A DNA stretch of 64,000 bases from Methanoculleus chikugoensis (lineage in GTDB: Archaea; Halobacteriota; Methanomicrobia; Methanomicrobiales; Methanoculleaceae). Positions 1-64,000 of the stretch are shown one piece after another (the stretch's first letter is position 1; each line of letters starts with the position of its first letter). A program made the position numbers and the translations under genes. The stretch lies in NCBI RefSeq assembly GCF_900095385.1, contig NZ_FMID01000041.1:1-64000 (forward strand), in the 5' to 3' direction. The notes beneath the pieces were generated by a model. The model worked only from the letters and a program-made list of their open reading frames with translations. It was not told the DNA's origin and searched no databases.

Positions 1-59
1 TGGAACCGCCGGGCGTCTTCCCCCTCCAGGACAAGCCCAAGTTCTATCGGTTTTGCCAT
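1..59 (-). CDS. Conserved small protein, N-terminus only (cut by window edge)
   Basis: On the minus strand an ATG at 59-57 follows a strong Shine-Dalgarno (AGGAGGG). The frame stays open to the window edge and begins MAKPIELGLVLEGEDARRF. Only about 19 residues are visible, so no family can be assigned firmly. The start context and absence of stops suggest a real gene that continues outside the window. It lies just downstream of the recombinase gene on the same strand, 67 bp away. Confidence 0.55.
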   Translation of the reverse strand, partial: MAKPIELGLVLEGEDARRF

Positions 60-126
60 CTTCTTTCCCTCCTGATACGATATAATATCCCGGCGTACAT
101 AAAATAAGTTTCTCTTGCCCTCAGGG

Positions 127-1347
127 TTAAATCTCCCCACTATTCTTCATCGCCCGGATCCGTGCATCCACCAACCGCTGCAGCGCCTCCGGGGTAGCGC
201 CCACATCGGCCTGCATCGCGTTCATTGCCACGAGCTGCCGCTGGATCTGGTTGAGCTCTCCTCGTAGGGCGGCGTTCTCTTCCTGGAGCACGTCAAGGCG
301 TCCACCCACGACCGCCGCCGCCACTTCGTCCGCGACCCCGACACAGACGGCCCCCTCTGCCTGCAGGTAGTATTGCCGGAGCTCGTTCTCCGTATACCGG
401 ACATAGGCGTCCGTCAGGTAACCGTCGTGTCCCATCATCAGCTCCACCGCATCCAGAGGGATCCGCTGCGCCATGACGGTCCGGAAGTATTTCCGGCACA
501 TATGGAGATGGATCTTAAACCGGTTCGTCTTCGGATCCTTCTCATCCAGGCCGACCTTCTCCAGGGCGCCGACGAACCCCTCCCGGACCGTGCTCGCCTG
601 CACCGGGAAGAGCCGGTCGTCTCCCTCGATCTGCTTCTGCATATACTCTTTCCCGTAATGCTTGAGCAGACCGCGGTTCCGGTTCGCTGCAGACAGCATC
701 CAGTCTTCCCGGACGACCAACCAGTCCCGGACCGCCGCCGCAGCCTCCCGGGAGATGAAGGTGGTGCGGGGCTCGCCGTTCTTAGGGATGTGGCCCGGGA
801 TCGCGATCCGGGCCGGCTCCTCGTCGAGGTGGAAGTCCGCGAGCGACAACTGCAGGCACTCACCAACCCGCATCCCCGAGCTGATCAGCGTCAGGAAGAC
901 CGCCTTCGCCAGGAGAGGCATGTGCGGTAGAATCTTCTGGATCGTCTCCTTGTCGAACGTCGCCTCCTGAGTCCGTGCCCGGCGGCCTTTCGGGCCTCGC
1001 CGCTTCACCGTCCGCCACAGGTCGTCGTCCACCGGCACGCCGGAAAACTTGAAGAACTCCTTGACGATGGAGAGCCAGAAGATCGCCGACTTCGGCGGGG
1101 TTCTCGATGCATTGAGGGATGCCGCGAACCGCTGCAGATCGATCGCGGGGTTGTGATCCCCGGTGAAGTACTCCTCTGCAAGTTCCTCGTACCGCTGTGC
1201 CTCCTCAGGCGTGGCGATCTTGCCTTCCCGCACCGGACCGTAAATAAAATCGAGGTAGCGCCGCACAGCGCTACGATAGTTGGACGCGGATCGAGGGTTG
1301 CCCAGGAGAGAAGTGAACTCCTCGATCCGACCGACTCCAGTTCCCAT
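127..1347 (-). CDS. Tyrosine-type site-specific recombinase/integrase with C-terminal coiled coil
   Basis: A 406-residue lambda-integrase-family protein that would cut and rejoin DNA through a covalent phosphotyrosine. The catalytic set is visible: Arg in GMRVGE (about residue 160), a Lys in the IPKNGEPR hairpin (about 189), HMCR (282-285, the HxxR box), His in MMGH (307) and a Tyr in AYVRYT (315 or 318). The N-terminal 110 residues resemble a SAM-like core-binding domain. The last 60 residues (EENAALRGELNQIQRQL) look like a coiled coil, making it longer than XerA-type archaeal recombinases (about 280-300 residues). No tRNA, att repeat or phage gene lies beside it. It may be a domesticated integrase or an element remnant; the substrate is unknown. 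Confidence 0.9.
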   Translation of the reverse strand: MGTGVGRIEEFTSLLGNPRSASNYRSAVRRYLDFIYGPVREGKIATPEEAQRYEELAEEYFTGDHNPAIDLQRFAASLNASRTPPKSAIFWLSIVKEFFKFSGVPVDDDLWRTVKRRGPKGRRARTQEATFDKETIQKILPHMPLLAKAVFLTLISSGMRVGECLQLSLADFHLDEEPARIAIPGHIPKNGEPRTTFISREAAAAVRDWLVVREDWMLSAANRNRGLLKHYGKEYMQKQIEGDDRLFPVQASTVREGFVGALEKVGLDEKDPKTNRFKIHLHMCRKYFRTVMAQRIPLDAVELMMGHDGYLTDAYVRYTENELRQYYLQAEGAVCVGVADEVAAAVVGGRLDVLQEENAALRGELNQIQRQLVAMNAMQADVGATPEALQRLVDARIRAMKNSGEI

Positions 1348-1421
1348 AGATAACAGAGGGGGCAGGGTTATAATACCCTTTTCGATCTGTTATCCGCACT
1401 ACAGAGGTTGTTGTAGGGTTG

Positions 1422-2879
1422 TTATTTTGAGAGTATCGCCATGATTATCTTTCCGTACGCGGGCCTGGTGACCAGGATGCCGATCAGGACACCGAGTATG
1501 GTGATGATGGCGAAGCCTCTGAGGGTGGAGAGATCCATCAGCGCCAGCGGGAGCATGGCGATGACGACCGTCGCGGCGGCAACGGCGATGATACCGAGCG
1601 CCCGCCCGTAGCGTTTCATGTAAAGGTTCGGCGACGGAACACGCCCTTCGTGGAGAACCTCATCGGTGATGATGACAAGCTGGTCGATGCCGGTACCCAC
1701 CACTGCTATCAGACCGGCGATGGTGGCGAGATCGAGCTGGATGATGAACCGGGCGATTCCGAGCAGGATGATGATCTCCGCAAGGTTGGTCGCGACCATC
1801 GGGAGAACGATCGAAGGCTCGCGGTAGCGGTAGTAGACGACGACTCCCACCGTGAGCAGTGCGAGCAGCCCGGCAAGGGCGACCGTCGTTTTGAACTGCT
1901 CGCCGAGCGCCGCGGGAACGGAGCCGGAGCCGACGATCTCCACCTTCACCGGCAGTGCGCCGGCCCGCAGGTGGATCTGGAGCGTCATCGCATCTTCAAG
2001 CCCGGCGTCGCCGGTGCCGGTGCTCGCGGAGAGCGACCTGACCGGGCCCGACCGGAGCTGTGCCGGAAGGTCCCCGCCGAGGGGAGCACTGTAGACGGTC
2101 TCGTTGTCGAGGATCATCACGAGGTTGTGAGCGTTCGGGTTGTTGACCGCTCCGGATTCGATGGCAGCCTCCCGGAAGGCCTCCGCACCCGCATCGGTGA
2201 GCGAGAACCCGACGCCCCAGCGGCCATCGTAGTCCTTCTGCGGCACGCCGACGCTGGTGATCTGGTCGCCGTAGAGGACGTGCTCGGTCTCGTTCCCGGT
2301 TGTCTGGACCCGTATCTCAAAGAGGCCCTGGGTGCCGACAATCTCCTGTGCCGTCGTCATATCCACGCCGGCGAGCTCTATCCGCACGTACTGCGGGTAC
2401 TCACTCCCCGTCGGGGTGAGCAGGTTGATCCTCGCATCCTGCATCCCGAGAGCGTTCACCTTCTCGTTCAGGATCCGTTTCACTTCGTCTGCGGTGAACG
2501 GCGATACGCCCTTCTGGTAGCCGACGATCGAGGCGCCCGATTGCGCGAAGATCGGTTCGAGGTCGGCACGGGTGACGCTCTTCCGGATCTCGAGATGGTT
2601 CGCGTCGATCTGGATGACCTCGGTCTCAAGACCTGTACGCAGGTTCTCAATGAGGTCGCCGACCGATCCGTCGGTCGAGTAGGCCACGACCACGGACTGG
2701 AACTCCATCTGCAGCCATGAGCCGCCCTGGAGATCGAGGCCGAACTGGAGGTTCCCTTCAAGCCCTCTCTCCGGGTTCGGGGGGGCGAGGTAGATACCGA
2801 CGAGCGAGCCGACGACCAGCAGGAGCACCAGGGCGACCCGCCAGTCTTTGACGAGAGTCTTGATGGTTTCGCCGTTCAT
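1422..2879 (-). CDS. secD: Protein-export membrane protein SecD
   Basis: A 485-residue SecD. With SecF it forms the proton-driven accessory complex that helps translocate and release proteins through the archaeal Sec translocon. There is one TM helix near residues 13-32, a large extracytoplasmic domain beginning with the conserved FGLDLQGGSWLQ segment, and a C-terminal RND-type bundle of about five TM helices (roughly 335-480) with VGTGIDQLVIITDE in its fourth conserved motif. The gene overlaps the end of secF by 4 nt, so the two are translationally coupled. Length and domain order are normal for euryarchaea. Confidence 0.96.
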   Translation of the reverse strand: MNGETIKTLVKDWRVALVLLLVVGSLVGIYLAPPNPERGLEGNLQFGLDLQGGSWLQMEFQSVVVAYSTDGSVGDLIENLRTGLETEVIQIDANHLEIRKSVTRADLEPIFAQSGASIVGYQKGVSPFTADEVKRILNEKVNALGMQDARINLLTPTGSEYPQYVRIELAGVDMTTAQEIVGTQGLFEIRVQTTGNETEHVLYGDQITSVGVPQKDYDGRWGVGFSLTDAGAEAFREAAIESGAVNNPNAHNLVMILDNETVYSAPLGGDLPAQLRSGPVRSLSASTGTGDAGLEDAMTLQIHLRAGALPVKVEIVGSGSVPAALGEQFKTTVALAGLLALLTVGVVVYYRYREPSIVLPMVATNLAEIIILLGIARFIIQLDLATIAGLIAVVGTGIDQLVIITDEVLHEGRVPSPNLYMKRYGRALGIIAVAAATVVIAMLPLALMDLSTLRGFAIITILGVLIGILVTRPAYGKIIMAILSK

Positions 2880-3730
2880 CTCTTATTCCCCCGGAGGATG
2901 TACTCTTTCAGAATTCCGGCGTTCAGCATCCAGGTGTTCATCAGGTCAACAAAGAGCCCGATGAGGAGGACGCTCGCGATCTCGCTGATGATCTGGATCT
3001 GTCCCGCCGTGGCGACGACCCACATCGCGGCGATGGCCGCAAGCGTCGTGGTCGTCATGATGATCCCGGTCCTGAACGCGCCGGCGAGTTTTTCTTCGAG
3101 TTTCCCCTTGCGCTTCAGGAGGCGCGTCGTCAGCAGGATGTCGCTGTCGACGGAGTAACCTATCAGCATCAGCAGGGCCGCCGTTGTCCCGAGGGAGAGC
3201 GGGATGCCGATGATCTGCATGACCCCGGCGGTGATGGCGATGTCGGCGAAGGCCGCGAGGACGACCGCACCCGCCGGCACCACGCTACGGAACGCGATAA
3301 GTACCACGACGGCCATGCCGATGAATGAGAAGATCATGGCGAGAAAGGCCTGGCCCTGGAGCGTCTTTCCAAATGTCTCGCCGATCTGGTCTACCTTTGC
3401 ATCGGGATACCTCTCGTTGATGAGCGCGGTGAGGCTCTGGAACCGGTCATCGCCCATCGGGCCGAACTGGATGTATTTCCCATTGCCGACACCCTCACCC
3501 ACCGATAGGAGCGGATACCCGGCGAACGTTGCCTCGATCGTCTCTCTGCTGTCGGATGTGAAGACCGTGACCGCCGTTCCTCCCGCAAAGTCGATGCCCG
3601 GTGTCAGGGGCAGGCCGGTGGTGAGCATGGTGTAGCCAAGCAAGACCCCGGCAAGGAGGAGAAGGACGAGGGGCAGCGCTACCATCTGCCGCGGAGAGTA
3701 TTTGTTGATGTCATATCCGGAAAATTCCAT
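2876..3730 (-). CDS. secF: Protein-export membrane protein SecF
   Basis: A 284-residue SecF, first gene of a secF-secD operon on the minus strand; the ATGA overlap couples it to secD. The N-terminal TM helix (about 18-38) is followed by the family motif PGIDFAGGTAV, a short extracytoplasmic domain, and five TM helices from about residue 130 including the conserved GYSVDSDILLTTRL segment. It acts in the cytoplasmic membrane with SecD and SecYE. A TTTAA element about 30 nt upstream of the ATG (around 3757-3765) could be the promoter. Confidence 0.96.
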   Translation of the reverse strand: MEFSGYDINKYSPRQMVALPLVLLLLAGVLLGYTMLTTGLPLTPGIDFAGGTAVTVFTSDSRETIEATFAGYPLLSVGEGVGNGKYIQFGPMGDDRFQSLTALINERYPDAKVDQIGETFGKTLQGQAFLAMIFSFIGMAVVVLIAFRSVVPAGAVVLAAFADIAITAGVMQIIGIPLSLGTTAALLMLIGYSVDSDILLTTRLLKRKGKLEEKLAGAFRTGIIMTTTTLAAIAAMWVVATAGQIQIISEIASVLLIGLFVDLMNTWMLNAGILKEYILRGNKR

Positions 3731-4196
3731 GCTGTATAATTGTACGAGTGTGATAGGTTAAAGGGTTACTCCATGGATATACGGTGGAACCCGAGATTCG
3801 TCCGGATATTACTGAAATACCCGGTAGGAATGAGTTCCCGGCCGGGCACCGCAGGGGATACTTTATCGGGAGCGTTCCCTCACGCGGTATCGCTCCGACG
3901 CATGCACATCCCCGGTCGCACCGGCGACGTTCACGCTTCGGGCGTCTCGTCCACCTCAAGAAGGGGGTGCGGCATATGCGCGCCGTGGAGGCGGGCGGGG
4001 AACGGCGGCGGCGCTTAATCGCGATTATTTCCCGTTAAAAGCAGATCAAACCAATAATATCCGAAATCGCGGGAAACGGCGTCACGCGAAACGACATGGC
4101 ATCATTTCGTCAGACAATTGTCGTCCTCCTGGCAGAATGCCCGATTTAACGAATGAAAAGAAAAGATATATATAAAATCCCGAATCACAAGCACAT
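3731..4196. other. Intergenic region between divergent secF and DUF2551 gene
   Basis: The 466 bp hold the two divergent promoters. Open frames here (for example 3784-4038 on plus) are Arg/His-rich, lack a ribosome-binding site and resemble no known protein, so I call no gene. ATCGCGAT near 4018-4025 is a small palindrome with a related ATCGCGG half-site about 35 bp later; its role is unknown. Confidence 0.6.
4165..4178 (+). promoter_or_regulatory. TATA box of the DUF2551 gene (probably leaderless)
   Basis: GATATATATAAAAT is a near-consensus archaeal TATA element centred about 26 nt before the ATG at 4197. That is the usual distance from TATA to transcription start, so the mRNA would begin at or next to the start codon. 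No Shine-Dalgarno is present, in agreement. Confidence 0.75.
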
Positions 4197-4511
4197 ATGA
4201 GATCGCCCGGTGAGCTCAAAAAAGAGATAGAATCTCGACTCAAAGGTTATCTCTCACGTGACCGGGATGGAATCCGGCATGAACTGCTCAACCTCTTCGT
4301 CAAAGTAAAATCTCTCACCATACCCCAGATCTACGAGAAATTGCAGGAGCGGTTCTCGGTCAGTTACCACTCCATTGCGTCGATGGTAGGCATCATCGCA
4401 TCCCGTATCGGCATCCTGCACGTGAGGCGGAACGCGGAGGGGACGAACTCCATCTACGAGTTGAAGGATCAGTACGTGGACGTGGTGGCGAATATCCTCG
4501 TGGCGACATAG
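4197..4511 (+). CDS. DUF2551 family protein, helix-turn-helix-like
   Basis: A 104-residue protein matching the archaeal DUF2551 family, which is restricted mostly to methanogens. The central region, with TIPQIYEKLQERF followed by SYHSIASMVGIIASRIG, has the spacing of a winged-helix DNA-binding fold, so a transcription-regulator role is plausible but untested. The start is set by the leaderless TATA spacing. The gene stands alone: a T7 run follows the stop, and the next gene begins 54 bp later. Confidence 0.85.
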   Translation: MRSPGELKKEIESRLKGYLSRDRDGIRHELLNLFVKVKSLTIPQIYEKLQERFSVSYHSIASMVGIIASRIGILHVRRNAEGTNSIYELKDQYVDVVANILVAT

Positions 4512-4530
4512 TTCCCGGAAACCCTACCTC

Positions 4531-4537
4531 TTTTTTT
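4531..4537 (+). terminator. Poly-T terminator after the DUF2551 gene
   Basis: A run of seven T residues lies 19 bp after the stop codon, in the typical form of an archaeal intrinsic terminator. No stem-loop is needed or seen. Confidence 0.55.
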
Positions 4538-4565
4538 AGCCCCAGCACCAATATGAGAGACTACC

Positions 4566-4835
4566 ATGCAGAGCGATGTTGGGGAGCCAGGTCGATCACA
4601 GGGCATATACGTCACGGAGGATGTTCGATCGTATATCCTCCAGAGGAAACGCGACTTCCGGGTGAGCACATCCTGCAGCGGACCCATTCTCCTGCCGGTA
4701 TCGGTCAAACCCCCGAAGGCGACCGACCTGCAGGTTTCGATCGGTGACTATACCGTCTACATCTCAAAGTATCAGGCCCGCTACATCGATTCCATCCACA
4801 GAGGAATGATTCCTATATTCTACGAAGACTTCTAG
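4566..4835 (+). CDS. Conserved small protein upstream of archease (function unknown)
   Basis: An 89-residue soluble protein I cannot assign to a named family. It is followed after 3 bp by archease and then immediately by rtcB, so it is the first gene of a probable RNA-ligase operon. The sequence has ordinary composition, with a short beta-rich core (LQVSIGDYTVYISKYQ) and no metal motif or membrane segment. Tight spacing and good coding character support it as real. A role with RtcB is inference from position alone. Confidence 0.75.
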   Translation: MQSDVGEPGRSQGIYVTEDVRSYILQRKRDFRVSTSCSGPILLPVSVKPPKATDLQVSIGDYTVYISKYQARYIDSIHRGMIPIFYEDF

Positions 4836-4838
4836 ATC

Positions 4839-5246
4839 ATGAGCTTCGAAGAACTGGAGCACACCGCCGACGTCCTCATGCGGGTGCGGGGCGCGGACCT
4901 GGCCGAACTCTTTGCCGAGGCAGGCCGCGCGATGTTCCACGTGATGTACGGCCCCTGCGAGGAGAGGGGTGTCGAGCGGAGGATCGAGATCGAGGCGGAG
5001 AACCTCGAATCGCTTCTCATCGACTACCTCTCGGAACTGCTCTTCGTCACCGAGGTCGAGAACACCGTCTTCTGCACCTTTGACGTCGATCTCCGGGGCA
5101 CCCGGCTCTCCGCCGTCCTCAGGGGCGAGCCGTTCGACCCCGCGCGGCACTCGGCGGGAGCGCTCATCAAGGGCATATCCTACTTCGGGCTCGAAATCGT
5201 TAAAGAAGAAGAGGGCTACGTGGTGGAGATCATCTTCGACATCTGA
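4839..5246 (+). CDS. Archease, RtcB activator
   Basis: A 135-residue archease (formerly DUF101). Archease binds metal and helps RtcB form the ligase-guanylate intermediate, allowing multiple turnover in tRNA splicing and RNA repair. Family features are clear: EHTAD at residues 7-11, the LLIDYLSELLFVTE helix near 57-70, and GALIKGISYFGLEI followed by a C-terminal acidic strand ending in FDI, where the C-terminal Asp contributes metal ligands. The stop codon directly abuts the rtcB start region, so the pair should be made together. Confidence 0.95.
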   Translation: MSFEELEHTADVLMRVRGADLAELFAEAGRAMFHVMYGPCEERGVERRIEIEAENLESLLIDYLSELLFVTEVENTVFCTFDVDLRGTRLSAVLRGEPFDPARHSAGALIKGISYFGLEIVKEEEGYVVEIIFDI

Positions 5247-5255
5247 GTGATTGCC

Positions 5256-6692
5256 ATGCTTACCGGAATCAATAAGATCGGGGACCTCGAATGGGAGGTT
5301 CCTATCGGATACGTTCCCGATATGCGGGTGCCGGGGCGTTTTTTCCTCTCCCGGAGACTGGCGGAGACGCTCGAAGAGGGAGCCGTCCGCCAGCTCGCGA
5401 ACGTCGCGACGCTCCCCGGGATCGTGAAGCACTCGCTTGCCATGCCCGACATCCATTGGGGATACGGGTTTCCCATCGGCGGCGTCGCCGCGTTCGATAT
5501 GACCGAAGGGGTCATCTCCCCCGGGGGGGTCGGGTTCGACATCAACTGCGGCGTCCGGTTGATCACGACACCCCTGATCGAGGCCGATCTCGCCGGCAAG
5601 AAACGGGAACTGATCGAACGGCTCTTCGACGCCGTGCCGACCGGCGTGGGCGCAAAGAGCGCCATGCGGATCTCGAACAAGGACCTCTCCGCGGTCATGG
5701 TCGACGGCGCCCGGTGGGCGGTCGAGCGCGGGCTCGGCACCGAAGTCGACCTCGTCCGGTGCGAGGGCGAGGGAGCGATGCCGGGTGCCGACCCCGACGC
5801 GGTCAGCGCCAAAGCGCGCCAGCGGGGTTTGCCGCAGCTCGGGACGCTCGGCGCCGGCAACCACTTCCTGGAGGTCCAGGTGGCGAGGGAGATCGTCGAC
5901 CCCGAAGCGGCGAAAGCCTTCGGGATCGCCGAAGGGCAGGTCTGCTTCATGGTGCACTGCGGCTCACGCGGCCTCGGCCACCAGGTCGCGACCGATCACC
6001 TGCGGACGCTTGAGGGCGCGCTTCCGAAGTACGGGATACGTCTCCCCGACCGGCAGCTCGCCTGTGCCCCGATCGACTCCCCGGAAGGCCGTGCCTACTA
6101 CGGGGGCATGGTCTCGGCCGCAAACTACGCCTGGGCAAACCGGCAGGTCATCATGCACGAAGCGAGGAAGGTCTTCGCACACCTCTTCGGGATCGATTAC
6201 GACGAGATGCGGCTCATCTACGACGTCGCGCACAACGTCGCGAAGTTCGAGCGCCACGACGTCGACGGGGTCTCGATGGAGGTCTGCGTCCACCGCAAAG
6301 GCGCGACGCGGGCGTTCGGCCCGGGAGCGGAGGGCGTTCCCCGGCAGTATGCCGCGGTCGGGCAGCCGGTGATCATCCCCGGGAGCATGGGGACATCATC
6401 CTACCTCCTCCACGGCACGACGGCCGCGATGCAGAAGACGTGGGGGAGCACCTGCCACGGCGCGGGGAGAGTGCTCAGCCGGTCGAAGGCCAAGAAAGAG
6501 ATCCGCGGCAAGGAACTCCGTGAACGCCTCGCGGGAGAGGGCATCCTGGTGCGTGCCCACAGCGACTCCGTCCTTGCAGAGGAGGCCCCTGATGTCTACA
6601 AGCCAAGCGGGGAGGTCGTCCGCGTCGTGCACGAGGCAGGCCTCTCGAAGATCGTTGCAAGGCTCGACCCGCTCGGGGTGATCAAGGGGTGA
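5256..6692 (+). CDS. rtcB: tRNA-splicing ligase RtcB
   Basis: A GTP- and Mn-dependent RNA ligase joining 2',3'-cyclic phosphate (or 3'-phosphate) ends to 5'-OH ends; in archaea it seals tRNA exons after intron removal. All signatures are present: Asp and Cys in GVGFDINCGVR (about 92-101), GAGNHFLE (199-206), HCGSRGLGHQ (234-243), His in DVAHNVAKFE (326), RKGATRA (347-353), and CHGAGR with the guanylylated His near 401. No intein is present, unlike some archaeal RtcB. I prefer ATG 5256 (GAGTGA upstream); GTG 5247, abutting the archease stop, would add three residues. An intron-containing tRNA-Met at 14646 is a likely local substrate. Confidence 0.96.
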   Translation: MLTGINKIGDLEWEVPIGYVPDMRVPGRFFLSRRLAETLEEGAVRQLANVATLPGIVKHSLAMPDIHWGYGFPIGGVAAFDMTEGVISPGGVGFDINCGVRLITTPLIEADLAGKKRELIERLFDAVPTGVGAKSAMRISNKDLSAVMVDGARWAVERGLGTEVDLVRCEGEGAMPGADPDAVSAKARQRGLPQLGTLGAGNHFLEVQVAREIVDPEAAKAFGIAEGQVCFMVHCGSRGLGHQVATDHLRTLEGALPKYGIRLPDRQLACAPIDSPEGRAYYGGMVSAANYAWANRQVIMHEARKVFAHLFGIDYDEMRLIYDVAHNVAKFERHDVDGVSMEVCVHRKGATRAFGPGAEGVPRQYAAVGQPVIIPGSMGTSSYLLHGTTAAMQKTWGSTCHGAGRVLSRSKAKKEIRGKELRERLAGEGILVRAHSDSVLAEEAPDVYKPSGEVVRVVHEAGLSKIVARLDPLGVIKG

Positions 6693-7267
6693 CCGGCAGG
6701 ACGGGGCTGCTCTGGGACAACCCCCTGATCTTCTCGCGCCTCATCGAGGACTGCGGCGGCGCTTGCGAGTCGGTCAACCCGAACATGCTCGCATCTCCCT
6801 TCTGGCGCGGGAGGTTTGGTGCGCTCATCATACCGACGGGGTTTGCGAATCCGGCCTACTCGAACCTTCTCCCCGCTCTCCGGGCGGCAGAAGGCCGTAT
6901 CCGGCGGTTCGTCGAGAACGGCGGCCGGCTGCTGGTCTTCGGCGCGGGATGCTCGCGCACGGACGCTTACGACTGGCTCCCGTTCCCGGTGACCTACTCG
7001 TTCGCCTACGGTCCGCGTGCCGTCCGGTTTGCCGGGGAGGGGCCCTTCAACTCCCTTTTTTCGGGGTACGACCTCGACGCCGTCGAGTGCGACGGCTCGT
7101 TTCCGTCACACGGCGGCGAGACGCTTGCCGCCACCCCCGATGGCGAGCCGCTCCTCGTCGGGAAGCCGCTCGGCAGCGGGATGATCCTGGTCACCAGTAT
7201 CCATGAGTACCCGTCGCGTGAATTCCTGAAGGAATTCTCCTGCGATGATAGGGAAACATTATTTTAG
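6689..7267 (+). CDS. Uncharacterised protein with glutamine-amidotransferase-like fold
   Basis: A 192-residue protein starting at GTG 6689 and overlapping the rtcB stop by 4 nt. The pattern ALIIPTGF, then FVENGGRLLVFGAG, and a late GSGMILVTSIHEYPSREFL resembles the class I GATase/ThuA-like Rossmann fold. The usual GxCxG nucleophile elbow is not formed; the only nearby cysteine is in FGAGCS, out of register. It may be a non-catalytic binding protein. Translational coupling to rtcB suggests a link to RNA repair, but birA also follows, and some biotin ligases carry an N-terminal GATase-like domain. The function is not recognised. Confidence 0.7.
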   Translation: MTGRTGLLWDNPLIFSRLIEDCGGACESVNPNMLASPFWRGRFGALIIPTGFANPAYSNLLPALRAAEGRIRRFVENGGRLLVFGAGCSRTDAYDWLPFPVTYSFAYGPRAVRFAGEGPFNSLFSGYDLDAVECDGSFPSHGGETLAATPDGEPLLVGKPLGSGMILVTSIHEYPSREFLKEFSCDDRETLF

Positions 7268-7277
7268 ATAAACCGTG

Positions 7278-7721
7278 ATGAACAGTATGGATACGGCCAT
7301 GGATCAATACATCGTCTCTGCGTCTTCGAGCGCGCGCGATCTCATTCCGATCGTGGTATGTATCCACGATCTACTTGGTCGGCTGCCCGTTACGGCACGG
7401 TCCCGCGAACGCCCCGGAGTCAGGGTCGAGGACGGAGAGGTGATCGACGAGGCCTACACCGGCCCGATCCTCGAGGAAGTCCTGGCGGAGAATGTAACGA
7501 AGAGGGTCAGGCCGCCGAGCGGCCCGTACAAAGGCATCCCGGTGGTGGTGGCGCCGGTAAGGGACGAAGACGGCAGCGCAATCGGCGCAATCGGCATCGT
7601 CGATCTGACCGGCATCTTTGATCTGGCGGGTTTTATGGAGCAGAGCACGGTGATCCGGAGACAGGTCTGCGGCGAGGACCCGTGTCCGCTCCCGACCGAG
7701 TCGCCTGCAGCGAAAAGGTAA
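7278..7721 (+). CDS. DUF2111 family protein
   Basis: A 147-residue archaeal protein of the DUF2111 family. The conserved blocks ARDLIPIVVCIHDLLGRLPVT, PGVRVEDGEVIDEAYTGP, GPYKGIPVVVAPVRD and IGAIGIVDLTG are all present. The middle part resembles small sensory (PAS/GAF-like) folds, but no ligand is known. An AT-rich ATTTTAGATAA at 7261-7271 may be the TATA box, which would favour an internal start at ATG 7287 or 7299 (MDQYIVSASSS). The stop TAA overlaps the birA start (TAATG). Confidence 0.85.
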   Translation: MNSMDTAMDQYIVSASSSARDLIPIVVCIHDLLGRLPVTARSRERPGVRVEDGEVIDEAYTGPILEEVLAENVTKRVRPPSGPYKGIPVVVAPVRDEDGSAIGAIGIVDLTGIFDLAGFMEQSTVIRRQVCGEDPCPLPTESPAAKR

Positions 7722-8707
7722 TGGACATGAAGGATACGGCAATCAACGTACTGAAGATTCTCGAAGAATCGCCCGGCCCGGTATCGGGGGAACGGATTGC
7801 AGAGCAGCTGGGCATCACCCGGTCGGCTGTCTGGAAGCAGATACGCGAACTCCGGAGACTGGGGTATGAGATATCGTCGTCCCGGGCGGAAGGCTACCGC
7901 CTCGAGGAGAAGACCAACCGGCTCCTTCCCTACGAGATCAACAAGATGCTCCGCACACGGGTCATCGGGCGGCAGATCCGTCACTTCGAGAGCACCGCCT
8001 CCACGGGCTGGATCGCGAAGAAACTTGCCGCCGAGACCGATCCTGAAAAACTGCACGGCATGGTGATCATCGCCGAGGAGCAGACCGGAGGGGTAGGAAG
8101 GCTCGGACGCGCCTGGGTCTCGCCTGCCGGCGGCATCTGGATTACCATTCTTCTGAAACCGAAGATCCCGCTCGACCACCTCTTCATGATCACCATGGCC
8201 GGGTCGGTCGCGATTGCCCGTGCCATCCGCAAGGAGTACGGCATCAGTGCGCTCATCAAGTGGCCCAACGACATCTTTATCGGGGACAAGAAGATCGCCG
8301 GCCTGCTCCTGGAACTTACTGCCGAGGCGGATACCGTGCACTACGCCCTCCTGGGGATCGGGATCGACGCGAACATATCGCTCACCGATCTCTCGCCTCC
8401 CCTGAAGGATATCCTGACCTCGCTCCAAGCGGAGGTCGGCCACGAGGTCGATCGCGTGGCGCTGCTTGCCCGGGTTCTCCGGGAGCTCGAACTGCGCTAT
8501 CAGCAGCTCGAGGACGGCGAATACGACTCCATCATCCGCGAGTGGAAGAGCCTCTCCATGACGATCGACCAGCGGGTGGTCATCAAGACGATCAATAAGA
8601 CCTTCGCGGGAGAGGCGATCGATATCGACGCCCACGGCGCCCTGATCATCCGGAAGGACAACGGGAAGGTTGAGCGGGTCATTGCCGGGGACTGTTTCCA
8701 GTTCTAG
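7721..8707 (+). CDS. birA: Bifunctional biotin-protein ligase / biotin operon repressor BirA
   Basis: A 328-residue BirA that activates biotin as biotinyl-AMP and transfers it to a carrier lysine, and can act as repressor. Residues 1-62 are a winged-helix domain (VSGERIAEQLGITRSAVWKQ). The ligase domain has GGVGRLGRAW (123-132; the biotinyl-AMP loop, usually GRGRxGRxW), KWPNDIF (180-186, catalytic Lys) and KIAGLLLE (191-198). A small C-terminal SH3-like domain (MTIDQRVVIKTINKTFAGEA) completes it. ATG 7721 overlaps the preceding stop; ATG 7727 is an alternative better spaced from AAAGGT. The substrate is very likely the PycB lysine, and a matching operator lies immediately downstream. Confidence 0.95.
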   Translation: MDMKDTAINVLKILEESPGPVSGERIAEQLGITRSAVWKQIRELRRLGYEISSSRAEGYRLEEKTNRLLPYEINKMLRTRVIGRQIRHFESTASTGWIAKKLAAETDPEKLHGMVIIAEEQTGGVGRLGRAWVSPAGGIWITILLKPKIPLDHLFMITMAGSVAIARAIRKEYGISALIKWPNDIFIGDKKIAGLLLELTAEADTVHYALLGIGIDANISLTDLSPPLKDILTSLQAEVGHEVDRVALLARVLRELELRYQQLEDGEYDSIIREWKSLSMTIDQRVVIKTINKTFAGEAIDIDAHGALIIRKDNGKVERVIAGDCFQF

Positions 8708-8712
8708 CACCT

Positions 8713-8745
8713 TTGTCAACCACCACATATTTTTTTGGTTGACAG
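8713..8745 (+). promoter_or_regulatory. BirA-type biotin operator before bioY
   Basis: A perfect inverted repeat: TGTCAACCA (8714-8722) and TGGTTGACA (8736-8744). Counted as TTGTCAACC-N15-GGTTGACA it fits the known BirA operator form TTGTAAACC-N14/15-GGTTTACAA. The AT-rich spacer (ACATATTTTTTT) can serve as the TATA box of bioY, so bound repressor would block TBP/TFB. It follows birA, whose N-terminal winged helix is the expected reader. Biotin-dependent repression is inferred from these matches. Confidence 0.85.
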
Positions 8746-8773
8746 GGTTTTTATCGTCGGCCGTTCAATTAAA

Positions 8774-9283
8774 ATGGTCGATATGATTCACCGGGCCCGT
8801 ATTCTCGCCTACAGCGGTACATTCATCGCGCTGATCGCCGCCGGGAGCTGGATCTCCATACCACTCCCCCCGGTTCCGCTCACGCTCCAGACCCTTTTCG
8901 TCCTGTTATCCGGGATCGTCATGAAACGGTACGGGGCGATCCCCGTCGCTCTCTACGTCCTCCTCGGGGCGGCAGGTCTCCCGGTCTACCACAACGGCAC
9001 GGCGGGCCTCGGAGTGCTTCTCGGGCCCACGGGCGGGTTCCTGATCGGTTTCATCCCCGCCGCCCTCGTCGCCGGGCTCGCCTACGAACATAAGTCGCCG
9101 GCGGCACGGATCGCGGGGCTGATCGCGGCGACCGTTCTCACCTACGCCTTCGGCGTCGCATGGCTCGCCTGCTCGGCATCGCTCTCCCTCTACCAGGCCA
9201 TCCTGGTCGGCGTCGCGCCATTCGCCGTCGGCGAGGTCGTGAAGGTCGCGGCCGCCTATACCATAGGAAAACGGGTGGCATGA
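8774..9283 (+). CDS. bioY: Biotin ECF transporter substrate-binding (S) component BioY
   Basis: A 169-residue BioY, the membrane S component that captures biotin. About six TM helices span the protein. Hallmarks include the early WISIPLPPVPLTLQTLFVLL segment and the ALYVLLGAAGLPVYHNG loop followed by LLGPTGGFLIGF, all typical of BioY. The chosen start is ATG 8774 (MVDMIHRAR), because an upstream in-frame start would place codons inside the operator. The stop overlaps the next ATPase gene by 4 nt (ATGA). Confidence 0.95.
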   Translation: MVDMIHRARILAYSGTFIALIAAGSWISIPLPPVPLTLQTLFVLLSGIVMKRYGAIPVALYVLLGAAGLPVYHNGTAGLGVLLGPTGGFLIGFIPAALVAGLAYEHKSPAARIAGLIAATVLTYAFGVAWLACSASLSLYQAILVGVAPFAVGEVVKVAAAYTIGKRVA

Positions 9284-9951
9284 TCCGTATCACCGATCTC
9301 CGGCACCGGCTGCTCGACGTCCCCGACCTCACAACAGATGCGCGCCATATCGCCGTCATCGGGCCGAACGGGAGCGGCAAGACGACGCTGCTTTCGGTCT
9401 GCTCCGGCATCGAGGAGCCCGAAGCAGGATCGGTCCGGCTCCTCGGCCGTCCTCCGTCCGCCGTGAAGGTCGGGTGGGTGGGGGAGTTCCCCGACCGGAC
9501 GCTCCTCTTCTCCCGGGTCTACGACGAGATCGCGGCGATGCCCCGGTTCCGCCATCTCCCCTGCCCCGAGACGGACAGGATGGTCCGGGCGGCCGCGGGG
9601 CAGGTCGGCATCCCGCACCTCCTCGGCAAGAAGATCCCGGCCCTCTCCGGGGGGGAGAAGGCGCTCGTCGCGCTGGCCGCCGCCTGCGCCGGCGACCCCG
9701 AGGTGCTCGTCCTGGACGAGGCCGACTCGCACCTGGACGGTATGACGGCGGAGCGCGTCCGGCGCGTGGTGCAGGAGAGCGCCGTAGCCCACGTGCTCTG
9801 GTGCACGCAGTCGATGGACGTTGCGGCTACCGCAGACTACGTCCTCTTCATGGAGAACGGCCGCGTCCGGCACCACGGCACGCCGGAGGAGGTCTTCGCC
9901 GCGCTCGAGGAGACGTGCTTTTATCCCACGATCTGGAGGGTCTGCCGGTGA
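9280..9951 (+). CDS. ECF transporter ATPase (A component, BioM-like)
   Basis: A 223-residue ABC ATPase, one of two energising the biotin ECF transporter. Walker A GPNGSGKTT (about 28-36), signature LSGGE (about 124-128), Walker B VLVLDEAD with catalytic Glu, and a D-loop are intact. Two positions are unusual: the Q-loop reads GEFPDRTLL (Glu where FQxP is expected), and the H-loop reads CTQSMD, with Gln replacing the switch histidine. The partner ATPase has normal Q and H loops, so an asymmetric heterodimer is likely. It starts at ATG 9280, overlapping bioY, and ends overlapping the next gene (GTGA). Confidence 0.9.
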   Translation: MIRITDLRHRLLDVPDLTTDARHIAVIGPNGSGKTTLLSVCSGIEEPEAGSVRLLGRPPSAVKVGWVGEFPDRTLLFSRVYDEIAAMPRFRHLPCPETDRMVRAAAGQVGIPHLLGKKIPALSGGEKALVALAAACAGDPEVLVLDEADSHLDGMTAERVRRVVQESAVAHVLWCTQSMDVAATADYVLFMENGRVRHHGTPEEVFAALEETCFYPTIWRVCR

Positions 9952-10646
9952 GGGTCGAACTTGCGGACCTCGTCTTCGCGCGGGACTCGTTCACCCTCCG
10001 GGGCAGCGGCACATTCGACGAAGGCGTGCACCTGGTCAGCGGGCCGGTGGGGAGCGGGAAGTCGACGCTTGCTCTTCTGCTTGCGGGGCTCCTCCGGCCC
10101 GAGAGCGGGGCTGTCCGGCGGCACGACGTTCTGTCGACGCAGCTCCTGCTGCAGTTCCCCGAACACCACGTCACCTCTCCGACGGTTGCCGGGGAGGCCG
10201 CGTCCTGGGGTCTTATCCCGGATGACGCGCTCAGGCTCGCGGAGTTGTCGGCGCGTGCGGACGACGACCCGTTCCACCTCTCCCGCGGCGAACTCAAACG
10301 GCTGACCCTGGCATGCGCGATCCTGCGAGACCCGGATCTGCTGCTCCTGGACGAACCGTTCGCCTCGCTCGACTGCACCGCGAAGAGGAAGGCCTGCAGG
10401 ATGCTCGAAGAGCGGGATGCCGGCATCACGATTGTCTTCTCGCACGAGCGCGCGGTTCTTCCCCGGGTGGACGCCATCTGGGAGATGGAGGAAGGCGTTC
10501 TTGCGGCCCGCGGCAGCGTGCCCGGCGCGATCCCCTCCTGGCGGCACGCTCCGCCGTATCTACGATATGCTCTGGAACAGGGCGCCCGGCCGATGAACAT
10601 CAGGCTCTCCGACGCCCGGGAGGCGCTATGCAGGATCCGCGGCTGA
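9948..10646 (+). CDS. ECF transporter ATPase, second A component
   Basis: A 232-residue ABC ATPase starting at GTG 9948, overlapping the previous stop. Walker A is SGPVGSGKST, the Q-loop LLLQFPEHHV, the signature LSRGE (second Gly of LSGGQ replaced by Arg), Walker B LLLLDEPF and the H-loop FSHE. It complements its neighbour: this subunit has good Q and H loops but a weakened signature, while the neighbour has the reverse. The C-terminus includes a tail after residue 195 typical of ECF A components. It overlaps the EcfT gene by 19 nt. Confidence 0.9.
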   Translation: MRVELADLVFARDSFTLRGSGTFDEGVHLVSGPVGSGKSTLALLLAGLLRPESGAVRRHDVLSTQLLLQFPEHHVTSPTVAGEAASWGLIPDDALRLAELSARADDDPFHLSRGELKRLTLACAILRDPDLLLLDEPFASLDCTAKRKACRMLEERDAGITIVFSHERAVLPRVDAIWEMEEGVLAARGSVPGAIPSWRHAPPYLRYALEQGARPMNIRLSDAREALCRIRG

Positions 10647-11281
10647 GGCTTCTTTCCGTCGCCGTCCTCTCGCTCGCCGCGTTCGCGAGCACCGTGGGAG
10701 CCGCCGCCGCACTCGTCTGGTGGCTGCTCTTTACGCCGCGTACAGGATCACTCCCCCGGCCGGGGGTGCTGCTGCCGCTCGTTGGGATGGTCGCCGCAAC
10801 GGCGCTCGTCTCCGCGTGGGGCGGCGGCGCGGGGCTCTCCTACTTCTTCCGGATGACCGTGATCCTTCTCCTCGCGGCGTGGGCATATACGGAGACGGAG
10901 GATGGAGAAGTGCTTGCCGTGGCGGTCTGGGCTCTCGGGAACCGTGTGGGGTTCGAGGTCGGGCTCGTCGCCGAGATGGGAATTTCCGGCATTTCCGTGC
11001 TCCGTCAGGAGATCGAACAGGTGCGGACGGCGATGGCACTGAAAGGTATCCGGCCGGGCGTCCGTTCTATCGTACCGCTCGCCGTCACCCTCATCGTCAC
11101 AGAGATCCGGCGGGCCGACGAGACTGCACGGCTGCTTGTGGTACGGGGGTACACGACCGGGGGGAAGATATGTCCCCGCTTCAGGACGGATCCTCTGGAC
11201 GTCCCCGCCACAATAATGGCCATAATGCCCGCCTTTTTATCGGCTCTACCTCTTCGTGACGTTTTTATATTAGTAGGATGA
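10628..11281 (+). CDS. ECF transporter transmembrane (T) component, EcfT/BioN-like
   Basis: A 217-residue membrane protein linking BioY to the ATPases. There are about five TM helices, then a cytoplasmic coupling region with the two family motifs as MALKGI and VVRGY (usually AxxxRG-like), which dock on the ATPase grooves. It is the last gene of the bioY-ecfA-ecfA'-ecfT operon. The complete set beside bioY suggests a dedicated biotin system rather than a shared ECF module. It ends 53 bp before pycB. Confidence 0.88.
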   Translation: MQDPRLRLLSVAVLSLAAFASTVGAAAALVWWLLFTPRTGSLPRPGVLLPLVGMVAATALVSAWGGGAGLSYFFRMTVILLLAAWAYTETEDGEVLAVAVWALGNRVGFEVGLVAEMGISGISVLRQEIEQVRTAMALKGIRPGVRSIVPLAVTLIVTEIRRADETARLLVVRGYTTGGKICPRFRTDPLDVPATIMAIMPAFLSALPLRDVFILVG

Positions 11282-11334
11282 ATTTTTGAGAGGCTTTATC
11301 GATATCTTCTCAGCCCTTCGAGGTGTACAATTCG

Positions 11335-13083
11335 ATGTGTGCTGCCAAATCAGATTCACTCAATATCACCGATACCACGCTTAGGGACGCGCATCAGTCG
11401 CTCATCGCCACTCGCCTCCGGACTGAGGATATGCTCTCTCTTGCCCGGGCCATCGACGAAGTGGGCTTCTTCTCCGTCGAGGCATGGGGCGGGGCGACCT
11501 TTGACAGCTGCATCAGGTTCCTCAACGACGATCCCTGGGAACGTCTTCGGGTGCTGAAGGCAGAGCTCGAGCGCACCCCGATCCAGATGCTTCTGCGCGG
11601 TCAGAACCTCGTGGGCTACCGGCACTACCCTGATGACGTGGTGGAAAAGTTCGTAGAGGCGTCGGCGCGAAACGGGGTCGACATATTCCGGGTCTTCGAT
11701 GCACTGAACGATATCCGGAACATGAAGAAAGCGATGGCGGAGGTCAAGAACGTCGGGGCGCACCTGCAGGGTGCGATCTCCTATACGACGAGCCCCGTCC
11801 ATTCCGTCGCGACGTTCGTCGATATGGCGGAAGAACTCTACTCGCTCGGCTGCGACTCGATCTGCATCAAGGATATGGCCGGCCTGATCATGCCGCACGA
11901 TGCCCGCGACCTCATCACGGGGATCAAGAAGAAAGCGGATGTCAAGGTCTGCCTCCACTCCCACTGCACGAGCGGCGTCGCGCCCCTGAGTTACCAGGCA
12001 GCGATCGATGCGGGCGTGGATATCCTGGATACGGCGATGTCGCCGTTTGCCCTCGGCACCTCCCAGCCTCCGACGGAGAGCGTCGTTGCAAGCGTCGCCG
12101 GGACGGCGCGCGACACGGGCATCGATCTTCTCCCGCTCCGGAAGGTCAGGAACGTCTGCCTGGACCTGCGGGAGAAGTACGACTCTCTCTGCGATGCCAT
12201 CACGGGAAGGGTCGATTCCGATGTGCTGATCTACCAGCTCCCGGGCGGGATGATCTCGAACCTCGTCTCGCAACTCAAGGAGCAGGACGCGCTCGACCGT
12301 CTTGACGAGGTGTTCCACGAGGTTCCCCGCGTGAGGGAGGATCTCGGCTACCCGCCGCTCGTTACGCCGACGAGCCAGATCGTGGGCACCCAGGCGGTCT
12401 TCAACGTCCTCATGAACGGGGAGCGCTACCGGAACGTGACGAATGAGGTGAAGGACTACGTCCTCGGCCTCTACGGTCGTCCTCCCGCCCCGATCAGTCC
12501 GGAGATCCGGAAGATGATCATCGGCAACGAGTTGCCGATTACGGTTCGTCCGGCGGATCAACTCGCGCCCATCTACGAGCAGATGAAGAAGGAGGCGACG
12601 GAACAGGGTCTCGTCAACCGGGAAGAGGATGTCCTCACCTACATCCTCTACCCGAGCATCGCGCCGTCGTTCCTCCGGGGCGAACGCCAGCCCGAGGCGA
12701 TCCCTGAGAAGGCGGCCGCCGCACCGGCCGGGGTTGCGGAGATCCCCCGCTCCATGGAGGTGGAGGTAGACGGCGAGATCTTCTCGGTCCGAATCGTCAC
12801 TGTGGAGGGGGGCTCGGTCACGGCTCCGTCGGCCGCCGCCTCGTCGGCCAGGGCTCCCCGCGGGGATGTCGCCGGCGGCGTCAAGAGCAACATGCAGGGC
12901 ATGGTCCTGAAGTTGATGGTCGAGCGCGGAGGCGCCGTCAGGAAGGGCGATACGCTCATCGTTCTCGAGGCGATGAAGATGGAGAATCCCATCCCCAGCC
13001 CCCGCGACGGCACGGTCTCGGAGATCTTCGTGGACGCCGGGGACGTCGTACAGAACGGCGACGTGCTGATGGTCATTGAGTGA
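11335..13083 (+). CDS. pycB: Pyruvate carboxylase subunit B (carboxyltransferase + biotin carrier)
   Basis: A 582-residue subunit that moves the carboxyl group from biotin to pyruvate, giving oxaloacetate for biosynthesis and the incomplete TCA path. The N-terminal TIM barrel begins with [13 protein letters not shown]. Metal and substrate residues include the CIKDMAG and CLHSHCTSG segments. A linker rich in Ala/Pro (about 455-510) joins a biotinyl domain with VLEAMKMEN; the biotinylated Lys is about residue 548. GAGGTG at 11320-11325 sets ATG 11335 as the start. It is followed by pycA and preceded by the biotin uptake genes, a clear functional cluster. Confidence 0.95.
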
Positions 13084-13096
13084 GGCTACCAGGGCG

Positions 13097-14572
13097 ATGA
13101 AATACTTTGATAAGATCCTGATCGCCAATCGCGGCGAGATTGCCATCCGGGTCATGCGCGCCTGCCGGGAACTGGGCATCGACACGGTCGCGATCTACTC
13201 CGAGCCGGACAGCAACGCGCTTCACGTCAAGTATGCCGACGAGGCGTTCTGCGTCGGGGAGGCGCACCCGTCGAAGAGTTACCTCAACAAGGAGCGGATC
13301 TGCGATGTGGCTCTGAAGACCGGGGCCGAGGCGATCCACCCGGGCTACGGGTTCCTCGCGGAGAACGCCGGGTTCGCGAAACTGGTCGAGGAAGAGGGGC
13401 TGACGTTCATCGGGCCGTCGTGGAAGACGATCGAGGCGCTGGGCTCGAAGATCGGGTCGAAGCGGATGATGCGCGAGGCCGGCGTCCCGGTTCTTCCGGG
13501 CACGCCGGAGGGCGTGACGAGCGTCGAGGAGGCGAAGAAGGTCGCCGCCGAGATCGGCTACCCGGTGATTGTGAAGGCGAGCGCGGGCGGCGGCGGTATC
13601 GGGATGCACATCGCCGAGAACGAGGGAGAACTCGAAGAGGCGATTGATGCGGGGATGCGGATTGCCCAGTCGGCCTTCGGCGATCCGACGATCTTCGTGG
13701 AGAAATACCTCACGAAGCCGCGCCACATCGAGATCCAGGTTCTTGCCGACGCGAACGGGCACACCGTTCACCTCTACGACCGCGAGTGCTCGATCCAGCG
13801 CCGGCACCAGAAACTGCTGGAGGAGGCGCCCTGCCCAATCATGACGCCCGCTCTCCGGGAGGAGATGACTGCGTCGGCCATCGCGGCCGCAAAGGCGGCG
13901 AACTACAAGAACGTCGGCACGGTGGAGTTCCTGTACGCGAACGGGAAGCACTACTTCATGGAGGTGAACACCCGGCTGCAGGTGGAGCACACGGTGACGG
14001 AGTTCATCACGGGGATCGATATGGTGAAGCAGCAGATCGCGATCGCGGCCGGGGAAGACCTCGCGATGGACCAGGAGGATATCGGCATCCGGGGGCATGC
14101 GATCGAGTGCCGGATCAACGCGGAAGACCCGCTGAACAACTTCGCCGCGGATCCGGGCAAGATCGTCCGCTACCGCTCTCCCGGCGGCCCGGGGATACGG
14201 GTCGACTCCGGCATCCACATGGGCTACACCATCCCGGCGCACTACGACTCGATGATCTCGAAACTCTGTGCTCTGGGCTCCAACCGCGAGGAGGCAATCC
14301 AGCGGATGCGGCGGGCGATCTACGAGTACGTCATCCTGGGCGTGAAGACGACGCTCCCGCTCCACTACGCGATCATGCACAACGCCCACTTCATCGCCGG
14401 CGACACCCACACGCACTTCCTGCAGGAGGAGCACATCGCGACGAGCCTGCGCCGCTACCTCCACGAGGAGGAGGCGCGGATGCAGACGCTGGCCGCCTCG
14501 CTTCGCCATGGGAAACACGTGGCGGCGATCACTGCGGCGGTCGATGTGTATATCCAGAGAAACTCGAAGTAA
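13097..14572 (+). CDS. pycA: Pyruvate carboxylase subunit A (biotin carboxylase)
   Basis: A 491-residue ATP-grasp enzyme that carboxylates biotin on PycB with bicarbonate and ATP. It shows [16 protein letters not shown] at the N-terminus, the [14 protein letters not shown] segment, a glycine-rich [11 protein letters not shown] lid (family form AxxGGGGxGM), [19 protein letters not shown], and [14 protein letters not shown] with catalytic Glu, Asn and Arg. ATG 13097 is preferred; a TTG at 13076 would overlap pycB. The order B-A is unlike some methanogens, where A precedes B or the genes are apart. Length is normal for the archaeal subunit. Confidence 0.95.
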
Positions 14573-14645
14573 CCCTCCATCCAATTTTTCCGGTGAGCCA
14601 TAAGGTTTATTTGTCAATACAGCATTGTTATACTGCACTTTGTAT

Positions 14646-14755
14646 GCTGCGGTGGCCTAGTCGGTTAGGGCGCCAGACTCATAGGGTTTTCGAGAGAACG
14701 GTGCGTCCAAGCCTGGGACATCTGGAAATCGTGGGTTCGGATCCCACCCGCAGCA
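14646..14755 (+). tRNA. tRNA-Met(CAU), with intron
   Basis: The cloverleaf is complete: acceptor GCTGCGG/CCGCAGC with discriminator A14755, D-arm GCC...GGC, anticodon stem CCAGA/TCTGG, T-arm GTGGG-TTCGGAT-CCCAC. The loop reads CTCATA, then an intron, then A, giving anticodon CAT. No CCA is encoded. Elongator Met is most likely because archaeal elongator tRNA-Met genes often carry an intron here; tRNA-Ile2 with a modified CAU cannot be excluded by eye. An AT-rich AAGGTTTATTTG upstream is the likely promoter. Confidence 0.93.
14684..14719 (+). other. 36-nt tRNA intron at canonical position 37/38
   Basis: Removing 14684-14719 restores a 7-nt anticodon loop (CTCATAA) and a perfect 5-bp stem. The intron sits between positions 37 and 38, the usual archaeal site, where the splicing endonuclease recognises a bulge-helix-bulge. 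RtcB in this window is the ligase expected to join the exons. Confidence 0.88.
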
Positions 14756-14985
14756 TTGATTTTTGAACGGTTTGCGGTTCTGAGTTTTGAAAATGTGTTT
14801 TTGTTTGAGGTTGTTCCTCTCTCTGGCGACAGACTGAAGACTGCCCCCAAGAAAAGAAACAAATGGAAATAGAATTTTCCGTCACTAAAATCTATAGCAT
14901 CAAAAAGATGGTTAAAGCAAGCATGATTATTGTCCTGATAGAAGAACCCAACAGAGATGAACCCAACCTCTTCAGAAAAATAAAA

Positions 14986-15405
14986 TTAAAACAGTTTCCC
15001 AAATCCGAAGTCGTTGTTTTTCTTCGAACCTCGTTTTGAGGGGCGACCAAATAATCCGAGTGGATCAGGATCTGGATCTTTTACCTTCGCTTTGTTATAT
15101 CGGGGAGGGGTTCCAAAGATGTTATTGTCCTGATACTGGTGAATTGCTTTCGTTTCGTCACTATCTGCTCTCATCCTAGATCTTGCTGATGACACTCGGG
15201 CACCATTGAACGTTTTTCCACTGCGTGCGTGCTCTTGGATTCGTCGATCAGGATCATTTGTTATCCCATGATAGACGGTTTCCCCAAACATCCCCGTTAA
15301 TTCATAATTATAAGTGTCACGAGGAGCTCTTTTTGTCTTTCTCGGTGCCATCTTTACGCCTAAATAATTCCTAAAGTAGTAATGAGGCATAAAGCTATCC
15401 TTCAT
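14986..15405 (-). CDS. GIY-YIG-like nuclease-fold protein
   Basis: A 139-residue (or about 121 from ATG 15351, MAPRKTKRAP) basic protein. The segment YNYELTGMFGETVYHGITNDPDRRIQEHARSG is read here in two parts: a beta hairpin ending VYHGIT, then NDPDRRIQEH. Together these match the GIY-YIG superfamily pattern of Tyr, GxT and a following Arg-rich helix. The C-terminus is Lys/Gly/Pro-rich and probably disordered. AT-rich composition and isolated position point to acquired DNA. It could be a homing-type or repair nuclease, and the catalytic Glu is not obvious. Confidence 0.65.
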   Translation of the reverse strand: MKDSFMPHYYFRNYLGVKMAPRKTKRAPRDTYNYELTGMFGETVYHGITNDPDRRIQEHARSGKTFNGARVSSARSRMRADSDETKAIHQYQDNNIFGTPPRYNKAKVKDPDPDPLGLFGRPSKRGSKKNNDFGFGKLF

Positions 15406-15665
15406 TAGTGAGAGGAGATAAATGGCACCGCGGATATTTTGTGGAATTTAATGCATCGATGGACTACAAAATAGAACACTTGAACTCCACTCTCTTGGAG
15501 TGTCGTATATTACCACGGGGAACAAAGTTGCTGCAAGAGCGGAGTTTGAAAGGGTCTACGGTATTCGAATGGGTGCCCCCTTCCGGCAGAGGTGTTTAGG
15601 GATAACCACCAAGATGACCGCTCTCAATCGTATTTCGAATACTGAGAATTTCAATGATAATGTTT

Positions 15666-15824
15666 TTACTCTCGTGAAACGCCCTTATACTTCCCACCGC
15701 TCTTTTTTCCGCTTACAATGCGCCCAGTATCACCATCGCGCTTATAATACGTACCAGAGTGCTCGAATTGAGATTTACCTTTGACCGCTCCCTTCCTGTA
15801 CCCCTCACCGGTGTTCTTTGCCAT
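15666..15824 (-). CDS. Small phage-type conserved protein (MAKNTGxGYRxGAV family)
   Basis: A 52-residue basic, glycine-rich protein beginning MAKNTGEGYRKGAVKGKSQF and containing KRDGDTGRI and GGKYKGVSRE. The same layout (MAKNTG-GYR-GAV--RSQ, then KRD-TGRF, then FKGVR-E) is known from many small uncharacterised bacterial and phage proteins. GAGGTGGT lies just before ATG 15824, so the 64-residue version from 15860 is less likely. The function is unknown; the sequence suggests a small nucleic-acid-binding protein, which is inference. It sits in the low-GC island with the GIY-YIG-like gene on the same strand. Confidence 0.75.
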   Translation of the reverse strand: MAKNTGEGYRKGAVKGKSQFEHSGTYYKRDGDTGRIVSGKKSGGKYKGVSRE

Positions 15825-16339
15825 GAATACCACCTCATTGGAGGAATTATTTTTGCGCATGATAAATTTTACTATTTTTTCGATATTGAAAATTGTATGA
15901 GCTTCTTGACTAATAGAACCTCACACATGATATGGTCTGTATGAGCCTCATCCACTATAAATCGCGAGCGATAGCGAACAACGCAATCATCATGCCGCGA
16001 ATCGCGATTTCTGGTAAGGCAGGAGTTCGCGTCCGGGCGGGGCCCGCGATGTAAGAGATTAAACGCACCCCAAAGTTCTCTCTACTGTGCGGCGTGCTCA
16101 ACGGCGCTCGTCAAGATAGCCTACCGGATCACGCAGGCACTCTCCGGCAGTGCGACGCCTACGACTCCAGGAAAGGCGGTCTCTTACCCCCGAAGGTGCA
16201 GACGAATGTCTGTGAGTGGTGTCGGACGGAACCTGCCAGAGCGTGAGCACCTATGGGCTGCGATGGCGTTATGTGCGGAACTGATTACGCCTCTAACGCC
16301 ACTTGAAGCCGCTTTCAGGAAATATTTATCTTTGAAAGG
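15825..16339. other. Intergenic stretch in the island, no confident gene
   Basis: The first 120 bp are AT-rich and act as upstream region of the 52-residue protein gene. From about 15960 to 16320 the composition turns GC-rich with long stop-free frames but no start, ribosome site or recognisable protein. This may be decayed coding DNA; for example a plus frame ending at a TGA near 16245 contains CEWC. An AATATTTATC near 16321 is a candidate TATA box for the lipoprotein gene. Confidence 0.4.
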
Positions 16340-17203
16340 GTGGATTTTTCAATTGTGAACCAATGCTCAAATATCCACGTCTCACTACTGGTAATACTGT
16401 TAGTGGCAGCCACAATTGTTACAACAGGCTGCGTGTCCGATATTCAGGTGGATACTTTTGATCCGAGTAATGTTCTCAACCCCTCGAACTTTGATCCAAT
16501 AAATGATCAAGTGTGTGAATTAGCGAATCGAACTGGGTTTGACGCGGAGATTCTTTTAGAACTGGGCGAGCATTATCCCGAAAGCGAATCTTTTCGGCAG
16601 CTCCTTGATTTTCATATTATTGCACTGTTCGAAGAGAAAAACATTGATGACTGCTATAAAGGAACAGCAGACAGTCTAGCCGGCTACATACAGCAGATAG
16701 GAACAATAAACGACACATTTTTTGAAGATTACGAGACTTTCCGTGAGAAGGGAGTTCAATTTAACCATGTTGTCCGAACTACAAACGAGCACTTCTCCAC
16801 TGCAATTCCAGAAATAGACCTGTCTATTGAAAATCACCGGAGTTTACATGGAGTCAAGACGGTAATGACGTATGCACCTGTCATCGACTCATATAACAAG
16901 TTATATGAGGCCTCATCAAAGTTGCATAGCGAAGTCGATGAGGACTATCAAAACTTCTATACAAATCTATTTCTTTTTGGTGCAGATATTGCATTTGTCC
17001 AACAAAAAGCAGGGTATCACGCCGCTTTCAAATCAACGGGATCGCTTGCAAACACCGTTGGTCTATCTGGGTCACGAGCGGTGCTGGGAGATAAGGGCTA
17101 TGGACTTTTACTAAGTCAGATCCACTGGATGATACGGGGTGAGTTGCATAAAGGGTGGGAAGATTTGCTCGATATGCTCCGACAGGAGAATCTCATTGCA
17201 TGA
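16340..17203 (+). CDS. Predicted secreted lipoprotein, unknown function
   Basis: A 287-residue protein with a hydrophobic signal (VSLLVILLVAATIVTTGC) ending in a lipobox-like TTGC, so it is probably anchored outside the membrane. The mature part is helical, polar and AT-rich in coding; nothing in it matches a family I know. GTG 16340 and GTG 16355 are both possible starts; the TATA at 16321-16330 fits either. It may be cargo of a mobile region, given its unusual composition for this genome. Confidence 0.65.
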   Translation: MDFSIVNQCSNIHVSLLVILLVAATIVTTGCVSDIQVDTFDPSNVLNPSNFDPINDQVCELANRTGFDAEILLELGEHYPESESFRQLLDFHIIALFEEKNIDDCYKGTADSLAGYIQQIGTINDTFFEDYETFREKGVQFNHVVRTTNEHFSTAIPEIDLSIENHRSLHGVKTVMTYAPVIDSYNKLYEASSKLHSEVDEDYQNFYTNLFLFGADIAFVQQKAGYHAAFKSTGSLANTVGLSGSRAVLGDKGYGLLLSQIHWMIRGELHKGWEDLLDMLRQENLIA

Positions 17204-17297
17204 TAGTCTACCTGTCCCGCCGTTTTCTCTGGGCTCATACCACAGCACGATCTCACTCATCCGCCCAATCGAACATAATCAAAGTAGAACAGGAAAC

Positions 17298-17334
17298 CAT
17301 GTATATCATGTATATCATGTATACACAGTATACA
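17298..17334 (+). promoter_or_regulatory. Iterated palindromic operator before VapB-like gene
   Basis: Three 9-bp tandem repeats, CATGTATAT (17298-17306), CATGTATAT (17307-17315) and CATGTATAC (17316-17324), run into a perfect palindrome TGTATAC-ACA-GTATACA (17318-17334). The next gene (17372) starts with a ribbon-helix-helix-like domain, and such proteins bind short tandem palindromes at their own promoters. The AT-rich repeats may double as TATA box. Autoregulation is inferred. Confidence 0.6.
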
Positions 17335-17371
17335 AAATGTGCACGTTGGGTGCTGCGTGGTGGTGAGATAA

Positions 17372-17917
17372 ATGGAAACCAAAGTTGAAGAAATGGTGAA
17401 GAACTTGTTTGACTGGAAAAATGTTCGGATAAGGGAAGACACCTATACTCGTCTCTCTGCTCTTGGATCGATGAAAGATAGCTTTGATGACGTTATTAAC
17501 AGATTACTGGACTTCTATGAATTCCCACCGTCAAAGTCTATCGATGACCTTCGGAAGTACGCGGCGCTGCCGGAAGACGCGGAGCATGCAGAAGCCGCTT
17601 TCAAACTGCTCGAGGCCATTGCCAGCCTGGGTGATGACATTTCGTTTACATTGGTGATCGACCGACATGACACCTCAGATCTGCCCCTTGATGAAAAAAG
17701 GAAAAACATGGCAATTTTCCACAGAAACAAGACTCGGTTTGCGATTGTAAAAACGGCGAGATTGGGGCAGGCCTATGTCTACGTGCCTACTAGATACCCA
17801 GATGCGGTGTCTCCTTATCCAGAATGGAAATATCTCGGTAACGTATACGACAAAGACTCATTGGCGAGGGTAATAAAAAATCTCCAGAATTATTATGATA
17901 CAATGATCATTGAGTAA
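17372..17917 (+). CDS. VapB-like (RHH-type) N-terminal domain fused to unknown C-terminal domain
   Basis: A 181-residue protein. Residues about 17-50 (NVRIREDTYTRLSALG, then SFDDVINRLLDFYE) match the archaeal VapB/DUF217-type antitoxin module, a ribbon-helix-helix DNA-binding fold. Residues about 55-181 form a separate domain with strands ISFTLVIDRHDTSDL and RFAIVKTARLGQAYVYVP, which I do not recognise. No PIN-domain toxin follows; the next 300 bp hold only a possible gene remnant. It could be an orphan regulator, or an antitoxin with an unknown effector domain. An elaborate operator lies upstream. Confidence 0.65.
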   Translation: METKVEEMVKNLFDWKNVRIREDTYTRLSALGSMKDSFDDVINRLLDFYEFPPSKSIDDLRKYAALPEDAEHAEAAFKLLEAIASLGDDISFTLVIDRHDTSDLPLDEKRKNMAIFHRNKTRFAIVKTARLGQAYVYVPTRYPDAVSPYPEWKYLGNVYDKDSLARVIKNLQNYYDTMIIE

Positions 17918-17934
17918 ATCGAAGGGGTCCCACC

Positions 17935-18170
17935 GGAACAGAGCTCGACAAGCACGTCGATACCGCTGCCCTATTCCAATCCATCGCAGGCATACGATCC
18001 GAAAAGGGCGATCCCCTCGACGTGATACCGATCTCTGGGTTTGTCTTTCAGCCACGGTTCGCTGTTGTTCCCACTCCGGAAACACTTTGTTTCCAAGCTG
18101 GAAATATCACGGACGGGAGAGAATCCTCGCCGGGAAGAGCCGCTTCATTCTCTTGGCAGCCGCAGCCGTT
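17935..18170 (+). pseudogene. Possible gene remnant, unidentified
   Basis: One plus frame (for example GTELDKHVDTAALFQSIAGI, then EKGDPLDVIPISGFVFQPRF) reads like genuine protein for about 60 residues. It has no start codon or ribosome site and degrades into low-complexity sequence before the next promoter. I cannot name the family. It fits a fragment left by rearrangement at the edge of the island. Confidence 0.3.
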
Positions 18171-18189
18171 CCGCCACATCCGGATCAAC

Positions 18190-18204
18190 TTGTTATATAT
18201 AATT
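18190..18204 (+). promoter_or_regulatory. TATA box of the 90-residue protein gene (leaderless)
   Basis: TTGTTATATATAATT is centred about 26 nt before the ATG at 18224. No ribosome-binding site lies between, so transcription probably starts at or within 2 nt of the start codon. Confidence 0.7.
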
Positions 18205-18223
18205 ATACAACAACCCTGAGATC

Positions 18224-18496
18224 ATGTCTGCAAGCGCCGGATCCGCCCATTCACCCACACTCGATACGATCAGAATGGTCGAAGACTTCATCCGGGAGCA
18301 CAGCGGCGAATACCGCCGCCGGGCACTCTGGGAGCGCCTGCCGCGGAAGGTCATGTACCAGACGTTCAAGACGATCATCGAGTACCTCCTGGAGTCGAGT
18401 AAGATCGCCATCGATGCACAGGGCAAGGTCTGCTGGATCTACGATCCGGAGTTTACCCGGTGGTACCTGGCCCGTGAAGACCTGCGGATCCGATGA
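18224..18496 (+). CDS. Small conserved winged-helix-like protein
   Basis: A 90-residue protein of a kind common in methanogens: a helix TLDTIRMVEDFIREHSG, the segment LWERLPRKVMYQTFKTIIEYLLES, and a beta wing IAIDAQGKVCWIYDPE. This order matches a winged-helix DNA-binding domain. The start is supported by the leaderless TATA spacing. It is convergent with the frameshifted Fe-S protein gene, with only a short gap. The regulated target is unknown. Confidence 0.75.
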   Translation: MSASAGSAHSPTLDTIRMVEDFIREHSGEYRRRALWERLPRKVMYQTFKTIIEYLLESSKIAIDAQGKVCWIYDPEFTRWYLAREDLRIR

Positions 18497-18549
18497 AAGC
18501 AGAGCTCTTGCCGACACGAAAGTGAAGGAAGCCTTCGAGAATCACACCC

Positions 18550-19235
18550 TCACTTCGGGCATACCCTGACACAGAGGCTGCACCGGAGCTTCCGAGCGGT
18601 TGAAACATATACTCGGCGCACCGCTCCCGGCGGATCTCGCCGTCGGCGGTGAACGCCGCGGCCGGGCAGGCCTCGACGCACTTCATACAGTTCTTGCAGT
18701 CTTCATTCAGGAGAGGGCGCAGGGGGCCTTCCGGTCCCTTGAGAGGGGCGTCCGTGACGATGGCGGTCATGCGGACCCGCGGGCCGAACTCGTCCGTGAT
18801 CAGGAGGTGGTTTATCCCGTAGTTCCCGAGACCCGCACAGTACGCCGCGTACTTGATTGACATATCAGCCATGAGCGTCTCGCGGTCTGCGTACCAGTAC
18901 CCGAACTCGCTGCCCTCTGTTGGGACGATCGTGGCCTTGTATCCCTCCTTCTCGATCAGGCGTGCCAGGCGGAACGCAATGACCCGGAGCGTCGCCGTGC
19001 CCGCCATCAGGGTATTGGTATACTCGGCCCTGCCCCTCGGCAGGCTCTCGATCGAGCCTCGCGGGACCGCCACGCCGAGAACAATCACCGAGCGTGCATC
19101 CTCCATGATCTCCCGCGGGTTGTTGCCCGCGTATTCCGGATCTTCGAAGTTCCGCACGTCGGCAACCCCGAAGAGATCCGCACCCATCACGACGGCGATC
19201 TGGTGTAGCTGATTGGTGTATGCGTTCTCGGTCAT
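18550..19235 (-). pseudogene. QueG-like 4Fe-4S protein, C-terminus frameshifted
   Basis: From ATG 19235 (CAGGTGAA upstream) the protein reads as an epoxyqueuosine-reductase-like oxidoreductase: GADLFGVADVRNF, a region with GYWYADRETLMADMSIKYAA and GLGNYGINHLLITDEFG, and a ferredoxin motif CKNCMKCVEACP. After RCAEYMFQP, near 18594-18600, the open frame continues into meaningless sequence to 18453. In another frame it reads RKLRCSLCVRVCPK and stops at 18550, giving exactly the second CxxCxxxCP cluster. A 1-base insertion or 2-base deletion (or a sequencing error) therefore splits the gene. If real, the product lacks one Fe-S cluster half. True substrate uncertain. Confidence 0.75.
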
Positions 19236-19412
19236 TCTGGTATTCACCTGTGGTTTCAGGTTTGGCGGCGATTTTGCATATGGGTGCGGGAAGCGAACGG
19301 GTAGACCGGAGCATCCTCTACGATGGGCACCCGGTGCTCGAACCGAAGGTACAACCCCCGAACACCGCGGCCGGGAAGGACGGTGCACCCGGTACCGCCC
19401 CACGGATTCGTA

Positions 19413-19784
19413 TCACGCATCGCCGACGATGGACTGCACATCCTGCTTCAGCCCGGGATCGTACCTCGTCGCGTTCTCAAAACACGCCGCCGCCTCGTCG
19501 GTCTTATTCATGTTCGTCAGGATGACTCCTTTCAGGTACCAGGCCAGCCCGTATTCCGGGTCCAGTTCAAGCGCCCTGTTGCAGCTCTCCATCGCCTCGG
19601 CATACTGGTTGTAGTGGTTGTTGTAGTACATCCCCCGGATACACCACGCCTCGGCGTTGTTCGGCTCCGCTGCAACCCGGTTATCGTAATACTCCTGGCT
19701 TCCGGCATAGGTGATGCAGCCGCTGGAAAAGAGAATAAGTATCAGCACACAGCAGAGGCCTGCGGCCGGGAACAGGGCCTTCAT
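19413..19784 (-). CDS. Lipoprotein with tetratricopeptide repeats
   Basis: A 123-residue secreted protein. Residues 1-23 are a signal with lipobox LFSSGC. The rest holds about two TPR units: AEAWCIRGMYYNNHYNQYAE followed by AMESCNRALELDP, then GLAWYLKGVILTNMNKTDEA followed by AACFENATRYDP. TPRs mediate protein contacts, so this may be a small scaffold on the cell surface. It is a single gene whose partner cannot be guessed from context. Confidence 0.8.
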   Translation of the reverse strand: MKALFPAAGLCCVLILILFSSGCITYAGSQEYYDNRVAAEPNNAEAWCIRGMYYNNHYNQYAEAMESCNRALELDPEYGLAWYLKGVILTNMNKTDEAAACFENATRYDPGLKQDVQSIVGDA

Positions 19785-19904
19785 AGAGCCATATTGAATC
19801 CGGCGGCTAATGAACGCTATGCCGTTGCCGGGAGCGAGGGTATCTTCGTGGCCGCCGGCAGCCGGACGGTTACGTTTAAATGAGGAGCCTGAGCCTTATC
19901 CTGT

Positions 19905-20351
19905 ATGGAGAGAGGCTCGATAGAGAAGATAGGCGCGGTGTTCGCGGAGATGAACCGCTACTTCGAGGAGAGGTACCGGGAGACGTTCGCGATACCTGAG
20001 GATGCCCTGCAGGAGAGGAAGAGCGGGTCGATGCGGATTGCAACCTTTCGGTTCAACTGGGTCTTCGGGGAGGCCGACGGTTACGAATACATGGAATTCT
20101 ACCGCTTTCATCGTTTTGGAGACGAACATGCCCGGATATGGGAAGACGGCACCGTCGAAGATCTCGATATCCTCGAAACTATGTATGCCTACGATCCGAA
20201 GATCCCCGGGGACGAGGAACGAAAGAGGGAGGAGTCGGCGCGAAGGTATGAGAGCCTGCTTGAGGAACTCTCGGAAGCCGGCCTTCTGGAGAAGGTGCCC
20301 GGTCACACGGCCATAAACACGTTCCTGATGTTACAAAAGGATGAGGAATAG
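19905..20351 (+). CDS. Conserved hypothetical protein, acidic
   Basis: A 148-residue soluble protein with a helix-rich acidic C-terminus (DEERKREESARRYESLLEEL). I do not recognise a named family. Aromatic-rich strands (FRFNWVFGEADGYEYMEFYR) suggest a compact alpha+beta fold. The start ATG 19905 follows a TTTAAATG-containing region that could be a TATA box about 30 nt upstream. It has no membrane segment or metal motif and stands alone. Confidence 0.65.
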   Translation: MERGSIEKIGAVFAEMNRYFEERYRETFAIPEDALQERKSGSMRIATFRFNWVFGEADGYEYMEFYRFHRFGDEHARIWEDGTVEDLDILETMYAYDPKIPGDEERKREESARRYESLLEELSEAGLLEKVPGHTAINTFLMLQKDEE

Positions 20352-20354
20352 GAT

Positions 20355-20519
20355 TTCAAACCTCGATCTTCCATCTTCACGGGCGAAGGGAGCACCCAAA
20401 GGACGATGCATGCCGTCGTCGGCAACATCCTCGGCGCGTTTGTCGGATACGGCTGGGCCCGGATCTATATCGCCCGCCTCATTGCCGTGAACCGGAAACA
20501 GGGCGCAGCGGCCGCCTGA
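20355..20519 (+). pseudogene. Probable C-terminal fragment of a small membrane protein
   Basis: Directly after the previous stop, a plus frame reads IFTGEGSTQRTMHAVVGN, then ILGAFVGYGWARIYIARLIA, and ends NRKQGAAAA. This is a believable membrane helix plus cytoplasmic tail, but it has no proper start; an ATG at 20406 lies inside the conserved-looking part. It looks like the surviving end of a broken gene. The rest of the stretch to the tRNA at 20699 holds AT-rich promoter-like sequence (TATTTTATG near 20615) and no gene. Confidence 0.35.
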
Positions 20520-20698
20520 ACGGCGGGTCGGCCTCGCCTTTCACTCCCGATATCGGGCGGCGAACCCCTCTTCGCTGCCTTCCGGCAGGAAATACCCGCA
20601 CCCTCCGCACAAAGGTATTTTATGTATGACAACAGATTAAATGAGGTAAACGGGGCGTGAGAACGCAACCGATGCACCTTCCGTTCGTGCACACCCGT

Positions 20699-20783
20699 GC
20701 GAGGGTTGCCAAGCCAGGTCAAAGGCGCTAGGTTGAGGGCCTAGTCTCGTAGGAGTTCGTGAGTTCGAATCTCACCCCTCGCA
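20699..20783 (+). tRNA. tRNA-Leu(GAG)
   Basis: Acceptor GCGAGGG pairs with CCCTCGC, with discriminator A20783. The anticodon stem CTAGG/CCTAG encloses TTGAGGG, anticodon GAG, reading CUC/CUU Leu codons. A long variable arm (about 15 nt, class II) and T-arm GTGAG-TTCGAAT-CTCAC confirm tRNA-Leu. No intron and no encoded CCA. Confidence 0.95.
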
Positions 20784-20822
20784 TTCGTTTTTACGGAATC
20801 AGTTTCTTTACCTCCCAATGCG

Positions 20823-21341
20823 TTAAGGAGTTCCCAGCGCCTGCGCAATACCGCCGGCCCAGGTCTCGACGTCGTCCCAGTTGCGGAAATCGCCCTCGGG
20901 GAGGAGCGCACGCCCGGCCGGCAGTTTCCGGATCAGCCGGTGCTGGAGTCCGAGCCTCTCCGGGTCCAGCGCACCGAAGAAGACGTGATGGTCCCGGGGG
21001 TGGATGAGCTCCCGGAACTCGCTGATCTCCTTGGGCTCCAGTTCCGGGTCGTCCGGGCTCGTTTTCGACTCCAGTTCAAGCGGGCCGCTGCTGAACAGCC
21101 ACACCGGCCGTCCGGCAAGGACTGTTCGATCCCGCCGCACGAACTCCGCCGCCTCCTTCATCCAGTGTCCCATATATACGGCACTCCCGACCACGACGGC
21201 ATCGTAATCCCCGGGATCCGGGGCCGCGTCGACGCTCCGGGCCTCCGTCTGCATGCCGTGCTCCCGCAACTTTTCGGCAATGAACTCCGCAATCTCTTTA
21301 GTAGATCCGTACTTGCTTGCGTAGACGACGATAACGTTCAT
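20823..21341 (-). CDS. Flavodoxin-domain protein
   Basis: A 172-residue flavodoxin-like protein starting at ATG 21341 (MNVIVVYASKYGSTKEIAEF). YASKYGST is the phosphate-binding loop for FMN, and DAVVVGSAVYMGHWMKEAAE plus LFSSGPLE are the typical second and third FMN-contact loops of the HemG/flavodoxin_5 group. It may carry electrons in low-potential metabolism. AGGAG upstream supports the start; a 185-residue longer frame is less likely. A single gene beside tRNA-Leu, transcribed toward it. Confidence 0.88.
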   Translation of the reverse strand: MNVIVVYASKYGSTKEIAEFIAEKLREHGMQTEARSVDAAPDPGDYDAVVVGSAVYMGHWMKEAAEFVRRDRTVLAGRPVWLFSSGPLELESKTSPDDPELEPKEISEFRELIHPRDHHVFFGALDPERLGLQHRLIRKLPAGRALLPEGDFRNWDDVETWAGGIAQALGTP

Positions 21342-21501
21342 GTGCGCCTGCTCCTGAAGATATCCGAACCCATCCCTCACCTCATAAGCATCGTTACCCG
21401 TTCAGACGATTGATGCTCCGGCGATGTGACGGCTCTCCCGCGGTCTTTACTTCCAGAGGAGGGGAGGAGAGAAGAGGAACCTATACCCAATACCCGGGGG
21501 C

Positions 21502-21693
21502 CTACGCCAGCACTTCGTGCCGCTGCTGGCAGCGTTCCTGCAGTTCGTTCCACTCGTCCGGGTGCTCCTCCGCCCACTCGAGGATCGCATGGACAATCCT
21601 GCCCCGCGACTCGGAATCCCCCCGGTAGTTTACCAGGATGCAATCAACCACCACTTCGATCTGTTCTTCCTGATGCTGGACGACTTCCGCCAT
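21502..21693 (-). CDS. Small conserved acidic protein
   Basis: A 63-residue protein (74 if started at 21726) with a helical acidic sequence, VVVDCILVNYRGDSESRGRI followed by AILEWAEEHPDEWNELQERC. I do not know the family. Coding character is good and the neighbouring frames are poorer. It lies between the flavodoxin gene and dph6 on the opposite strand from the latter. Confidence 0.5.
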   Translation of the reverse strand: MAEVVQHQEEQIEVVVDCILVNYRGDSESRGRIVHAILEWAEEHPDEWNELQERCQQRHEVLA

Positions 21694-21899
21694 AGTGAAA
21701 CCTCCCGATACACCCCCGGTGCTCACACCCGGTGAAGATTCGACAGCATATAATCCTGATCCCCCGGGGTGGCGACGGCTGGTAATCGTGCGATTGGCCC
21801 GGGAGGCGTGCCGGAACCCGTCTTTTGCCGTCCGGCCGCTTTCGGCACCGCCGCCGCAGGGGTTATCGTGCCCTGAAGGAGAACAATACGGGAATAACC

Positions 21900-22580
21900 A
21901 TGAAACTCGGCGTGCTCTTCTCCGGTGGGAAGGACTCCCTCTTCGCCTGCTGGAAGGCGATGCAGAAGGAAGAGGTGGTCTGCCTGATCACGGTCGTCTC
22001 CAGGAACCCGGAGAGTTACATGTTCCACACCCCGAACATCCGTCTCGCCGCACTGCAGGCCGAAGCGGCGGGGCTCCCCCTCGTGGAGGTGGAGACGGCG
22101 GGGGAGGAGGAGACGGAACTCCTTGACCTTGAACGGGCTCTCCTCGCCGCCAGGGAGCGCTACGGGATCGAAGGGGTCGTCACCGGGGCGATCCTCTCGG
22201 TCTACCAGGCGACAAGGGTCCAGCGGATCTGCCGGGAACTGGGGCTCTGGTGCTTCAACCCGCTCTGGCTCGCCGACCAGGAGGCATACATGGAGGAACT
22301 CATCGACGCTGGCTTTACAGTCGTCATCCAGGGCGTCTTCTCCTCCCCCTTCGACGACTCCTGGCTCGGGAGGGAGATCGACCGTTCCACCCTCGACGAA
22401 CTCCGGGCGATCGCCCGGAAGTACCAGGTCACCCTCACCGGCGAAGGGGGGGAGTTCGAGACGTTCGTCACCGACGCCCCCTTCTTTGCTCAAAGGATCG
22501 CGATAGAAGAGACATCGAAGGTCTACCGAAACCACAACGGCGTTCTGCGGATCGAGCGTGCGAGGCTGGTGGCGAAGTGA
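21900..22580 (+). CDS. dph6: Diphthine--ammonia ligase Dph6
   Basis: A 226-residue PP-loop ATPase completing diphthamide on elongation factor 2: ATP adenylates diphthine and ammonia displaces AMP. SGGKDSLFACWKA (residues 9-21) is the nucleotide loop, followed by the family segments GLPLVEVETAGEEE, GIEGVVTGAI and LTGEGGEFETFVTDAPFF. Size and order match archaeal and yeast Dph6 N-terminal domains. The stop overlaps the start of a degenerate amidotransferase gene, which is notable because Dph6 needs ammonia. Confidence 0.93.
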   Translation: MKLGVLFSGGKDSLFACWKAMQKEEVVCLITVVSRNPESYMFHTPNIRLAALQAEAAGLPLVEVETAGEEETELLDLERALLAARERYGIEGVVTGAILSVYQATRVQRICRELGLWCFNPLWLADQEAYMEELIDAGFTVVIQGVFSSPFDDSWLGREIDRSTLDELRAIARKYQVTLTGEGGEFETFVTDAPFFAQRIAIEETSKVYRNHNGVLRIERARLVAK

Positions 22581-23140
22581 TCCTGCTGATCGATCTCTGC
22601 TGCCGGGACGGCTCACTCTCCCGGGACGAGTTCGTCGCGCCTGTCGAACGACTGCTCTGCCGGATCGGCGTGCCGTTTGCGACCCGCCACTACACCGCCG
22701 TCGGTGCACCGGATCTCGAGGCCGCGGATGCGGCGATCCTCTGCGGCACGACGCTGATGGACACCGGATTCATCGAGCATTCGTTCCGGTGGCTCACGAC
22801 GTTCGAGCGGCCGGTGCTCGGCATATCCTCCGGCATGCGGGCGCTCGCGGCGGCATTTGGCGGCGGCACCGGGCCGTGCTGCGAGATCGGTATGGTCAAC
22901 GTCCGGGTGCTCGCGCCCGACCCCCTCTTTGCCGGGCGAGAGGTGTTTTCCGCATATACGGTGCACGAGGACGCCGTGCAGGTGCCCGGAGAGTTCTTAC
23001 CGCTCGCCGCCTCCGACCGCTGCGTCCAGGCGATCCGGCACCGCTCGCTCCCTCTCTACGGGCTCCTCTTCCACCCCGAGGTCAGGAACGAGTGGATCGT
23101 CGAGCGGTTCGTCGGGCTGACCGGCCGTCAGAGCCCGTAG
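22577..23140 (+). CDS. Class I glutamine-amidotransferase homologue lacking the catalytic Cys
   Basis: A 187-residue protein starting at GTG 22577 and overlapping dph6 by 4 nt (GTGA). The GATase fold is clear: AAILCGTTLMDTGFIE, VLGISSGMRALAAAFGG (80-96) and LLFHPEVRNEW with His166-Glu168. The nucleophile elbow, normally GICxG, reads GISSG, so Ser84 replaces the cysteine, and glutamine hydrolysis is not expected. The catalytic His and Glu remain. It may be a binding or regulatory paralogue of the GuaA-type GATase subunit. Coupling suggests joint action with Dph6, but this is inference. Confidence 0.8.
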   Translation: MILLIDLCCRDGSLSRDEFVAPVERLLCRIGVPFATRHYTAVGAPDLEAADAAILCGTTLMDTGFIEHSFRWLTTFERPVLGISSGMRALAAAFGGGTGPCCEIGMVNVRVLAPDPLFAGREVFSAYTVHEDAVQVPGEFLPLAASDRCVQAIRHRSLPLYGLLFHPEVRNEWIVERFVGLTGRQSP

Positions 23141-24354
23141 CGGTTGATGGTGTTGATCAGGGCCGCGAACCCCTCCATCTCCTTCTCGAGGACGTCTGTT
23201 CGGGTCATGCCCATGCTCGTCTCCGCGTCGGCGGTCAGCATATCAGGGCCGCGCACCACCTCGCGGTCGACGCCGTCGGCGGAGAGGATCTTTCTCGCCT
23301 CGGCGTCGTGGACAAACGCCCGGCCGGGGAGGATCACGACGTCTTCGAGCCTTCGGAGGTTCACCCCGGCGAGGTCGTCGGCGGTGATGAGGCAGGCGAT
23401 CTCCTTTCTGACCGCAACGACCCTTGCGATCGAGCCGCGGATCGAGAGGACCCTCTGGATGAATGGGGCGGCGACGCTCCCGGTGATCACCGTCGCACGC
23501 TTCCGGACGCGGGGGAGTTTCTTCAAGAGGTCGGGCTCGTGGAGGATCGCGAACGGCGAACCGATCGAGGGGTCGCCGAGCGGTGTCCCGCTGATCTTCA
23601 TCGAGAATCGATCGTTGAGGTTGGTGACGAGCTCGTGGAACTCGTCGACGGTGTGGACCTGCTGCCCCTCGATGATGGGCGCGTTCCCGAGGATCAGCCC
23701 CTGGTCGGTCCGGTTCGCGAACCGCATCAGGATCAGCCCTTTTGCGCCGCGCTCCTCGAGCCACGCGCAGGTCTCTTCGAGCACCTCACCGTCGTTGACG
23801 CCCGGGATGACGACCGCCGCGGCGTAGACGTCGATTGCCCCGCAGAGCCGGTCGAGGACCGCGAGCGAGGCCTCCGGCGTCGGGTCGTGCATCCACTGCC
23901 GCCGGAGTTCCGGGTCGGCGGCGAAGACGGTGTAGGAGACCTCGGCAAGGCCGTTCTCGATGAGGTGGTCGGCGATGGCCGGGTCGTCGAACCCCTTGCC
24001 ACTCGTGTAGCCGATGTGGAGCGGCACCTCCATGCTACCGAGGAGTTCGACGAGGTCGCTGAACTCCGGGTAGCAGCTCGGGTCGCCGCCGCCGCTGATG
24101 GTGATCCGGTCGACGTCGTCGCTCATCATCTGGAGGTTTGCGAGCGTCTCGTCGGCGACTGTCCGGAGGCTCTTGAACGCATCATAGCCTTCCCGCACCC
24201 CCCGGGTGCAGTAGTCGCAGCCCTTCTGGAAGGGGAGGCAGTATTTGCAGCCGAACGACGTCGTGTCCTTGACGTGTTTGAAGTAGCAGTACGAACAGAA
24301 TCCCCGGCAGTCGAGGCCGGGCCGGCCCCCGAGATCGACGGTGAGATGCGACAT
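23128..24354 (-). CDS. mmp10: Mmp10, radical-SAM methyltransferase for McrA arginine
   Basis: A 408-residue methanogenesis marker protein 10. Mmp10 is a cobalamin-dependent radical-SAM enzyme that C-methylates an arginine near the active site of methyl-coenzyme M reductase (McrA). The first line is diagnostic: VDLGGRPGLDCRGFCSYCYF contains the CxxxCxxC cluster (C16, C20, C23), followed by FGCKYCLPFQKGCDYCTRG with extra conserved cysteines. A glycine-rich ISGGGDPSCYPEF binds SAM. ATG 24354 is the start; an upstream 18 codons are not conserved in kind. It overlaps the amidotransferase-like gene tail-to-tail by 13 bp and is divergent from the MJ1316-domain gene. Confidence 0.95.
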   Translation of the reverse strand: MSHLTVDLGGRPGLDCRGFCSYCYFKHVKDTTSFGCKYCLPFQKGCDYCTRGVREGYDAFKSLRTVADETLANLQMMSDDVDRITISGGGDPSCYPEFSDLVELLGSMEVPLHIGYTSGKGFDDPAIADHLIENGLAEVSYTVFAADPELRRQWMHDPTPEASLAVLDRLCGAIDVYAAAVVIPGVNDGEVLEETCAWLEERGAKGLILMRFANRTDQGLILGNAPIIEGQQVHTVDEFHELVTNLNDRFSMKISGTPLGDPSIGSPFAILHEPDLLKKLPRVRKRATVITGSVAAPFIQRVLSIRGSIARVVAVRKEIACLITADDLAGVNLRRLEDVVILPGRAFVHDAEARKILSADGVDREVVRGPDMLTADAETSMGMTRTDVLEKEMEGFAALINTINRYGL

Positions 24355-24491
24355 CCTGCTGGTACTTCTGTGCTCCTCTGTTATGAACGTTGCAGACCTC
24401 TCCCTCACGGCGCGGGTTCGCGGGGAGAACGGGCGCTGCTCCGGGCGGGCGGCGGCACCTTTATGGCCCGCCGGGGCGACGGAGTCGCGGT

Positions 24492-24752
24492 ATGCGGACG
24501 AGCCACCGGCTGCTGCTCCGGTTCTATCATGACCCCGGCTACGACTTCTCCCGGGTCGAGGTCGAGTACGTCGACCGGGGGGCGCCCGGCGACCGCTCGA
24601 CGGTCCGGGGCGACCGGGTCGTCGCGCTCGATGCGCAGTACCTGGAGGTGGACGCCGGGACGCACATGGCGTGTATTCCGTATCATAGGGTCCGGCGGAT
24701 ACTGTATGACGGTGATGTCATCTGGGAACGCGACTGGCGCGAGCACCGCTAG
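24492..24752 (+). CDS. MJ1316-domain protein (DUF504/UPF0248)
   Basis: An 86-residue protein beginning MRTSHRLLLRFYHDPGYDFS and containing GDRSTVRGDRVV and IPYHRVRRILYDGDVIWER, the conserved pieces of the UPF0248 family. This domain has been proposed to recognise RNA cyclic-phosphate ends, and RtcB plus archease in the same window would act on such ends; the link is inference. The start ATG 24492 lies about 30 nt after CCTTTATGG, a possible TATA box. It is divergent from mmp10. Confidence 0.85.
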   Translation: MRTSHRLLLRFYHDPGYDFSRVEVEYVDRGAPGDRSTVRGDRVVALDAQYLEVDAGTHMACIPYHRVRRILYDGDVIWERDWREHR

Positions 24753-24840
24753 GTGCGAGTGACGACGCTCCGTCAGGAGCGGAGCGTGAGGAGAATCGGC
24801 GCCACCTTTTTTACCGCAGACCGCCCACGATATAAGGTAT

Positions 24841-24913
24841 GCCCCAGTGGCTTAGCTGGCAGAGCGGCTGACTTGTAATCAGCAGGTCCCGAGTTCAAAT
24901 CTCGGCTGGGGCT
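24841..24913 (+). tRNA. tRNA-Thr(UGU)
   Basis: Acceptor GCCCCAG/CTGGGGC, D-arm GCTTAGCTGGCAGAGC, anticodon stem GCTGA/TCAGC around CTTGTAA (anticodon TGT), T-arm CCGAG-TTCAAAT-CTCGG, discriminator T24913. No intron, no CCA. GATATAAGG at 24829-24837 is a TATA-like element just upstream. Confidence 0.95.
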
Positions 24914-25243
24914 CTAAAAAACCAAGATTCTAAGCATTTTCTCAAAAGGAGCTCAGGCCTTTGAGATTTGTTCCCCGATATAACCCGAGGACATTCTGCT
25001 GCGCGCTCGAAAAACTGCGCAGTATCGTGTTGATTACTTGTGCGAAAATGTGGTGAAAAGAGAACATCTACCTCGGAGTTAAACGTCATTCCACGGGGAG
25101 AACTAATCTTCATATCCAGATGTATAAACCGGATGAATTGAATATATAAATATTCTTAATATCTCCAAAGACAACAACCATTTCTCATTAAACTCTGATT
25201 TACTCCGAAATCGACAATCTGATTATAAATGATTTCGAGTCAT
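24914..25243. other. AT-rich stretch after tRNA-Thr, no confident gene
   Basis: The stretch opens the second low-GC island. A minus frame (24895-25113) runs into the tRNA and lacks support. The last 110 bp before the membrane-protein gene's stop are strongly AT-rich (GAATATATAAATATTC near 25138, an imperfect palindrome). I see no RNA gene or repeat beyond that. Confidence 0.4.
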
Positions 25244-25816
25244 CTAAAGGATAAAATTGGCTATTCCGTTTAACAGAAGTTGTATTTTTTCATCTGGAAT
25301 TGTCGCAAGCAACATCCCATCAAAAAATAGCCCTATTCCCAATGTCATTGCGATAAGGTGCCATTTTATGTATTTGTCTAAATAGCTCTCATCGTGAAGT
25401 GGGTTTCGCATACCTAAAATGGCTGATTTATAGTCCTTTGGTCTATCGCCCTTATTTATCGGAAAGTCCCCCATTAAAGACGGATAACATCTCTTGAAAA
25501 ATTCATTATAGGGAATTAAATCGATCGATCTTGCAGTAACAGAAGAATATGCGACGAATAACGCAAGAATTACAGATAAGAGCAAGAGACCTGAAGATAA
25601 TAAAATGAGCGTTTTTGCGATAATATTGCCAAACGAATTAATATTGGTACCTATCCATAACGAGGCGCCGAAAGATATTGTTGAAGTCCACTTTATATAA
25701 CTAATAACCTCTGTCCAGTACTTGTCAATATTATCTCTATGTTCCCTCTTGAATTCTTCAACAACTCTAATGTCTTCCTCATGTGGGTCGGTTCGTTCCA
25801 TACATGTAACATGCAA
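25244..25816 (-). CDS. Orphan membrane protein, unknown function
   Basis: A 190-residue protein (185 from ATG 25801). It has a charged N-terminal helix (EEDIRVVEEFKREHRDNIDK), two adjacent TM helices (about 45-60 and 66-92, ILLSSGLLLLSVILALFVAY), a cytoplasmic-looking middle, and a third TM near 150-172. The coding is markedly AT-rich compared with neighbours, so it was probably acquired. The layout of paired TM helices next to a soluble helical part resembles small membrane effectors in conflict systems, but no partner gene is present. TATTTAAAAAG upstream on the minus strand (around 25843-25853) is a likely TATA box. Confidence 0.65.
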   Translation of the reverse strand: MHVTCMERTDPHEEDIRVVEEFKREHRDNIDKYWTEVISYIKWTSTISFGASLWIGTNINSFGNIIAKTLILLSSGLLLLSVILALFVAYSSVTARSIDLIPYNEFFKRCYPSLMGDFPINKGDRPKDYKSAILGMRNPLHDESYLDKYIKWHLIAMTLGIGLFFDGMLLATIPDEKIQLLLNGIANFIL

Positions 25817-25845
25817 AAAGTGTCTTTAACATCTAAAAAATCTTT

Positions 25846-26108
25846 TTAAATACTCTTTGAGGAGGTATCGACGCCCTGAATGAAAAAAGAGAGAGTATCG
25901 TTTTGCCGCTTTGCAGAGCGGGACGCCATGTCCACGTACGTCTCGAGAGCAGTCACGAACCTCTCCGACTAATTCTCCCTCATATGCTCGACGAACTCAG
26001 AGATCTTCCCTGCAGAGAGTCTGCTTCAACCCGCTCTGGATCCTCATTCGGTCTTTCAATGAATTCTATCGTCGAACTCCTAAACTGTTCGTATTCTTCT
26101 TGTTTCAT
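25846..26108 (-). pseudogene. Broken small gene (frameshift and internal stop)
   Basis: From ATG 26108 the minus strand reads MKQEEYEQFRSSTIEFIERP and stops at 25980. A neighbouring frame then gives EFVEHMREN, an in-frame TAG at 25971-25969 (probably a former Trp codon), SERFVTALETYVDMASRSAK and ends at 25846. Both parts have normal protein character and join into one product of about 85 residues. The family is unknown to me. Decay in this island agrees with relics of an inserted element. Confidence 0.55.
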
Positions 26109-26298
26109 AGATATTCCCAATGTGCAAACTCTCTCCTCACCCTATACAGGCGCCACCGGGTTCGGTGCCAGGCCATTAGAAACAACTATTGAAGCACGTG
26201 TTATATAATCACGTATGCTTAAGACAGCCCTCTAAAAACCGCTTTTCGTTATTTGCATTACGTTACTGTTGATCTTTCGCAATCCCTTCTTCTTACAC

Positions 26299-26362
26299 AA
26301 TCATTTGGTAGAGCGCGTCCTTGGTAAGGATGAGGTCGCGAGTTCGAATCTCCCCTGAGACA
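26299..26362 (+). pseudogene. Decayed tRNA-Thr(GGU) remnant
   Basis: From the D-loop onward the sequence is a tRNA: ...TTTGGTAGAGC, anticodon stem CGTCC/GGATG around TTGGTAA (anticodon GGT), T-loop TTCGAAT, and a 3' acceptor strand CTGAGAC-A. The 5' acceptor strand (expected GTCTCAG) and the 5' half of the D-stem are missing. One T-stem pair is broken (GCGAG with CTCCC). The break near tRNA position 14 and AT-rich DNA upstream suggest the 3' piece left by integration or deletion. It is unlikely to be functional. Confidence 0.7.
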
Positions 26363-26441
26363 CGCCATTCTACCTGGTCACACACTCTCCCACCCCCACC
26401 CCATCGTAGCTCTTTTCACCAGATCCAACCCATATTTATAC

Positions 26442-29387
26442 ATGGCCTCGTACGTCCACCGGATAGAGGTACAATATTCCCGCGATCCACGGCTGCCGAC
26501 GCGTACCGAGAGGTTCCGCTCACTGGGCTTCCCCCTGCGCGAGCTGCATCTCGTCGATGTCTATACCATAGCGACCGCTCAGAGGGACTTCTCCCCCGAG
26601 GAACTCTCGCAGATCGGCGCGCAGCTCAGCAACCCCGTCGTCCAGCGGTACTCCGTAGACCAGCCGACCGAGGCTGAGTTCGACTACGCCATCGAGGTCG
26701 GGTTCCTGCCCGGGGTCACCGACAACGCCGGAACGACGGCAAGACAGACCATCGAGGACTACTTCGGGTTCCGGTTCGGCGAGGGGGAGGCGGTCTTCTC
26801 GTCGCAGCTCTACCTCGTCTGCGGCGACCTCACGCCCGAATCCCTGGAGAGGCTCACCGCCGCCCTCGCAAACCCGCTCGTCAACCGCGTGCACGTCAGG
26901 AGCCGCGAGGAGTACGCCGGGAAGGGGATGGATGCGATCACCCCCTTCGTCCATCTCCACGACCTGCAGGCCGCCGGAACCGTCGACCTCGACCTCCCCG
27001 ACGCGGAACTCGCTCGCATCGGAAAAGAGGGGATCCTCGACCCCGCAACAGGGGAGCGGCGCGGGCCGCTCGCCCTCGACCTCGCCCAGCTCCACGCAAT
27101 CCGCGACTACTTCCGGAGGCTCGGGCGGAAGCCGACGGACGTCGAACTCGAGTCGCTCGCCCAGACCTGGAGCGAGCACTGCAAGCACACGATCTTTGCC
27201 TCGGCGATGGACGACGACGTCCCGCGGGGGCTTTATAAGACCTGCATCCAGGCGGCCACCAACACCGTCCGCGAGGCGAAGGGCGATGACGACATCTGCG
27301 TCTCGGTCTTCACCGACAACTCCGGCGCCATCGTCTTCGACGACGAGAACCTCGTGACCTGCAAGGTCGAGACGCACAACTCCCCCTCCGCCCTCGACCC
27401 CTTCGGCGGCGCTCTCACCGGGATCGTCGGGGTGAACCGCGACACCATCGGGTTCGGCCTCGGCGCCAAGCCCTGCATCAACATCTACGGCTACTGCGTC
27501 GGCGACCCCGACACCGAACCGGCCCTCTTCCGCGGCAAGAACCGGACGAACCCCATCCTCCCTCCCCGGAGGATCTTCGAGGGCGTCGTCCGCGGCGTCG
27601 ACGTCGGCGGCAACTGCTCGGGCATCCCGACGCCGCAGGGATGGTGCTACTTCCACGACCGCTACGTCGGTAAACCCCTCGTCTTCGCGGGCACGGTCGG
27701 CGTGATGCCGCGCGCCAACAACGGGAGACCGCTCCATGAGAAGCAGGCCCTGCCCGGCGACCTCATCGTCATGGTCGGCGGCAGGGTCGGCAAGGACGGG
27801 ATCCACGGGGCCACCTTCTCTTCAGAAGCCCTCGACCCCGCGAGCCCCGTGACCGCGGTCCAGATCGGCGACCCGATCACCCAGAAGAAGTTCTCCGACG
27901 TCATCGTCAAGGAAGCCCGCGACCTCGACCTCTACCGGAGCATCACCGACAACGGGGCGGGAGGAATATCCTGCTCCGTCGCGGAGATGGCACGGGAATC
28001 GGGCGGGTGCCATGTCCTCCTCGACCGCGTCCCGCTGAAGTACCCCGGCATGGCGCCGTGGGAGATCTGGATCTCCGAGTCGCAGGAGCGGATGACGCTC
28101 GCCGTCCCGGAGGAGAAGATCGAGGCGTTCATGAACCTGATGAAGAGGAGGGAGGTCGAGGCGACCGTCATCGGGACGTTCACCGATACGGGGAGATGCG
28201 TCGTGGAGTACGGCGGAGAGACCGTCATGGACGTCGACCTCGACTTCCTCCACGACGGCCTCCCGAAGAAGCACCTCCTGACAGAGCCCGTGAAGACGGC
28301 CTATCCCGAGCCCGACGTCCCGTGCCCCGACCGGCTCGACGACCTCCTCCTCGCGATGCTCAAAAGGAAGAACATCTGCTCCAAAGAGTTCATCTCGACC
28401 CGGTACGACCACACCGTCCAGGGCGGCCACGTCCTCGGGCCGGTGCAGGGAGCCGGGCGCGTCCAGACCTGCGCTACGCTGACGAAGGTCGTGCCCGGTT
28501 CGATGAAGGGTGTCGGGCTCTCGCAGGGCCTCTTCCCGATGTACTCGGAGCTCGACCCCTATCGCATGGCGCTCGCCGCGATCGATGCGGCGGTCCGGGG
28601 GCTGATCGCGATCGGCGTCCCGATGGATACCATCGCGCTCCTCGACAACTTCTGCTGGTGCTCCTCCGACGAGCCCGGGAGGCTCTGGCAGCTCAAGCGT
28701 GCCGCGTTCGGGTGCTATGACGGCGCGGTCGGGTTCGAGACGCCATATATCTCCGGGAAAGACAGCATGTTCAACGACTTCTCCGGGTTCGACGCCGACT
28801 CGAACCCCGTGAAGGTCTCCGTGCCGCCGACGCTCCTCATCACCTCGATAGGCGTCCACCCCGACGTCATGACCGCGGTATCGATGGACGCGAAGTTCGA
28901 CGGCGACCTCGTCTACGTCGTGGGGGAGACCGGGGAAGAACTCGGCGGGTCGGAGTACCTCGCGCACCTCGGTATCGAGGGGGGTGCGGTCCCGTCCCTC
29001 GATATCGAGACGGCAAAGGTGCGCTACGGCAGGATGACCGACGCCATCACAAAAGGGCTTCTCGCCTCCGCCTTCCCCGTCACCCACGGGGGGCTCCTCG
29101 TCGCCCTCGCCAAAGTCGCGATCGCCGGGAGAGTCGGCATGGACCTCGCCGTACCCGGCGGGATGCGCCCGGACACCTACCTCCTCTCGGAGTCGCTCGG
29201 GCGGCTCATTGTCACGGTCGCCCCCGGCGACCGCGAAGCCTTCGAGGAGATCTTCGGCAGCGACGCGCACCTCATCGGCCGTGTCGGCGGCGAAACGTTC
29301 CGGGTATCGGCAGGAGAAAGAACCCTCATCGAGCAGGCGGTGACGGCAATGGAAACTGCGTACAAAGCGCCTTTCGGGGGGTACTGA
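26442..29387 (+). CDS. purL: Phosphoribosylformylglycinamidine synthase, large (PurS-PurL fused) subunit
   Basis: A 981-residue FGAM synthase subunit converting FGAR, ATP and glutamine-derived ammonia to FGAM in purine synthesis. The first about 190 residues resemble tandem PurS modules. The linker ends in ESLAQTWSEHCKHTIFASAM, the PurL signature; two AIRS-type halves follow with KVETHNSPSALDPFGGA and the second-half GISCSVAEMARESGG region and FETPYISGKDSMFND. Small PurL proteins have about 710-750 residues, so PurS is evidently fused here. ATG 26442 begins near a TATTTATAC box. purQ follows after 2 bp and supplies ammonia. Confidence 0.94.
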   Translation: MASYVHRIEVQYSRDPRLPTRTERFRSLGFPLRELHLVDVYTIATAQRDFSPEELSQIGAQLSNPVVQRYSVDQPTEAEFDYAIEVGFLPGVTDNAGTTARQTIEDYFGFRFGEGEAVFSSQLYLVCGDLTPESLERLTAALANPLVNRVHVRSREEYAGKGMDAITPFVHLHDLQAAGTVDLDLPDAELARIGKEGILDPATGERRGPLALDLAQLHAIRDYFRRLGRKPTDVELESLAQTWSEHCKHTIFASAMDDDVPRGLYKTCIQAATNTVREAKGDDDICVSVFTDNSGAIVFDDENLVTCKVETHNSPSALDPFGGALTGIVGVNRDTIGFGLGAKPCINIYGYCVGDPDTEPALFRGKNRTNPILPPRRIFEGVVRGVDVGGNCSGIPTPQGWCYFHDRYVGKPLVFAGTVGVMPRANNGRPLHEKQALPGDLIVMVGGRVGKDGIHGATFSSEALDPASPVTAVQIGDPITQKKFSDVIVKEARDLDLYRSITDNGAGGISCSVAEMARESGGCHVLLDRVPLKYPGMAPWEIWISESQERMTLAVPEEKIEAFMNLMKRREVEATVIGTFTDTGRCVVEYGGETVMDVDLDFLHDGLPKKHLLTEPVKTAYPEPDVPCPDRLDDLLLAMLKRKNICSKEFISTRYDHTVQGGHVLGPVQGAGRVQTCATLTKVVPGSMKGVGLSQGLFPMYSELDPYRMALAAIDAAVRGLIAIGVPMDTIALLDNFCWCSSDEPGRLWQLKRAAFGCYDGAVGFETPYISGKDSMFNDFSGFDADSNPVKVSVPPTLLITSIGVHPDVMTAVSMDAKFDGDLVYVVGETGEELGGSEYLAHLGIEGGAVPSLDIETAKVRYGRMTDAITKGLLASAFPVTHGGLLVALAKVAIAGRVGMDLAVPGGMRPDTYLLSESLGRLIVTVAPGDREAFEEIFGSDAHLIGRVGGETFRVSAGERTLIEQAVTAMETAYKAPFGGY

Positions 29388-29389
29388 GC

Positions 29390-30202
29390 ATGGCTCGCGC
29401 AAACAATCCAGGGGCCCTCATCATGAGCGGCTACGGGCTCAACTCCGAGATGGAGACGGCGGAAGCCCTGATGCGGGCGGGCATGGCGTCCGATATCGTC
29501 CACATCAACGACCTCATCGCGGGGGAGAAAACCCTCTCCGACTACCGGCTGATGGTCTTCCCCGGCGGGTTCTCCTACGGCGACGACACCGGCGCCGGCA
29601 ACGCCTACGCAAACCGCGTGAGAAACAACCTCTGGAGCGACGTAAAGGAGTTCCTCGCGGGCGACAACCTCGTCCTCGGGATCTGCAACGGGTTCCAGAT
29701 CCTCGCGAACCTCGGCCTCGTTCCGGCGTTCGACCGGGACCGTCCCCGCGAGATCGCCCTGATGCCGAACAGGAAGGGCGTGCTGGAGTGCCGGTTCGTC
29801 ACCCTGAAGCCTGCGGCGGATAACCTCTGGACGAAGGGTATCTCGCACCTCTACTGCCCCGTCTCCCACGGCGAGGGGAACTTCTCCTGTTCGGAGGAGA
29901 CCTTAAAGCGGATCGAGCGGGAGGGGATGGTTGCGTTCCGGTACTCGCGTGACGACCTCTCCCCCGCCGGAGGGGAGTACCCCTACAACCCGAACGGGGC
30001 GCTCGCGGACATCGCCGGAGTGACGTCGGCGGACGGCAAAGTTCTCGGGCTGATGCCGCACCCCGAGCGGGCGATGGAGTTCGTGAACCTCTACGACTGG
30101 CCGGTGAGAAAAGAGCGGCTGAAACGCGAGAAAAAACCCCTCCCCACCGAGTCGATGAACATGCAGTTCTTCCGTAATATCGTCGAGTATTTCGGAAAAT
30201 AA
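29390..30202 (+). CDS. purQ: FGAM synthase glutaminase subunit PurQ
   Basis: A 270-residue class I glutamine amidotransferase delivering ammonia to PurL. Conserved features: LMVFPGGFSYGDDTGAG, nucleophile LGICNGFQILANLGL (Cys about 102), and LGLMPHPERAMEF with catalytic His and Glu. The gene starts 2 bp after purL, so the complex is co-expressed. The catalytic cysteine here contrasts with the Ser in the dph6-linked homologue. It is slightly longer than bacterial PurQ (about 225-260). Confidence 0.95.
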   Translation: MARANNPGALIMSGYGLNSEMETAEALMRAGMASDIVHINDLIAGEKTLSDYRLMVFPGGFSYGDDTGAGNAYANRVRNNLWSDVKEFLAGDNLVLGICNGFQILANLGLVPAFDRDRPREIALMPNRKGVLECRFVTLKPAADNLWTKGISHLYCPVSHGEGNFSCSEETLKRIEREGMVAFRYSRDDLSPAGGEYPYNPNGALADIAGVTSADGKVLGLMPHPERAMEFVNLYDWPVRKERLKREKKPLPTESMNMQFFRNIVEYFGK

Positions 30203-30283
30203 CCCAATTGAAAGTCTATCCCGGAGCCTCGATGAGACCCCGGTAAAGGGGTGGAGACGGACCGGGCTCCTTTTCTGCCCTTC

Positions 30284-31486
30284 TCACACCGAGAACAACC
30301 GACCGAGTTCCACCTTCTGCCAGTCCCGGTCCACGACCTTCATCCAGAGCGTGCGGGTCGCCGGGGCAAAGACCACCTGATGATCCGAGGAGTACGGCAT
30401 GCCCTCGAGCATGCTGTGCCGGAATGTCGCGCCCCCGTTCTCTACCAGCACATCACGGATCTCGACCATCCGTTCGCCGTCGATCGATCCCTTGCTCTCC
30501 CCGGCGAGGCGCAGGAGATTGTCGTACCGCGAGGTCGAGTGCTCTGCCGGAGGCGCCGCAAGCCGCCACGACGGGTCCACGAAGTGGTTTGCGGCCGCGA
30601 TCACGCCCGTACCCTCGCGGCGCTTGATGTCGTAGACGGTCTCCTCGTAGGAGTAGGCCCGGTCCGGTCCTGCCGCGTTCACGATCCAGGCGCAGTTCGC
30701 ACGGGTGGTCATGATCCCGGCATCGAGCCCGTCCATATCGGAGTAGTCGAGCATCAGCCGGAAGAACTCCCCGATCAGGTCGGGCCTCCCGGCGATCTCG
30801 AGGTCACCGCCGGAGTCGACAGCGTTATCGTCGGCGACAAAAAGCCCGGCGCTGTTCATCAGGGTCTCGGGGCGTGCCCCTGCCGGGCCGAACGTCGCGA
30901 CGCCGTTGCTCCCGTCGGTCGGGTTATAGACCGCGAGGGTGTAGTAGGGGTAGAAGACCGAGAAGACGTCGGGCAGGTCGTAGTTCCGGGAGAGGACCAC
31001 CGAGCCGTCAGGGGTGTAGTCTCCCCATACCGCCATGAACGAACACCCCCCCTTCGCGCCGTAGGTCACGAGGTAGACGATCGGGCCTTCGTAGAGGATA
31101 TCTACCTCTGCCGGGGAGAGATCGGACGTCTCCGCGATGCCGGCCCGGATCTCCTTCATGCGCTTTGGCTGGAGCGCCGTTGCCTCCCGGGCGAGCTCGC
31201 CGACTTCCTCCTCGGTATACCCCGACGCCGTGAAGTGCGACCGGAGCATCGCGTACTCCGCCTGGAGTTCGTCTTTCATCAGGGCGCCGTACTGCCGTCC
31301 CATCTCCCGGTAGGTGCCGGAGAGGACGACGACGTGGTACGATCCCGCCTCGTAGCGTGTGCCGTTGCCGAACGCGGCAACCTGCTTCAGGCCGGTATCG
31401 GCAGCCCCCGCATTATCCGAAGAGAGGACGACCGCCGTCGCGGGAACCACGAGCACCAGTGCGATAAGAAGATACAGTAATTTCAC
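30284..31486 (-). CDS. Secreted C45-type Ntn hydrolase / acyltransferase
   Basis: A 400-residue protein with signal peptide (LLYLLIALVLVVPATAVVL). The middle part matches the C45 family (acyl-CoA:6-aminopenicillanate acyltransferase-like), which matures by self-cleavage before a cysteine. The motif GAKGGCSFMAVWGDYTPDGS places the nucleophile at Cys148; a GRQYG motif (64-68) and VVLSRNYD, GPAGARPETLMNSAGLFVAD and CAWIVNA follow. Family members hydrolyse or transfer amide-linked acyl groups. The extracellular substrate here is unknown. It has no operon partner and is divergent from the next gene. Confidence 0.88.
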   Translation of the reverse strand: MKLLYLLIALVLVVPATAVVLSSDNAGAADTGLKQVAAFGNGTRYEAGSYHVVVLSGTYREMGRQYGALMKDELQAEYAMLRSHFTASGYTEEEVGELAREATALQPKRMKEIRAGIAETSDLSPAEVDILYEGPIVYLVTYGAKGGCSFMAVWGDYTPDGSVVLSRNYDLPDVFSVFYPYYTLAVYNPTDGSNGVATFGPAGARPETLMNSAGLFVADDNAVDSGGDLEIAGRPDLIGEFFRLMLDYSDMDGLDAGIMTTRANCAWIVNAAGPDRAYSYEETVYDIKRREGTGVIAAANHFVDPSWRLAAPPAEHSTSRYDNLLRLAGESKGSIDGERMVEIRDVLVENGGATFRHSMLEGMPYSSDHQVVFAPATRTLWMKVVDRDWQKVELGRLFSV

Positions 31487-31708
31487 GAAGAGGAATCTTC
31501 ACCCGAGCGAATAAGTCTGCCGAAGTTGTACATGCCTGCTTTTTCGTGCTGCGAGCCGCTCGCCGGCCGCATCGTATACCCTAGCATCCCGGCACGCGAT
31601 GCCGGCGAAAAGTCTCCCGAATTCCGGTGGCGAAGACCTCCCCTTCCCCGGCATAAAACTATATCATTCCCCCGGGAGAATATCGGCCGGAACCGGGGAG
31701 GAGTCGCC

Positions 31709-32047
31709 ACGAAGATCAGGGTCGCCCGCTGTTTTGCAGAGGAGAGCGCCGATACGCCTGCGGTCCTGGAGGTCGAGGTCGACCAGGCGGACGTTCCCTC
31801 CGCGGACGAGATTCTCTCGTTTGCCTCCGTTCACGGGAACTTCGTCTGCATCTCCGACCGCATCTTCCGCCGGTTCGAGATCGTCCTCCCGCTGGAGAGC
31901 CGCCTTGAGATCCTCAAGGACGCGCTCCTCGAGGTCATACGCCTCGAACCTGAAAGCTCGGAGGGGCTCAACCCCTACGAGGTCGAGGACTTCATCGACG
32001 CACTCGAGCGGACGCGGCAGAAAGTGCTCGCCGACGACAACGCCTGA
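31709..32047 (+). CDS. Conserved small protein, probable ACG start
   Basis: A protein of about 112 residues beginning (T/M)[12 protein letters not shown] and containing [40 protein letters not shown] and [15 protein letters not shown]. Coding character begins at about 31709. There is no ATG, GTG or TTG in frame between 31535 and that point, but GGGGAGGAG at 31695-31703 sits at ideal distance before ACG 31709. The 61 extra codons up to ATG 31526 look non-coding, and the TATA-like CATAAAACTATATC at 31652-31665 lies inside them. A non-standard start or an ATG-to-ACG change is the best reading. The function is not known. Confidence 0.6.
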
Positions 32048-32123
32048 CATCGTGTTTCGTTCATCTTTTTTGCCCTGGACCGCGAACCTGAAAGTGATCG
32101 GAGTGACAAACAAGGAGAGAGGG

Positions 32124-32963
32124 GTGGGCGGGCTTGCCGTCAACACCATCCATACCATGGACTGCATCGAGGGTATGCGGCGCCTGGCGGTGGGGTCCGT
32201 CGAGATCATCGTCACGTCGCCGCCCTACAACATCGGGAAGGACTACAACTCCTACGACGACAAAAAACCCCGCGAGGACTACCTCGACTGGATCGGGGAG
32301 GTCGCCGCCGGAGCGGTGCGGGTCCTCGCCGACGACGGTTCGTTCTTCCTCAACATCGGCGGCAAACCCCGCGACCCCTGGATCCCCTTCGACGTCGTCC
32401 AGCGGTTCCGCGCTCACTTCGAACTGCAGAACGTCATCCACTGGGTCAAATCGATCGCGATCGAAAAGGAGGACGTGGGCGACTACGAAAAGATCGCCGG
32501 TGATATTGCCGTCGGCCACTACCAGCCGGTGAACAGCACCCGCTACCTGAGCCAGTGCCACGAGCACATCTTCCACTTCACGAAGAAGGGCGACGTGGCG
32601 CTCGACAAACTGGCGGTCGGCGTGCCCTACCAGGACAAGAGCAACATCGGCCGCTGGAAGGCAGCGGAGCGCGACCTCCGGGACCGGGGGAACACCTGGT
32701 TTATCCCCTACCGGACGATCCGCTCCTCCCGGCCGCACCCGACCAGTTTCCCGGAGAAACTCCCCGAGATGTGTATACGGCTCCACGGGTGCCGGCCCGG
32801 GACGCTCGTCATGGATCCGTTCATGGGCATCGGGAGCACGGCGCTTGCGGCCATCGCCCTCGGCGCGGACTACATCGGGTTCGAGATCGACCCCGAGTAC
32901 CGGGCGATCGCGGAGAGCCGGATCGCCGAAGCACGCCGTGGAAGAGATCAGGGCGAAAACTGA
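32124..32963 (+). CDS. Site-specific DNA methyltransferase (N4-cytosine/N6-adenine type), orphan
   Basis: A 279-residue beta-class methyltransferase. The catalytic motif IV is [11 protein letters not shown] (about 31-41), the TSPPY form typical of N4-cytosine enzymes, and the SAM motif I is [14 protein letters not shown] near the C-terminus (permuted order). GTG 32124 with an upstream GGAGAGAGG is my start; GTG 32094 and 32103 are also possible. No restriction endonuclease gene lies nearby, so it is a solitary methyltransferase, either regulatory or the relic of an R-M system. The recognition site cannot be read from sequence. Confidence 0.88.
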
Positions 32964-33041
32964 CGGACGGCATATCCCCAAAACCCCAACGCGAGACTGA
33001 TGGAGACCCGCATCGCCTTCGCGCCGACTCCGTCGCGTCAC

Positions 33042-33164
33042 TCAGGTGCCGCCGTTCCCCGCCCGGGTAGGCGCATCTCTCCTCTTCGCCCTCCTTTCCC
33101 GCATGCCGCCGGTGACGATCGCTTCGGGCGGCGCCGGCCGGATCTTATCCAGCCCCGGGATCAT
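33042..33164 (-). CDS. Possible small 40-residue protein
   Basis: On the minus strand ATG 33164 follows GGAGGAGAAG with good spacing. The frame encodes MIPGLDKIRPAPPEAIVTGG and then a basic tail ending AGNGGT. This is the best coding candidate in the 390-bp gap between the methyltransferase and fdhA. I have no family match, so it is tentative; the rest of the gap is fdhA promoter region. Confidence 0.3.
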   Translation of the reverse strand: MIPGLDKIRPAPPEAIVTGGMRERRAKRRDAPTRAGNGGT

Positions 33165-33304
33165 CGTCTTCTCCTCCGTCGGCGACCCCTTCTTCTCAAA
33201 CGGACGACCGGCGACAACTTCTCCGCGGCCCGGATCGTCGCGCTGTGGCGAAATCCACCGTCGGCTCCCACCGATATTCATCAAAAAAGTGGCCGCGACC
33301 ATGT

Positions 33305-33316
33305 GTATTATATAAT
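33305..33316 (+). promoter_or_regulatory. TATA box of the fdhAB operon
   Basis: TATTATATAATC lies about 40 nt before the fdhA ATG, predicting a short leader that contains the AGAGGGAGA ribosome site. Confidence 0.65.
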
Positions 33317-33351
33317 CCGGGCGGTATGTAGCCCCTGCCAGAGGGAGAATG

Positions 33352-35415
33352 ATGGAAATCAAGTACGTATCGACGACATGCCCGTACTGTGGCACCGGGT
33401 GCGGGTTCAACTTAGTCGTCCGTGACGGCAGGGTCTTTGACGTGGCGCACTGGCAGCGCGCGCCCGTCAACGGCGGCAAACTCTGCCCCAAAGGACGCTA
33501 TGCCCACGAATTCATCAACAGCCCCGACCGCCTCACGAAACCGTTGATCAAGAAGGACGGCGAATTTGTGGAGACGACCTGGGATGAAGCCTACGACCTG
33601 ATCGCGGAGAAGTTCGGGTCCTACAACCCCGACGAGATAGCCTGCCTCTCCTCCGCCCGGACATCGAACGAGGAGAACTACCTGATGCAGAAGTTCGCCC
33701 GGGTGGTCCTCAAGACCCCGCACGTCGACCACTGCGCCCGGCTCTGCCACGCATCCACCGTCGCGGGCCTCGCGGCGGTCTTCGGGTCGGGGGCGATGAC
33801 CAACTCGATCAAGGACATCGCCGATTCGAAGTGCGTCTTCGTCCTCGGGTCCAACACCTTCGAGCAGCACCCGCTCATCGGGCGAAGCATCATCCGTGCG
33901 AAAGAGAACGGCGGAAAGGTGATCGTGGCCGACCCGCGCTACACCCCGACCGCCCGGCAGGCCGACCTCTACATGCCGTTCATATCGGGCACCGACGTCG
34001 CGATCTTAAACGGGCTGATGCAGGAGATCATCAAAAACGGCCGGGAAGATAAAGAGTTCATCCAGAGGCGCACGAAGGACTTCGAGAACCTCAAGGTGGC
34101 CGTCATGAAGGATGACTACAGCCTTGAGAACGTCTCGAAAGTCTCCGGCACCCCCGTCGAGAGCCTCAGGACCGCAGCCGAGTGGATCGCGACCGCCGAC
34201 GTCGCCACGCTCATCTACTCGATGGGCATCACCCAGCACACCGTCGGCGTCGACAACGTCAAATCGACCGCCAACCTGATGATGCTCACCGGCAACCTGG
34301 GCAAACCGGGAGCCGGCGTCAACCCGCTTCGCGGCCAGAACAACGTCCAGGGCGCCTGCGACATGGGAGCCCTCCCGAACGTCTACTCGGGCTACCAGAA
34401 GGTCACCGACGAAGCGGCGCAGAAGAAGATGAAAGAGATGTGGGGCGTCGAGGATATCGCCGAGGGCAAAGTCGGCTACACCGTCACCGAGATGGTGAAC
34501 ATCCTCGCCGAGAGTCCCGGCGAACTCAAGGCGATGTACATCATGGGCGAGAACCCGATGCTCTCCGACCCCGACCTCAGCCACGTCGAGGAGGGGCTCA
34601 AGAACCTCGAGTTCCTGGTCGTCCAGGACATCTTCATGACCGAGACCGCCGAACTCGCCGACGTCGTTCTGCCTGCGGCATGCTACGCCGAGAAGGACGG
34701 CACCCAGACGAACACCGAGCGGCGCGTCCAGCGCTGGAAGAAAGCGCAGGATCCCCCGGGCGAGGCGAAGCCCGACTGGCAGATCCTCTGCGAACTCGGG
34801 AGCAAACTGGGCTATCCGGAGCAGTTTGCGTTCGAGAGCCCCGAGGCGATCTTCGACGAGGTCGCCGCCGTCACGCCCTCCTACCACGGCATGTCCTACG
34901 CCCGCCTCGATCCCGACGGCCTGCACTGGCCCTGTCCGACCGAGGAGCACCCGGGAACCCCCATCCTCCACCGGGAGACGTTCGCCATGCCCGACGGGCT
35001 CGGGGTCTTCTCTCCCATCGAGTGGAAACCGCCGGCGGAAGTTCCCGACGCCGAGTATCCGTTCGTCCTCACGACCGGCCGCACGATCTGGCAGTGGCAC
35101 ACCGGCACCATGACCCGGCGGTCGTGGAGCCTCGAGAAGGAGGCACCCATCGGCTGGATCGAGATCAACCCGGAAGACGCGAAACAACTCGGGATCAAGG
35201 ACGAAGAGGTCGTCCGGGCAAGTACCCGGCGGGGCTCGGTCGATATCCCCGCGAAAGTGACGCCCGAGATCATCAAGGGTGTCATGTTCATCCCGTTCCA
35301 CTACAAGGAGCATCCGGCGAACAGATTGACTCACAACGCGCTCGATCCCATAGCAAAGATCCCCGAGTTCAAGGCCTGTGCCGTGAAGGTCGAGAAGATT
35401 CCAGAGGAGGCCTGA
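33352..35415 (+). CDS. fdhA: F420-reducing formate dehydrogenase, catalytic subunit FdhA
   Basis: A 687-residue molybdo/tungstopterin enzyme oxidising formate to CO2 and passing electrons to FdhB. The N-terminal cluster ligands are CPYCGTGCG (C10, C13, C17) and Cys45 in GGKLCPKGR. The metal ligand is Cys132 in DHCARLCHAST, the cysteine counterpart of the selenocysteine form. Family landmarks such as VFVLGSNTFEQHPL and the C-terminal RTIWQWHTGTMTRRS pterin segment are intact. ATG 33352 is preferred over 33349 for spacing from GAGGGAGA. fdhB follows after 2 bp. Confidence 0.96.
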   Translation: MEIKYVSTTCPYCGTGCGFNLVVRDGRVFDVAHWQRAPVNGGKLCPKGRYAHEFINSPDRLTKPLIKKDGEFVETTWDEAYDLIAEKFGSYNPDEIACLSSARTSNEENYLMQKFARVVLKTPHVDHCARLCHASTVAGLAAVFGSGAMTNSIKDIADSKCVFVLGSNTFEQHPLIGRSIIRAKENGGKVIVADPRYTPTARQADLYMPFISGTDVAILNGLMQEIIKNGREDKEFIQRRTKDFENLKVAVMKDDYSLENVSKVSGTPVESLRTAAEWIATADVATLIYSMGITQHTVGVDNVKSTANLMMLTGNLGKPGAGVNPLRGQNNVQGACDMGALPNVYSGYQKVTDEAAQKKMKEMWGVEDIAEGKVGYTVTEMVNILAESPGELKAMYIMGENPMLSDPDLSHVEEGLKNLEFLVVQDIFMTETAELADVVLPAACYAEKDGTQTNTERRVQRWKKAQDPPGEAKPDWQILCELGSKLGYPEQFAFESPEAIFDEVAAVTPSYHGMSYARLDPDGLHWPCPTEEHPGTPILHRETFAMPDGLGVFSPIEWKPPAEVPDAEYPFVLTTGRTIWQWHTGTMTRRSWSLEKEAPIGWIEINPEDAKQLGIKDEEVVRASTRRGSVDIPAKVTPEIIKGVMFIPFHYKEHPANRLTHNALDPIAKIPEFKACAVKVEKIPEEA

Positions 35416-35417
35416 AG

Positions 35418-36683
35418 ATGGCAGAAAAAGGCGATTTGCTCTATGCATGGACGACGGACGACGAACTCCGCGAGAAGGCCGAGACCGGTGGGGCGGTCAC
35501 CGCGCTGCTGCGCCACGCCCTCGAGAGCGGCATGGTCGACGCGGTCTTTGCGGTCAGGAAGGGCGCGGACGTCTACGACGCGCTGCCGGCCATGATCACC
35601 GATCCCGCCGAGATCGGGGGGATCGCGGGATCGCTCCACTGCGGCACCCTGCTCCTCCCCAAGCAGATGCGGCGGTGTCTTCTCGCCACCGAGCCGAACA
35701 TGAGGATCGCAACCGTACTTAAAGGCTGCGACGTCAAGGCGCTCTACGAGATGGCGAAGCGCAACCAGGTCAACCTGGACAACATTATCATCATCGGCCT
35801 CAACTGCGGCGGCACCATCCGGCCGGAGACCGCCCGGATCATCGTCCGGGAGAAACTCGGCCTCGAACCCGACGACGTCGTCAAGGAAGAGATCGACAAA
35901 GGAAAGTTCATCGTCGTCACAAAGGACGGCGAGCACGCCTCGGTCTCGATCGACGAACTCGAAGAGGGGGCGGAAGACCTCCTCGGAAAAGAAGGCCTCG
36001 GCCGCCGGTCGAACTGCCGCCGCTGCAAGATCAAGATCCCGCGCCAGGCGGACCTCGCCTGCGGCAACTGGGGCGTTATTGGGGATAAAGCCGGGAACGC
36101 CACGTTCGTCGAGGTCTGCTCCGAGAAGGGGGCAAACCTTCTCGACGGCGCCCTGAAGGCGGGTGCGGTCGCCACCGAGCCCGCGAACCCGAAGGGCATC
36201 GAGATCCGCGGCAAGGTCGAGAACGCGATGCTGAAACTCGGCGACAGGTGGAGGGAACGCTACTTCGGGGCGCTCGGCGAGGGAACGGAGCGCCTGAACA
36301 AGATCCGGGAGCAGACGAGCCGGTGCATCAAGTGCTACTCCTGCATCGAGAACTGCCCGATCTGCTACTGTATCGACTGCAGCACGAAGAAGGACTACCT
36401 GGTCGAGCCCGGCGTCATCCCGCCGCCGTTCATGTTCCACCTGATCCGGTTCGCGCACATCTCCGACTCCTGCGTCAACTGCGGCCAGTGCGAGGAACTC
36501 TGTCCCGTGGAGATCTCGAACTCGGTCTTCCTCCATGCCATCCAGACCGATCTCGAGAAACTCTTCGGGTTCCACCCGGGCGAGGACATGACCCCGCCGG
36601 TTCTGGCCCTGGTCGAGGAGACGACGGAGAGAAAGCGCCTCGATGCGACGGGAAGCGACCAGATCTTCGACATCTTCAGGTGA
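35418..36683 (+). CDS. fdhB: F420-reducing formate dehydrogenase, beta subunit FdhB
   Basis: A 421-residue subunit that carries FAD and Fe-S clusters and reduces coenzyme F420. The FrhB-like region includes ETGGAVTALLRHALE, LKGCDVKALYEM and a cysteine set NCRRCKIKIPRQADLACGNWG. Two ferredoxin motifs, CIKCYSCIENCP and CVNCGQCEELCP, lie near residues 300-370. Formate-derived F420H2 enters methanogenesis, so with FdhA and FdhC this supports growth on formate. In this group FdhAB also joins the heterodisulfide reductase complex. Confidence 0.95.
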   Translation: MAEKGDLLYAWTTDDELREKAETGGAVTALLRHALESGMVDAVFAVRKGADVYDALPAMITDPAEIGGIAGSLHCGTLLLPKQMRRCLLATEPNMRIATVLKGCDVKALYEMAKRNQVNLDNIIIIGLNCGGTIRPETARIIVREKLGLEPDDVVKEEIDKGKFIVVTKDGEHASVSIDELEEGAEDLLGKEGLGRRSNCRRCKIKIPRQADLACGNWGVIGDKAGNATFVEVCSEKGANLLDGALKAGAVATEPANPKGIEIRGKVENAMLKLGDRWRERYFGALGEGTERLNKIREQTSRCIKCYSCIENCPICYCIDCSTKKDYLVEPGVIPPPFMFHLIRFAHISDSCVNCGQCEELCPVEISNSVFLHAIQTDLEKLFGFHPGEDMTPPVLALVEETTERKRLDATGSDQIFDIFR

Positions 36684-36700
36684 CCCGGCTGAAATCTCAA

Positions 36701-38584
36701 CTATCCGCCCTTTTTTTCGTCGCCGGAACTCTTTCCTGCTGCCGTATCCGATTCGATCAGGGTAACGGAACCGGTACGGTGGCGCCTTCCTGCCGACCCT
36801 GATGCCTTCTGGGTATAGGCCTTCATAATATCCGTCCGGGTGATGAACCCGGAGAGTTCTCTTGGGTCGTCTGCCGGGACGACGGGCAGGTGATGAATGT
36901 CGTGTTCGGTCATCAGATCCAGGGCCTCGCGGAGCGTACAGGCGTGATGCACGGTGAACACACGTGAACTCATGACACCCTCCACCAGCTCGTCATGCTC
37001 GCCGTTTATCCGGTTGTCTCTGACATCGTCGAGAGCGATCATGCCGACGAGGCTCCCTTCCTTATCGAGCACCGGAAACCCGGAATGCAGCGTCTCGTCA
37101 ATCAGGTGAAGCACCCGTCCGGCGGTATCTTCGGGCGACACGGCCACAATCCGGTCGCGGGGCACCATAACATCGCCCACGTGAATATCCTGAAGGATCT
37201 CAATCATATACTCGTCGCGATGAGCGGGCGACTGCGAACGGTTCAGCACCTGTTCGCGGAAGATGGTGGACTGGCCGATGAGAATGACCGCCACAGACAC
37301 GGCGCCCATCGCCGGCACGAGCAGGGAGAAGTCGCCGGTCATCTCCACGACCATGATCATGACCGCGATGGGTGCATGGGAGATCGCACCGAAGAGAGCG
37401 ATCATCCCGACGATGAAGAAGACCGGCACCGATTCGGCGGGTATGAGCCCGGGAAGGGCGAGGTGCAGCAGGGAACCGAAGGCGCCTCCCGTCGCCCCCC
37501 CGATCACCAGCCCCGGTGCGAAGACGCCGCCGCTCCCCCCGGAACCGATGGTGAGCGACGTCGTCAGGATCTTTGCAAACGGGAGGAAGAGCAGCACCCC
37601 GACAGGGAGCATGTTATAGAGCGCGAGTTGCGCAAAACCGTATCCGGTACCGAGGCTCCCGAGCCCGACGATTGCCGCTTCGGGAGAGAGGGCTGCAAGA
37701 GCGAGGACGAACGTGCCGGTGAGGAATGCCCCGGCGAGGGGTTTGAAATGATTCGGGATCTTCAGGCGGCTGAAGACCTTTTTGAAAATCCTGTTTGTCC
37801 CATAGAATGTGTTTATGTAGATCAGACCGACTGCAGTCGAGACCACGCCGAGGAGGATGAAGAACGGGATCTGGGAAACGTTCCAGGAAGTCACCCCGGG
37901 GCCGAAGACCGGTTCAAAGCCTTCAACCAGACCGAAGATAGCGTACCCGATGACAGAGGCCAGAAACGCGGGAACGATTGCTTCGGTCTCGAAATCCTGC
38001 TTGTAGAGGATCTCCGCAGCGAGGATCGCCCCTCCGAGAGGCGCCATGAAGATCGTGCCGATTCCGGCGCCGACACCGGTGGCGATAGCAAGCCTCCGCT
38101 CACGTGTGGAGAGGCCCAGAAGATCGGCGGCGATCGAGCCGAAGCCGGCCGACATCTGTGCGGTCGGTCCTTCACGCCCCGCGCTTCCTCCCGTCGAGAT
38201 AGTCAGGACGGCAGTGACTGCTTTGACGAGGGGAACGCGCCAGCGCACTTTTTTTCCTCCGTGAAACGCCTTTATCGCCGCATCCGTCCCGTGGCCCTCC
38301 GCCTCCGGGGCAAAGGTGTAGACCAGGAGACCGGAGAGAAGCCCTCCGAAACAGATGACGGGGAGGATCATCCAGAGGTGATCAGGAGGGGCCCATTGAG
38401 CAATGTCCTGAAGATTCTGCCCTTCCTTCGGGAGTTGGAACCCGACGATCCCTTCCATGAAGAATGCAGTTCCCAGTTTCAGCCCTTCAAAAAAGAACAG
38501 AGCGCCGAGGCCGGCAATGAGCCCGACGATGACGGCGATAAGTATAACCCTCCTGTAGGGAGTGACGGTTTCCTCGACCTGCAT
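36701..38584 (-). CDS. ClC-family chloride channel/transporter with C-terminal CBS pair
   Basis: A 627-residue protein. About ten to twelve hydrophobic helices span residues 10-430, followed by two CBS domains (about 475-605, HVGDVMVPRDRIVAV and the MSSRVFTVHHACTL repeat) that sense nucleotides. The ClC filter is present: GREGP (136-140) with the gating Glu138, and GSGGSGGVFAPGL, the GxFxP motif. A Glu at the gate suggests a proton-coupled antiporter rather than a pure channel. ATG 38584 (MQVEETVTPY) is the start, about 31 nt after CATTTATGTAAT read on the other strand. It lies between fdhAB and fdhC, perhaps for charge or pH balance during formate uptake, which is speculation. Confidence 0.92.
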   Translation of the reverse strand: MQVEETVTPYRRVILIAVIVGLIAGLGALFFFEGLKLGTAFFMEGIVGFQLPKEGQNLQDIAQWAPPDHLWMILPVICFGGLLSGLLVYTFAPEAEGHGTDAAIKAFHGGKKVRWRVPLVKAVTAVLTISTGGSAGREGPTAQMSAGFGSIAADLLGLSTRERRLAIATGVGAGIGTIFMAPLGGAILAAEILYKQDFETEAIVPAFLASVIGYAIFGLVEGFEPVFGPGVTSWNVSQIPFFILLGVVSTAVGLIYINTFYGTNRIFKKVFSRLKIPNHFKPLAGAFLTGTFVLALAALSPEAAIVGLGSLGTGYGFAQLALYNMLPVGVLLFLPFAKILTTSLTIGSGGSGGVFAPGLVIGGATGGAFGSLLHLALPGLIPAESVPVFFIVGMIALFGAISHAPIAVMIMVVEMTGDFSLLVPAMGAVSVAVILIGQSTIFREQVLNRSQSPAHRDEYMIEILQDIHVGDVMVPRDRIVAVSPEDTAGRVLHLIDETLHSGFPVLDKEGSLVGMIALDDVRDNRINGEHDELVEGVMSSRVFTVHHACTLREALDLMTEHDIHHLPVVPADDPRELSGFITRTDIMKAYTQKASGSAGRRHRTGSVTLIESDTAAGKSSGDEKKGG

Positions 38585-39513
38585 GGAATACAGGGTATAT
38601 GTTAGCCCGACATTTATGTAATTTGATTTACTTTGTGCGACAGTATATGGGAAAATATCATGTGCGTCCGCCGGGTTTCCCGGTGCGTCTTCTTCATCGG
38701 CATCGCTCCCGGACACCCTGATGGCCTCCCGCGAGAGTGTCCGGGTACCGGTTGCCGCCAGAAGCCCGACAGTGACCCTATAGGACGCGATCTCCAGGAA
38801 GAGGGGGCCAAGACCTACAATCGGCGGAGGCCTTGTATATCTGTATCACCGGGAGGAGCATGACATCGGATGGGTAATCGGAGGCACCCATCTCCGGGAG
38901 AGGCAGATGATCGCCCCGTTCTTGAGGGGCTGTCAGTGCAAGATCCCGCGCCCGTTGTCCCCGGTGGCGGCTATCGGGACAGAGCCCGGAGAGACGGAGC
39001 GCACACACGGGTGGCGATGGGTGCCACGGCATCTTCAGGGCTGTTCAAAAGGAGGCGCGATCCGGAGAGGGGTGGCCTATTAAACCGGAAAAGAAACTAT
39101 CCTCTCAAAAAACGCTTTAAACCCCCTTCCCACATCCATTCTGGAAGCATATCTCGACGCGCATACATCTACGGCAATTTTACCCGACGCCCGGCACCCC
39201 GGTAGAAATACAGGTAGAAAAACGCGGGATCTGCGCGCCCGTCTCCGCACACCAGTCCAAAAACTCGCTTCTAACCCCATATATTCTGCGTGGGCGCGCA
39301 AGTAATAGCAAAAGCATCGTTTATCGATATGTGGTGTTTAACGACAGGAATTAACTTAAAGCAGGGATAAACGCCTGAATTTTGGTTATCTTTGCCGCGT
39401 ACAGCGATCATTTCGAAACCTATTAATAGCACTCTTAAATTACTGATTAACTAGACCTATCCATTCGAATTACTTGATGGTATAGGTAGGACGTTTAGAG
39501 AGGTGTATGAAAA
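38585..39513. other. Long intergenic region upstream of fdhC and clc
   Basis: The 929 bp show no convincing gene: the open frames (38633-38863, 38870-39205) are Arg/Pro-rich without a ribosome site. CCCGGACAC (38708-38716) pairs with GTGTCCGGG (38737-38745) in a 9-bp stem with a 20-nt loop. The last 250 bp are AT-rich, with several TATA-like motifs (TATTAATAG near 39421, CTTAAATTACTG near 39433), suiting strong or complex control of fdhC. GAGAGGTG at 39497-39504 is the fdhC ribosome site. Confidence 0.5.
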
Positions 39514-40386
39514 ATGGTATTCCATCCTCCAGTTGCTATCGTAGCAAAAGCGGGTGACTCCGGGAAGTACAAGGTCGGACTCCCCGCCTGGAACATGGTC
39601 CTGCGTGGATTCCTGTCCGGAGCGTTCATCGCCATGGGTGCTGCCCTGGCGACGGTCTGTTCGACCGGCATCCAGGCAACCGACGTCGCGATGCGGTTCG
39701 GTGCCGCGAGTCCCGGTATCTCCCAGCTCATTCTGGGTGCCGTCTTCCCTGTGGGGCTTATCATCACAATCATGACCGGTGCCGAGCTCTTCACCGGCGA
39801 CGCGATGCTCGCCCCCATGGCGGCGTTTATCCACAAGGTCAGCTGGGCAAGTGTGCTCAACCTCTGGCTCTGGGTATATGTCGGCAACCTCATCGGGTCG
39901 GTGGTCTTCGCGTACATCATGGCATACGGCCCGTTTGTCAGCTTCGATGCCGCCGGAACCGCAACGCTCACCGCGTTTGGTTTGAGAGCAGTTGCCATAG
40001 CAACCGCAAAGACGAGTTACTTCGGTGCTATGGGCATGTGGTCGGTCTTCCTCAAGGGGATCGCCTGTAACTGGCTCGTCAACCTCGCTGTCCTGCTCGG
40101 TATCTGCGCCGACGACGCGATAGGCAAGATCGTCGGTATCTGGTTCCCGATCTTCGCTTTCGTTGCCAGCGGGTTCGAGCACAGCGTTGCGAACATGTAC
40201 TTCATCCCCGCGGGCATCTTCTGCACGGGCATCGACCCCACGAAGGCAGTCGACACGGTCAACTGGGTTGGCATGTGGACCAACAACATCATCCCGGTCA
40301 CGCTCGGCAACATCGTCGGAGGTCTCTTCTTCGTCGGTGTCCTCTACTGGGTCGCGTTCAGAAAGGAAATTGCAGCCCTTAAGTAA
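39514..40386 (+). CDS. fdhC: Formate transporter FdhC (formate/nitrite transporter family)
   Basis: A 290-residue FNT-family membrane protein with six TM helices and the inverted-repeat fold of FocA. The conserved FLSGAFIAMGAALATV helix, MTGAELFTGDAMLAP loop, KGIACNWLVNLAVLLG (KGIxCNxLV) and ASGFEHSVANMYFIPAG (with the central His in FEHSVANM) are all present. It brings formate to FdhAB. Here it is separate from fdhAB by the divergent clc gene, whereas many methanogens have fdhCAB together. SD GAGAGGTG, spacing 9. Confidence 0.96.
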   Translation: MVFHPPVAIVAKAGDSGKYKVGLPAWNMVLRGFLSGAFIAMGAALATVCSTGIQATDVAMRFGAASPGISQLILGAVFPVGLIITIMTGAELFTGDAMLAPMAAFIHKVSWASVLNLWLWVYVGNLIGSVVFAYIMAYGPFVSFDAAGTATLTAFGLRAVAIATAKTSYFGAMGMWSVFLKGIACNWLVNLAVLLGICADDAIGKIVGIWFPIFAFVASGFEHSVANMYFIPAGIFCTGIDPTKAVDTVNWVGMWTNNIIPVTLGNIVGGLFFVGVLYWVAFRKEIAALK

Positions 40387-40398
40387 CCCTGATTAACG

Positions 40399-40902
40399 AT
40401 GCAAATCGGAGATGTCAAAGTGAGGGTGACGGCCGTTGCGCTGGCCGTCTTCCTCTTTTTTGTTATCCTGATCGCGGTGTATGTCTTCTCAACCGGGGAT
40501 GTATACGCGCTGTATTGGGCGGTTCCGTCGGCTGTCATGCTGCTTCTCATACCCATGGCGCTCAACTACATGAGCCAGAAGCAGTATGCGTCGCTGGTGC
40601 CGATGTATGAAGCGGAAGCAAAGAACGCCCGGATACGGGAGATTAACTTAAACAAGCTCGGCCAACCGGTGCGCATAAAGGGCGTCGTCGAGCGGGTCTA
40701 TTTCCAGTTCCTCAACCGGCCGCAGTACCTCGTCGCCGACCGGACAGGTGAGATATCGGTCAAGATGTTCACCTCGCCGGCAGAAAACGTGCAGAAAGGG
40801 GATGTGGTCGAGGTGCTCGGAACCGTCGTCAAACGCTACATCATGACCGGGGATGCGGTCATCAACTGCGTCTCCATACGGAAAATCAAGAACGATCAGT
40901 GA
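40399..40902 (+). CDS. Membrane-anchored OB-fold protein
   Basis: A 167-residue protein 12 bp after fdhC. Two TM helices (about 12-32 and 38-56) are followed by a soluble part with an OB-fold of the tRNA_anti type: PVRIKGVVERVYFQFLNRPQ, then YLVADRTGEISVKMF and DVVEVLGTVVKRY. OB domains bind nucleic acids or small ligands; on a membrane protein of the NfeD type they also act in protein quality control. Co-transcription with fdhC suggests a role in transporter assembly or control (inference). Confidence 0.8.
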   Translation: MQIGDVKVRVTAVALAVFLFFVILIAVYVFSTGDVYALYWAVPSAVMLLLIPMALNYMSQKQYASLVPMYEAEAKNARIREINLNKLGQPVRIKGVVERVYFQFLNRPQYLVADRTGEISVKMFTSPAENVQKGDVVEVLGTVVKRYIMTGDAVINCVSIRKIKNDQ

Positions 40903-40990
40903 ACCCGACGCCCGAAGGCGTCAAGCAATTCAGTGAAGGGACGGCGGAAACGGTACGGTTTCCTGCCAGAATCACCTTCGTGTTTGTATT

Positions 40991-42589
40991 CTAAAACGTC
41001 TTTTCAAGCCCGTCGTCTATCGGCGTTGCCGCCGGTTTTTTGTTGAGATCCAGGATATACTCCTCGAAGAGATGGATCCGGGTGCTCACCGGGAAGGGTA
41101 TCCCGATGGTGCTGATGACCGCTTCTCCTCGCTCAAGCGTCTGAATCTCGGTATCCAGGCGCGAGAGATCCTGTTTTGCGCTGCTTGCTATGGTGTCGCG
41201 GTCGCCGCGATCGGAGAGCCCCATCACCACGAAGGTGTTCAACTGGGCGAGAACCCGGGCGTCGATGTTCTTGGGCTGCTGGGTGACCACGCAGAGCCCT
41301 ACGCCGAACTTCCGCCCCTCCATCGCGGCTTCCCGGAACGTCCGGGTGCTCCCCGAGCCTGAGCCCAGCACCCGCTGCGCCTCCTCGATGGTGATCAAGA
41401 CCTGTTTAGGCTCCCCCTCGCCCCCGGCCTCCTCGCCCTGGTGGCTGCGCATGATCCTCCGCGTTATGATCGAGAGGACGAAGAGCTCGCTCTGCTCGCT
41501 CATCCCGGGGATGTCGATCAGGACGACCTTGTTCTCGTGGAGCGCCTTCAGGATATCCGGGATCGAGGAACCCTGCCTCCGGAAGAAGTCCCGGTTCCGG
41601 TTCATCATGCCGGCGATGCGCCGCTGCATCACCGAGAGCGTGCTCGGCGAGAAGTTCTTCAGGTCGTTCGCAATCCGGGGGTGACGGCCGGTGTAGGTCC
41701 CGGCGTCGAAGGTCGCGAAATCGGTGCTCTGGAAGAAGTCGATCACCTCGGAGCCGGGCGTGCTCTCGAGCATCTCCACGACCTCGCGCTGGGGCGGCGA
41801 GTGCTCGTAGAGGAGGAGGAGATCGGGCGCCCTGAAGTCGTCGTAGTCCAGGTAGAGCTGGTTCAAGTGGTACTTTCTCCTGAACGACTCAGGCCGGGTG
41901 GAGAAGACCTCGAGCCCGTCACGGCCGGCCTGGTAGTGCAGGAGCCCCATGGTGGCCTCTCCGCTCGACGACCGCCCCCCCGCTACGTACTCGCCGTGCG
42001 GATCGACGATGAGGAGCCCGAACTCCCGCGCCTGCATGCAGGAGGCGCAGAAGACCTTCATGAAGTTGCTCTTCCCCATGCCGGTCGTCGCAAAGACGCC
42101 CATGTGCTGACGCATCACCTGCGCGTGGAGCGCCACCCTGACGTCCTTCAAGACGCCCTGGCCGGTCTTCATCACGCCGACCTCGATCTCACCCATAACC
42201 TGCCGCAGGAACGCGAAGTCGCGGGACTCCGGGCGCTCCACACGGGAGAACTTCGCAGGGATAGTCCGGGGTTTTCGAAAGGCGCCGTCACCCCCGACGT
42301 ACCCGAGCGGCATCGCCTCGACGAGGATGAAGACATCCTCTCCTATCCCGTAGAAGTGCTCGGTATGAGGGCGGGTGTCCCACTTCGGGTCGGAGAAGTT
42401 GCAGTCGTGGAGGAGATCGGTCACCTTGGCAAAGAACGTCAGCCCTTTGACACTGTCCGTGATCTTCAGCACGTCCCCGAGATAGAGTTCCGCGTCGTGG
42501 GGGGCGGCAAACCGGTAACCGAGCACCCGGTCGCCGATCAGGCGGTACTTCGAGGCGTCATCGCCGTTAATATCGGTCAAACTCATCAT
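40991..42589 (-). CDS. herA: HerA bipolar DNA helicase
   Basis: A 532-residue hexameric ATPase that moves DNA with the nuclease NurA during double-strand-break resection. An N-terminal HAS-barrel precedes the FtsK-like motor with Walker A FATTGMGKSNFMKVF, LLIVDPHGEY, the Walker B region VLITIEEAQRVLG and the conserved arginine-finger region with RKFGVGLCVVTQQP. ATG 42589 overlaps the end of nurA by 23 nt. It is the last gene of the four-gene minus-strand operon. Confidence 0.95.
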   Translation of the reverse strand: MMSLTDINGDDASKYRLIGDRVLGYRFAAPHDAELYLGDVLKITDSVKGLTFFAKVTDLLHDCNFSDPKWDTRPHTEHFYGIGEDVFILVEAMPLGYVGGDGAFRKPRTIPAKFSRVERPESRDFAFLRQVMGEIEVGVMKTGQGVLKDVRVALHAQVMRQHMGVFATTGMGKSNFMKVFCASCMQAREFGLLIVDPHGEYVAGGRSSSGEATMGLLHYQAGRDGLEVFSTRPESFRRKYHLNQLYLDYDDFRAPDLLLLYEHSPPQREVVEMLESTPGSEVIDFFQSTDFATFDAGTYTGRHPRIANDLKNFSPSTLSVMQRRIAGMMNRNRDFFRRQGSSIPDILKALHENKVVLIDIPGMSEQSELFVLSIITRRIMRSHQGEEAGGEGEPKQVLITIEEAQRVLGSGSGSTRTFREAAMEGRKFGVGLCVVTQQPKNIDARVLAQLNTFVVMGLSDRGDRDTIASSAKQDLSRLDTEIQTLERGEAVISTIGIPFPVSTRIHLFEEYILDLNKKPAATPIDDGLEKTF

Positions 42590-43607
42590 GATAGTCACCA
42601 AAGAGGCCAGAGTAGTCGGTAAAGGTCATGCCGAGCCGGTCCATGTCCCGGATGATGTCCTGGCGGACCTGCTCGACCGCATCCTTCCCGATCTTCGTCG
42701 TGAGGTGGGCGTCGAGGAGCGGGTAGGGGTAGCCCGTGACGCGCCCGTCGTCGGCGTAGGCCGCGAGTGCCGAGAAGACCCGTTCGACCATCTCCGCGCT
42801 GTAGAACGCGGGGATCTCCACCTTGAACGCCCGCTCTGCCCGCGGGTGCAGCCTTGCGACGTACTGCTCGCCCCGCTGCTTCCAGGTGCGTGTCTCCAGG
42901 CGGTCGATCAGGCCTTCGGGGGTGGAGACGCAGAGGTACCAGGGTCCGGGGACGCCGAGGTCGCGTGCAAGCCCCTCCGCCGCCGGGATGATCGGGTGTC
43001 CGCCGCCCCAGGTGAGCGACGTCCGTTTCGTCACCGCGGCAATCAGCACGCCCCGGAGGTTGCAGAGGTTCAGGAGTTTTTCGACGACCTCGTCGTGGCT
43101 CGCGTGGCGAACCTGGAGCGTGCCGTCGAGGACGATGAGGTCGCCGGCATCGAGCTCCGCGGCCATCTCCGTCGCCGCCCAGAACTCGAGGGTATCCCGT
43201 ATGACGGCGGTGTTCCGGACCGGGTCGTCGTGGTCGAGGTGCACCTTCGGGGCGCAGTGGAAGCAGTCGTGATAGATCTCGTCGAAGTCCTCGTTCCCCG
43301 TCCCGGGGTTGACCGTGACGATCTGGAGAGGCGTCGTCCGGTGGTGGAGGCGTGAACCCCCCGCGTACGAACTGACCGATGCCCGGACGGCGGCAACGGC
43401 AAAACTGCCTGCATCGAGGATGACGGTGTTGCTCCCGTCCACTGCAGAGACCGCCCCGTCAAACCTAGACGGGCAGCGGCGGTACGACGATGCATCGAAC
43501 CCCCCGGCAACCGCGAACCGTCCGGCGAGGTCGGGCGGGGCGCACTCGCGGATTCGCCCTGCGATTCGCCGGATCGCGTCCCGGTAGACGGTATTCGGAT
43601 CGATCAT
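42567..43607 (-). CDS. nurA: NurA 5'-3' nuclease
   Basis: A 346-residue RNase-H-like nuclease that degrades the 5' strand at breaks, driven by HerA. AVDGSNTVI (about residues 54-62) carries the first catalytic Asp, and LIVLDGTLQ (about 158-166) the second. The C-terminal NurA domain motif GYPYPLLDAHLTTKIG, which interacts with HerA, is present. The ATG overlaps the rad50 stop (ATGA) and the 3' end overlaps herA, so all four proteins are coupled. Confidence 0.93.
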   Translation of the reverse strand: MIDPNTVYRDAIRRIAGRIRECAPPDLAGRFAVAGGFDASSYRRCPSRFDGAVSAVDGSNTVILDAGSFAVAAVRASVSSYAGGSRLHHRTTPLQIVTVNPGTGNEDFDEIYHDCFHCAPKVHLDHDDPVRNTAVIRDTLEFWAATEMAAELDAGDLIVLDGTLQVRHASHDEVVEKLLNLCNLRGVLIAAVTKRTSLTWGGGHPIIPAAEGLARDLGVPGPWYLCVSTPEGLIDRLETRTWKQRGEQYVARLHPRAERAFKVEIPAFYSAEMVERVFSALAAYADDGRVTGYPYPLLDAHLTTKIGKDAVEQVRQDIIRDMDRLGMTFTDYSGLFGDYHDEFDRY

Positions 43608-46600
43608 TCGAACTCCCTGACCTGGCTCGCCTGATCACTGCCCATCTCGACCATCAGCGTCGTCGAGAACTCGTCCTGAACCTCGGTGATGTGGGATATC
43701 AGGAGGATCTGGGGGAAGTGGGCCTCCTGTGTCCTGAGCGCCCGGAGAAGGTTGTTTCGCCGTCCCTCGTCCTGGCTCCCGAAGATCTCGTCGAAGATCA
43801 GGAACGTGGAGTCGTGCACCTCGTTCACCTCGGCGAGGAACCGGGAGAGCGCCACCCGGAGAGCGATGGCGATATCGTCCTGTTCTCCGCCGCTGAACCG
43901 GTCGGCCGGGTAGTCGTCGCCCATATCGTGGACGAGGACGGTGAAGTCGTCGTCGAGCATCACCGTGCCGTAGCGCCCGTCAGTGATCTCCGCGAGCACC
44001 CTCCCCGCCTCCTCCTCGATCCGGTCCCTGACCACCTGAAGGAGGTAGTCGGTATACTCCTTGATCAACGACCGGGTCAGTTTCAGCCTCCCGATCTCCT
44101 CGGTGAGCGCCTCCTGCTGCCGGAGAAGGTCGTCCGCACGCGAGAGTCTCCCCGTCTCTTTCTCGATATCCATCTTAAGGCCGTTTATCTGGAACGCAGC
44201 GGCGGATCGCTGCTCCCGCACCGCGAGAAGATCCCGCTCGCAGTTCGCGACCCGCTCCTCTGCTGCCGTGACCGCCTCTTCGGTGAACCCGAGTCCTTCG
44301 ACGGCTTCCGCAACCCGGAGCAGGTCGGCCTCCCTGTTCGCGAGGAGGTTCTGCTTCGCCTCCAGCGCCTCAACCAGCCTCGGGACTTCTTCGAGACGGA
44401 CGCGGAGTTCGAACGCTCTCCTGTGCGCCGTATCAGCTCGGCCGTATTCCTCGCTCTGGCGTGCGAACCGGTCGGGATCGAACGAGAGACGGGCGATTTC
44501 ATCCCGGATAGCCTGCAGCCTCCCCTCAAGCGCGGTGATCCGTGTGGAGACGTCCTCCAGCTCCTCTTCCAGCGCCGGCCGCCGCAGAAGCCGGGCCTGT
44601 GCCTCTGTGTATGCCCGGTAGGACGGCTCAAGCGCCTGCGCCTCGGCCTCCAGGTGCTGCCGGACCGCCGGATCGAACCCGAGCCGGGAGATCTTCGTCT
44701 CAACCTCCTCTTTTCGGACGAGGTAGTCCTCGACGTCGGCGATGAGCCGCTGCCGTTCCTCCTGGAGGGCGGGGAGACGGCTGCACTCGCCCCGGAGGGT
44801 ATCGGCCGATGTCCGCTTCTCCGACAGAGCGCGGATCCGCTCCTTGAGGGCGGCGTGCGCCGCCGGGTCGTACCCCTCCACGCCGAGCGCCCGCATCGCC
44901 GCACGGTGCCCCTCCGCCTCGGCGCGCCACCGCTCTCCGACGCTCGCACTCTGCTCATACCGGGACGAATAGAGCGCGTACTGCTCTTTTAAGCGCTGGG
45001 AGGCGGTGCGCTGTTCGTAAAGATCCTTCAGCGCGGCAACGAGGCTCTCGCGGTCGGCGGTCGCCTTCGCATACCCGCCCTCGAGATCGGCGAGCGCCTT
45101 CTGCATCGCCGCGGCGGCATCTGCAAGATCGCCGACCAATTCCTCGTAATGGTCGCCGAGACCCTGGTGGCACGTCGGGCACGATCCCTCCGGACCGGCG
45201 GCAAGGATCTCGGCCCGGTGTTCGGCTAACTTTCGGATCTCCTCGCGGAGCGTCTCCTGCCGTTCGGCGCACGCGCTGATCCGCGAGGTCAGGTACTCTT
45301 TCCGGCTCTCCGCGGATTCGATCTCATCTTCGATAGAGCCCATCCCGGCAAGCTGCCGGGCAAGCCCGGCAATCTCGCTCTCGAGAAGACTCATCTCATC
45401 GGAAGCCGTGTCGACCTCCCGCAGGCACCGCTCCTCCTGCCGGGCGAGTTCCTGCGCCCGGAGAAGCACCTCCTCGCGGGCCAGGAGGGCGTCGTAGTCC
45501 CCGATCTCCACTTCAAGCGCGCGGAGACGTTCGACCTTCTCCTCGATCCCTTCGATCTCCGTCCGGTTCTCCCCGACACGCCGCTCGATCTGGGCGAACC
45601 GCTCGTCCATGCGTGCGAGGTCTTCGCGGAGGGTGTCGTACTGCGGCTGGAGTTCTTTCATCGCAGCGATGCGGTCCCGGAGGGCCTGCCACTCCCCGAC
45701 GTCCCGTTCGAGGCCGACAACCGCCTCTTCGTCCCCTGCAAGCGCGGCGAGTTCTGCCTCGATCTTTGTGCGGCGCTCGCCATACTCCCTGACCTGCCCC
45801 TCCGCGGTCTTCGCTTCGAGAGTCAGGCGGTCGGCGAGCGACTTTTCCTCGGCCATTGCGGCCGTCTCGGCTTTCAGGGCCTCATACCGGTCGGCGAGGG
45901 GAGCGAGTCCTTCGAGTTCGACCTGCAGCCGCCGCCGTTCGGCTATCTCACCCTCCGTCTCCCGGCACTCGGCACGGAGCCGCTCGATCTCGGCCGCAAG
46001 CATCTCCTCTTCCCGCGAAAGGTTCAGGTAACGCTCGCGCACGGAGAGCAGCCGATCGCGCTCCTTCTTCGCACGCTCGAGCACCTCCGCGGCAGCCGTC
46101 TCTCTCCCCAGGGCTTTCTCCGCCTCCTCCTCCGACCCGGCGAGATCTGCACGGAGCACCGCAAGGCGGCCGCGAACCTCGTCGGCATCCAGTTCCTGGA
46201 GCCGGCCCGAGAGTTCGCGGCAACTCCCTTCCCGGGCATCGACGATCGACTTGAGGTGCTCCATGCTGTCCTTCTTGAGGTAATCGATGCCCAGCACCTG
46301 CATGAACCAGTCCTTCCGGGACCCGGCCCTGCTCTCGAGCAGGGCAAGGAGTTCCTTCTGCCCGGCGTAGATGGTGTTGCGGAAATCGCCCGGACCCATC
46401 CCGACGACCCGCTGCACCTCCTCTCCCACCTTCTGGACGCTGCTCGCGAGGAGTTTCTGGTTCAGGTAGAGGTTTGCCTCGTGGAGATTTGAAGAGGGGC
46501 GGCGTTTGAATCTGCGGACGACGGCGTACTCGTTGCCGCCGACCGAGAAGTCCAGGCGAACCTCGCAGACGTCCTGCGGCCCCGCAAAGGAGCTGACGAT

Positions 46601-46777
46601 GTAGTTCCCGTCGAGCCCCGTGCCCTGCAGGCCGTAGAGGGCGAAGAGGACGGCGGAGACGATGCTGCTCTTACCTGTCCCGTTGTTCCCGACGATCCCC
46701 GTTATGCCGTCCTGGAAGACGATCTCCTGGTCGCGGAAGCGTTTGAAGTTCCGCATCCGGAGTTTATTCAGCAGCAC
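43604..46777 (-). CDS. rad50: Rad50 DNA-repair ATPase
   Basis: A 1057-residue SMC-like protein that bridges DNA ends with Mre11. Walker A GNNGTGKSS (residues 31-39), long coiled coils (about 175-510 and 560-880), zinc hook CPTCHQ near residue 532, ABC signature FSGGEQDDIAIALR and Walker B/D-loop FLIFDEIFGSQDEGRR are all intact. The start is GTG 46777, overlapping the mre11 end by 14 nt. The length is somewhat above other archaeal Rad50 (about 880-900), due to longer coils. Confidence 0.96.
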   Translation of the reverse strand: MLLNKLRMRNFKRFRDQEIVFQDGITGIVGNNGTGKSSIVSAVLFALYGLQGTGLDGNYIVSSFAGPQDVCEVRLDFSVGGNEYAVVRRFKRRPSSNLHEANLYLNQKLLASSVQKVGEEVQRVVGMGPGDFRNTIYAGQKELLALLESRAGSRKDWFMQVLGIDYLKKDSMEHLKSIVDAREGSCRELSGRLQELDADEVRGRLAVLRADLAGSEEEAEKALGRETAAAEVLERAKKERDRLLSVRERYLNLSREEEMLAAEIERLRAECRETEGEIAERRRLQVELEGLAPLADRYEALKAETAAMAEEKSLADRLTLEAKTAEGQVREYGERRTKIEAELAALAGDEEAVVGLERDVGEWQALRDRIAAMKELQPQYDTLREDLARMDERFAQIERRVGENRTEIEGIEEKVERLRALEVEIGDYDALLAREEVLLRAQELARQEERCLREVDTASDEMSLLESEIAGLARQLAGMGSIEDEIESAESRKEYLTSRISACAERQETLREEIRKLAEHRAEILAAGPEGSCPTCHQGLGDHYEELVGDLADAAAAMQKALADLEGGYAKATADRESLVAALKDLYEQRTASQRLKEQYALYSSRYEQSASVGERWRAEAEGHRAAMRALGVEGYDPAAHAALKERIRALSEKRTSADTLRGECSRLPALQEERQRLIADVEDYLVRKEEVETKISRLGFDPAVRQHLEAEAQALEPSYRAYTEAQARLLRRPALEEELEDVSTRITALEGRLQAIRDEIARLSFDPDRFARQSEEYGRADTAHRRAFELRVRLEEVPRLVEALEAKQNLLANREADLLRVAEAVEGLGFTEEAVTAAEERVANCERDLLAVREQRSAAAFQINGLKMDIEKETGRLSRADDLLRQQEALTEEIGRLKLTRSLIKEYTDYLLQVVRDRIEEEAGRVLAEITDGRYGTVMLDDDFTVLVHDMGDDYPADRFSGGEQDDIAIALRVALSRFLAEVNEVHDSTFLIFDEIFGSQDEGRRNNLLRALRTQEAHFPQILLISHITEVQDEFSTTLMVEMGSDQASQVREFE

Positions 46778-47924
46778 GCTCTCCCTCTTTATGGCGCGCG
46801 ATGACCGACCGGAGAACCTCCGTCCCGGTCTTCTTCACAAACTCCTCGTCGCCGGGAGCGAGGTGCTCCTTCTCCACGAACCGCTCGAACTCGGCGACGT
46901 AGTCGATGCCGACGAGCGAATCTTCGTAGAAGATCCGGGACGGATCGTCGACGGCCAGCACCTGCAGTTTGAGGTCCAGTGCACGGTTCCGGATATCCTG
47001 GAGCGCCTTCTGGTCGAGCGCGCGGAGCGTCTCGCGGCGTATTCCGTCGAGCGTGACCTGGCAGATCGCGTGGTGAATCTTTTGTTCATGGTTATCGGCA
47101 GCATCGAGGATGCCGTCCACGACCTCTCTGGCCGAGAGCCCGTCGCAGTTGATCCTGCCGAGGCTGAACATCGGCGTGCGCGGGAGGTCGATATGCTCGA
47201 CCTCTCCCGACACGAGGTTCACGGCGAGGCCGCCCTTCTCCTCCGCGATCTCCCCGTAGTTGCAGTGTTCGAGCGACCCGCTGTACCAGGCGTTGTCGGC
47301 GACCTGCACCTGGTTGTGGTAGTGGCCGAGCGCGATGTAGTCGAACCGGTCAGAGAGGATGGTCGCGTCCAGTTCGTGTTCGGCGACGGTGTGCAGCCTT
47401 TTATCCGAGAGAATGCTCGCAAGACCGTGGGTGACGAGCACGTTCGTGCCGCCGGAAAACTCGATCCCCTCGAACGCCCTCCGGTAGCCTTCCGCCTCGA
47501 GCATGTTCGGTATCAGGTGAAAGACCGTATCCCCCAGTTCCACCCGCCGATAGCGGTTGTGGTGGGCGACGTAGAGGTCGCCTGCAGCGTAGCCGCCCCG
47601 CTCGAGCACCTCGAACGGCGACGCCGTGTACCGGGTCTTGGCCATACTGTGGTTGCCTGCGACCACGAGCATCGGGATTCCCGCGTCGTGCAGGCGGGAG
47701 AGGGCGTCGAGCGCCGTCGTGTAGGCGCGGGTCTTCGGCTTGACCTGGTGGAAGAGGTCGCCCGCGTGGACGAGCGCATCAGGCCGTAAGGCAACGACCC
47801 GGTCGACGGCCGCAAGAAAGTTGTCGTAGATGAGTTGTTCGCGCAGGTTCATCCCGGTCTCCGGATCAACCCGGTTAAAAGCCGCTAATCCGAGATGCGT
47901 GTCTGCCAGGTGAACGATCTTCAT
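46764..47924 (-). CDS. mre11: Mre11 double-strand-break nuclease
   Basis: A 386-residue metallophosphatase, first gene of the resection operon. It shows all motifs: HLADTHLG (D8, H10), VHAGDLFH, VVAGNHSMAK (Asn-His), ALGHYHNQVQ. Two Mn ions drive 3'-5' exo- and endonuclease action at breaks together with Rad50. ATG 47924 is chosen over the upstream TTG 47930. A TTTATACTC element about 30 nt upstream on the minus strand could be the TATA box. It is divergent from the SepCysS operon. Confidence 0.96.
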   Translation of the reverse strand: MKIVHLADTHLGLAAFNRVDPETGMNLREQLIYDNFLAAVDRVVALRPDALVHAGDLFHQVKPKTRAYTTALDALSRLHDAGIPMLVVAGNHSMAKTRYTASPFEVLERGGYAAGDLYVAHHNRYRRVELGDTVFHLIPNMLEAEGYRRAFEGIEFSGGTNVLVTHGLASILSDKRLHTVAEHELDATILSDRFDYIALGHYHNQVQVADNAWYSGSLEHCNYGEIAEEKGGLAVNLVSGEVEHIDLPRTPMFSLGRINCDGLSAREVVDGILDAADNHEQKIHHAICQVTLDGIRRETLRALDQKALQDIRNRALDLKLQVLAVDDPSRIFYEDSLVGIDYVAEFERFVEKEHLAPGDEEFVKKTGTEVLRSVIARHKEGERAAE

Positions 47925-48054
47925 GCCCAATTAGTCTCCGTGTTCCTTGAGTATAAATGCCTGATCTGCGCGGCGTGAATGTGTCCGGTACCGGACCGGT
48001 TTCCGGAACACGCGTAATCTAATATATCTCCGCTGATATTTGTATGGTGATCTC

Positions 48055-48237
48055 GTGTCAAAAAGGGCCGTAGATGCAGTTTTTCAGGCACTATTCCTCC
48101 TATCCGACGTCCGGTTCCTGCTCCGGGAGACAACTCCCGGGCACGACCTCGACGAGGCGCAGAAAGCGCGCGCCGCAACAACCCTCGATAAGGTGAAACG
48201 GCAGGTTGCAATCCTCGAAGAGGAGTTGATCCGGTGA
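48055..48237 (+). CDS. Small helical protein coupled to SepCysS
   Basis: A 60-residue, almost wholly helical protein (SKRAVDAVFQALFLLSDVRF, then KARAATTLDKVKRQVAILEE) starting at GTG 48055. It ends in a GTGA overlap with SepCysS. The TATA AATATATCT at 48018-48026 fits this start. In class I methanogens a protein named SepCysE bridges SepRS and SepCysS; this small protein sits where such a partner would be useful, but I can claim no homology by eye. It is probably a real subunit or chaperone of the SepCysS system. Confidence 0.65.
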   Translation: MSKRAVDAVFQALFLLSDVRFLLRETTPGHDLDEAQKARAATTLDKVKRQVAILEEELIR

Positions 48238-49412
48238 AGTGCGCGGTCGATATCGAGTCCCGCGACGTCGAGGAGATGTACGTCAACATCGACCCCATTC
48301 AGGCGGGTGGGCGGCTCACCGTCGATGCCATGAAGGCAGCAATAGCGTACGGGGACGGTTACTCGGTCTGTGACAACTGCCGGAACCCCCCCAGGCTCGA
48401 CTATATCAAGAATCCACCCATCGCGCAGTTCCACGCCGACCTCGCCGCGTGGCTGAATATGGACACTGCGCGGGTGGTGCCGGGAGCGCGCCGGGGGTTC
48501 CAGGCGGTCGCGAGCACCTACGTGGAGAAAGGCGACCCGGTCATCGTGACGGCGCTTGCCCACTACACCGAGTTCATGGCAATCGAGGGAGCAGGCGGAA
48601 TTCCGCTCGAGATCCCGAAGGACGGGAAGAACCACATCACCCCCGACGCTGCGGCAGAGAAGATCGAGGCGGTGATCCGGGAGTTCTCGAAGACGCCGCC
48701 CCTGCTCTTCGTCGACCACGTCGACTACCAGTTCGGGAACGTCCACGACGTCGCGGCCATCACAAAGGTCGCCCACCAGTACGACATCCCCGTCCTCGTC
48801 AACGGGGCCTACACCGTCGGGATCATGCCGGTCGACGGCAAAGCGCTCGGCGCCGACTTCGTGGTCGGGTCGGGCCACAAGAGTATGGCGGCCCCGGCGC
48901 CCTCGGGCGTCCTCGCGACGACGAATGAGCACGCGGAGCGGGTATTCCGGACGACGCAGGCGAAGGGCGACGTGACCGGCCGGACGTTCGGGATAAAGGA
49001 GGTCGAGATGATGGGCTGCACCCTGATGGGGGTCACCGTCGTCGGGATGATGGCCTCGTTCCCCCGCGTCCGGGAGCGGGTGCAGCACTGGGATACCGAG
49101 GTGGCGCATTCGCAGGCGGTCGTTGATGCCCTCCTCTCCATCGAGGGGACGAAGGTCCTCTCCGACTACCCGCGGCAGCACACCCTGACAAGGATCGATA
49201 CCCGCGAGTCCTTCGATAAAGTGGCCCAGCAGCACAAGAAGCGCGGCTTCTTCCTCGCAAGCGACATGAAGAAGCGGGGCATCACCGGCGTCATCCCCGG
49301 CTCCACCAGGGTCTGGAAGTTCAACACCTTCGGGCTGACGGAGAAGCAGATCCGGCATGTTGGAGAGTCGTTTATTGAGATCGCGCGGGAGAACGGGTTG
49401 AATATCGTCTGA
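48234..49412 (+). CDS. pscS: Sep-tRNA:Cys-tRNA synthase (SepCysS)
   Basis: A 392-residue PLP enzyme that converts phosphoseryl-tRNA-Cys to cysteinyl-tRNA-Cys, the tRNA-dependent cysteine route of methanogens. The PLP lysine is Lys216 in VGSGHKSMAAPAPSG. Cys46 and Cys49 (SVCDNCRNPPRLD) plus Cys263 (MMGCTLMG) match the cysteines that carry the sulfur and Fe-S cluster in characterised homologues. GARRGFQAVASTY and VDHVDYQFGNVHDV are family segments. The start is GTG 48234 overlapping the small partner gene. Confidence 0.95.
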   Translation: MKCAVDIESRDVEEMYVNIDPIQAGGRLTVDAMKAAIAYGDGYSVCDNCRNPPRLDYIKNPPIAQFHADLAAWLNMDTARVVPGARRGFQAVASTYVEKGDPVIVTALAHYTEFMAIEGAGGIPLEIPKDGKNHITPDAAAEKIEAVIREFSKTPPLLFVDHVDYQFGNVHDVAAITKVAHQYDIPVLVNGAYTVGIMPVDGKALGADFVVGSGHKSMAAPAPSGVLATTNEHAERVFRTTQAKGDVTGRTFGIKEVEMMGCTLMGVTVVGMMASFPRVRERVQHWDTEVAHSQAVVDALLSIEGTKVLSDYPRQHTLTRIDTRESFDKVAQQHKKRGFFLASDMKKRGITGVIPGSTRVWKFNTFGLTEKQIRHVGESFIEIARENGLNIV

Positions 49413-49572
49413 GAGATATCCCCAAAATCCAATTTTTGAACTGATTTGGGCGGGCCGGGGCGTTATCCGGTCTATCGTGTACCTGAACTCTCCGGGGGAG
49501 TTCGCAAGCACCCTTCACTTGCGTAACATTATAGGCAAAAAGTAGAGCAAAGCTCGGTACAGTGGACCGTGA

Positions 49573-49709
49573 GGATATCGCCACGCACTGCCCCCGCCCC
49601 TCTGGGGCGGGGGAGGAGGCCGGAGGCCGGGTGGGATGGGGGCACAGGTATAGCCTTCTGGGGTAGAGACAGGGGAGGGGCGCGTCCCCACCCCCGCGTG
49701 GCGATATCC
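49573..49709. repeat. 137-bp element with 14-bp terminal inverted repeats and inner hairpin
   Basis: GGATATCGCCACGC (49573-49586) and GCGTGGCGATATCC (49696-49709) are perfect inverse copies. Inside, CCCCCGCCCC-TCT-GGGGCGGGGG (49591-49613) is a perfect 10-bp hairpin, followed by GGAGGCCGGAGGCCGG, a tandem duplication. The shape is that of a MITE or REP-type intergenic element. No target-site duplication is evident. Confidence 0.7.
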
Positions 49710-49755
49710 CCTCGAAATCCGTGCAATGAGTGAAGTTGTCCCAAAACCTCTTTGC

Positions 49756-49803
49756 CGGGAGGGGGACACCCCCTCCCGATCCCTCCCCCGAGTGGCGATA
49801 CCC
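49756..49803. repeat. Second hairpin unit with GTGGCGATACCC tail
   Basis: CGGGAGGGGG-ACA-CCCCCTCCCG (49756-49778) is another perfect 10-bp stem with a 3-nt loop. It is followed at 49792 by GTGGCGATACCC, nearly the same motif as the right arm of the neighbouring element (GTGGCGATATCCC). Both units therefore follow a hairpin-then-motif pattern on the plus strand. Confidence 0.65.
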
Positions 49804-50060
49804 GATGGGAAGCCGTTTCACCCTCTTTGCTCAGGATATCGAACTAATGGGGAGAAACCTCAGAGGTAAGTGTTCCGATCGGGGGGGTGCCGGAGAGGTT
49901 CAGAATCTTTTCGGGATGACCTCAGTATAAACGAGCAAAGAATGTGTGAGAGCCCCAGGGTTTAGAAGCGCGGTCGGCAAAGCGCAGGGATTCAAGCACC
50001 TACTTGTCTGTGATGATACGCGGGGTGCGAATATCACCAGCTGGCGTTGCACCTAATTCA

Positions 50061-51227
50061 TCACCCAACCTCCTCAACCACCCCGTTCTTCGCCCGAAAC
50101 CGCCGCACCGTCCCCGCCGCCCGTTCCGCGAGACCCTCCGCATCGAACGCCTTCTCGATCTTCATGATCGTCTCCGCGGGCGCCGCCGTCGAGGGGTAGC
50201 GGGGGGCGACCGTGCACCCGACGTCTCCCGGGTGGGCCTCGAACGTTCCGATAGCGCGTGCGCGGTCGACGACCTCCTCCTTGTCGAGCCCGATCAGCGG
50301 CCGGAGCACCGGGACCGTCGCCGCAGGAGCAATCACCGCCATGTTCGCGAGCGTCTGGGACGCCACCTGCCCCAGGTTGTCGCCGCTGACCAGGGCGGCG
50401 ACTCGGCGCTCTTCTGCAAGGATGCTCGCCACCCTGAGCATGAACCGCTTGCAGAGGACGCACCGGTAGCGCGGCTCTTTCAGCGCTGTGATCGCCGCAA
50501 AGAACGGCTCCATCTCCACGACCAGGAGATCGAGGGAGTGTCCCGGAACCCAGCGAGAGAGCCGGGCGTGATTTTCGAGAACTCTCTTTCTCGCATCCTT
50601 ACCCCCGAACCGTCCGCCGTGCATGTTGACGTGCACCATCCGGCACCCCCGGCGCATCATCAGCCACGACGCGACCGGCGAGTCGATCCCTTCCGAGAGC
50701 AGGGCCATCACCTCACCCTGCGTCCCGTAGGGAAGCCCGCCCGGCCCCGGGATCCTCTCGTCGTAGACGAGGCCGCCGTACTCCCGGGCTTCCACGAATA
50801 TCTCGTAGTCGGGCGCCGAGAGGTCGACCCTCGCCTCCGGTATCCGGTCGAGGACGGCCGAACCGACCGCCGCAGCGAGCTCCTGGCTGCTGAACCCCTC
50901 GACACCCGACCGGCGCGCCCTGACCGCAAACGACATCCCGGGCCCAAGATTCCTCTCTGCGTGCTCGACTGCCGTGGCCGCGAGCCCCTCGATATCCGCC
51001 ACGGTCACCGTGCAGACGCTGGTGCTCACCACCCCGAAGGTCTTTGCGGCCGCCACCGCGACCCGCCGGGGTTCGTCGCCGTAGATCATGATCCGCCCCC
51101 GGTAAGTCTCGATACGGTTGGCGAGTCCCTCGCTCTCCAGCGCAAGGCCGATGTTCTTTGTCATTATCGATATGTACCGCCGTTTCACCGTCTCGCTCTT
51201 GAGGAAGATCTCCCCGTACCTGACCAT
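50061..51227 (-). CDS. thiI: ThiI-type tRNA 4-thiouridine sulfurtransferase
   Basis: A 388-residue protein with NFLD/THUMP domains (about 1-165) and a PP-loop domain that adenylates U8 of tRNA for sulfur transfer. The PP-loop is LLSEGIDSPVASW, with Glu in place of the first Gly of SGGxDS, as in some archaeal ThiI. There is no rhodanese domain; CVLCKRFMLRVA supplies a CxxC pair that in methanogens is thought to hold the sulfur. ATG 51227 overlaps the larE stop (TGATG), which rules out the GTG at 51239. It is second in a two-gene operon. Confidence 0.92.
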   Translation of the reverse strand: MVRYGEIFLKSETVKRRYISIMTKNIGLALESEGLANRIETYRGRIMIYGDEPRRVAVAAAKTFGVVSTSVCTVTVADIEGLAATAVEHAERNLGPGMSFAVRARRSGVEGFSSQELAAAVGSAVLDRIPEARVDLSAPDYEIFVEAREYGGLVYDERIPGPGGLPYGTQGEVMALLSEGIDSPVASWLMMRRGCRMVHVNMHGGRFGGKDARKRVLENHARLSRWVPGHSLDLLVVEMEPFFAAITALKEPRYRCVLCKRFMLRVASILAEERRVAALVSGDNLGQVASQTLANMAVIAPAATVPVLRPLIGLDKEEVVDRARAIGTFEAHPGDVGCTVAPRYPSTAAPAETIMKIEKAFDAEGLAERAAGTVRRFRAKNGVVEEVG

Positions 51228-52000
51228 CACCGCTTCCACGAATCCGCACCTCCCTCACGATAGCCCCCGGAGGCTATCGCTACGTCCTCGAACCCGAGTT
51301 CCTTCACCGCACCGAGCAGTTCCTCAAGCCTCCGGCGGTGCGCCGGGTCGGCCTCGACCAGGGCCCGGGCGCCGCCGATGCACCGGACCCGGATCGTCCC
51401 CGGGATCTCCCGCGCGAGGAGGGACTCCGCCGCCGCGACGAGGGCGAGGCACTCCCGGGTGACCGGCTCACCGGTGGGGATGCGGGTTGCGAGGCACGCG
51501 GACGGCGGGCGGATGGGCACCCCGAGTTCTTCTGCAAGGGCCTCGATCTCCGCCTTCCCCATACCGCATTCAGCAAACGGGCTCCTGATCCCGAGTTCGG
51601 AGAGCGCCCGCATCCCGGGCCGGGTATCCGCCCGGTCATCGGCATGCGTCCCGTCGACCACCGTCCGGCACCCCTGCCGCCGTGCCTCCGTCACGACCGC
51701 CTCCATCAGCGCCCGCTTGCAGACGTAGCACCGTTCCGGCCGGTTCTCCCGGACAGCGGGGATCTCGAGCATATCAAGCGGAACCACGACGTGCGCGATC
51801 CCCAGGTGCTCCGAGAGTCTGCGCGCCGCCGCGAGTTCCCCGGGCGGGGTGAGGCCGGTATCGACGCTGATGGCGATCGCCTGGATCCCGTGATGCCGGG
51901 CGAACGCCAGCAGAACCGAACTGTCCGTTCCCCCGGAGAGCGCAACCGCAACGGGTTCGTAGGATTTCAGGAGTGTATCAAGCCCGCGAACTCGCGTCAT
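51227..52000 (-). CDS. larE: LarE-like ATP-dependent sulfur transferase
   Basis: A 257-residue PP-loop protein of the LarE family, which adenylates a pyridinium carboxylate and donates sulfur from its own cysteine. PP-loop VALSGGTDSSVLLAF, then RCYVCKRALM, DGTHADDRADTRPGMRALSE and SACLATRIPTGEPVT with the candidate sulfur-donor Cys. LarB and LarC, needed for the nickel-pincer cofactor, are not in the window. Coupling with thiI suggests the pair share sulfur handling, and its target may be a tRNA or cofactor rather than the lactate racemase cofactor. Confidence 0.85.
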   Translation of the reverse strand: MTRVRGLDTLLKSYEPVAVALSGGTDSSVLLAFARHHGIQAIAISVDTGLTPPGELAAARRLSEHLGIAHVVVPLDMLEIPAVRENRPERCYVCKRALMEAVVTEARRQGCRTVVDGTHADDRADTRPGMRALSELGIRSPFAECGMGKAEIEALAEELGVPIRPPSACLATRIPTGEPVTRECLALVAAAESLLAREIPGTIRVRCIGGARALVEADPAHRRRLEELLGAVKELGFEDVAIASGGYREGGADSWKR

Positions 52001-52114
52001 CTGCTCTTCATATGTTCGCTCGTCCTAGATGAATGTTCGCGAATCGCGCCGATTCCCGGTATCTGCACGAAGAGCAAATGATTTTTAACAGAGGCACTCC
52101 GAATGTGTACTGAT

Positions 52115-52741
52115 ATGGCGAAGAAAACGAGTGCCAAACAGGCAGAACCCATGAAACTCTTCTATATCTTTTACAATCAGGAGCGCTGGGACAACTGGAT
52201 CAAGACGCTGGAGGAAGCAAATTTCGAACCCGCCGAAGGCGAAGAGGTCTCGGAAGGCGAGCAGATGCTCTTCAGTTTCACCGAGGACATTACCCTCTCG
52301 GTCTTGAAGATCATCCGCCTCTACCAGAACGGTCGGTTTACGAAGGAGGAGGCCACGGAGAAACTCGACGACGTCGAACTGATCGTCATGACCGGGCTTC
52401 CCGAGGGAGACCTCGAGGATATCATCGGATCGTTCCAACTCTCCCTGCTGGTGCTCTTCACCGCCTGCCGGAAGTACCTCGAGGGCGAGTTCGATAAGGA
52501 CATCAAGGCGCTCGTGAAGAAGGGCAAGAGTATCGACGAGGAGAACCTCGAGGAGGCGCTCGAGGTTGCAGCGAATATCGGGGCCGCCGTGGTCGACGGT
52601 GCTACCTGCTGCGCGAAGTATATCAAGGACAATGTGGAGGACCCGACCCTCTTCGACGAGTGGCTCATCGAGATCGAGACCATGAGCAACGCCATGAAGT
52701 CGCTTGCGAAGTTCGACGAGGAGCCCGGCGAGTCGTCGTGA
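52115..52741 (+). CDS. DUF2150 family protein
   Basis: A 208-residue acidic archaeal protein of DUF2150. The conserved KLFYIFYNQERWDNWIKTLEE segment is followed by helical sections including LSVLKIIRLYQNGRFTKEEA, a predicted four-helix-like bundle, and VDGATCCAKYI. The start ATG 52115 is about 30 nt after ATTTTTAACAG. The stop overlaps the next gene by 4 nt (GTGA), so they are co-translated. The role is unknown; conservation in methanogens and halophiles suggests a housekeeping function. Confidence 0.88.
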   Translation: MAKKTSAKQAEPMKLFYIFYNQERWDNWIKTLEEANFEPAEGEEVSEGEQMLFSFTEDITLSVLKIIRLYQNGRFTKEEATEKLDDVELIVMTGLPEGDLEDIIGSFQLSLLVLFTACRKYLEGEFDKDIKALVKKGKSIDEENLEEALEVAANIGAAVVDGATCCAKYIKDNVEDPTLFDEWLIEIETMSNAMKSLAKFDEEPGESS

Positions 52742-53190
52742 TTGCGGATAAGGCCCGGTTCCGGGCGGCACGGAAACTTGAGCGGGCTGCAGGCTTCCGG
52801 CTCCCGGACCATGTCTTTTCGGGCGCGTTTCTTGAGTCGCTCGGGAAGGCGATCAACTTCGAGAACCTCGACCGGCGGATGCATGAGCAGCTCCAGGCCT
52901 TTTTCCGCGACTTCATGGACTGCAAGTGCAAGAACGCCCCCTTCTGCGGGTGCCCGGAGCGAAAGTTCACCTTGACCATCATCGAGTTCCGGGAGCTGGG
53001 GCTCGATCACCGCCAGATCAGCGCCCACCTCCTCGACGAGTACGGGATCGACCTCTACCCTGCCGACATCCTCAGTTTCCTCGAAGACTCCGTCCACATG
53101 CTCGAGGCTATCCGGGACGTCGCCGAACTGCAGGGAAGGGAGAAACTCGCGGAGAACGCTATAGAGCACATCAAAAAGATCGAGCACTAG
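52738..53190 (+). CDS. Cys-rich DUF5814-like protein, stand-alone
   Basis: A 150-residue protein starting at GTG 52738. The core MDCKCKNAPFCGCPERKFTL holds a CxC...CxC motif suited to bind zinc, followed by LGLDHRQISAHLLDEYGIDL and DILSFLEDSVHMLEAI. This pattern resembles the C-terminal domain (DUF5814) found fused to some archaeal Ski2-like helicases. A free-standing copy coupled to DUF2150 is uncommon in my experience and suggests a nucleic-acid role, but no function is proven. Confidence 0.7.
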   Translation: MIADKARFRAARKLERAAGFRLPDHVFSGAFLESLGKAINFENLDRRMHEQLQAFFRDFMDCKCKNAPFCGCPERKFTLTIIEFRELGLDHRQISAHLLDEYGIDLYPADILSFLEDSVHMLEAIRDVAELQGREKLAENAIEHIKKIEH

Positions 53191-53214
53191 ACCCGGCTCC
53201 GTTCGCGGTGCCGG

Positions 53215-54003
53215 TCAAGATCTCTTCTTTCCGCGGTCGATCTCGAAGTACCTGCCGGGAAGCATATACCCGATAAAGTAGTTCAGCCGCAGGGTAACAT
53301 TCTCCCGGTAGGAGAGGTCCAGACCGTTCATCGGGAGTCCGACAACTGCGCCGCCGAGGACGGACTTACATATCGAGGGGCGAAACCCTTTCCGTCGCCG
53401 GAGCCCGGCCCCCAGCCAGCGCCATCTCCGTGAACCGGGAATATCCCGCATCTCATGGTGATGGTTGACGTAAACGGGCAGGATACACCATCTGAGGTTC
53501 TTCTCCGCCAGAAATTCGGCATAGAGCGCATCCTCTCCGCTTGAGAAGGCATCAAGCGCGGTGCATGCCAGTACGCATCTCCGGTACGTCACGCAGCAGC
53601 CGAATGCCCCGTTGCCCCCGAGCAGCGAGACCGGCCCGGTTAGCGGCCGGATATAATCGTCCGCATACAGCGCACCGATCACTCCTGCATCGGGATACCG
53701 TCGATCGGCGGAGGCCTGCAGGACTTCTTCCCAGTCCGGAAGAAGTTCCACATCGGAATCGACAAAGGCGATGAGATCCGTCCCGGCCTCGCGCGCCCCA
53801 AGCCTTCTTGCGGCTCCGAGGCCTCTGTCCGACGGGATGACCTCGCAGCCGTACTGTCCGGCGATTGCCGCGGTGCGATCCGTAGAGTGCCTGTCGATGA
53901 CGATGATCCTGTTCGGGGATCCGTATCTTCGGATAGAGGAGAGTGCGAATTCTAACGTTGACTCGCTGTTCCAGGTAGGAATGATGTAGTCGATGCTTAC
54001 CAT
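53215..54003 (-). CDS. Glycosyltransferase family 2
   Basis: A 262-residue GT-A enzyme. IDYIIPTWNSESTLEFALSS and IVIDRHSTDRT open the nucleotide-sugar fold, LIAFVDSDVELLPDW carries the DxD motif, and GGNGAFGCCVTYRRCV plus SSGEDALYAEF (catalytic ED) follow. No TM helix is clear. It probably adds a sugar to an S-layer glycan or polysaccharide built by the locus that follows. Its start ATG 54003 is clear; it is a single gene. Confidence 0.88.
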   Translation of the reverse strand: MVSIDYIIPTWNSESTLEFALSSIRRYGSPNRIIVIDRHSTDRTAAIAGQYGCEVIPSDRGLGAARRLGAREAGTDLIAFVDSDVELLPDWEEVLQASADRRYPDAGVIGALYADDYIRPLTGPVSLLGGNGAFGCCVTYRRCVLACTALDAFSSGEDALYAEFLAEKNLRWCILPVYVNHHHEMRDIPGSRRWRWLGAGLRRRKGFRPSICKSVLGGAVVGLPMNGLDLSYRENVTLRLNYFIGYMLPGRYFEIDRGKKRS

Positions 54004-54173
54004 ACCGGTGCAGGCCCCCTCAGACAGCGCGGCCTAATGGGTCTTCATCGTGCATCAGGTTTACCCCTGGACAAGACCTCAGGCGGGCAGGGTATGGCGA
54101 GTGTGCCGGGGTCGCGACACCACTCGCATGATCTCGGTAAAAACGGGCTGAAAATATCCAGTGCGCCTGGGAT

Positions 54174-54611
54174 CTATCTCGTCCCCGGGCTCCGCATCAT
54201 GGGGGCGACGTTGCACCCCTCCATCTCCCCGAAGCAGAAGATGAACCGCTCCCTGATACTCTCCGGCAGTCTCGCCTCCGGGATGGGTTCAAAACCGAGG
54301 TTCCCGTAGAACCCGATCAGGGGGAGGGTCGAGTGGATGTAGATCGTCTCGGAGCCGCATTCTTCGAGGAGCATCTGCACGACTTCCCTGGCGTATCCAT
54401 GCCCGCGGTGCTCGTCGAGCGTGAAGACGCAGTCCATCTCAAGGCCGCCCGAGTGAAGGGTACAGCGTGCTGTCGCCGCAAGGGTTCCGTCGATAAAGAC
54501 GCCGAATATCCTCTCCCGCGCCGGGTCGGCCTTCTGACCGCGGTAGTGCGTCCAGACCTTCTCTGCAAGCGGGAATTCTTCATGCTCCAGTTCACGGACT
54601 TCTTTTGCCAT
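54174..54611 (-). CDS. GNAT-family N-acetyltransferase
   Basis: A 145-residue acyl-CoA-dependent acetyltransferase. The CoA loop is EHRGHGYAREVVQML (Q/RxxGxG/A form), preceded by strands GTLAATARCTLHSGG and MDCVFTLD, and followed by ETIYIHSTLPLIGFYGNLGF. It could acetylate an amino sugar, which would suit the nearby UDP-sugar genes, but such proteins are diverse and the substrate is not predictable. It is transcribed alone on the minus strand. Confidence 0.85.
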   Translation of the reverse strand: MAKEVRELEHEEFPLAEKVWTHYRGQKADPARERIFGVFIDGTLAATARCTLHSGGLEMDCVFTLDEHRGHGYAREVVQMLLEECGSETIYIHSTLPLIGFYGNLGFEPIPEARLPESIRERFIFCFGEMEGCNVAPMMRSPGTR

Positions 54612-54697
54612 CGTCTTCCTCGCGTATGACTACAGATTGCCGCACCCGGGTATTTAATCGAACGGGCAGGAAATACCCCGGCCGTCTGAACGAGCCG

Positions 54698-56182
54698 TCA
54701 GAGCACACCCGGCCAGGGGATGCCGAGGCCCATGATCAGCTCCTTCAGTTCGTCGCGGATGCCCCGATCGGTCTTGAGAAGAACCAGGAGGTAGACCAGC
54801 CCGCCGAGCGCGACCGCCCCGAGGACGACGAAGACGTTTGTGAGCGGGATGACGAACGAGTAGATCACGACGACGGTCACCATAACAAGCGCGGCGAGGA
54901 CGATGTGCCCCACGGCTCCGGGTTCAATCCGCACGCGGATGCTCCGGGAGAGGGCGCGACGGGAGAGCGCCGCGTTCAGCACCATGGTGACGAGTGTCGC
55001 AAGCGCCGCTCCGACGATGCCGTATGCCGGGATGAGGAGGATGTTCAGCACGACATTAGCCGTGACCGCGACTGCCGTCACCCGGAACGAGTCCTTCGGC
55101 CGGTCGAGGGCGTTCAAGCACATCGTCTGGAGGTACATGAAGACGCTCGCCACTTGGACGAACAGGAGTATCGCAAGCGCCCCCGCGCCGGTGGAGAACG
55201 ACGCCCCGTAGAAGAAGTAGAGGAGCCGTTCGCCGAGGATCCAGCCCCCGGCAACGACCGGGACCGCGAGGAGGAGCGAGTAGGTGAAGGCACGGGCAAG
55301 CGCGCGCTCTACTGAAGCAAGGTCGTCCTTCTTTCCCCAATAACTGATCTTCGGGTAGAGGGTGGTATGGAGTGCTACGGTGGTGAACGTCGCGATCGAC
55401 GTGAGCTGGAGCGCCACGCGGTAGATGCCGATGTCGGCATCGGTCATGAAGTAGCCGATCATGATAGTGTCGGCGTAGGAGAAGACGAGGTAGCCGCCTG
55501 AACTGAGGAACGTCCAGAACGAGAACGCGAAGAGGCTCTGGATGTGAGAGCGGCAAAACGGTGCCAGCTTGAGGTCGAGGAACCGGAAGTTAACGATCCC
55601 TGCCGCAAGGAGCCCGGCAACGAACCCCCCGGTGAGGCCGGCAAGGCCGTAGCCAAGGACGATCGCGACGACCTGGATGCCTATCCGGGTCAGGTTATCG
55701 ACCAGGCTGCCGATCTGGTTGATGCCGACCTTTCCTCTCCCGTAGACACCGTTTAAGACGATGTTCGTGAAGGCGCTGACGACCAGCGCGAGGATCAGCC
55801 AGGGTAGCGTCCCTGATGAGGTAAGTTTGACGAGGTACGGCTGCGCGATGAGGAGAAAACTCACCGAGACGACCACCAGCGCCACCCGGAGGAGGGCAAA
55901 TGCGGTGAAGTACGCGTTCTGGTCCTCGCCCTCGCTGATCCGCTTCACGGCGGCGCCGCCGAACCCCCCATCGCCTATCAGGTTGAAGACGCTGAAGTAG
56001 GCAACAAAGAGGTAGTACGCACCCAGTATCGCGGGACCTACCGTGTGGGCGAAGTACATCGTGGAGAGGAACCCGATTGCGGTGAGGGCCAGCGTTGAAG
56101 CGAGGCTGATGACGCTCTGGCGCTGGACGGCATCGATGCGCATGACGCGGGCGAGATACCTGGAGGGGCGGAACACGAGCAT
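54698..56182 (-). CDS. Lipid-linked oligosaccharide flippase (MATE/Wzx-like)
   Basis: A 494-residue membrane protein with about 12-14 TM helices. SVISLASTLALTAIGFLSTM and YYLFVAYFSVFNLIGDGGFG, then GYLVFSYADTIMIGYFMTDA and LNALDRPKDSFRVTAVAVTA are typical of the polysaccharide-biosynthesis (Wzx/MVF) superfamily. It should move glycan-lipids outward for N-glycosylation or surface polymers. It begins 198 bp from the divergent UDP-sugar genes. Confidence 0.9.
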   Translation of the reverse strand: MLVFRPSRYLARVMRIDAVQRQSVISLASTLALTAIGFLSTMYFAHTVGPAILGAYYLFVAYFSVFNLIGDGGFGGAAVKRISEGEDQNAYFTAFALLRVALVVVSVSFLLIAQPYLVKLTSSGTLPWLILALVVSAFTNIVLNGVYGRGKVGINQIGSLVDNLTRIGIQVVAIVLGYGLAGLTGGFVAGLLAAGIVNFRFLDLKLAPFCRSHIQSLFAFSFWTFLSSGGYLVFSYADTIMIGYFMTDADIGIYRVALQLTSIATFTTVALHTTLYPKISYWGKKDDLASVERALARAFTYSLLLAVPVVAGGWILGERLLYFFYGASFSTGAGALAILLFVQVASVFMYLQTMCLNALDRPKDSFRVTAVAVTANVVLNILLIPAYGIVGAALATLVTMVLNAALSRRALSRSIRVRIEPGAVGHIVLAALVMVTVVVIYSFVIPLTNVFVVLGAVALGGLVYLLVLLKTDRGIRDELKELIMGLGIPWPGVL

Positions 56183-56380
56183 TGGTTTCGCCGTGAAAGG
56201 CTTTATTGGTTGTCAACCATCCCGGGATTTCGGGGGAGGTTGAGCCGGAGCAGGGAGAGCGGCCGTGATGGACAACAGGACACCCCGGGGAGAGGCCGCG
56301 ATAACGTCATAGCGGAGTGATGCTAACGTATATTACCACTCTCGCAGGAGAAGGCACGTACGGATATCGGCGGTGATAAT

Positions 56381-57295
56381 TTGGACGTAGGGGTAATCGG
56401 TATCGGAATGATGGGCAGAAACCATGCCCGCGTGTACTCGGAATTAAAAGCGGTGGACTCGCTCTACCTGTACGACCTCAACGGGAAGGCGGCCAGCGAC
56501 CTTGCCGGAGCCTTCGAGGCAACGGCCTCCCCGACCGTCGAGGGACTGCTCGGAAGCGTCGACGCGGTGAGCGTCTGTGTCCCGACCCCCTACCATTTCG
56601 GGGTTGCGAAACAGGTCCTCGACGCCGGGGTGCCGCTCCTCATCGAGAAACCCATATGCGCAACGGCAGAAGAGAGCCGGCGGCTCATCGCGAAGATCCC
56701 CGAGGGTCTCGTCATCGGTGTCGGGCATATCGAGCGGTTCAACCCGATCGTCCCCGAGATCAAAAAGATCGTCCGGCGTCCCCTCTACATCGAGATGAAA
56801 CGGCACAACCCGGCGTCATCCCGGGTGAGCGGCTCCTCGGTCGTTGAAGACCTGATGATCCACGATGTGGACATTGTGCGAAATGTTCTCCTCCCGGACG
56901 GCCCCTACCAACTCACCGGCAGCGGGAACGAGGACGTTTGCAGCGCCCTCTTCTCTTTCGGAGGAACCCCGGTATATCTCTCGGCAAGCCGGAAGTCCTC
57001 AAAGAAGATCCGGATGATCTATATCGAGGAGGAGGAGTTCACCGTCGAAGGGGACTTCATGGCCCAGGAGATCTACATCCACCGGAAACCCGGGCAGTAT
57101 GCGGTCGAGAACGAGCGCTACGTCCAGGAGAACATCATCGAGAAGGTGCTCGTGAACAAGCAGGAGCCGCTGAAACTCGAACTCTCGACGTTCCTCGACT
57201 GCGTGGCCCGCGGCCGGGAGTTCCCGGTCAGCCCGGCGCAGGCGCTGCTGAATATGGAGATCTGTGAGGACGTCGCGCGGTGTTTTGCGGTATAA
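56381..57295 (+). CDS. UDP-N-acetylglucosamine 3-dehydrogenase-like (Gfo/Idh/MocA family)
   Basis: A 304-residue NAD-dependent oxidoreductase. The Rossmann motif GVIGIGMMGRNHARVY (residues 4-19), LLIEKPICATAEES (the EKP signature) and the catalytic VIGVGHIERFNPIV and DLMIHDVDIVRN are visible. The HIERFNP form is typical of the archaeal UDP-GlcNAc 3-dehydrogenase group, which prepares 3-amino sugars. It starts with TTG 56381, with GGTGATAA just before. It is the first of a tight plus-strand run of sugar-nucleotide genes; no matching aminotransferase is in the window. Confidence 0.85.
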   Translation: MDVGVIGIGMMGRNHARVYSELKAVDSLYLYDLNGKAASDLAGAFEATASPTVEGLLGSVDAVSVCVPTPYHFGVAKQVLDAGVPLLIEKPICATAEESRRLIAKIPEGLVIGVGHIERFNPIVPEIKKIVRRPLYIEMKRHNPASSRVSGSSVVEDLMIHDVDIVRNVLLPDGPYQLTGSGNEDVCSALFSFGGTPVYLSASRKSSKKIRMIYIEEEEFTVEGDFMAQEIYIHRKPGQYAVENERYVQENIIEKVLVNKQEPLKLELSTFLDCVARGREFPVSPAQALLNMEICEDVARCFAV

Positions 57296-57308
57296 GGATG
57301 GTTTTTAC

Positions 57309-58742
57309 ATGAGTGACAGGTTACAATCGATCATCAGGGCTAAAGGGCCGATCAAGAAGATCGGTGTCGTCGGGATGGGATACGTCGGCATCCCCGCCGC
57401 GGTGCTCTTTGCGGATGCCCCGGAGTTTGAGTCCGTTCTCGGGTTCCAGCGCGTCTCTGCTTCATCCGGTTACAAAGTCGATATGCTGAACCGCGGCGAG
57501 TCGCCGCTGAAGGGCGAGGAGCCGGGGCTCGAAGAACTGCTCGGCAAGGTCGTCGCTGCCGGAAGGTTCCGGTGCACTTCGGATTTCTCGGAGGTCACGG
57601 CGTGCGACGCGGTGACCCTCGCCATCCAGACACCGTTTAAGAACCCAAAAGACCTCATCCCCAATTTCTCGGCCCTGACCGAGGGGCTCCGGCAGGTGGG
57701 AAGGCACCTCGCGGAAGGCACGCTCGTGGTGCTCGAGTCGACCGTCACCCCCGGCACGACTGCCGGGATGGCCCGGGAGATTCTCGAAGAGGAGTCGGGG
57801 CTGGTCGCCGGCGAGGAGTTTTGCCTCGCGCACGCCCCCGAGCGGGTGATGGTCGGGCGGCTGCTCCGGAATATCCGGGAGCACGACCGGATCGTCGGTG
57901 GGATCGACGAGGTCTCGACAGCGCGGGCGGTCGAACTCTACCAACCCGTCCTCACGACGGGGAAGATCGTCCCGATGACCGCGACCGCGGCCGAGGTGAC
58001 GAAGACCGCCGAGAACGCCTTCCGCGACCTCCAGATCGCGGCTGCGAACCAGCTGGCGCTGCACTGCGAGGCGATGGGCGTCAACGTCTACGACGTCCGG
58101 GCCGGTATCGACTCCCTCAAGGGCGAGGGGATCACCCGGGCGATCCTCTGGCCCGGCGCCGGAGTCGGAGGCCATTGCCTGACGAAGGACTCCTGGCACC
58201 TCGAGCGGGGGGCGCAGGTCCTCGGGCGTGCGAGCCTCTGGTACCCGCACGGGGCTGAGTCGATCTTCGGGGTCGCCCGGAAGATAAACGAGTTCATGCC
58301 CGAACATATGGTCCACCTGACCGTCGAGGGGCTCAAGCGGGTCGGAAAATCCCCGAAAGGCGCGAAGATCGCGCTCCTTGGGTGGGCGTTCATCCAGAAC
58401 TCCGACGACACCAGGAACACCCCGGCAGAGCCCTACTTCGCGGCGCTGAGGGAGGCGGGTGCGGAGGTCAGGGTCCACGACCCGTTCGTGGGGAAGTATC
58501 CTGGTATCGTGGTCTCGCACGACTTCGAGGGAACCCTTGCGGGCGCGGACGCCATCGTCGTCTTCACCGGACATCATCACTACGCCTCCCTCGATCCGGC
58601 ACGGATGAAGGAACTCTCGGGCCGGGAGCACCCGGTGATCGTCGACGGCAGGAACGTCGTCGACCCGGATGCGTTCATCCGGGCGGGGTTCGTCTACAAG
58701 GGCATCGGCCGCGGCGATAAGAACAACCATCCGATCCGGTAG
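57309..58742 (+). CDS. UDP-sugar dehydrogenase (UDP-ManNAcA or related)
   Basis: A 477-residue nucleotide-sugar dehydrogenase oxidising C6 to a uronic acid. The NAD motif GVVGMGYVGIPAAVLFA, the ESTVTPGTTAGMAREI region, AHAPERVMVGRLLRNI, and the catalytic GAGVGGHCLTKDSWHL with the active Cys are present. LGWAFIQNSDDTRNTPA is a C-terminal NDP-binding motif. Together with the 2-epimerase that follows, it would give UDP-ManNAcA from UDP-GlcNAc. ATG 57309 starts 14 bp after the previous gene. Confidence 0.92.
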   Translation: MSDRLQSIIRAKGPIKKIGVVGMGYVGIPAAVLFADAPEFESVLGFQRVSASSGYKVDMLNRGESPLKGEEPGLEELLGKVVAAGRFRCTSDFSEVTACDAVTLAIQTPFKNPKDLIPNFSALTEGLRQVGRHLAEGTLVVLESTVTPGTTAGMAREILEEESGLVAGEEFCLAHAPERVMVGRLLRNIREHDRIVGGIDEVSTARAVELYQPVLTTGKIVPMTATAAEVTKTAENAFRDLQIAAANQLALHCEAMGVNVYDVRAGIDSLKGEGITRAILWPGAGVGGHCLTKDSWHLERGAQVLGRASLWYPHGAESIFGVARKINEFMPEHMVHLTVEGLKRVGKSPKGAKIALLGWAFIQNSDDTRNTPAEPYFAALREAGAEVRVHDPFVGKYPGIVVSHDFEGTLAGADAIVVFTGHHHYASLDPARMKELSGREHPVIVDGRNVVDPDAFIRAGFVYKGIGRGDKNNHPIR

Positions 58743-58747
58743 TTACC

Positions 58748-59827
58748 ATGAAACTCGTATCGATCGTCGGCGCGCGGCCCCAGTTCATCAAGTGCGCTCC
58801 CGTCTCCCGGGAACTCAGGAAGGAACACGAGGAGATCCTCGTCCACACCGGACAGCACTATGACCACGGCATGTCGGAGGTCTTCTTCGAGGAACTCGCG
58901 ATCCCGAAGCCCGACTACAACCTCGGCATCGGCTCCGGGACCCACGGCCGCCAGACCGGGGCGATGCTCGGGGCGATCGAGGACGTTCTCGTAACGGAGG
59001 AGCCGGACGTTGTGCTCGTCTACGGCGACACGAATTCGACCCTCGCGGGCGCGCTTGCGGCGGCAAAACTCCACGTGCCGGTGGCGCACATCGAGGCGGG
59101 GCTCCGGAGTTTTGACCGGCGGATGCCCGAGGAGGTGAACCGGGTGCTTACGGACCACGCCTCGGATATCCTCTTCTGCCCGACGGAGACAGCCGTCAAA
59201 AACCTCGCGGCCGAGGGGATCACAGAGGGCGTCCACCTCGTTGGGGACGTGATGTGTGACGCGATGAACTACAACCGCGCGGTCGCGGAGGAGCGCTCCC
59301 GGATCCTTGAGGACGTCGGGGTCCGACCGGGGGGGTATCTCGCCGTCACCGTCCACCGCCCGTCGAACACCGATAGCCGCGAGAACATAACCGCCATCCT
59401 CGGCGCCCTCGGGGATGCTGGAGAGCCGGTCGTCTTCCCGGTTCATCCCCGGACACGGCACTACCTCGGAGAATATGGCCTCCTTGAGAGGATGCCGGAG
59501 AACGTCCGGGTCATCGAACCGCTCGGCTACCTCGATATGCTCCGCCTGATGGCGCATGCGAAGAAGATCCTCACCGACTCGGGCGGCGTCCAGAAAGAGG
59601 CGTATATGCTCGGCGTCCCCTGCATCACCCTCCGGGAGAACACCGAGTGGGTCGAGACGGTCGAGGCGGGATGGAACGTGCTCGTCGGAGCCGGGCAGGA
59701 GAAGATTGAAGATGCAATTCATTCGTTTTCGCCCGCATCGCGGCAGCAGAACCTGTTCGGCGATGGGGATGCCTGCATCCGGATCGAGGAGATTCTCACC
59801 GGGCTTCAGGGCGCCCCGCCCGGGTGA
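58748..59827 (+). CDS. wecB: UDP-N-acetylglucosamine 2-epimerase
   Basis: A 359-residue non-hydrolysing epimerase interconverting UDP-GlcNAc and UDP-ManNAc. IVGARPQFIKCAPVSRELRK at the N-terminus, HTGQHYDHGMS, LVYGDTNSTLAGALAAAKLH, HIEAGLRSFDRRMPEEVNR and KKILTDSGGVQKEAYMLGVP are all classic. It lies 5 bp after the dehydrogenase and overlaps the next glycosyltransferase by 4 nt. Confidence 0.95.
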   Translation: MKLVSIVGARPQFIKCAPVSRELRKEHEEILVHTGQHYDHGMSEVFFEELAIPKPDYNLGIGSGTHGRQTGAMLGAIEDVLVTEEPDVVLVYGDTNSTLAGALAAAKLHVPVAHIEAGLRSFDRRMPEEVNRVLTDHASDILFCPTETAVKNLAAEGITEGVHLVGDVMCDAMNYNRAVAEERSRILEDVGVRPGGYLAVTVHRPSNTDSRENITAILGALGDAGEPVVFPVHPRTRHYLGEYGLLERMPENVRVIEPLGYLDMLRLMAHAKKILTDSGGVQKEAYMLGVPCITLRENTEWVETVEAGWNVLVGAGQEKIEDAIHSFSPASRQQNLFGDGDACIRIEEILTGLQGAPPG

Positions 59828-60840
59828 AGGTCCTCAGCATGCACAGGCCCGCGATCCTGTTTCTCACAAGCGGCCTCTCCTCCTTCGTAGAAGGGGACCT
59901 GCGCATGCTCAAGGCAAGTTATCCTGTCCGGGTGGTCGCCACCGGGGGCGGCCCGACCGGGAACTTCGGACAGAGGCTCTCCCTGGTGCACTCGATCCTC
60001 TCCGGAGTTCTCAGGACTGATATCGTCTTTGCATGGTTTGCCCATAACCACTCGTACCTCGCCGTTATGGCGGTGCGACTGCTCCGAAAGAAGTCCCTGG
60101 TCGTCGTGGGCGGTTATGAAGTGGCAAATGAACCGGAGATCGGGTATGGTGCCCTCCTCGACCCGGCCATGGCAGGGAAAGTCCGGTATATCATAGAGAA
60201 TGCCGACTGCATCCTGGCGGTCTCGGAGTTCAGCAGAAGGGAGATCCTCGCGGTTGCCGAACCCCGCCGGATCGAGACGATCTATAATGGGATCGATACC
60301 TCGCTATTCTCACCTGAAGGTTCAAAAGAGAATATTGTGCTCACCGTGTGCCTCGTCAGCACGGCAAACATCAGGGTGAAAGGGCTTGACACCTTCATGG
60401 ATGCTGCCCGGCAGATCCCGGAAGCGCGGTTTGTCCTCATCAGCCGGGCCCTCGACGGTGCGCTTGAGATCCTGAAACGGGATGCTCCCGCCAACGTCGA
60501 GTTTGTCGGGGCTGTCGGGCAGGCTGAACTCATTGGGTGGTACCGCCGGGCAAAGGTCTACTGCCAGCTCTCCTACCGGGAGTCGTTCGGCGTCGCGCTT
60601 GCCGAGGCGATGTCCTGCGAGTGCGTCCCCGTGGTGACGGACCGGGGCGCCCTCCCGGAGGTTGCAGGCGATACAGGGTTTGTCGTCCCGTATGCTGATA
60701 CACATGTGACGGCCGATGCCATATCGCAGGCCCTCGTCGCCGATACAGGGTCTGCTGCGCGGAAGAGGATTTGCGAACTCTTCTCTCGCGAGCAGCGGGA
60801 GCAGGAGCTTCGCCGGATAATCGCGACACTGCAACTCTGA
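59824..60840 (+). CDS. Glycosyltransferase, GT4-like
   Basis: A 338-residue GT-B enzyme starting at GTG 59824 (GTGA overlap). The N-domain includes FVEGDLRMLKASYPVRVVAT; the donor-binding half has IETIYNGIDTSLFSP, VEFVGAVGQAELIGWYRRAK and the EX7E motif ESFGVALAEAMSCECVPVV. It probably transfers a sugar from the nucleotide-sugar pool made by the preceding genes. No TM helix beyond a short hydrophobic stretch near residues 70-88. Confidence 0.9.
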   Translation: MKVLSMHRPAILFLTSGLSSFVEGDLRMLKASYPVRVVATGGGPTGNFGQRLSLVHSILSGVLRTDIVFAWFAHNHSYLAVMAVRLLRKKSLVVVGGYEVANEPEIGYGALLDPAMAGKVRYIIENADCILAVSEFSRREILAVAEPRRIETIYNGIDTSLFSPEGSKENIVLTVCLVSTANIRVKGLDTFMDAARQIPEARFVLISRALDGALEILKRDAPANVEFVGAVGQAELIGWYRRAKVYCQLSYRESFGVALAEAMSCECVPVVTDRGALPEVAGDTGFVVPYADTHVTADAISQALVADTGSAARKRICELFSREQREQELRRIIATLQL

Positions 60841-61031
60841 CCGGCTCATCACTCTCCTGCAGGCCGGCTCTGGAACTCTCTTCTCCGCCTTCCCGTCTTC
60901 TGCCGGGAAGCCTCTGTGCAATAAAGTATAAGTGTCTCTCCGATACAGTTGGGTCCATTCAGTCCTCTCGTTCGTGCCCGAGAATGTAACCCGGGGGGAA
61001 GGTTCCGGGCAGGGGGGCCTGAGCTCCGACT

Positions 61032-62147
61032 ATGCATATCTGCATGCTCACCACGACTCACCGGCCCAATGACGGGCGAATATTCGAGAAAGAGGCGAAG
61101 AGCCTTGCAAAGGAGCACGACGTCACGATAATCGCCCCATCGGAGGATGGGGGTGTCGGGGAGAACGAGGGTGTACGGGTCATCGCCGTCCGGAGGCCCG
61201 CATCGAACCTCCTCCACCCGGTAACGCTCTGGCGGGCGTTCCGGGCCTGCCTGGGCCACGAGTGCGATGTCATCCACTGCCATGAACCGGACGCTCTCCT
61301 GGTCGCGCTCCTGCTGAAGGCGGCGAAAGGTCGAAAAGTCATCTACGACGTCCACGAACACTGGCCCTCGGAGATCCCGTTCGACCTGGGCCTCCCGAAC
61401 GCGACTGCTCTCACCCGCTTCCTCGAGTCCTTGCTCTCGCCGCTTGAACTCGGGCTTGCCCGGTTTGCCGACGCGAAGATTGCAGTCAGCGAGAGTGTCG
61501 CGGAGCGGTTCGGCAAGAACGGGACGTGTCCTGTGATCATCTCCAACTACTCGGTCGCCGAGTCGGCACCGCCACCGGCACTGCGGGCAGGGGGCAACCG
61601 TAACGTGGTCTACATGGCCGGGAACATGCAGATGTTTCACGGCATCAGGGAATGCATCCAGGCAATGTCGAAGGTGGCGGCGATATACCCCGACGTCTCC
61701 CTGACGCTCGTCGGGGACGTCCGGGAGGATATCGGGGCGATTGCGGCGGGGACGGACCCGCGACCGTCGATCACGATGACGGGCTACCTCCCCTACCGGG
61801 AGATGTACGAAACGCTCCGTGAGGGCAGCATCGGGCTCCTCGTCTTCCAGCCCGACTACTACAACGCCTACATCGGTCTCCCGAACAAACTCTTCGACTA
61901 TATGCTCTGCGGCCTTCCTGTCGTTGCAAGCGACTTTCCGGAGATCCGGAAGGTAGTCGGCGATGCAGGATGCGGGGTGCTGGTCGACCCGACCGACCCG
62001 GATGCGATCGCGGAGGCGATCGTCTATCTTCTGGAACACCCGGGCGCGGCGCGGAGGATGGGGGAGAGTGGGCGGAAGGCGGTTCTTGAGCGGTACAACT
62101 GGGGGGAGATGGAGAAGAGGCTGCTTGGGGTGTATCGCCGCCTGTGA
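61032..62147 (+). CDS. Glycosyltransferase family 4
   Basis: A 371-residue GT-B enzyme. Start MHICMLTTTHRPNDGRIFEK, VIHCHEPDALLVALLLKAAK and VIYDVHEHWPSEIPFDL are N-domain features; LVFQPDYYNAYIGLPNKLFD and YMLCGLPVVASDFPEIRKVV form the donor site with a modified EX7E. The gene has its own promoter region: ATAAAGTATAAG near 60921 lies about 110 nt upstream. It ends the plus-strand run of the locus. Confidence 0.92.
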   Translation: MHICMLTTTHRPNDGRIFEKEAKSLAKEHDVTIIAPSEDGGVGENEGVRVIAVRRPASNLLHPVTLWRAFRACLGHECDVIHCHEPDALLVALLLKAAKGRKVIYDVHEHWPSEIPFDLGLPNATALTRFLESLLSPLELGLARFADAKIAVSESVAERFGKNGTCPVIISNYSVAESAPPPALRAGGNRNVVYMAGNMQMFHGIRECIQAMSKVAAIYPDVSLTLVGDVREDIGAIAAGTDPRPSITMTGYLPYREMYETLREGSIGLLVFQPDYYNAYIGLPNKLFDYMLCGLPVVASDFPEIRKVVGDAGCGVLVDPTDPDAIAEAIVYLLEHPGAARRMGESGRKAVLERYNWGEMEKRLLGVYRRL

Positions 62148-62321
62148 TTGAGAGAGTTGATTTACTTGATCTATCCGGGAATCGGGATTTGTAGACGCCA
62201 CCCGAAGGTCCACATGACGGTCGGGTTTTGGAAGCATGCGGCGTAGGATCCTTTGCTCTAGAGGGAGGACGACCGGAACGTATGGCCCATCGTCTCCAGC
62301 AGGTTCAAGGAAAAGTAGTGA

Positions 62322-63110
62322 TCAGTTATCTACCCTAATTTCATTTGGTCTTGCCATTTTTCTTTTGTCACCTAACTTTTTCGACAGGTATCTGAAAATG
62401 ATGACCGGGGAAGAGATACCAAGAGATAACAATCCGCGGATCCCGGTATTTTTCTGTATCACTTTAATCTTTTCAAAATAGTCCCTCACAATATGGCTCT
62501 CGCTTTCGCCCCCTTTCAGATAATATACGACAGGCATACCAAGGTATCTCATATTCTGCCCTGCAATTAATGCCCGGAGCAGCCAGTCGAAGTCGGCATA
62601 TATTTTATACTCTGTGTCAAACTTCCCGCATTTCAAAAAGGTGGATTTTTTGGCAAATGTGGTTTGATGGCAGTACCCTCTGCGGATCAGATCCGGGATC
62701 CCGGTACGGTGGCCGGAGCATCGTTGCTCACCGGTATCGTCGTAATAAATGTAATCCCCGTAGAGTATATTGCTGTCCGGGTTGGCACGCAGTCCTTCAA
62801 CGATGTTTCTCAACACGTCATTATCGTACAGGCAATCCCCGGCGTTTAAAAAATAAACGAGATCGCCGGTTGCATACCCCAATCCTTTGTTCATGGCATC
62901 GTAGATGCCATCGTCCTTCTCAGATACCAGTACATCAATATCATTTTCGTATTGTTTGATAATATTCAGCGTATTGTCAGTGGATCCCCCGTCAATAACG
63001 ATATATTGAATGTTAGTATACGTTTGATCGACAACACTTTTTACTGTTCTTTCTATCAGTCCCTCGCAATTAAAGCAGACTGTGATTATAGATATTCTGC
63101 TATTTTCCAT
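62322..63110 (-). CDS. Glycosyltransferase family 2, AT-rich (likely acquired)
   Basis: A 262-residue GT-A enzyme: ISIITVCFNCEGLIERTVKS, IQYIVIDGGSTDNTLNII, DVLVSEKDDGIYDAMNKGLG and YFLNAGDCLYDND (DxD-like) are near-textbook for the WcaA/SpsA group. The codon use is clearly AT-richer than its neighbours, and it stands beside an insertion sequence, so horizontal gain is likely. The GKFDTEYKIYADFDWLLRAL segment contains the catalytic base region. Confidence 0.9.
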   Translation of the reverse strand: MENSRISIITVCFNCEGLIERTVKSVVDQTYTNIQYIVIDGGSTDNTLNIIKQYENDIDVLVSEKDDGIYDAMNKGLGYATGDLVYFLNAGDCLYDNDVLRNIVEGLRANPDSNILYGDYIYYDDTGEQRCSGHRTGIPDLIRRGYCHQTTFAKKSTFLKCGKFDTEYKIYADFDWLLRALIAGQNMRYLGMPVVYYLKGGESESHIVRDYFEKIKVIQKNTGIRGLLSLGISSPVIIFRYLSKKLGDKRKMARPNEIRVDN

Positions 63111-63350
63111 GGTGATCGCCCGTCAGTTGGTTGCAAAACGTTGTTTCTTGCGAACAGTACGTAATCCTTTGATGTCACCCGAATATTAACATTGGGTTGA
63201 GATCTCAGGGCAAGCGGTAAATCCTCTGCCTTTCCTCCCGACACGTCCTAGGATAGGGCAGTTCATGATCCCGGCCTGCTAGTATGAAAAACCCCTCCTG
63301 GTATAGAGAGCATCCGCTCAAATCGGCCGCCTCTCTTTGGCTTCAGATAG

Positions 63351-64000
63351 CTACGCGGCGTTCAGTTTCTGCACAACGTATCTCGCCTGCGTCAGGAGTT
63401 GGATCATCTCGTCATGATCCATTTCCGGGTCTGGCTTGACCTTGGGCCGGTTCACTGTTCTCACGGTTCCCGGTGGTTCGTCGTATCGTTCGTAGTTCGT
63501 GAGCAGGTGATGGACCAGTGCTAATACCTTTCGCGCCAGCGCGACGATTGCCTTTTTTATATCCTTTTCGTGCCCGGAGAAAGAACTGTTTCAGCCGGTT
63601 TGATTTGCCGTTGGCAATAACCTGAGCCGCTTCGATGAGGACTGTCCAGAGGTATTTTGATCCACGTTTGGCGATATGACCGTGTGTGGTTTTTCCTGCT
63701 GACTCATAGACTGCCGGGGCGAGTCCCGCCCAGATCACCAGCTGCTTCGGACTGGCAAACTGGCTGATATCCCCAATCTCGGCAAGAATTACCGCACCAA
63801 CCCTGAACCCGATACCCGGCACACTGGTCACGATCTGTAAGGATTCCTCACCACGGGCAAGATTCCTGAGAATGCGCTCTTCATACTGAACAATGTGAGC
63901 ATTGACATGCCTGATAGAATCGAGGGATTGCCAGATGATGAAGACCTCATTTTCACCCAGATCTCCACAGATGGCTCGTTCGATCGCCTCTTCCTTCTTC
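63351..64000 (-). mobile_element. IS110-family transposase, C-terminal part, frameshifted
   Basis: From the window edge the minus strand reads KKEEAIERAICGDLGENEVF and continues into TSVPGIGFRVGAVILAEIGD, WAGLAPAVYESAG and HGHIAKRGSKYLWTVLIEAA, the Transposase_20 domain of IS110 elements (DEDD enzymes). After ARKGYKKG the frame shifts at a run of six T on the plus strand (63553-63558). Reading +1 restores IVALARKVLALVHHLLTNYE and ends at the TAG at 63353-63351. A single extra base explains it, so the copy is probably inactive. The N-terminal half lies outside the window; IS110 elements lack clear terminal inverted repeats. Confidence 0.88.

Follow-up and report, generated by a model that had tools for sequence, protein, structure and literature searches.

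We infer that the gene at 17372-17917 of the window (the whole 64,000-nucleotide stretch of DNA that was analyzed) encodes a solitary, autorepressing ribbon-helix-helix (RHH) transcription factor with an accessory, possibly DNA-contacting, C-terminal domain (CTD), with a probability of roughly 0.6. This reading is supported by RHH homology, a non-random and unique operator, a two-domain architecture under purifying selection, and a remote similarity of the CTD to DUF5655. A preliminary description made from the sequence had offered either a one-gene toxin-antitoxin-like system or a novel regulator, and the latter is the better of the two, given a solitary gene and a DUF5655-like CTD. The gene and its parts are:

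17372-17917, + strand: gene of the 181-aa RHH and DUF5655-like protein (open reading frame, Pfam, homologs, AF2, selection).
17360-17367 (approximate), + strand: Shine-Dalgarno sequence GGTGGTGA (sequence).
17417-17521, + strand: ribbon-helix-helix domain, residues 16-50 (Pfam PF02697 and PF24434; AF2).
17579-17902, + strand: CTD, residues 70-177, highly diverged DUF5655-like (hhalign and AF2).

The 181-aa gene is considered real because homologs exist and are conserved; its ATG also immediately follows an in-frame TAA and is preceded by a good Shine-Dalgarno sequence. The RHH N-terminus matches PF02697, VAPB_antitox (8.3e-7, 30.1 bits vs. a curated cut-off of 27.9), and PF24434, DUF7557 (8e-6, likewise above the curated cut-off), which supports the VapB-like domain of the preliminary description. 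AF2 predicts the RHH elements as a strand at 15-21 and helices at 22-31 and 38-46, with low local confidence. A linker helix (57-63) follows, and the additional C-terminal domain described earlier is indeed present, with its extent revised to a folded part of ~65-181 after that helix. PADLOC and NCBIfam gave the 181-aa protein no defence or named-family assignment.

Upstream of the gene are three further features:

17298-17334, no strand: putative 37-bp iterated operator (half-site positions, shuffles, genome-wide uniqueness).
17291-17324, + strand: likely core promoter with a BRE/TATA-like sequence, AGGAAACCATGTATAT... or CATGTATAC, inside the operator (sequence and Methanofollis TATA boxes).
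17341-17353, + strand: small, weak hairpin in the leader, GCAC-GTTGG-GTGC, immediately before the Shine-Dalgarno sequence (counterpart in Methanofollis leaders).

The operator consists of three direct half-sites at 9-bp steps (TGTATAT at 17300-17306 and 17309-17315, TGTATAC at 17318-17324) and a fourth, inverted half-site (GTATACA, 17328-17334). The last two make up the palindrome TGTATAC-ACA-GTATACA at 17318-17334, with perfect 7-bp arms and a 3-nt spacer. Dinucleotide shuffling of the 168-bp intergenic region never gave a tandem run as long as the observed one, with 17 nt identical at lag 9 (0/5000 shuffles). The 7+7 palindrome by itself is unremarkable, as 6% of shuffles reach one. The earlier observation of 9-bp repeats that merge into a perfect palindrome before the RHH gene therefore holds. 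When the 2.65-Mb genome was searched by pattern, a single exact copy of the double half-site TGTATAYNNTGTATAY was found, at the array, along with three further sites with one mismatch; matches to a control pattern were 0. A non-random motif that is confined to one promoter, that of the RHH gene, is a local element, and this argues for autoregulation rather than a global regulon.

The gap between array and gene is 37 bp. Methanofollis leaders have TATA boxes at a matching distance from the gene, and the array probably overlaps the archaeal TATA/BRE region, judging from the sequence. An array over the putative BRE/TATA is consistent with repression by occlusion, and repeated half-sites over the gene's own probable promoter are a mark of autorepressing RHH regulators. 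The TGTATAC array is absent from the Methanofollis gene leaders. Thus, the operator is not conserved together with the protein. What the Methanofollis leaders (L060-L067, L026, L027) do have in common is a small hairpin with the 3′ arm GGTGC directly before the Shine-Dalgarno sequence, with fold z-scores of -2.3, -3.2, and -1.4 for one member from each of three subgroups. The window hairpin is weaker (z -0.8), and 0.9% of leader shuffles contain the element. The hairpin may serve as an additional operator at the DNA level or act in translation. Searches of the leaders against Rfam yielded no credible match.

Among 150 related genomes searched, full-length relatives at ~30% identity were present in 11 species of Methanofollis, another genus of the order Methanomicrobiales, and in no other species of the window's genus. 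The CTD alone, searched against 232 genomes of the order, returned the window copy, the 11 Methanofollis copies, and three marginal matches over short stretches (E 0.008 to 0.03). No whole-protein homolog was found in phages or viral contigs, and the sole plasmid match, from Halorussus, covers the RHH range only. Two other RHH proteins were considered as relatives. A 216-aa open frame in Desulfobacterales (L029:300-947) has a similar RHH but a different C-terminus (..LTHTRILDGRFGD..) and was left out. A 321-aa open frame of the same order (L044, from G065:C1:2219907-2220074) has an RHH and a long C-terminal domain, but was unconvincing as the same CTD (hhalign probability 1.7).

When the window protein is aligned with its relatives, invariant residues occur in both halves. 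In pairwise comparisons among the Methanofollis copies, NG86 rates indicate that both halves are under purifying selection, with a CTD dN/dS of ~0.04-0.14; the constraint on the CTD is about equal to, or above, that on the RHH part. This argues against the idea that the RHH part binds the array while the CTD is an inert dimerization or stability domain and the repeats have expanded recently from a single site by slippage. The two exact 9-bp copies do suggest recent duplication, and the homologs lack the array, but slippage leaves the inverted fourth half-site unexplained, and we regard the idea as improbable. The RHH strand varies as well, with KNVRIRE vs. RTVRVRE and RALTLRE. With Methanofollis promoters lacking the array, a change of binding site would have accompanied that of the RHH strand; the two changes are consistent with co-evolution, though they are not evidence for it.

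The CTD has no direct family match of weight in Pfam, NCBIfam, PADLOC, or PHROGs. Even with E allowed up to 5, none of 11 members matched the Pfam DUF5655 model (PF18899), so its gathering score was not reached. Because the residue pattern of the CTD suggested DUF5655, sequences of that family were collected for a profile comparison. The hhalign score of the CTD against DUF5655 was 27.4 (P = 2.9e-4), collinear over 88 columns, and the highest control scores were 21.0 (150 column-shuffled profiles) and 19.9 (36 unrelated protein families). With bacterial DUF5655 members added, the score was 25.7 (P 6.8e-4). The alignments are shallow, and the hhalign probability of the link is just 27-40%. Tested independently of the profiles, the secondary-structure elements of the two AF2 models map one to one, in the order H-E-E-E-E-E-H. 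The CTD elements are H70-84, E90-95, E113-118, E121-129, E133-139, E152-157, and H161-177 (lengths 15, 6, 6, 9, 7, 6, 17), and those of the DUF5655 domain (pLDDT 90) are H2-14, E21-24, E28-32, E36-43, E48-53, E81-85, and H88-103 (13, 4, 5, 8, 6, 5, 16), with a short extra strand (67-69) within a loop. The CTD residues K111 and F123, both invariant, line up with a Lys and a Phe that are conserved in DUF5655. The RDV..GHxGTGD loop motif, present in the DUF5655 alignments compared, is absent from the CTD alignment. The match is remote but consistent, and the CTD is quite probably a DUF5655 domain. Foldseek with the full-protein AF2 model (pLDDT 73) found no significant fold match.

Most of the invariant CTD residues have a hydrophobic or structural character (L86, G87, F92, F116, F123, P139, W152), the invariant polar candidates are few (D100, K111, R122), and the alignment contains no nuclease-like set of conserved acidic residues. 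These properties bear on the one-gene toxin-antitoxin-like unit, in which the RHH part would restrain a toxin CTD, whether in cis or within the dimer, and the array would provide autoregulation. PF02697 is presumably the archaea-specific antitoxin family COG1753/DUF217. Antitoxins of COG1753 normally pair with PIN toxins, or with RelE-like toxins in several methanogens, and an RHH-HEPN fusion has been described (PMC2701414). The gene also lies in a mobile-looking island. However, the CTD lacks the residues of a nuclease and resembles an accessory domain, and the gene is kept as a single gene in 11 Methanofollis species, with no toxin partner recognized. We therefore consider such a unit very improbable.

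The autoregulated transcription factor that we favor is compatible with what is found for DUF5655 itself. With the DUF5655 model (not the CTD itself), Foldseek returned YjbR (2fki, TM 0.63, prob 0.98, E 0.066), T4 MotA-C (1kaf, TM 0.53), and frataxin-like proteins, all with E-values of 0.05 or worse, which are not significant. MmcQ/YjbR and MotA-C share a "double-wing" fold, for which DNA binding has been argued (PMC7641849). Given this resemblance, an extra DNA-contacting or oligomerizing module is the simplest guess for the CTD. A PDB sequence search found no solved DUF5655 relative, and none of the papers in the literature collection searched mentions the domain. In annotated plasmids, DUF5655 is fused to HsdR_N-type nucleases and DUF262/DUF1524 proteins, as a C-terminal appendage of restriction-type nucleases.

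The gene lies in a variable site next to a tRNA gene:

14645-14756, + strand: tRNA-Met(CAT) with a 36-nt intron, left edge of the island (tRNA search in intron mode; conserved in relatives).
14757-18169, no strand: AT-rich island with the gene (G+C, comparison with relatives).

The tRNA gene is missed unless the intron mode is used. The G+C of the island is mostly 40-52%, vs. ~64%. Relatives share sequence up to 14756 and again from ~18169, but not 14757-18169; between the same flanks, one relative (G006) has a nearly empty site of 275 bp and another (G003) has ~17 kb of other sequence. The tRNA-linked variable site suggests that the gene was probably acquired horizontally. In Methanofollis, the gene is on the 3′ side of, and in the same orientation as, a cobalamin-biosynthesis cluster (neighbor identities read from sequence), a link not seen in the window. 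Positions 17916-18051 are repeated at ~80% identity elsewhere in the genome (C67) and in four related genomes. None of the 16 ORFs scanned between 14986 and 19403 matched PIN, RelE, or other toxin families by Pfam, in agreement with the lack of a PIN partner noted earlier. A 64-aa ORF of the island (15669-15860, - strand) matches the PADLOC phage-defence candidate PDC-S38 (2e-17). A 139-aa ORF (14986-15405, - strand) matches the GIY-YIG nucleases below threshold (0.0017), and a search of phages found nothing related to it.

These neighbors allow an antitoxin-derived orphan or defence-linked regulator, which would control other island genes or act with the GIY-YIG-like and PDC-S38 genes against mobile elements, the DUF5655-like domain being a nucleic-acid recognition module. 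The PDC-S38 match, the sub-threshold GIY-YIG-like gene, and the fusions of DUF5655 to HsdR_N-type and DUF262/DUF1524 nucleases fit such a role. It is nevertheless unlikely, since the operator motif is absent from the neighboring island genes and found at the RHH promoter only, and the Methanofollis homologs adjoin cobalamin biosynthesis genes, not defence genes. Rather unlikely, too, is a family of archaeal one-gene regulators in which an antitoxin-type RHH and a double-wing-like DUF5655 domain, an accessory of restriction enzymes, would form two different modules for reading DNA. Such a protein might detect modified or foreign DNA and in response lift its own repression.

For the solitary, autoregulated factor, we propose that VapB/RelB-type RHH dimers bind the four TGTATA(T/C) half-sites, which lie at a spacing of 9-10 bp, and by analogy with RelB two dimers would fill all four. 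Dimers docked over the TATA/BRE would block TBP/TFB or RNA polymerase and switch off their own promoter. The CTD would stand in place of the toxin-binding tail of an antitoxin and may add a second DNA contact or self-association, leading to cooperative filling of the array. Alternatively, it may sense a signal that lifts repression. The covalently attached CTD could stand in for RelE as co-repressor, through cooperativity or sensory input. If so, an uncharacterized antitoxin-like archaeal protein would gain a testable role, the array would give a self-contained operator for assays of archaeal autoregulation, DUF5655 would have a first handle, and the case would illustrate how the RHH modules of antitoxins may find new use apart from a toxin.

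Among known systems, the archaeal VapB antitoxins (COG1753/PF02697) likewise have an N-terminal RHH above cut-off and probable autoregulation at an upstream array. Unlike VapB, the protein has a folded ~115-residue domain instead of a short toxin-binding tail, and no PIN or RelE toxin gene adjoins it; of the two parts of a type II VapBC system, the RHH antitoxin domain was found and the adjacent PIN-domain toxin gene was not. The CTD has the element order of DUF5655 (PF18899), similar element lengths, and the aligned conserved Lys and Phe, but differs in a longer (17-residue) beta1-beta2 loop and in having an RHH partner instead of a nuclease. The MmcQ/YjbR and T4 MotA C-terminal "double-wing" domains rank near the top of the fold matches to the DUF5655 model, with E-values that are not significant. 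In E. coli, RelB dimers cooperatively fill four hexads, [A/T]TGT[A/C]A, over their own promoter (PMC2812701). This E. coli relO array differs from the array described here in its toxin co-repressor and in its contiguous hexads, vs. a spacing of 9-10 bp, but both place four half-sites in a palindromic promoter array, and the ATGTATA core resembles [A/T]TGT[A/C]A (PMC2812701).
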